Source: Amoeboradix gromovi (lineage: Eukaryota > Sanchytriomycota > Sanchytriomycetes > Sanchytriales > Sanchytriaceae). Taken from it: a DNA stretch of 22,753 nt. The stretch is from contig JADGIF010000079.1 in NCBI GenBank assembly GCA_018985225.1, forward strand, positions 1 through 22,753, given 5' to 3'. How positions within the stretch are numbered: position 1 is the stretch's first letter; each line of letters starts with the position of its first letter. Under the pieces are notes generated by a model. The model saw nothing but the letters and a program-made list of their open reading frames with translations, was not told the DNA's origin and made no database searches. Positions 1-22,753 of this stretch are shown here, piece after piece. A program made the position numbers and the translations under genes.

Positions 1-98
1 TTGGTATAATAGAAGATCTTTTATTAACGATAGCATTTCCTCCGTATGGAGCACCTCCTTTAAAAACGAGTTAGTCTAGTTTTTATATTTGGTGTCCC
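1..98 (+). mobile_element. MITE-like element, right end only (cut by window edge)
   Basis: This stretch matches the right third of the complete element at 1669-1974: the same internal block (tatggagcac followed by tcctttaaaaacga) and the same terminal repeat reading into GGTGTCCC at 91-98. The left part lies outside the window. It has no coding capacity. It ends 115 nt before the ORF at 213. Confidence 0.75.
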
Positions 99-212
99 AT
101 ACTATTCTTGATAAATGATTTGTTTTACAAAATTTAATAGCTGTAAACTTGGTACAATATCTGTGGTTCAGAAAACATTTCATTCGTCAACAAACTGATG
201 TATACATCGTGA

Positions 213-539
213 ATGAACTGCAGAATAGGAAATATGATCGTTTTTTGCACGCGCCCAGTAGTAAGTAAAGAAAGAAAAAAACAAGAGATAAATCATTTGT
301 TGGGAAGTTTTCTCAAAGAATCATGTCAACATATACAGCAGTGCCTAATAAAAGCTGATTTACAACATGCCACATACTGCAACGCCATAATGTCGCTGAG
401 TTTAAATAAAGCAAGTTTTACAGTGTCTGCTACCAGAAAATTAGAGATAACAGGGTTGCACCTCATTGATCAACGATCACGGCCGTTTAATCACTATGTT
501 ACCGTTTTAGATCCGGATCACAGCGCTGCTATAACTTAA
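213..539 (+). CDS. Hypothetical protein, 108 aa, unrecognised
   Basis: This is an open frame of 108 codons in AT-rich DNA. A TGA lies immediately upstream of the first ATG. A second ATG at 234 (residue 8) is an equally good start. The product is basic near the N-terminus (residues 20-25, KERKKQ), has a probable helix over about 27-50, and ends in a strand-like segment containing TVSATRKLEITGLHLI and RPFNHYVTVLDPDH. The composition looks like a small soluble folded protein. There is no signal peptide or membrane segment. I do not recognise the family. A perfect GTAAGT at 261 and an AG at 286-287 would define a 27-nt in-frame intron, so the KERKKQ stretch might be intronic. It follows the end of a MITE-like element. 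Real gene status is likely but unproven. Confidence 0.45.
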   Translation: MNCRIGNMIVFCTRPVVSKERKKQEINHLLGSFLKESCQHIQQCLIKADLQHATYCNAIMSLSLNKASFTVSATRKLEITGLHLIDQRSRPFNHYVTVLDPDHSAAIT

Positions 540-843
540 AATATCTAGAAGATAGTTGTTTGACTACCTATAAATACCTAATTGATAGCAAGACCACGAA
601 TGACCCACAATTATGAGACACTGTCCTAGAAGTTACACCGACTATAGCTAGTCCATTTTTGCAAAGTCTTGACTATTGAATCTTATTAATATCATTATGA
701 TAATTGGATCTAAAACTATCATGCACATGAGATATAAATGACCCCTGCTCTTTTCCAATCAAGAAGATTCCAATAAACCACATGATTGGGTGCAAGTGAT
801 TGGCTAATTTACAGTTATAAAGACCGACTCCGGGAAGTTAGAA
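540..843. other. Intergenic region upstream of the AN1 gene
   Basis: This is 304 nt of non-coding, AT-rich sequence. Its last 90 nt hold the CCAAT cluster and TATA box listed separately. Around 630-665 a stretch (gttacaccgactatagctag) faintly resembles the core of the dispersed repeat family seen at 15.1 and 15.9 kb, but the match is too weak to call. Confidence 0.4.
755..821 (+). promoter_or_regulatory. CCAAT-box cluster plus TATA box upstream of the AN1 gene
   Basis: Four CCAAT pentamers fall within 49 nt: CCAAT at 755-759 and 770-774, and the inverted form ATTGG at 785-789 and 799-803. They are followed by TATAAA at 816-821, 23 nt before the ATG at 844. Such clusters are the classical binding sites of the HAP/NF-Y complex, and the order fits a TATA promoter with a very short leader. 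The sites are seen directly; the function is inferred. Confidence 0.55.
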
Positions 844-1038
844 ATGAATTCAAAATGTTTCTGCGCCAGAAAAGCCAGTTTAGTCGGAACCTGCAGATAC
901 TGCTCTACTAGTTTTTGTTTAAAACATAGACTGCCTGAAGATCATACCTGCGTTGGGGACTATAAAACCGTCAAGAAGAACGAACTATCCGACAAACTCC
1001 TAAATGAAAAGTGCGTGGCATCAAAAGTAAGCTCTTAA
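844..1038 (+). CDS. Small stand-alone AN1-type zinc-finger protein
   Basis: The 64-aa protein is essentially one AN1 zinc finger. The ligand pattern is C5, C7, C17, C20, C25, H28, H34 and C36, with the family hallmarks [15 protein letters not shown]1 fingers bind two zinc ions and occur in stress-response and ubiquitin/proteasome-associated proteins. Many fungi carry a protein of about this size that is almost only the finger plus a short charged helix; here the helix covers about 40-60. The first ligand pair is C-x-C rather than the usual C-x2-C or longer spacing, a mild oddity. The ATG at 844 is the only one upstream of the finger and sits 23 nt after a TATAAA. AATAAA occurs 25 nt after the stop (1063-1068). 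The finger is clear; the precise cellular role is not known to me. Confidence 0.8.
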
Positions 1039-1668
1039 TATTTATTGAGTAAATTACGTTTCAATAAACCGTTTAACTAATACATCTGATCACTTGGGGC
1101 ATGCTTTAGAAATCTTAACTAAATTATCAAAACGTATGCATGAAAGACATAATACGAGTCAAAAAATAGACCTCATATTATCACCTATATTTTAGAAGAT
1201 AGTACGTTGTTATCAGTGCCTTTTTGGACTTTCTGAAATCTAGATTGAACAAAATTAATATTTATCCACCAGGAGCACACGCTCGTTAAAAGTTCTGATT
1301 TATGAGAATATGAAGAATTTCAACAGAGAAACTGTCAGAGACTTTCCGGTTGATGATAAGAGAGTATGACAAGTTTTTAAACAATTATACAATTAGAGAG
1401 GTTAAGTTCCTTTAATCATTGTATATGATTTATCGAATTAAATCGGTCGTTGTAGCATCCTACTTGTGTAGAAAATAATGCCAAATAAATTTATTTTTTC
1501 TAATATCAAGTGACCAATTATTACAAGTGCGTAATATCTTTCCTTTGTAGAATGATGCATTAAGAATTTATTAGCAATTACTATAGAGTTGAAGTATTTA
1601 GAATCTCGAGACCTGAACCAATTTGTCATCAAAGAAAAGACAGGACTTCATGTTCATGCAAACAGAAA
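1039..1668. other. Intergenic region, no recognisable feature
   Basis: This is 630 nt of AT-rich sequence between the AN1 gene and the MITE-like copy. A 64-codon minus-strand frame at 1438-1632 has no recognisable similarity and ends against the repeat, so I do not call it. I see no RNA gene or promoter here. Confidence 0.4.
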
Positions 1669-1974
1669 GGACATCAAATATAAAAACTAGACTAACTCTC
1701 TGAGACAGCTTGAATCATTATATCAAGTGTGTATTAACCGATAGTAGATTACATTAAATTAATCTTATTGGTTGCACATTTTGCTTAGACACTCAAAGAC
1801 CTTCACAATTTGAAAGAGATAGTGGGTCATCTTGTTATGTTTTAAAGAGAGGAATGACATTTATGAAAGAAAATTGGTTTGAAAGAAGAAGGACTTTTAT
1901 TAATAATAGTATTTCCTCTTTATGGAGCACTTCCTTTAAAAACGATTTAGTCTAGTTTTTATATTTGGTGTCCC
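1669..1974 (+). mobile_element. MITE-like element, complete copy (~306 bp)
   Basis: The element is bounded by near-perfect inverted repeats of about 28 bp. The left end reads GGACATCAAATATAAAAACT at 1669. The right end, reverse-complemented, reads GGGACACCAAATATAAAAAC and continues into TAGACTAA. An internal region of about 250 bp has no ORF. The copy at 20522-20812 is the same element in opposite orientation and matches along its whole length, with a ~14-nt insertion here near 1873. Small size, inverted ends, no coding capacity and several copies fit a non-autonomous DNA transposon. I could not find a convincing target-site duplication, so the superfamily is open. Confidence 0.8.
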
Positions 1975-2182
1975 AACGCAAGACCTAGTTCTCAAATTCC
2001 AAGAAAACTTGCTGATTTGTTTTCATACGTAGCCACGTATTAATGACACTCTTTTGGTACAATCAGCGACTTCTCTTATCTATAACACTTTTCATTTAAT
2101 CTACTTTGCTAGAATTATAGTTTCACATTATTTGATTTTTGTCGGTTTTATTTCTTCCACAACTCCGTGATACTGAATACCA

Positions 2183-4379
2183 ATGGATTTTTTTGATTCT
2201 ACTAAAGAAGCTCCAAAACCTGTTGATTTTCCTTCATATCCTAACACAAGATATGACATTGATCGTCCAGAAAGCCCATTGATATATAGCAATTACACTT
2301 GGTTATATCCTGATAATATACCATCTTTTGAAATCTTCTCATGTGAATTGCCTTTTGTCAAAATAGAATTAAATGAGAAATACAGCGATAAATTCGAATC
2401 CAAGTCTGATTCAGCTAATGACTTTGCACAGCATTTGCGCCTGTCTATATCTAAGGATGAATTACTCTCCAATCATTCAGATGATCTTGTTGACCCATTA
2501 GATGAATTATTACCTCAAAATACCAAATTAAAGCCTCGCAGTCTAAGTATAGATATCCCTCCCTCACCAATGGATATGCTGCCTAGTCCTAGGGTGTCTA
2601 TTTACAATGCTCAACGAGATAGAACATCGAGCATCACTTCAGTTGCAACTAACATTAGTGCTATTCTCAACAACTATAGCAATACTGCGGAAAAACAAGA
2701 AACAAGTATTACAGAGTGGAAGCAGATTAGTGTGTTTTCTAATGAATACAAAGAGTTTTTATTAATGATATGTAGCAGTGTTTCCTATCCAGTCTCTGAT
2801 AAATTCTGGCCCAATTTATTGTCCATTGATTACCCTTTAATAAACACTAAAGATGCCGCTTTCGAGGTCTATTCCGGTCAAGAGTACTTGAAATATAAAG
2901 TACTAGATAACTGTCCTTTTAATGGTAACATATACAGTTTACTAAATCATCTTATAGTTCGCTTACTAAACTCATCAAATAACAAGTCTTCAACTCGAGA
3001 TGTACTAAATGCACTGGCGTTGTTCCGATTCTTTTGTTTTATTATCGAATGTGAGTTTGATTTATCATTCTTTAACCCTAGTAAATCAGATAATTCTCCT
3101 GTTAAAACTAAACCCGAACTAGACATTCTTTGTGAGTTGTTGATTAAAACAATACAGAATTCCAACTTCACTTCTTTACTGCATATATCTCTCTATAATG
3201 AATCTATCCATGTTCTTGTTTTGTTAATGAACAACGTCGACTATTTAAACAATTATATCACTCTTGAGTTTGCTAACAAATTGCTAGCCAACGCTCTTTC
3301 ATTCACCTCTCCCAGCACTCTGTATGGCTTGCTTTCTATATTTGCTACTACTTTGCCTCCGAGTCTGGAGTATTACCATAGCTCTAGTTTGTATTTTTAT
3401 TTACTGGTAATTTCCAAAGACATTGCTTTATTAGATGATTTAGATTACAACCTTGTGTATAAATCATTAGAATACATTGAGCAGTTGCCTCTTTTACAAA
3501 CATTGCTGTTTTTGGTGATTCATAACAAACCCTCATTTATTGGGTACTTGAAAAGCAAAAGTGACCCTGAATCTTTTATAATACCTATACTACATGTGAT
3601 TCATAACAATCTACGTAACAAAAACCGGCCCGCCTGTTCTTTATATATATCATTGCTATTGTTATTTATTCTTACCAATGATAGCCAATATGCCCAGCAA
3701 CTCCAGAACATAACAATAGCAAATGCTCCTGTTTTTATAGATAAAAGAATGGGGAACACCAGCTTGTTAAATATCGTGTTTGCCAGCTGTACTCTATTGT
3801 TGATTTACAACTCTGGTGGCCATAAGGACAAGTATATTCAATCTATGTCACTATATATACTTTATCAGATAGCAAACAATATCAAGCAGATACATCCCTA
3901 TGGTGCTCACAAGTTTATTGCAATGATGGAATCGTTTTATAAGAAATTCAATGAGGGCTCAACAGTCTACTATGATATCCTGATAAACTGTATAAATGTA
4001 CTGAACGTACTTGTATCAAGCAACAATGTTAAGCAGAATGTAAATATTATTTATTGCTTGATTTATAAACAAAACTTATTTGAAGCAATTGGACACCACG
4101 AAGGATATGAGGAGTATTCTATGAACATATTGAAGGTACTGCAGATTAATGTAGGTGGCACATCTGTTAGATGAAGTTAAATCAGCAAATTATAATGATC
4201 CTGAATTATTGTACAATATGGTCGAAAATGCAATGATGAAATGGCAGAGCAATATAGTAGAACCAGTAGAAATTATAAAACTCAAGTATTCAATAGATTT
4301 GGAATTCTTTAACTCTTATATATGGATGGAGATAATGGACTATCCCATGATTCATTGGGGCCTGCAGAACTACAATTAG
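2183..4379 (+). CDS. Dymeclin-like Golgi protein (frame break near 4155)
   Basis: Residues from about 187 onward follow dymeclin throughout. Anchors are the opening block with DKFWPNLLSIDYPL (human FWNQLLSF), the IIPILHVIHNNLRNKN and YISLLLLFILTND blocks, HKDKYIQS, and near the end YCLIYKQNLFEAI (human LLYKRDLFE). The terminal block LEFFNSYIWMEIM matches EEFFIPYVW but lies in the next frame. The first frame stops at 4172-4174 and the second opens after a TAG at 4152-4154. A GT-AG intron starting at 4155 and ending at 4170 (16 nt), 4176 or 4185, or a single extra base, would join them. With the 16-nt version the product is 726 aa. Dymeclin is a peripheral Golgi-associated helical-repeat protein involved in secretory traffic. 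A disordered 185-residue N-terminal extension with Ser-Pro sites is unusual, and the N-myristoylation MG start is absent. Confidence 0.85.
4155..4170 (+). other. Candidate micro-intron or frameshift site in dymeclin
   Basis: Both reading frames overlap only between 4155 and 4171. The shortest frame-restoring GT-AG interval is GTGGCACATCTGTTAG (16 nt), preceded by exon AG as in the chitin synthase intron. Ends at 4176 (22 nt) or 4185 (31 nt) also restore the frame; the 31-nt version ends in GTTAAATCAG, resembling the GTTAATTTAG end of the chitin synthase intron. A one-base insertion fits the protein alignment about equally well, so the nature of the break is undecided. Confidence 0.4.
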
Positions 4380-4445
4380 TAAACCGTTATGTAAATATTT
4401 GAAGTTTTACAGCTTAATACAACGTGATTTGCAGCAAACACAAAT

Positions 4446-5141
4446 ATGTTTGAGGTTAATTCGGAGAATCGTGAGAAATGCTCCTTGTTTCAATACATGA
4501 CGTTTGAAGACGAGGATGACTTTGAATTGAATGCCAGCACTCAAAATATACTTATGCAGTTTCTTAAGGAAAAAGAATTGCAAAAAATTCAGCTTCAGAA
4601 AGAAAAGCCATCTTTCGATATTTTAAATTTTCAAGAGGATTGGAATCTGTCACAATTTTGGTACAATGAATGTACTGCGAGGCAACTAGCCGAGGAAGCA
4701 AGTGGAAATGAAGTAGCTGGATTTATATCATCACCATCTGCATATATGCAATACAAAAAAATTTATAATCTTGCTGAGTCCTACTTGTTTGAGTTTGATG
4801 AAAGATTTAGCTGCTTTGAGGACCATGTCCATTACGATTACAAGGAGCCTTACAATATAAATGAAAAGTACTATAAAAAGTTCGATGTGTTAGTTATTGA
4901 TCCACCATTTTTGTCTGAAGAGTGTTTTACAAAAACCATGAAGACTGCTACATTATTAGCAAAAGCAAATTGCAAGTTTATTATTTGCACAGGAAAAGTT
5001 ATGGAACCACTTGTAAATAAGCTAGCTGGTGCAAAAATTGTAAATTTTGAACCAAGACATGAAAATGGTCTAAGCAACGACTTTTCTTGCTTCTTGAATT
5101 ACGAAAGTAAAGCCAATTTATTTAAATACAGAGATAACTAA
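4446..5141 (+). CDS. EFM5: eEF1A lysine methyltransferase, EFM5/EEF1AKMT1 type
   Basis: This is a class I S-adenosylmethionine-dependent methyltransferase of the N6AMT2/EFM5 family, which methylates a lysine of translation elongation factor eEF1A in the cytosol. Seen here are the family N-terminal block (residues 25-45, LNASTQNILMQFL), the signature EDWNLSQFWYNECTA at 65-79, FEFDERF at 115-121, the catalytic-type motif VIDPPF at 150-155, and the closing FSCFLNYES. Length is 231 aa, close to known members (214-250). The ATG at 4446 is the first in frame. An internal ATG at 4497 (MTFEDEDDF) gives 214 aa and matches the family N-terminus better, so it may be the true start. The gene follows dymeclin on the same strand with a 66-nt gap and is convergent with the pseudokinase gene. 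Confidence 0.9.
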   Translation: MFEVNSENREKCSLFQYMTFEDEDDFELNASTQNILMQFLKEKELQKIQLQKEKPSFDILNFQEDWNLSQFWYNECTARQLAEEASGNEVAGFISSPSAYMQYKKIYNLAESYLFEFDERFSCFEDHVHYDYKEPYNINEKYYKKFDVLVIDPPFLSEECFTKTMKTATLLAKANCKFIICTGKVMEPLVNKLAGAKIVNFEPRHENGLSNDFSCFLNYESKANLFKYRDN

Positions 5142-5552
5142 ATAAATCCGGTATTTAAAATATACGCTACAAGGGAAATTCTATTAGTGGACCTTCTCTG
5201 GATGTGGGATTCACTACAAAATCTCCTCAAACGTTTTAAATCAGCTTAGCGACGAATCTTCAGTATTCCCGAATCTTTCGCCACTGCACAATAATCTCTA
5301 CAAGGTAAAGATTGCGATAAACGTACTCTGATTCCAATCAATGACTACGTCATTATGAGCATATTTGGCACTCTGACACAGCCTTGAACTTAAACGAGAT
5401 CGCTGAATGCCATATACGTGCAACCGCCTTCTTGGAAAAGCTCTCTGTTTTCAAGTCAGAAATAGGCAAATGCGTTGGATTAAAATAAGGATGCTATGAA
5501 ATGTAATCAACTCCATATACAAACTTAATTCTATTTTTTCATGTACAATAAT
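5142..5552. other. Intergenic region between convergent genes
   Basis: This is 411 nt between the ends of the EFM5 and pseudokinase genes. It contains a small perfect inverted repeat, AATGAC-tac-GTCATT, at 5340-5354, and otherwise nothing I can assign. No long ORF, tRNA boxes or copy of the MITE-like element is present. Confidence 0.4.
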
Positions 5553-8087
5553 TTATTTGTTTAAATCTTTAAACTTTATACTGTTCGTACAACATTTCTT
5601 GAACGTGTCTTCGTATAGTTGCATTGTGTATAACGGGTACTCTTTATTCTCTATTTTTTTTAAAGTGGTGCTCAAGTCAAAGTCACCGTAAGCTCGTTCT
5701 CCGTGTACTATTTCATAGAGCAATATCCCAAAGGCAAATAAATCATCCATTTCGCCATATCTGTAGCTCAATCCATGGTTGAATTGCTGCACTATCTTTG
5801 AGTTTAGATACCTAGCATACAATGGCTGATTTGCATCATTATGTGTCATTATCGGCTTAATTCTTATTTCTCCAACCACCAGTCTCATTGTATTTATATC
5901 CATGATATATACGCAGTGCAGGCCTATGTTACCATGGTACTGCTTCTTAGCATGCAGTGCTGTTATTCCTGTTATAATTTGTGGGATTATCTGTTTCACT
6001 TGGTGTTCGTAATCAGTTAGTTTTAAAAGGTTAGTGGCAGAACTTAAAAACCAGTCGTATAATGTTAACTCGTAGTGCTCATATATGATCAAATTCTTAT
6101 TTGGAGTTTCGCAGTATCCAATAAATTGGTGAATCTTTACAACCCCACCCAGCTTACAAGCCATTTCTACTTCCTCTATAAAAATTAACTCATTTACTTT
6201 CTCGAGGCTTTTTATTAAAATTATCTTGTTGTTATCATCCAACAACAGCTTGCCTCTTTTTATCTCGTATATCCCCACATGTGCAATTACCTCTAATGGT
6301 TTGATTAAATGTGACGGAATCTTAAACTCTTCAAAGTTTTTGATTATTTTGTCAATTGGAACTACAGGTGTATTCTTGTGTATCTTATGCTTTTTGTAGC
6401 TCTTTCGTGACCAGATTACGAGAAAGACTAACAGCGACATTGCCAATGCCGACATAACAGCTAGGATTGCTATAACTGCAGACGGCAGCCCTAAAGAGGA
6501 CTCTACTGATGCTGCGTTAATTGCAAGTGAGGGAGTAGGAGCGACAGTGATAGCTGCTGGAGCAGTACCGACAAAGTAAATACTGGGCGACTCATAAGAA
6601 GCTATATGATCAGTTTTAGATATGATTGAATCAGGCAAGATATGCAAGGTACTTTTAATTCTAGGAGCACCTATTTTATTGGATGCGGTACTTAGATCAT
6701 AAGAAATAGCAGAGTCATGAGCACTTGTGCTTGCATATGAATTCGCTATATTGGATATCGGGTTGGCAGCTGAGTCTGTGGATCTCATTGTATAGTATTT
6801 TTGTGGTTTATCAGCATTGGATACCGCAGTTGACGGTATGTTTTCTGAATCATACACAAATGATTGCGCATTATGTGACTCGTTGACTTGGCACTGATCT
6901 AAGTATATGGATTGATATATAGTGTCATAGTTGTACTCATAGTAATCTGAATTGGTATAGTTGACTATAACAATTGTAGGATGATTGTTTTGAATTGTGG
7001 AGTAAATGGTCATGTTGCTGTAAATGTTGGTTAATAGATTAACAGATTGAGAGGTGCATAGAAGGGTGACTGTTGACGACTGCTGTATCGATGTTGTAAA
7101 TGAACTGGACAAAACGCTAGTAAAGTGATGAGTAGCTGTGTCTAATGAAGTAATCGTAGTATTGAGATATTGTGTTGTGTTAGCTGTAACAGTGATATAA
7201 ACATCGCTAGTGAATATAGCAGTGGATGAGTGCAACGGAAAAACAGACTCATTCGGACTTAAGCAGTTGTATTCGATAAACAGGCTAGGAGACAGCAGAG
7301 TACCGTAATTAGATGATTGCATAGTTTGTGGAGGCAAAGAATAAGACAGGGTATGATTCACATAAGGATTGGAACATGAAATACATGTGCTATAATTAAT
7401 GCAGGTCTTGCAATTCCGAGGACAAGGATTACAATTTACACCGTCTAAGTAGTAGCCATCAGAACAAGATAGGCATATGTACTCATTACAACTGCTGCAA
7501 TTCAAGTTGCAGCTGTGGCATGAGTTGAACTTGAAATATTCATTTGTCAAACATGAATTGTCAGTACAAGTGCCATTTAATTGAGGAGATCTAACTAAAT
7601 CAGTCAGTAAATAGTGCTTCTTATATTTGCAACTTATGCAATCATGTGCCAAAGGACCGAGACACTCGTAACAGTCATCGTGGCAAGACTTACATAGAGT
7701 AACACCCCACATATTTTGGATGTTAGATATGTAGTAACCATAAGGACAAACAAATACGCAACTGAGGCTTCTATTGTTGGGGAGCACTTGCTCACCAACG
7801 TACCTCTTGTCCGAGCTTGGAATGGCAAACCCCCAATACCAGTATTCCCCAAGTGTATAGAGCCATTTCAAGCCCATTAACATGCAGTCCACATCATCAA
7901 ATGAGTGGTCTATTATGACACCTTGTACCCAGAACACTTGAGCCAATAATTCACCACTTGGTCGATTTGGATTATCACCTGAGAAGAGATATCTAGACTT
8001 AGAACCAGTTGTTGGGGGCCAAAACCATAGCTGGCCAAAATCATCTAAAGTGGTGTCGTTGTTTATGTATAGTGGAATATCAATCAT
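5553..8087 (-). CDS. Receptor-like membrane pseudokinase with Cys-rich ectodomain
   Basis: The layout over 844 aa is a ~100-residue N-terminal region, a furin/GF-receptor-like cysteine-rich segment (about 110-240, repeated CxxC pairs such as CHDDCYEC and CPRNCKTC), a Ser/Thr/Asn-rich stalk with many N-glycosylation sequons (about 245-530), one membrane helix (about 538-559), a basic stop-transfer stretch (RKSYKKHK), and a kinase-like domain from about 580 to the end. The beta-3 lysine is kept (IILIKSL, K626). The catalytic loop reads HGN at 718-720 instead of HRD, its Asn is C725, and the DFG position reads GEI. Phosphotransfer is therefore unlikely, and a scaffold or ligand-sensing role is inferred. 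The C-lobe ends early (KFKDLNK). No signal peptide follows the ATG at 8087 and a stop lies just upstream, so a 5' exon may be missing. It is divergent from mS23. Confidence 0.8.
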   Translation of the reverse strand: MIDIPLYINNDTTLDDFGQLWFWPPTTGSKSRYLFSGDNPNRPSGELLAQVFWVQGVIIDHSFDDVDCMLMGLKWLYTLGEYWYWGFAIPSSDKRYVGEQVLPNNRSLSCVFVCPYGYYISNIQNMWGVTLCKSCHDDCYECLGPLAHDCISCKYKKHYLLTDLVRSPQLNGTCTDNSCLTNEYFKFNSCHSCNLNCSSCNEYICLSCSDGYYLDGVNCNPCPRNCKTCINYSTCISCSNPYVNHTLSYSLPPQTMQSSNYGTLLSPSLFIEYNCLSPNESVFPLHSSTAIFTSDVYITVTANTTQYLNTTITSLDTATHHFTSVLSSSFTTSIQQSSTVTLLCTSQSVNLLTNIYSNMTIYSTIQNNHPTIVIVNYTNSDYYEYNYDTIYQSIYLDQCQVNESHNAQSFVYDSENIPSTAVSNADKPQKYYTMRSTDSAANPISNIANSYASTSAHDSAISYDLSTASNKIGAPRIKSTLHILPDSIISKTDHIASYESPSIYFVGTAPAAITVAPTPSLAINAASVESSLGLPSAVIAILAVMSALAMSLLVFLVIWSRKSYKKHKIHKNTPVVPIDKIIKNFEEFKIPSHLIKPLEVIAHVGIYEIKRGKLLLDDNNKIILIKSLEKVNELIFIEEVEMACKLGGVVKIHQFIGYCETPNKNLIIYEHYELTLYDWFLSSATNLLKLTDYEHQVKQIIPQIITGITALHAKKQYHGNIGLHCVYIMDINTMRLVVGEIRIKPIMTHNDANQPLYARYLNSKIVQQFNHGLSYRYGEMDDLFAFGILLYEIVHGERAYGDFDLSTTLKKIENKEYPLYTMQLYEDTFKKCCTNSIKFKDLNK

Positions 8088-8142
8088 TCCAGATATTCAC
8101 AACAAAGAAAATCATTTTGCGGTTGTAGAAACAGGGAGCATA
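8088..8142. promoter_or_regulatory. Short bidirectional promoter region, pseudokinase / mS23
   Basis: Only 55 nt separate the minus-strand ATG (8087) from the preferred mS23 ATG (8143), so both genes must share or overlap their control sequences. No clear TATA box is visible. If the longer mS23 frame from 8050 is used, the coding regions overlap. Confidence 0.35.
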
Positions 8143-8979
8143 ATGCCAACTCATATTTTCAAAAAAGCAAGGAAAAACACTAGGTTTGTTAGGCACTTTG
8201 ATTACAACAATATTAAAGAGACAACGGAGAAGCAAGTAGCGTCCAAATTACGGGCATATCCAAAGTGGCACAGGGCTATGACAAAATATCCGCCATCCGC
8301 TCTTCTAGCAAAAGCTCCTTCCCACTATATTGAAACTAATCATCCATCCTCATTTCCCTTCTCGATCAAGTATCCGACTCCAACTGGTAAGCATAAACGA
8401 GACACGTTCAAAAGAAAAATGATCCCACCTCCTTTAGAATATCATGATAGTCTTATTTTCAAGCTAGCTACTGACTTTCCTTTTGAACTGGCTAAACCTC
8501 AGTATCTAGCAAATACTGAAGAAGAGCTAAAAAAGGATTCTACTCTGCAAAAACAATTTGAGGATTTTCAAGCAAAAATGAGCACATCAGAGGCTTACAC
8601 CAAGATAGCGGAAATATTCAAGAAGCGGCAACTAGAGAACTGCGATGACTTGTACAGCGCCTTTGATAAAATGGATATTCAAGGATTTAGACAGCGAGAT
8701 GTCTTGGAAAAGGAGGCAAACTCAAATAACCCTGATGAGCAACAAAGTTTAGAGAAAGATGACAGTCAAGCAGCTGCGATGACTGACGAAGAAAGATTAA
8801 AAGTGAAAATGTTTTTGATGATGAAAAAAAAACACGACCAAATTTACAATAACTCATCTGTTGATGCAGTAGATGATCCATTTATTGATATTAAAGAAAC
8901 TAAACCTGCTACTTATAAAATTTTGCATAAAGAGAGAGTTTATATAGCGGAAAACCAAAAATATCAGAAATTCAAGTAA
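8143..8979 (+). CDS. RSM25: Mitochondrial small-subunit ribosomal protein mS23 (Rsm25)
   Basis: The product matches the fungal mS23/Rsm25 family, a structural protein of the mitochondrial small ribosomal subunit. Two blocks are diagnostic (numbering from the ATG at 8143): AYPKWHRAMTKYPPSALL at about 38-55, equivalent to the PxWYxxVxxxPPS block, and LIFKLATDFPFELAKPQ at about 104-120, equivalent to the family RxxHPWELARP block. Length is 278 aa, near yeast Rsm25 (264). The open frame extends upstream to 8050, but those 31 residues overlap the divergent pseudokinase and are hydrophobic and unlike the family. The start at 8143 instead gives a basic N-terminus (MPTHIFKKARKNTRFVRH) suited to mitochondrial import. 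The C-terminal half is charged and helical. The gene is convergent with the 61-aa membrane protein (36-nt gap). Confidence 0.8.
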   Translation: MPTHIFKKARKNTRFVRHFDYNNIKETTEKQVASKLRAYPKWHRAMTKYPPSALLAKAPSHYIETNHPSSFPFSIKYPTPTGKHKRDTFKRKMIPPPLEYHDSLIFKLATDFPFELAKPQYLANTEEELKKDSTLQKQFEDFQAKMSTSEAYTKIAEIFKKRQLENCDDLYSAFDKMDIQGFRQRDVLEKEANSNNPDEQQSLEKDDSQAAAMTDEERLKVKMFLMMKKKHDQIYNNSSVDAVDDPFIDIKETKPATYKILHKERVYIAENQKYQKFK

Positions 8980-9015
8980 AGTTTTATCGTAATTTACTTA
9001 TTTATGCTAACCTGT

Positions 9016-9201
9016 TTATGAATCAATAGCTAAACTCTTTCTATAAGTTTCATCCACACCTAAAGACTTTTTGGGATTCTTACTCTTTACAGGTGTTTTC
9101 TTGCATCTGCACAACCAAAATAGCAATACAAGTAGAACCATAGACCCACCCAAGGCTCCAGCTACACTGTAATATACAGTATTATAGTCCAAATCAGCCA
9201 T
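9016..9201 (-). CDS. Single-pass membrane microprotein, 61 aa
   Basis: The 61-aa protein has a short acidic N-terminus (MADLDYNTVYY), one strong membrane helix at about 13-32 (VAGALGGSMVLLVLLFWLCR), and a basic C-terminal tail with repeated KxxKKS-type motifs (KSKNPKKS, YRKS). The positive-inside rule puts the tail in the cytoplasm, and Cys residues at the membrane edge (LCRCKK) could be lipidated. The frame is open upstream to 9247 without another ATG, so it could be the last exon of a larger protein, but I see no upstream exon. I recognise no family. The clean topology argues that the frame is real. Confidence 0.5.
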   Translation of the reverse strand: MADLDYNTVYYSVAGALGGSMVLLVLLFWLCRCKKTPVKSKNPKKSLGVDETYRKSLAIDS

Positions 9202-9950
9202 CCAAAAAAGATGAGTTAGCCGTAAGCCACAAAAAATCTTACTTCATTTGTGTCGTTTTTTATCCCTCTGAATACAGGTTTCCTTGAGGTTGCATTTAAA
9301 GCTTTTACGTCAGCATCTATGGAGAATGAAGAGTATCTAATTTCATAAGGGTTGTTATTTTAAAAGAACTCGTAATTTATTCTCGAGAGTATAGTTCTAT
9401 GAGATATTTCTAGTGTAATTTACTTGATGTGTCCAACCTTATGCCCATCAAATAGGACAAAAAATTATTGAATATCAATTCACGGATTTCATTCTATGCC
9501 AAGTAAAAAAGGTGTTAATATGGAATTTACAGCTGAACCCTAGTCAAATATTTCAAAATTTAAACAGATTCTTAAATAATTGTGCGGTTTTTGCGTTGTT
9601 TTCATGCACACTTTGTAATGGAGCGAATTTTAGATATCATCCCAAGTTACCTAGAATTCAGAGATGTGAACTCTGAATTCTTTCTGGTCTTCGGATTAAC
9701 ATAGCCAAAGTCTCGACATTCAATGAAGGAGCGGTTTATGATTTGGGAAATTAAAACTTAACATTGGTACAAGCCATCAACGACAAAATTTGAAAAATAT
9801 AAAGCAAATAAAAAACATTGCATATTTCAAAGAGCCAGCTATCGTCTTGTAGAAAATTTCAGGATTTGCGTGAAGATAATCTACAATCAACATCTTTTTT
9901 TAAACTTTCAAAATTATATCTGGGTACCGTCTTGATATAGGCCAAAGTAG
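9202..9950. other. Long intergenic region upstream of chitin synthase
   Basis: This is 749 nt without a convincing ORF. It separates the divergent 61-aa membrane gene and chitin synthase, so it probably carries both promoters. It contains a perfect 11-bp inverted repeat (listed separately), a TTGGTACAA at 9764 and a TACGTCA at 9307. No repeat family member was recognised. Confidence 0.45.
9653..9681. repeat. Perfect inverted repeat (11-bp arms, 7-nt loop)
   Basis: AGAATTCAGAG, loop atgtgaa, then CTCTGAATTCT. The arms are exact. It sits 270 nt upstream of the chitin synthase ATG. It could be a dimeric-protein binding site or an RNA hairpin if transcribed; nothing in the sequence decides this. 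Confidence 0.7.
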
Positions 9951-12900
9951 ATGGAAAACGAGCAACCAAGAGTTAGGAAGTACGGTGGAGTGCGTGAAGC
10001 TGCTGCATTAGAATCTAAGCCAGATGAATCTACTCAGCATGTAAACTTATACACAAATATTAGAGATTCACCTCCAAATCGCGATAACAATAATCAGTCT
10101 GAAAATGCCGAAGTTAAGCCAAGGCGTTTATACGGTACTGCTAGGGGAGATGCTGCCCTGCCTCTAGAAGGGCCCACGGATCCGGAGGAGGAACCGGAGG
10201 AACAGGAAGCCGTGATCGAAGAAGTGACTGAACAAACTGCTATGGACTACTTTGCTGGTAATAAAATTGACAAGGGAAAAATGACCTCAACTTCCGAAAA
10301 GAAGGATGTCAAAGTCAAATTTGGTAAGTCTGCAAAACCTGTGAAGTTGAAAAAGAAGCTGACAGCAGAAGAAACAATGATTGGTCATCTAACATTTAGA
10401 AGAAAGGCGTGGATGTTCTTTGTAGCTATTATGACTTGCTGGATTCCTGAAAGATGTGTGAAAATCAGAATAGATTCACCTGAGAAGCGTACAGCCTGGC
10501 GTGAAAAGGTTACACTTTGTTTGTTGATGTTGTGTTTTTGTATTGGTGGCATTTTTACTCTGGAAATTAAGAGATTCATTAGCTGTGTCGATGGGGATCC
10601 TAAATTAAACATCATAAATCCCATTCACAAAAACGTCGTCTCCCAAATTGGTAACACTCAAGTTTTACTTAACGGCCAAGTATTCAATGCTGATCCTAGC
10701 AGTAAACTGGGCGCATATGTGTCAAAGTATGCTGGTGTTGATGCATCCAAACTGTTCCCTCGTGTTTTTAAGGGTACGTACGATCAGGATCTACAAAGTT
10801 GTATAAATGATACTATAATTGACAGGGTCAGTAATTACTACCAGTATCTCCAGGCATATACTTCAAAGCGTAAGTATAACTTAACTTTTGATAACCCGTC
10901 TAACAGTTATATCAATTGTATGGATCCGAATGGTGCATACACAAAATGTAGATATGGCCCAGACATCGAATCGGATCTGAGTGAGAATTTGGTGGGCTCC
11001 ATTTTGCTGGACAAGGAAAAACTTATGAATGAAACAGATCGTAAATGGTTTATTATTGGAAACACCGCATATGACGCAACGGAATATGTCAATGGCATTT
11101 CAGAATTTGACTGGAATGATCCATTGCGTCAACCACCCGGTAGCGCTTTAGATGTTTATAGTAGAAGGTTCTTTTTAAATGATGATATCACTATATTTAT
11201 AATGAACAATTTTTATACAGATGCCACCGCTAATTTTGTTAATTTGAATGGCAGTCCAGCTATCCAAAAATGCTTTGATAAGCTTTTCCTGTACGGATAT
11301 GTGGAACCTCAAAATAGATTTGCTTGCTGGGTTTTAAACATTCCATTTTATGGCATGTCAGTTATTGTTTTATGGATATTGTACTTCAGGTTGATAACTG
11401 CGTTGTTATGGTATATTATTACACCTCGTGGCTACAGGAAAGACGCGTATGTGATATGCTTTATTCCATGTTACACTGAAGGTCCATCTATGGCTGTTAC
11501 ACTGGAAACGCTAGCTGCAGCTGATTATGAGGATGAAAAGAAGCTGCTGATGGTTGTTTGCGATGGCAACATTACAGGTAAAGGTAATTCCAAGCCAACC
11601 CCAGAGGTAGCACTAGATTTGCTTGGGTGGAAAGGTGAGCAGCCCAAGGCAAGAGCTTACTTGGCTTTAGGCAAGGCAGATGCAAAGGTTAACATGGCAA
11701 AAGTTTACAGTGGGTTCTATGAATTTCAAGGACATACCGTGCCATTCATGGTGATAGCTAAGGTCGGCAAACCGAGTGAAGCATCCGCAAGCAAACCCGG
11801 TAATAGAGGCAAGAGAGATTCGCAATTGATTTTAATGAACTTTTACAACAAGTTGACTTACAAAGGTAGAAAAATGTTTCCCTTGGAGTACGAGATATAT
11901 TTTCATATTAAAAACGTAATCAAAGTAGACCCGCTAGAGTACGAGTATTGTTTAATGGTGGATGCAGACACCAAAGTAGATGAGGGCAGTCTTAAGTATC
12001 TGATCGGACCTTTAATTGAAAATCCGATGATTATAGCCGCTTGTGGTGAGACCCAAGTGAGTAACAAATATGCATCCTACACCTCAATGATTCAAATATA
12101 TGAGTACTGGATTAACCATCATTACGGTAAATGTTTTGAATCATTCTTTGGCAAAGTGACATGTTTACCTGGTTGTTTCTGTATATACAGAATGAGGTAT
12201 CCTAGAGGTGAACCGTTCTTGTGCTGCGATAACATAATCAAGGACTACAGCATAAATAGAACAATGACATTGCACACCAAGAATTTACTACATTTGGGAG
12301 AAGACAGGTATTTAACAACACTGATCCTCAAGCATTTTCCTACAAAAAGATTGGTGTTTTTACCCATGGCAATGTGCTCTACTGATATTCCTGACAAGTT
12401 TGAGGTTTTAAAATCTCAAAGACGTAGATGGATAAATTCTACTTTCCATAATCAATATGTTCTGTTTAACATTCCTAAGATATGCGGCAGATGGTGCTGT
12501 GATATGAAGCTACTAGTCATGTATGAACTATCATCATTTCTAGTTATGCCAGCTGCTACGCTATATTTGTACAGTTTAGTAGTTCGGGGTCTACTTCAAG
12601 GTAATAATAGTTAATTTAGCCGGTGACTACACCATTACTTTAGCAGGACTAGCTGTACTATACGGAATACACATGGTGATCATATTTGTACAAAAAAGAC
12701 CGTCGTACTTGTTATGGCTCTTTATTTATACAATTTGCAGTTATCCTATACATGGGTTATACTTGCCAATGTACAGTTTCTGGCACTTTGATGATTTTAG
12801 TTGGGGAAATACTCGACAAGTAAGTGCTAAACAAATAAAAGCAGAAAATGATCAGGAAAATGAAGAAATATTAAGGAGACTACCGCAAGGATTCATATCC

Positions 12901-13023
12901 GATTATCAGCAACAAGACGGAAGACTAGATGTCGATGAGGATGAAGACTGGAGTATGTTGAAGAAAAACGCTTATAACAGTACAGAAAATTTAAAAGGAA
13001 CCAACAAGTATAATGGAGAATAA
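9951..13023 (+). CDS. CHS3: Chitin synthase, class IV (Chs3-like), one 19-nt intron
   Basis: This is a processive membrane glycosyltransferase (family 2) that polymerises UDP-GlcNAc into cell-wall chitin. Removing the intron at 12601-12619 joins two frames into 1017 aa. In order: a disordered acidic N-terminus, the class IV membrane pair (about 150-205) with AWREKVTLCLL, a lumenal region containing a cytochrome-b5-like segment (KWFIIGNTAYDATEY), a membrane helix near 460-480, the catalytic domain with DAD at 671-673, EDR at 784-786 and QRRRW at 823-827, then helices that continue across the splice (AGDYTITLAGLAVLYG) and the hallmark FWHFDDFSWGNTR. Yeast Chs3 is 1165 aa. The N-terminus carries the motif RxYGxxRxxAAL twice, at 9-20 and 59-70. 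AATAAA follows the stop at 13026-13031. Confidence 0.93.
12601..12619 (+). other. 19-nt GT-AG spliceosomal intron in chitin synthase
   Basis: GTAATAATAGTTAATTTAG lies between exon ends CTTCAAG and CCGGTGAC. It contains in-frame TAA stops and changes the frame. Its removal (phase 1, GCC = Ala) restores an uninterrupted chitin synthase with no loss of conserved sequence. GTTAAT just before TTTAG may serve as the branch site. The upstream exon ends in AG, the normal context. Confidence 0.85.
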
Positions 13024-13518
13024 CGAATAAAATAATTTAATAACATTCAAAAGGTTGCATATTATAAATTTCACTGGATAAACCATTTATCGTACTATGC
13101 GAATTTTATTGCTCAAATGGTTCTTGATATAAATCCCCAATCAAAAAGTATGCTCAGTATTTCTCGTCCACCGAAACGACTTGATATAATTTGCAGCTAG
13201 AATATTTCGAGCTCCAAGGTATCAGTGGATATCGAACAAACTTTCTAGGCTCACTAACTGGTCTAAAAACGAAACTATAGTCCACAAAAAGGGAAGAGAT
13301 CCAGAAGGAATGGAATTCAGTGGAATTCTAGAAGACGCACAATGCAAAAACGGCGTTTATAAGTAGATGGAGACTATGCGGTTGAAGCATTTGCATCCAT
13401 GTCTAATCACGCCTTGGTGATACAGTGGTATCAGTTACTTGCGTAACGAATCGACTGAAATTCTAGAAAGAAAGACTTCTAATTAGAATTTCTGCGCTTG
13501 TTTCAATCTTTTTTCATC
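13024..13518. other. Intergenic region with degraded repeat
   Basis: This is 495 nt between the convergent chitin synthase and LRR genes. It holds one member of the dispersed repeat family (13338-13455) and a short tandem duplication TGGAATTCAG/TGGAATTCTA at 13311-13330. No gene is seen. Confidence 0.45.
13338..13455 (+). repeat. Dispersed repeat family 2, degraded copy D
   Basis: The stretch with agtagatggagactatgcgg, gcatttgcatc and gtaacgaatcgact lines up with copy C (20310-20495: agtagacagcgaccatttgcatc ... gtaacggagcgact) and with copies A and B. Divergence is high, so the boundaries are approximate. Confidence 0.45.
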
Positions 13519-14556
13519 CTAGATTAGCGCTGTGTCCCTTTTATACTTGCTATTCATGGCAGATTGGGTGTTGACGGATGTGAATGTGTTTAATGTGCCC
13601 AAGCTATTCTTTCTGCTGAATCTAGATTTTACAGTTGGAATTTTAAAAACCATTGAGGCAATTTTTACCAGAACACATAGTCCAGCGAATCCCGCAAACA
13701 GAAGGTAAACTAGTAGAGGGCTGGAAGAGGAAGTATCCGGAGCATCATCTGACGGGGCTATTTCTGATATATACAAGGACAGAGATGACCTGGCTTTACT
13801 TACCGTGACGCTATATACATATTTAGAACTTAGTCTAAATGCTGATTTTGAAATTGTTGTGCTCTTTAAAAACGTTCTAGTATTGGGTAGAATAAGGGGA
13901 CTATACAAAAATGAATGAACACAATCCGTTAGCAATGCAATCCTAGGGTTACCAAGCAGGGGATTGCTTGATAGGTCACAAACAATCAGGCTAGAAGTGT
14001 TATGAATGACAACATCAGTTATCAAGTTGTAATTTATACGTAACTCCTTCGGTTCATTCAACACAACTGTTCCTGAAAATTGATTGCCTCGTATACCTTG
14101 GTTACCCAAAGTCAATACTTCCAGATTTTTTGGTAGTTCTGGAACATCTCCAACCATTTCATTTCCAGTGAGCTGTAATTGGGTTAAATTTTGGGGTAAG
14201 TTGCTGGGAATAGAACCGTTGAATGAGTTTCCGTACAAATTCAAGAACCTCAATGTAGATGGTAAATCGTCTGGTATATGTCCTGTAATCTTGTTATTAG
14301 ATAAATCCAGTAATATCAAAGATTTGGGTAGAGCGATCCCATTTAAAACGCCTTGCAAGTTACCAAATCTAACCGAATTCCATTTAATCTCCGTTATGGT
14401 GTTGTTTTTACAAGTTACATATGGGCTACAACAATCATTTACAATTGCTTGGTACTCGTGAGGGTATGCGCTCTCCATCCCCAATCCACTTGCTAAGTTT
14501 ATCACGTTGGAGCAATCATCTGACGTAGTGTAGCTTTGTGTTAGAAAAACAATCAT
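13519..14556 (-). CDS. Leucine-rich-repeat single-pass membrane protein
   Basis: The 345-aa protein has a short hydrophobic start (MIVFLTQ), a Cys-containing cap like the plant LRR N-terminal cap (DCCSPYVTCKNNTITEIKW, 41-59), three to four plant-type LRRs spaced 21-22 residues, each opening with LP (L76, L98, L120, L141) and containing LxxLxLxxNxxxGxIP, a Ser/Thr-rich linker, one membrane helix at about 280-303, and a basic 40-residue cytoplasmic tail. Such ectodomains bind proteins or glycans; the role here is unknown. There is no kinase domain. The signal peptide is short for the ATG at 14556. An upstream ATG at 14616 and a possible 27-nt intron (14562-14588) would add MRRP. Minus-strand TATAAAAA (14581-14588) and CCAAT (14606-14610) lie just upstream instead. 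Tail plus helix resemble the 61-aa protein only in layout. Confidence 0.8.
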   Translation of the reverse strand: MIVFLTQSYTTSDDCSNVINLASGLGMESAYPHEYQAIVNDCCSPYVTCKNNTITEIKWNSVRFGNLQGVLNGIALPKSLILLDLSNNKITGHIPDDLPSTLRFLNLYGNSFNGSIPSNLPQNLTQLQLTGNEMVGDVPELPKNLEVLTLGNQGIRGNQFSGTVVLNEPKELRINYNLITDVVIHNTSSLIVCDLSSNPLLGNPRIALLTDCVHSFLYSPLILPNTRTFLKSTTISKSAFRLSSKYVYSVTVSKARSSLSLYISEIAPSDDAPDTSSSSPLLVYLLFAGFAGLCVLVKIASMVFKIPTVKSRFSRKNSLGTLNTFTSVNTQSAMNSKYKRDTALI

Positions 14557-14580
14557 AATCGGCTAGAAACCATTAAGTTG

Positions 14581-14610
14581 TTTTTATACGCGTCGCATTG
14601 TTTTGATTGG
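14581..14610 (-). promoter_or_regulatory. TATA and CCAAT boxes upstream of the LRR gene
   Basis: On the minus strand CCAAT (14610-14606) is followed by TATAAAAA (14588-14581), 25-32 nt before the ATG at 14556. This matches the CCAAT then TATA order at the AN1 gene. The same TATA sequence would be part of the 5' end of the alternative 27-nt intron, so the two readings compete. Confidence 0.45.
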
Positions 14611-14835
14611 TTAATACGTTGATAATAGTGTGCAGCTCGATTGTTTTCTTGAATAAATCATTTATCGCGAATTTGTATATATTTTTGTATCATTTCAAGA
14701 CTTTTCCAGATTTTTCTAATAGCTTAACTACTCGATATTCTTCCTATTCGCAAGTGGTAAATGGAATCTAAAGAAATAACTAGCAGGTGCAGCATACATT
14801 CATCAACACTGATAAGCTGGTCCAAACACGGAATT

Positions 14836-15047
14836 CGAGGCCATGTACAATATGTGGCACTCTAAAGAAAACCAATTTGGAGAGCTGTTCATGAACATAG
14901 TGTCATTTGGAAGTGGACATGGACCACATGGCACCAAGGAACAAATTCGATGCCATGTACGAGGTATGGTACTTTAAAGAAAACCAATTTAGAAACCTGA
15001 ACCTGTACAAAGTGTCATTTGAAGATAGATAGAGACCATATGGCAGC
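14836..15047 (+). repeat. Tandem duplication, ~111-nt unit, two copies
   Basis: Unit 1 (14833-14935) and unit 2 (14946-15046) share ttcgaggccatgtac/ttcgatgccatgtac, then aaagaaaaccaattt, gtgtcattt, and accacatggca/accatatggca in the same order. The start-to-start distance is about 111 nt. A third diverged unit is at about 15755-15845 in copy B of the same family. Confidence 0.7.
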
Positions 15048-15200
15048 AGGGAGCATATACGAGTATCTGCACCCTTATTCAGTCCCACCACAGGGTAGTG
15101 CAAGCGTGAGCGATCCTTGTAACGGAGAAACTAGTATTAGTTTCTCTGTGGAAATTCTCGATTTTCTCGGAAATCAGGAATTTTAACGAGGAGTACAACT
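15048..15200 (+). repeat. Dispersed repeat family 2, copy A (core segment)
   Basis: It contains gcaagcgtgagcgatccttg and gtaacgg, followed by ctagtattag, then tcggaaatcaggaattttaacgag. The same order occurs in copies B and C. It continues directly from the tandem units, so units plus core probably form one element. Confidence 0.6.
15125..15146. repeat. Hairpin with 9-bp arms inside repeat copy A
   Basis: GAGAAACTA, loop gtat, TAGTTTCTC: exact inverted arms immediately after the conserved core. Copies B and C do not keep the palindrome, so it may be incidental to this copy. Confidence 0.55.
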
Positions 15201-15446
15201 TTGACCATGTTAATCTAATATTGCAGACATTGTAACTCTTTCTGGAGACCCTGAACTCAATTTCTAGTAGAGACAGATTAAGCTACAAAATTTTCTCTCT
15301 ATCATTATTTTTTACGTTCGCAGCCAGCTATGTTCGTCACCTTTGAGAAAGATGAATTGGTCACGTAGCTCAGTAGGATCCTTCTTATCTGCTAACTAGT
15401 ATGAAATAATTTCTTTTATCATTCGAAAAGTGTCTTGGTGAATACT

Positions 15447-15474
15447 TGTTCTAGTTTTCATATTTGGTGTTTTA
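15447..15474 (+). mobile_element. Solo terminal remnant of the MITE-like element
   Basis: TTCTAGTTTTCATATTTGGT matches the right terminal repeat of the complete copies (GTCTAGTTTTTATATTTGGT) with two differences. The following gtgttt has lost the GTCCC end. The internal part of the element is not recognisable upstream, so this is an eroded end. Confidence 0.6.
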
Positions 15475-15739
15475 TATGTTTAGGAGGGTTATTTTGCGAG
15501 GAACGGAAGAGCCGCGAGCATCAAGAAAGAGTGGAGAATTTTTCTATACCCGCAATGATACACAACATAAGCTTCTTTAATATTTGCAAAACAATATTTA
15601 TTTCCAGAATGAGTTACAAAGCATGTCCCGAAATCAGCAAAGACACAATATGTCATATGTAAATACCTAATTAGAAACTTGTCTAAAGATTAAATTATCG
15701 ACCAACGAAAGGGGAAAGAGAACTGTTGAATGGCATAAA

Positions 15740-15985
15740 CCGTAAAATAGTTAAATGAGTACAAGGTGTCGTACTCTGAGGAAAACCGATTTAGAGTTAT
15801 GTGTGTAGAAACTGTCATTTAATTTTGGATAGAGGCCACATGGTCACATAGACGGATGCGTATTCAATCTCAGCTCGGCATATTGGAAGCGTGAGGAATT
15901 GCTGTAACTGAGCGACAATTATTGCTAGTTTTCCATTCAAACCTCTTGATCTTTAGAAATCCAGGACTTTCAAGGAGACTACATA
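15740..15985 (+). repeat. Dispersed repeat family 2, copy B
   Basis: In order it has gtactctgaggaaaaccgattta, actgtcattt, gataga-ggccacatgg, ggaagcgtgagg, tgtaactgagcgacaat, ttgctagttttc and aaatccaggactttcaaggag. Each block has a counterpart in copy A in the same order and orientation. Confidence 0.6.
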
Positions 15986-16012
15986 TGGTAAATTAACCAT
16001 TGCATATCAATA

Positions 16013-18265
16013 CTAAAACATCTTTGGCAAATCAGTAAACCCCTGTTCCCTACACTTCCAATAGTCGTTGTCAAACTTGTAGTATTCTATACCGGCTATT
16101 GAATGCACGTCCTTAGTAAACCATCTCGGTCCTAGATCGCTTTTCTTTTTTTTTTCTATTTCTTTCAACAACTTTTCTGCCAGCACGTAATCTCCATTTT
16201 CCATGGCTCTTAAGTCTTGTCTTAGCCGCGTGTCAGTTGGTGGCAGATATTCTTGCAGAGCATCTGTTATTTCATTCAGTTGTATCATAAATTTTGTGAA
16301 ATAGAAGTAGGCTGGCACCCTTTCTGCCATAGATGTGCAGTGCCACAATACTGTGCTTCTGTCTTCTACATCTATATTATCATGCATGCTGTTCATGTGG
16401 AATGTATTTGGTTCCTTATCTATTCGTTTGCAGGTGATGTGGTCATTCCAGTATCCACTTATATGCCACTTGTCCTCTATGCTGCCCTTGATCTTATATT
16501 GATTTTTCCTGAGCCAGTTAGCAGGTGTAAACTCTACAGTACTGCTTAACTTACTGCTTTGACAAGTTACGGTTAAAACACCAAAATGGTCAATCCATTT
16601 ACTACCTGTAAATATACCGTTACACAGCGCTTTAACAGGTTGCCATGTATAGACTTCTTGCTTGTTATCTACCATCAAAGTCACAATGGCATGTCCCAGG
16701 GGTGTTACGCTGATATGACTACCGTGGAAATGGGTTTTAACATTACTGGTCAAGTGCATGTTCCATGATTTGGATTCAAAATAGCAGGCAGATATGGAGG
16801 GTATTCTCGATTGCTGCTCGCATAATCCTATAAATCCCAAGTCAGGTCTACTAATCTCAAATGTTTCTCCCACCAATGGATCAAATGGTTTATTAGCTCT
16901 ATTGATTCCAGCAGAGTAGGAAGAGCAAGCAAACGCAGTAACTAATAATAGTCTCTCATATGGGTCTTCTTTAGCAACTGCCAAATCAAGCAAGTAAGAA
17001 TACTCCAGCATTTCACAATTACGATGCAGTAATGAACTGGGTTCACAAAAGCTAATTGGCAATTGTAAATGAAGGAGATCTTGACCAATAGCATCCTTAA
17101 GAAATCCGAACACATTAATGTTGGATTTAATTAATGTATGGTCAACTGGCAGCGTTTGTCGCCTTGATGTAGGATAACCAGGTACTGCCATAGAATTCAA
17201 GTTTATTCTCTCTATAGCATCAAAGAACTCATCATCTTCGCTTTCTTCCAATGCATCAATGGTGTATGAATTGTTGGGTTTTAACGTTTTCATGATTGTT
17301 GCATCCTTCTTCATGAATAACTCATCTAATGTAGATATGTGTTGCCTTATTTTCGCTATGCTTAGGTTAAGCACAGGCAAAGGCTCATTTACTTGCAAAT
17401 TTGAGTGCAGCAACTCCAATTCGCTTTTCATATTGTCCCTACAATCGTATATCTTACTATCTAATGAATCCAAAGCGCCAACAGATAGCAATGAGGTAGA
17501 TCTAGATAGTTTAGATTGTTTTCTATGTTCCAATACTTGTTTCCACTCAAATGCCTCTAGTTCTGTGTTTGCAGTCAACTTCCATCTAAAGTATGGGGTG
17601 CACAAATGGAATTCTTTATTGGACTTACTAATTATAGATAGCTCATCAATAGTCAGTATACCACGACAACTGGAAGACTCTTGAGTTAACGGATCATGGG
17701 TATAACAGGATAGAACTCCATCAGCATTGAGTTCGAAAAAACGCTTCTTTGCCTTGATACCCTTGCCTTTAATTAGATAGCCGCGTTTGATGTTGTGGAA
17801 CTCAGATGAAGGAGCGACTAGGTACGGTTTTAGTATTTTGGACATTTCATCATTTAGTTCCAAATCCTTAATAGAAGTATTAAAGTTGTTTCTGATAGAG
17901 ACATCTATAAAAGGAATCAATAAAGCAAGCATATCATGATTCTTGTTAATGATGCATTGATGGAGCATAGATTGGCCAGTTTGGTTGTTAATGCTATTCC
18001 AATTTACATACTTGGAAAGCGGGTGTTTAGAGTAAGGAATCACATTCTGGATATCGTTGGATAAAACCAAACCATGGCATTGCCGGGTGCAGCTGTCTGT
18101 TTGTCTTTTGATATAGCTATTCAAGATTTTAAGAATAGAAGGCGAAGCCAATTCGAAAACAGTAAACCCGTCCTCGTTATTCTGCCACAAATCCAGTACG
18201 TTGGAATCTAACAACTGTAGCAACTCTACGTCTTTGTTTCCTAAAACAAGATCATGCAGTTTCAT
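16013..18265 (-). CDS. Oxysterol-binding protein, ANK-PH-FFAT-ORD (Osh1/Osh2 type)
   Basis: The 750-aa protein has a weak ankyrin region (about 1-140, clearest at TGQSMLHQCIINKNHDML), a PH domain (about 159-250, RGYLIKGKGIKAKKRFFEL to EAFEWKQVLEHRK), a FFAT motif EFFDAIE at 346-352 that binds VAP proteins on the ER, and an ORD lipid-transfer domain (about 390-735) with KPFDPLVGETFE at 459-470 and the C-terminal TDTRLRQDLRAMENGDY block. The family signature EQVSHHPP reads EQQSRIPS at 483-490: both histidines that contact the PI4P headgroup in characterised members are replaced, by Arg and Ile. The domain order is that of Osh1/Osh2 and OSBP, which work at ER-Golgi or nucleus-vacuole contacts. 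The altered signature suggests changed or lost PI4P exchange. The gene is head-to-head with NOP56. Confidence 0.9.
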   Translation of the reverse strand: MKLHDLVLGNKDVELLQLLDSNVLDLWQNNEDGFTVFELASPSILKILNSYIKRQTDSCTRQCHGLVLSNDIQNVIPYSKHPLSKYVNWNSINNQTGQSMLHQCIINKNHDMLALLIPFIDVSIRNNFNTSIKDLELNDEMSKILKPYLVAPSSEFHNIKRGYLIKGKGIKAKKRFFELNADGVLSCYTHDPLTQESSSCRGILTIDELSIISKSNKEFHLCTPYFRWKLTANTELEAFEWKQVLEHRKQSKLSRSTSLLSVGALDSLDSKIYDCRDNMKSELELLHSNLQVNEPLPVLNLSIAKIRQHISTLDELFMKKDATIMKTLKPNNSYTIDALEESEDDEFFDAIERINLNSMAVPGYPTSRRQTLPVDHTLIKSNINVFGFLKDAIGQDLLHLQLPISFCEPSSLLHRNCEMLEYSYLLDLAVAKEDPYERLLLVTAFACSSYSAGINRANKPFDPLVGETFEISRPDLGFIGLCEQQSRIPSISACYFESKSWNMHLTSNVKTHFHGSHISVTPLGHAIVTLMVDNKQEVYTWQPVKALCNGIFTGSKWIDHFGVLTVTCQSSKLSSTVEFTPANWLRKNQYKIKGSIEDKWHISGYWNDHITCKRIDKEPNTFHMNSMHDNIDVEDRSTVLWHCTSMAERVPAYFYFTKFMIQLNEITDALQEYLPPTDTRLRQDLRAMENGDYVLAEKLLKEIEKKKKSDLGPRWFTKDVHSIAGIEYYKFDNDYWKCREQGFTDLPKMF

Positions 18266-18318
18266 AATGACAAGTTTTGGATTTCTGGAATTTGATTTTT
18301 ATGAGGGGACACTCCTCG
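18266..18318. promoter_or_regulatory. Short bidirectional promoter region, oxysterol-binding protein / NOP56
   Basis: There are 53 nt between the minus-strand ATG (18265) and the preferred NOP56 ATG (18319). No TATA or CCAAT box is visible inside. It includes a small inverted repeat, GAGG-ggacact-CCTC (18303-18317), next to the NOP56 start. Confidence 0.35.
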
Positions 18319-19947
18319 ATGCATTTACTACTAGAAAGTGCCAGTGGATATGCGTTACTTGACTGCAAGCAAGATAAAGTCAAGACTAATGATTTACAAG
18401 TGTTTGGAAAAAATGTCAAGTTGGTAGCTTTCCAACCATTTACATCAGGTCAAGAAGCATTGAGCGCAATTCAGTCAATTTCAGATCATAAATTACCTGC
18501 CAGTTTGAAGAACTTTTTATCTTTGCATTTAGCAAAAGATACAATGTTAGGGTGTGAAAAGAATATGGCCGGGTTACTGAGTTCTGATTTTAAATGCAAT
18601 CATGATGATCATACATTTCAATTGCTCAGATCATCTCGCCATCTCCTACCAAAGTTTTTAAGCTCTCATGTTGAAACCGGTGACATCGAAAAGGCGCAAC
18701 TAGGCTTAGGCCATGCTTTTAGTAGATCTAAAGTCCAATTCAATGTTAATAAAGTTGACAACATGATTATTCAGTCTATTGCTCTATTAGACCAGTTGGA
18801 TAAAGATATCAACACATTTGCTATGAGAGCAAGAGAGTGGTATTCATGGGGATTCCCGGAGCTGGCAAACATAATGAAAGACCATTTGACATATGCTAAA
18901 CTGCTGTTAATCATTCAAGATAAAACCGACATTACTGATGAAAAGATTAAAGCAATCAAGGATTTAGTCATGGATGATGTTTTGGAAACTCAAATTGTAA
19001 AAGCTGCTAACTCTTCAATGGGACAGGATTTAAGTGTTGCAGACATAACATCTATTTGTGCTTTTGCGAAAAAGGTTGTTGACTTATTTGTTTATCGTGC
19101 TGAGCTATCTGCCTATCTTACCGAGAGAATGCATGGTGTTGCCCCAAATCTCAGTGCACTTATTGGTGAGTTGGTTGGTGCCCGGCTAATTGCACATGCA
19201 GGCTCATTAACTAACCTGTCTAAATGTCCAGCAAGTACTGTTCAGATTCTGGGGGCTGAAAAAGCATTGTTTAGGGCTTTAAAGAAGAAAGGAAACACTC
19301 CAAAATTTGGCTTGTTGTATCACTCAACTTTTATTGGTAGAGCTCAAGCACAGTTTAAAGGAAGAGTTAGCAGATTTTTAGCTAACAAATGTACCATAGC
19401 GTCTAGAATAGATTGCTTCTCAGAAGCGGAACAGGTTTCTGATGTATTTGGAAGAGCGATGAAGGAGCAGGTTGAAGAAAGATTGAACAATCTAAATGAC
19501 GGCAGAGACCCTGTGAAAAATGAGGACGTTATGATCAGAGCAAACAAGATTATGAAAAAGGAAGGAATCGTATTGAATAATAATTCAGAGGCAAAACCTG
19601 ATGTTATGGACATTGACGAAGCACCAAAAGCCAGCAAAAAAAGCAAGAAGAAGAGCAAGAAATCACTTGAGCCTGTTGTTGACGCACCAATAGCTAGAGT
19701 GGAAAAAGTAATTGCAAGTGAACCTTTAGAGACCCATGTAAAGAAGTCTAAAAAGAAGAAGTCCAAAGCAACAGTCAAGGCGGAAGATGTCGTTTTGGAA
19801 ACAGAACCAAAATTGGAGCAGAAACTAAAGGAATCTGATAAAATCGATGAAGTAGCTGTTTCTTCTAAAAAGAGAAAAGCGACGGAAGAAGCTGATGAAC
19901 CAGCTAAAAAGAAGAAGAAGAATAAAAAGTCGAAGACTGCCAAATAA
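18319..19947 (+). CDS. NOP56: Nucleolar box C/D snoRNP core protein Nop56
   Basis: Nop56 pairs with Nop58, fibrillarin and Snu13 in box C/D snoRNPs that direct 2'-O-methylation and processing of pre-rRNA. The sequence shows the Nop5N N-terminal domain (MHLLLESASGYALLD), the coiled NOSIC region with REWYSWGFPEL, and the highly conserved Nop domain (APNLSALIGELVGARLIAHA, LGAEKALFRALK, GNTPKFGLLYHSTFIGRA, LANKCTIASRIDCFSE). The last ~120 residues are the typical Lys-rich KKK/KKS tail. The frame is open from a TTG at 18277 and another ATG is at 18301. I chose 18319 because it aligns with the family N-terminus; this gives 542 aa, against 504 in yeast. The RALK, VFGRAMKEQVEERL block favours Nop56 over Nop58. 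A stretch with AATAAA-like sequence overlaps the stop. Confidence 0.93.
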   Translation: MHLLLESASGYALLDCKQDKVKTNDLQVFGKNVKLVAFQPFTSGQEALSAIQSISDHKLPASLKNFLSLHLAKDTMLGCEKNMAGLLSSDFKCNHDDHTFQLLRSSRHLLPKFLSSHVETGDIEKAQLGLGHAFSRSKVQFNVNKVDNMIIQSIALLDQLDKDINTFAMRAREWYSWGFPELANIMKDHLTYAKLLLIIQDKTDITDEKIKAIKDLVMDDVLETQIVKAANSSMGQDLSVADITSICAFAKKVVDLFVYRAELSAYLTERMHGVAPNLSALIGELVGARLIAHAGSLTNLSKCPASTVQILGAEKALFRALKKKGNTPKFGLLYHSTFIGRAQAQFKGRVSRFLANKCTIASRIDCFSEAEQVSDVFGRAMKEQVEERLNNLNDGRDPVKNEDVMIRANKIMKKEGIVLNNNSEAKPDVMDIDEAPKASKKSKKKSKKSLEPVVDAPIARVEKVIASEPLETHVKKSKKKKSKATVKAEDVVLETEPKLEQKLKESDKIDEVAVSSKKRKATEEADEPAKKKKKNKKSKTAK

Positions 19948-20521
19948 AAACTTATTTCATTTATTGTAATTTGACCTCAATTCACTACCATACCATTGTG
20001 GATGTCGTAGAAAGATCACGCAACTCATGAAAGCATAAATGACTATCGATTTCGATTAAACAAATTATCCATTGCGATTAAGTGTGCTATATTGCTCCAA
20101 TACACTCTTTCTGAAGACGTTTATAACTTCGCAAACACTCGCTCTCTTTTTTCATATATTGCAAATAGCTCAAAATCGTCTCATCCTCAATAACTCAAAT
20201 GTAAAGACACAGTTAGCATACGCAGAGTGTTCTTCTTCAGAGAATCTTCTTATATGCGAGAAGATCATCCAGTAAACAAGAAAGCTCTTGACAGGCATCA
20301 AAATTGTTGAAGACAATGGAAGCCTTTATCTGGAAGTAGACAGCGACCATTTGCATCGAGGAAGCAATACTTTAAGTACGCATTAATTACCCAGTCCGTT
20401 TGAGATAATGGAAGTGCGAGTAGTCACTGTAACGGAGCGACTCGTACTGCGTGAATATTCATAAGTTTCTCGTAAATCAAGACTTTTAACGAATAACATC
20501 CGTGAATTAATCTTGATTTAT
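19948..20521. other. Intergenic region with repeat copy C
   Basis: This is 574 nt downstream of NOP56. Its second half (20310-20495) is a member of repeat family 2. A 67-codon frame at 20072-20275 has no recognisable protein features and is not called. Confidence 0.45.
20310..20495 (+). repeat. Dispersed repeat family 2, copy C
   Basis: It carries tggaagtagacagcgaccattt, ggaagtgcgag, tgtaacggagcgactcgta, ctcgtaaatcaagacttttaacgaa. These blocks match copies A and B in order and strand. The copy ends about 25 nt before the MITE-like element. Confidence 0.6.
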
Positions 20522-20812
20522 CGGACACCAAATATAAAAACTAGACCAAGTCGTCTTTAAAGTAGGTACTTCATAAGGAGGAAATACTATTACTAATAAA
20601 AGTCCTTCGTCTTTCATTAATATCATTCCTCTCTTTAAAATATAACAAGATGAACCAGTATCCCTTTCAAATATACGAGGTCTTTCAGTGTCTAGGCAAA
20701 AGGTGCAACCAATAAGATTAATTTATTTTAATTTACTATCGGTTAATACACACTTGAAATAATGATTCAAACTGGTTCAGAGAGTTAGTCTAGTTTTTAT
20801 ATTTGATGTCCC
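20522..20812 (-). mobile_element. MITE-like element, complete copy, inverted (~290 bp)
   Basis: This is the reverse complement of the element at 1669-1974, alignable end to end at high identity, including the internal blocks gtgtgtattaaccgatagta, aattaatcttattggttgcac and ttttaaagagaggaatga on the minus strand. Terminal repeats are cggacaccaaatataaaaac on the left and gtttttatatttgatgtccc on the right. No clear target duplication flanks it. Its end is 21 nt from the ATG of the WDR48-like gene, so the element must cover most of that gene's promoter. Confidence 0.82.
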
Positions 20813-20833
20813 AATTGTATTAATTTTTAAAAC

Positions 20834-22693
20834 ATGTCTACAGTTAACATCGCTCTTTTAACCACTGAAATGCCTTGTTTGCCATATCAAAAACTGCTAT
20901 TTCATGAAAACTATCTGTTCGGAGCAAATAGAAATGGCAAAGTTTACAAGTATCATGATCGATTTCAAATTGTAGCTACTCATGAAGACTGGGTCAACGA
21001 CGTGTTAATTAATAATAACAACATATACTCATGTAGCAATGACAATTCTATCTTTTGCAATAACGTACCGATAGGTTATCATTCCGAGAATGTTGTCCGG
21101 TTGCAATTTACAAATTCTTTAATTTCAGCTAGTACCGATGGAAACATAGCTGTATGGAACCAAAAAGTGGACTGGATTAAATCCAATTTAAAACTAACCA
21201 GTATGTATGCTAATGACAACAGTTTATTGATTTCCACAATTGATGGTAAAATTGCTCTGCTTGATTTGTGCACTCATGAATCATCTACGATCATCAATTC
21301 AAAAGACATGATCCAGTCCGTTTTTCAAAACGACAATGTAATCACTGCTGTATCTGGCTCTAATTCCTTTACTTACGATATTAGAAATACACGTACTATG
21401 TTAGCACTGCATTCGTTTGACCACCGCATCACTTCTCATCATACCCACAAAAACAACACATATTATGGATTACATAACGGAGACATCTATACTTGTGCTC
21501 GCCACTTTGTGACGAATGTTAAATCAGCTCCGATTTCAATGTGCTGCAGGGAAAACATAATTTACGCATCTACTCTACATTCACCTGATATACAGTTAAT
21601 AGATCTCAACACGATCACAACCAGCGCATTACAAGGTAATCAGGGCATACTAAATGCACACTTTTCTCATGACAAAACAACAATTTTATATAAAACCATT
21701 TCACAGCGTTACGTTTCCTGGAATCTAATAACAAACACATCCGAAATAAAGCTAAATGAGTCAGAGCTTAATATGGGAAACAATTACTTGGCAAGTTGGG
21801 CCACACTGTTGGTAAAATGTGGTAATTTATATTTGATATTTGATGAGTCAAAAATAAATAACTCGGAGATATTCTTTGAGGATTTGACTCCTGAAGAATT
21901 GCATATGATTCAACGGAAGTCATTGCTAGACAGAATTAATATTGGTGCATTCATGTTTCTATCCTTTTTTAGAAATCAGTTGGATACTAAATCACAAACA
22001 AAACCACCTATAAGAAGTCCTGTAATAGCCAAAATTAAGAATCCGCCCAAGAATTCACCCATATCATCGCCAGTTAGTCCAATCAATAACGTATTCAGGT
22101 TTCCAAGAAGAAACGATCATCAGGACTTAATATTAAGCTTAGATAGTAGAAGCCAGAGTGAACCTTTATTTAACAACTCTGTAAATTGGCCATTTGAGGT
22201 GTCGTTTCTTGTTCTTCAAGATTTTCCAATGCAAGTAGGCCAATTCAAAATAAATCAATTTAACCATTCTGTACACACCACAAGCAGAGATATGTTCCCT
22301 AACTGGGCCAAGTCGTTGTTCATACTACTTCAAATGCCCGCTTGTTTGGTATCTAAGCTGAGTTTCCATTGTTTTCCATTTTCATCAGATCTACCCGAAT
22401 TACATAAGAAACCAAGAATAACAGCACATAGATATATGAAACTGTACAAGGTAATCAAATATATAAAAGAGACCACAAATGTAACATGCGACTTGGAATT
22501 AATTATAAATAATCGAGTAGTACCGGAATCCAGCACAGTCTGCACAGCTTATTTCTTATATTCAAAAGGCTTTGAAGTGGAAGGCTTTAAAAAGGTGGAA
22601 ATGCCGGATGATCTACCAACTCTTACAGAGCAGGACGTGGTTTTTTATTACCGAAAAAGATCTCAAATAAAACAAGTGGGACATGCTCTGTAA
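20834..22693 (+). CDS. WDR48/UAF1-like WD-repeat protein (Duf1 type)
   Basis: UAF1/WDR48 activates ubiquitin-specific proteases (USP1, USP12 and USP46 types) by binding them through its beta-propeller. Here residues 1 to about 330 form a WD-repeat propeller, recognisable from HEDWVNDVLI (50-59) and LISASTDGNIAVWN. A low-complexity linker with four Ser-Pro sites follows (about 395-440). The C-terminal domain (about 449-615) matches the WDR48-specific DUF3337/SUMO-like region, ending in LELIINNRVVP and DVVFYYRKRSQ, which corresponds to the LTLHYRQKS end of the human protein. Length is 619 aa, against 677 in human. The propeller repeats are weak compared with vertebrate homologues. The TAA stop lies inside a 14-nt match to the MITE end. 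AATAAA is at 22729-22734. Confidence 0.85.
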   Translation: MSTVNIALLTTEMPCLPYQKLLFHENYLFGANRNGKVYKYHDRFQIVATHEDWVNDVLINNNNIYSCSNDNSIFCNNVPIGYHSENVVRLQFTNSLISASTDGNIAVWNQKVDWIKSNLKLTSMYANDNSLLISTIDGKIALLDLCTHESSTIINSKDMIQSVFQNDNVITAVSGSNSFTYDIRNTRTMLALHSFDHRITSHHTHKNNTYYGLHNGDIYTCARHFVTNVKSAPISMCCRENIIYASTLHSPDIQLIDLNTITTSALQGNQGILNAHFSHDKTTILYKTISQRYVSWNLITNTSEIKLNESELNMGNNYLASWATLLVKCGNLYLIFDESKINNSEIFFEDLTPEELHMIQRKSLLDRINIGAFMFLSFFRNQLDTKSQTKPPIRSPVIAKIKNPPKNSPISSPVSPINNVFRFPRRNDHQDLILSLDSRSQSEPLFNNSVNWPFEVSFLVLQDFPMQVGQFKINQFNHSVHTTSRDMFPNWAKSLFILLQMPACLVSKLSFHCFPFSSDLPELHKKPRITAHRYMKLYKVIKYIKETTNVTCDLELIINNRVVPESSTVCTAYFLYSKGFEVEGFKKVEMPDDLPTLTEQDVVFYYRKRSQIKQVGHAL

Positions 22694-22704
22694 AAACTAG
22701 ACTA
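22691..22704 (+). repeat. MITE terminal-repeat fragment overlapping the WDR48-like stop
   Basis: TAAAAACTAGACTA is identical to positions 12-25 of the left terminal repeat (1680-1693). The match does not continue on either side. It supplies the TAA stop. It could be an eroded solo end, or chance in AT-rich DNA. Confidence 0.35.
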
Positions 22705-22753
22705 GACAATTTGTATCGAAATTTCAAAAATAAATATTCTGTACAGCTATTCT

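Follow-up and report, generated by a model that had tools for sequence, protein, structure and literature searches.

A predicted 19-nucleotide spliceosomal intron in a chitin synthase gene and its probable genome-wide class on the fungal side

Introduction

Near-minimal introns have been described in nucleomorphs (18–21 nt), mikrocytids (16–17 nt) and heterotrich ciliates (15–16 nt), according to excerpts of PMC10245619, and the excerpted text of a Trichomonas paper places 23 nt among the shortest introns known (PMC12316389). On the fungal side, the lowest figure found in our literature search is 22 nt, in Encephalitozoon, whose introns measure 22–76 nt (PMC3629993, in excerpt) and carry TAAYTT branch motifs (PMC2483917, in excerpt). 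The accessible portions of a fungal intron survey say nothing of introns as short as those reported here (PMC8476143), a term search of a paper on rozellid single-cell genomes found introns unmentioned (PMC10716661), and the titles and abstracts returned by our search held no introns of such size in a fungal-side genome, which leaves room for their existence elsewhere.

A reading of a 22,753-nt stretch of DNA (the window) from its letters alone, here called the sequence-only reading, had proposed a 19-nt spliceosomal intron in a fungal chitin synthase, adding that introns this short are known from chlorarachniophyte nucleomorphs and some ciliates and that the usual fungal minimum is far longer. 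The literature bears out the first of these comparisons (PMC10245619, in excerpt), and the second is overstated for the fungal side, given the 22-nt introns of Encephalitozoon (PMC3629993, in excerpt).

The introns described below share the narrow length range (18–21 nt), the GT-AG ends and the small, gene-dense host genome of those in the nucleomorph of the chlorarachniophyte Bigelowiella natans (excerpts of PMC10245619 and PMC2483917). However, nucleomorph 5’ sites are mostly limited to GT(A) and there is no branch signature (PMC2483917, in excerpt), whereas here GTANTT and TTAAYNTAG are both strong; furthermore, the nucleomorph is a relict green-algal nucleus and is far denser in introns, with more than 800 in about 300 genes. 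The mikrocytid Mikrocytos mackini is similar in its uniform intron length, conserved intron sequence, reduced parasite-like genome and total of a few hundred introns (224, against our own estimate of near 300), as given in excerpts of PMC10245619, but it belongs to Rhizaria and its introns, at 16–17 nt, are 2–3 nt shorter. Introns of the heterotrich ciliate Stentor also have a fixed branch position, most of those 15 nt long having the A at position 10, together with a canonical U2 GUAGUA, and the U1 5’ arm is reported as the canonical ACUUACCU (PMC9505925, in excerpt); in contrast to ours, they are shorter (15–16 nt) and lack a strong branch consensus. The microsporidian Encephalitozoon cuniculi lies on the fungal side as well, and it too has a strict 5’ site, a TAAY branch motif near the 3’ end and no identified U1 snRNA (excerpts of PMC3629993 and PMC2483917), but its introns, some 37 in number, vary from 22 to 76 nt, unlike the uniform 19 nt, the near 300 introns estimated and the U1-70K gene present here. 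The kind of intron is known; what is new is the host lineage, the 5’ site, and the combination of extreme shortness with a strong branch motif.

Results and discussion

Removal of 19 nucleotides joins two chitin synthase frames

The first predicted exon of the chitin synthase gene (9951..12600, + strand) is open from an ATG and comprises 883 codons and one further base, which places the intron in phase 1. On its own it matches the Pfam family Chitin_synth_2 (PF03142) with 498.6 bits over profile positions 23–426 of 527. In the reading frames of the window, the frame starting at 9951 ends at a TAA at 12612–12614, and the frame that contains FWHFDDFSWGNTR is a different one, open from 12583 to 13023. 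Cutting out positions 12601–12619 (GTAATAATAGTTAATTTAG, + strand) gave a single chitin synthase frame of 1017 amino acids without interruption, as the sequence-only reading had claimed when it placed the catalytic and C-terminal parts in different frames and joined them exactly by this removal. The second exon would then be 12620..13023 (+ strand), the C-terminal part with the stop codon, and the joined segment matches PF03142 above the cut-off (425.4 bits) across the junction to profile position 510.

This 19-mer occurs once in the genome. It begins with GTAATA and fits the looser pattern GTA-N8-TAAYNTAG, failing the strict motif GTANTTNNNNNTAAYNTAG described below. When aligned to the class motif TAAYNTAG, it has a predicted branch motif, TAAT (12612..12615, + strand), with the putative branch A at 12614, intron position 14. 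The TAA of this motif, at 12612–12614, doubles as a stop codon when the intron is retained, and retention would end translation at this internal TAA with loss of the last 134 residues of the enzyme.

Two of three related proteins break at the same codon

A protein search with the chitin synthase returned six proteins, three of them close (P0001, P0002 and P0003, with 72, 74 and 64% identity). P0001 continues uninterrupted through the intron codon, with LLE|GGDYT compared to LLQ|AGDYT in the window and no extra residues, and the intron appears to be absent from P0001 at this codon. P0002 goes out of frame and P0003 terminates, in both cases directly after it. We back-translated the tails and tried lengths of 14–20 nt; a GTA..AG stretch fits solely at 19 nt in P0002 and solely at 20 nt in P0003. 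The P0003 tail fits the strict motif GTANTT..TAAYNTAG, and the P0002 tail fits it with the first A of TAAY relaxed. As a control, random tails were fitted to the strict motif at 18–21 nt, and 442 of 200,000 did so. Because P0001–P0003 are database proteins, the introns of the relatives are deduced by back-translation rather than read in DNA. From the P0001 pattern we infer intron gain or loss between close relatives.

P0001 has a frame break of its own 60 codons downstream (DDF|RYLLFI), where 19 nt is the sole fit among lengths of 14–20 nt, provided that the first A of TAAY is relaxed as for P0002. Introns of this size escape gene prediction: two relatives have database proteins that stop or change frame precisely at the intron codon, and the third has one that does so about 60 codons on.

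A frame-break survey peaks at 19 nucleotides

The sequence-only reading had proposed surveying the genome for frame-breaking gaps and building a length histogram, and the survey, now run, peaks at 19 nt. We scanned the window and 20 further stretches of 10 kb from the same genome, 222,753 bases altogether, for stretches whose removal joins two coding frames, with scoring by codon preference. At 19 nt, GT-AG was found at 7 places compared to 0–3 for seven other dinucleotide pairs (4 compared to 0–2 at a stricter threshold), a modest peak because every frame break offers several splices. At a lower threshold, with all GT-AG splices of up to 40 nt listed, the scan gave 13 frame breaks, 10 of which contain a GT..AG stretch of 19–20 nt with the common motif GTANTT...TTAAYNTAG (nine of 19 nt, one of 20 nt). 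These 10 scan introns were picked from the alternatives by their common sequence, with other splices equal or slightly better in some breaks; in a further break, on stretch L021, a 20-nt motif intron adjoins the splice proposed by the scan without coinciding with it. Two breaks on stretch L005, at 2326–2409 (+ strand) and 9340–9460 (− strand), have no motif intron inside and may reflect faulty assembly, pseudogenes or a different kind of intron.

In the same 222,753 bases, GTA-N8-TAAYNTAG occurs 12 times compared to a mean of 0.8 over 10 shuffles, and, at a length of 19 nt, TAAY separated from the AG by two bases occurs 19 times compared to 3.0. Of the 12 GTA-N8-TAAYNTAG places, 11 come after an open frame 250 nt or longer. 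In these 11, retention of the 19 nt brings a stop within 63 nt, and their removal lets reading continue longer, or for at least 60 nt. The arrangement with TAAY immediately before the AG at 19 nt (12 compared to 4.3 in shuffles) was rejected for want of frame support, since none of its 12 places comes after an open frame of that length. An excess at 41 nt (8 compared to 1.0) resolved into matches that overlapped true places of 19 to 21 nt and scattered sites lacking frame support. Motif matches of 20–25 nt that had no frame support (for example L003 + 2894 and L021 + 321) were likewise dropped before the candidates were listed.

The 10 scan introns and 11 motif matches with frame support make up a list of 21 candidates, 15 of them 19 nt long, four 20 nt and two 21 nt, with phases 0, 1 and 2 represented 5, 8 and 8 times. 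Three of them barely alter or shorten the frame (L004 + 4377, L006 − 8102 and the candidate on L010). All 10 scan introns have A at +3; at +5 nine have T and one has A, and eight have T at +6. The 21 candidates, 11 of them chosen by the motif, read GTA[TAC]TT, free bases, then YTTAAYNTAG, with A before Y in all 21 and T, C or A at +5.

We ran Pfam on ten of the 21 joined proteins, each trimmed to a segment that includes the junction, and in eight of them one domain match spans it. These eight matches are to protein kinase (VT|DFG), thiolase, short-chain dehydrogenase, the C-terminal domain of glycosyl hydrolase 31, amino acid transporter, Dymeclin, chitin synthase and cytidylyltransferase. In the joined segment of a TBC protein the junction falls between two Pfam domains, and the sole Pfam match of an RFC1-like protein is below the cut-off and stops short of the junction.

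The Dymeclin case lies within the window. The open frame before the intron, with a candidate start, extends over 2177..4135 (+ strand) and, unjoined, matches Pfam Dymeclin as far as profile position 603 of 673. A second predicted 19-nt intron, GTACTGCAGATTAATGTAG (4136..4154, + strand), fits GTA-N8-TAAYNTAG and is followed by the last part of the gene (4155..4379, + strand; 74 codons and the stop). Joining over 4136–4154 gives a frame of 727 codons from 2177 and carries the Dymeclin match to profile position 671. Elsewhere in the window, a kinase-like frame (5553–8096, − strand) and an MRP-S25-like frame (7942–8979, + strand), both taken from stop to stop, overlap head to head by 155 bases (7942–8096).

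The motif is in excess across the genome

We counted motifs over the whole genome (6.78 Mb, 366 contigs), with the reversed pattern as control. The strict 19-nt motif GTANTTNNNNNTAAYNTAG has 200 matches (107 + 93) compared to 8 for the control. Among the 100 of these places that were listed, 12 are copies of GTACTTCAAAATAATGTAG, 11 of them exact and one with a single change; the copies at L026 711–729 and L027 749–767 (contigs C29 and C93) sit within a dispersed repeat that is about 95% alike between the two and are flanked by no long frame. About 170 strict-motif places stay above the control, assuming that the unlisted half resembles the listed half. Since the strict motif recovers six of the 10 scan introns, the genome total may be estimated at near 280 introns; the density of the scan, 10 per 222,753 bases, suggests near 300. 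It is this class (200 compared to 8 genome-wide, and 12 compared to 0.8 in the scan sample), rather than the chitin synthase case alone, that rules out chance.

With the gap left free, GTATTTN{0,30}TAAYNTAG has 171 matches in the whole genome compared to 80 for the control, reading frames being unused in this count. Among the 100 matches listed, 45 are 19 nt long, 15 are 20 nt, 7 are 21 nt and 1 is 18 nt, with every other length represented at most 4 times; the count took in introns with the GTATTT...TAAYNTAG motif only. The lengths of the motif-bearing introns thereby peak sharply within the 21-nt limit, a trait of the near-minimal class (15–21 nt).

The same counts bear on the 5’ site. The version of the motif with G at +5, GTANGTNNNNNTAAYNTAG (GTANGT), has 5 matches compared to 6 for the control and thus no excess. 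Because GTANTT is found 200 times compared to 8 but GTANGT only 5 compared to 6, the 5’ site of the class is strong but differs from GTRAGT, and the class lacks the canonical U2-type 5’ site with +5 G (GTRNGT). It does have other U2-type traits, namely GT...AG removal that restores a conserved frame and a branch-like motif whose spacing from the 3’ AG is constrained. The GTANTT site without +5 G, which the sequence-only reading had not remarked on, is an odder point than the branch motif. Nevertheless, +5 G is a consensus trait and no requirement, and introns of nucleomorphs and Paramecium also do without it (PMC2483917, in excerpt).

Several core splicing components are present

The genome has one U6 snRNA gene (65.1 bits) with ACAGAGA, one U2 snRNA gene (102.1 bits) with GUAGUA, a Prp8 gene that is a single open frame of 2233 codons with seven Prp8 domains (L028 720–7421), and a U1-70K match of 41.6 bits. 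Searches for U1 and U5 snRNA and for SF1-HH matched neither this genome nor any control genome, and the search for U1-C, without a match in this genome, matched only E. coli among the controls. Because the controls, apart from E. coli for U1-C, also lacked matches, these results do not show absence of U1, U5, U1-C or SF1-HH. Nor do we claim loss of U1, since U1-70K is present; from its presence, a U1 particle with a diverged RNA is to be expected.

The sequence-only reading had taken the shortness of the intron to imply an unusual spliceosome or branch-site geometry, and had noted a branch-like motif only a few nt from the 3’ AG. The motif is real, the putative branch A lying 5 nt from the final base. 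However, U2 and U6 have the canonical GUAGUA and ACAGAGA, and TAAYTT is known as a branch motif in Encephalitozoon (PMC2483917, in excerpt).

Alternative explanations and a model of recognition

Taken together, the frame join and the genome-wide class peaking at 19 nt support, as the best reading, the 19-nt spliceosomal intron that had been proposed in the chitin synthase gene. We put at roughly 0.93 the probability that 12601–12619 is a U2-type spliceosomal intron, spliced from the chitin synthase transcript, and a member of a class of mostly 19-nt GTANTT...TTAAYNTAG introns that interrupts frames genome-wide. The gene might instead be one intronless frame with a base wrongly missing or added near 12600 by assembly or sequencing. 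Indeed, a single-base deletion in the window also reopens the frame, small coverage figures (unit unspecified) appear in the names of EukProt contigs, both for this genome and for a relative, and the two motif-less breaks on L005 may be errors of this sort. However, the one-base-shorter reading adds six residues (VIIVNL) that P0001 lacks, two independent database proteins are broken at this very codon, and errors would not yield the same GT..AG 19-mer motif 200 times compared to 8; we consider such an error extremely improbable.

If the stretches were skipped in translation, by ribosomal bypassing or frameshifting, rather than spliced, the consequences at the protein level would be the same. 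Ribosomal bypassing predicts no branch motif, whereas a GT...branch-like TAAY...AG anatomy with a fixed 3’ part, as well as genes for U2, U6, Prp8 and U1-70K, are what splicing predicts, and we give translational skipping hardly any credence. Assignment to the minor, U12-dependent class is suggested by the YTTAAY ahead of the 3’ end, by GTAT as a common start and by the lack of a U1 snRNA match in our search. Introns of that class have the 5’ consensus RTATCCTT and the branch consensus TCCTTAAC, which resembles TTAAY. Against this, the 5’ sites depart from the U12 consensus, the 21 candidates reading GTA[TAC]TT, the bases ahead of TTAAY are variable, and U2, U6 and U1-70K are present, so that a U12-type origin seems very unlikely.

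For U2-type introns of this form, we envisage that U2 (GUAGUA) would pair with the YTAAY of the intron, that the A at intron position 14, 13 nt past the first base and 5 nt ahead of the last, would serve as branch point, and that the spliceosome would then use the next AG as the 3’ end. Because the 3’ motif is fixed, length varies between the 5’ splice site and the branch motif, where 19- to 21-nt introns have 5 to 7 free bases. With length variable only 5’ of the branch motif, 19 nt is probably the shortest length that the machine accepts. The +5 G of a 5’ site pairs with U1 and U6, and a changed 5’ site would weaken such pairing. The combination of a strong non-canonical 5’ site with canonical U2 and U6 core motifs leads to a testable prediction on U1. 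The class would also let one ask what sets the floor on intron length: the 5’ site, the branch point or the spacing between them.

Lineage of the host genome

We placed the lineage by its proteins. A EukProt protein matches the Prp8 of this genome with 100% identity across the 601 residues searched, and the next relatives of this Prp8 are ENA and EukProt entries; among the 120 matches listed, named species with full coverage reach at most 61% identity. In a Prp8 tree of 23 rows chosen from these 120, a four-row clade joins Rozella (99/96) on a long branch. Three of the four rows in the clade are of odd composition and the outgroup consists of animals, with none beyond; given these features and the long branch, long-branch attraction is possible. 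A Nop56 tree, of 27 rows chosen from the matches listed, only shows a five-row clade of environmental and EukProt entries, also on a long branch. We conclude with moderate confidence that the lineage is an early-branching holomycotan, perhaps rozellid-like. The term fungal, applied to the chitin synthase by the sequence-only reading, is loose, since there is no close named relative and the lineage falls with Rozella, on a long branch, in the Prp8 tree.

We would give even odds to a fuller picture, in which an early-branching holomycotan near Rozella has its introns clamped at a 19-nt floor, its 5’ site rewritten to GUANUU without +5 G and recognition by a fixed span of 13 nt from the 5’ end to the branch, which would amount to an independent fungal-side origin of near-minimal introns with their own recognition code. 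Near-minimal introns on the fungal side, nearer to the best-studied spliceosomes, would offer an independent estimate of the smallest usable intron.

In the course of the Prp8 comparison we also observed that the Prp8 encoded here and its three nearest database relatives have no Pfam match to MPN/JAB (PF01398), a domain matched in most, not all, of the other Prp8 entries listed.
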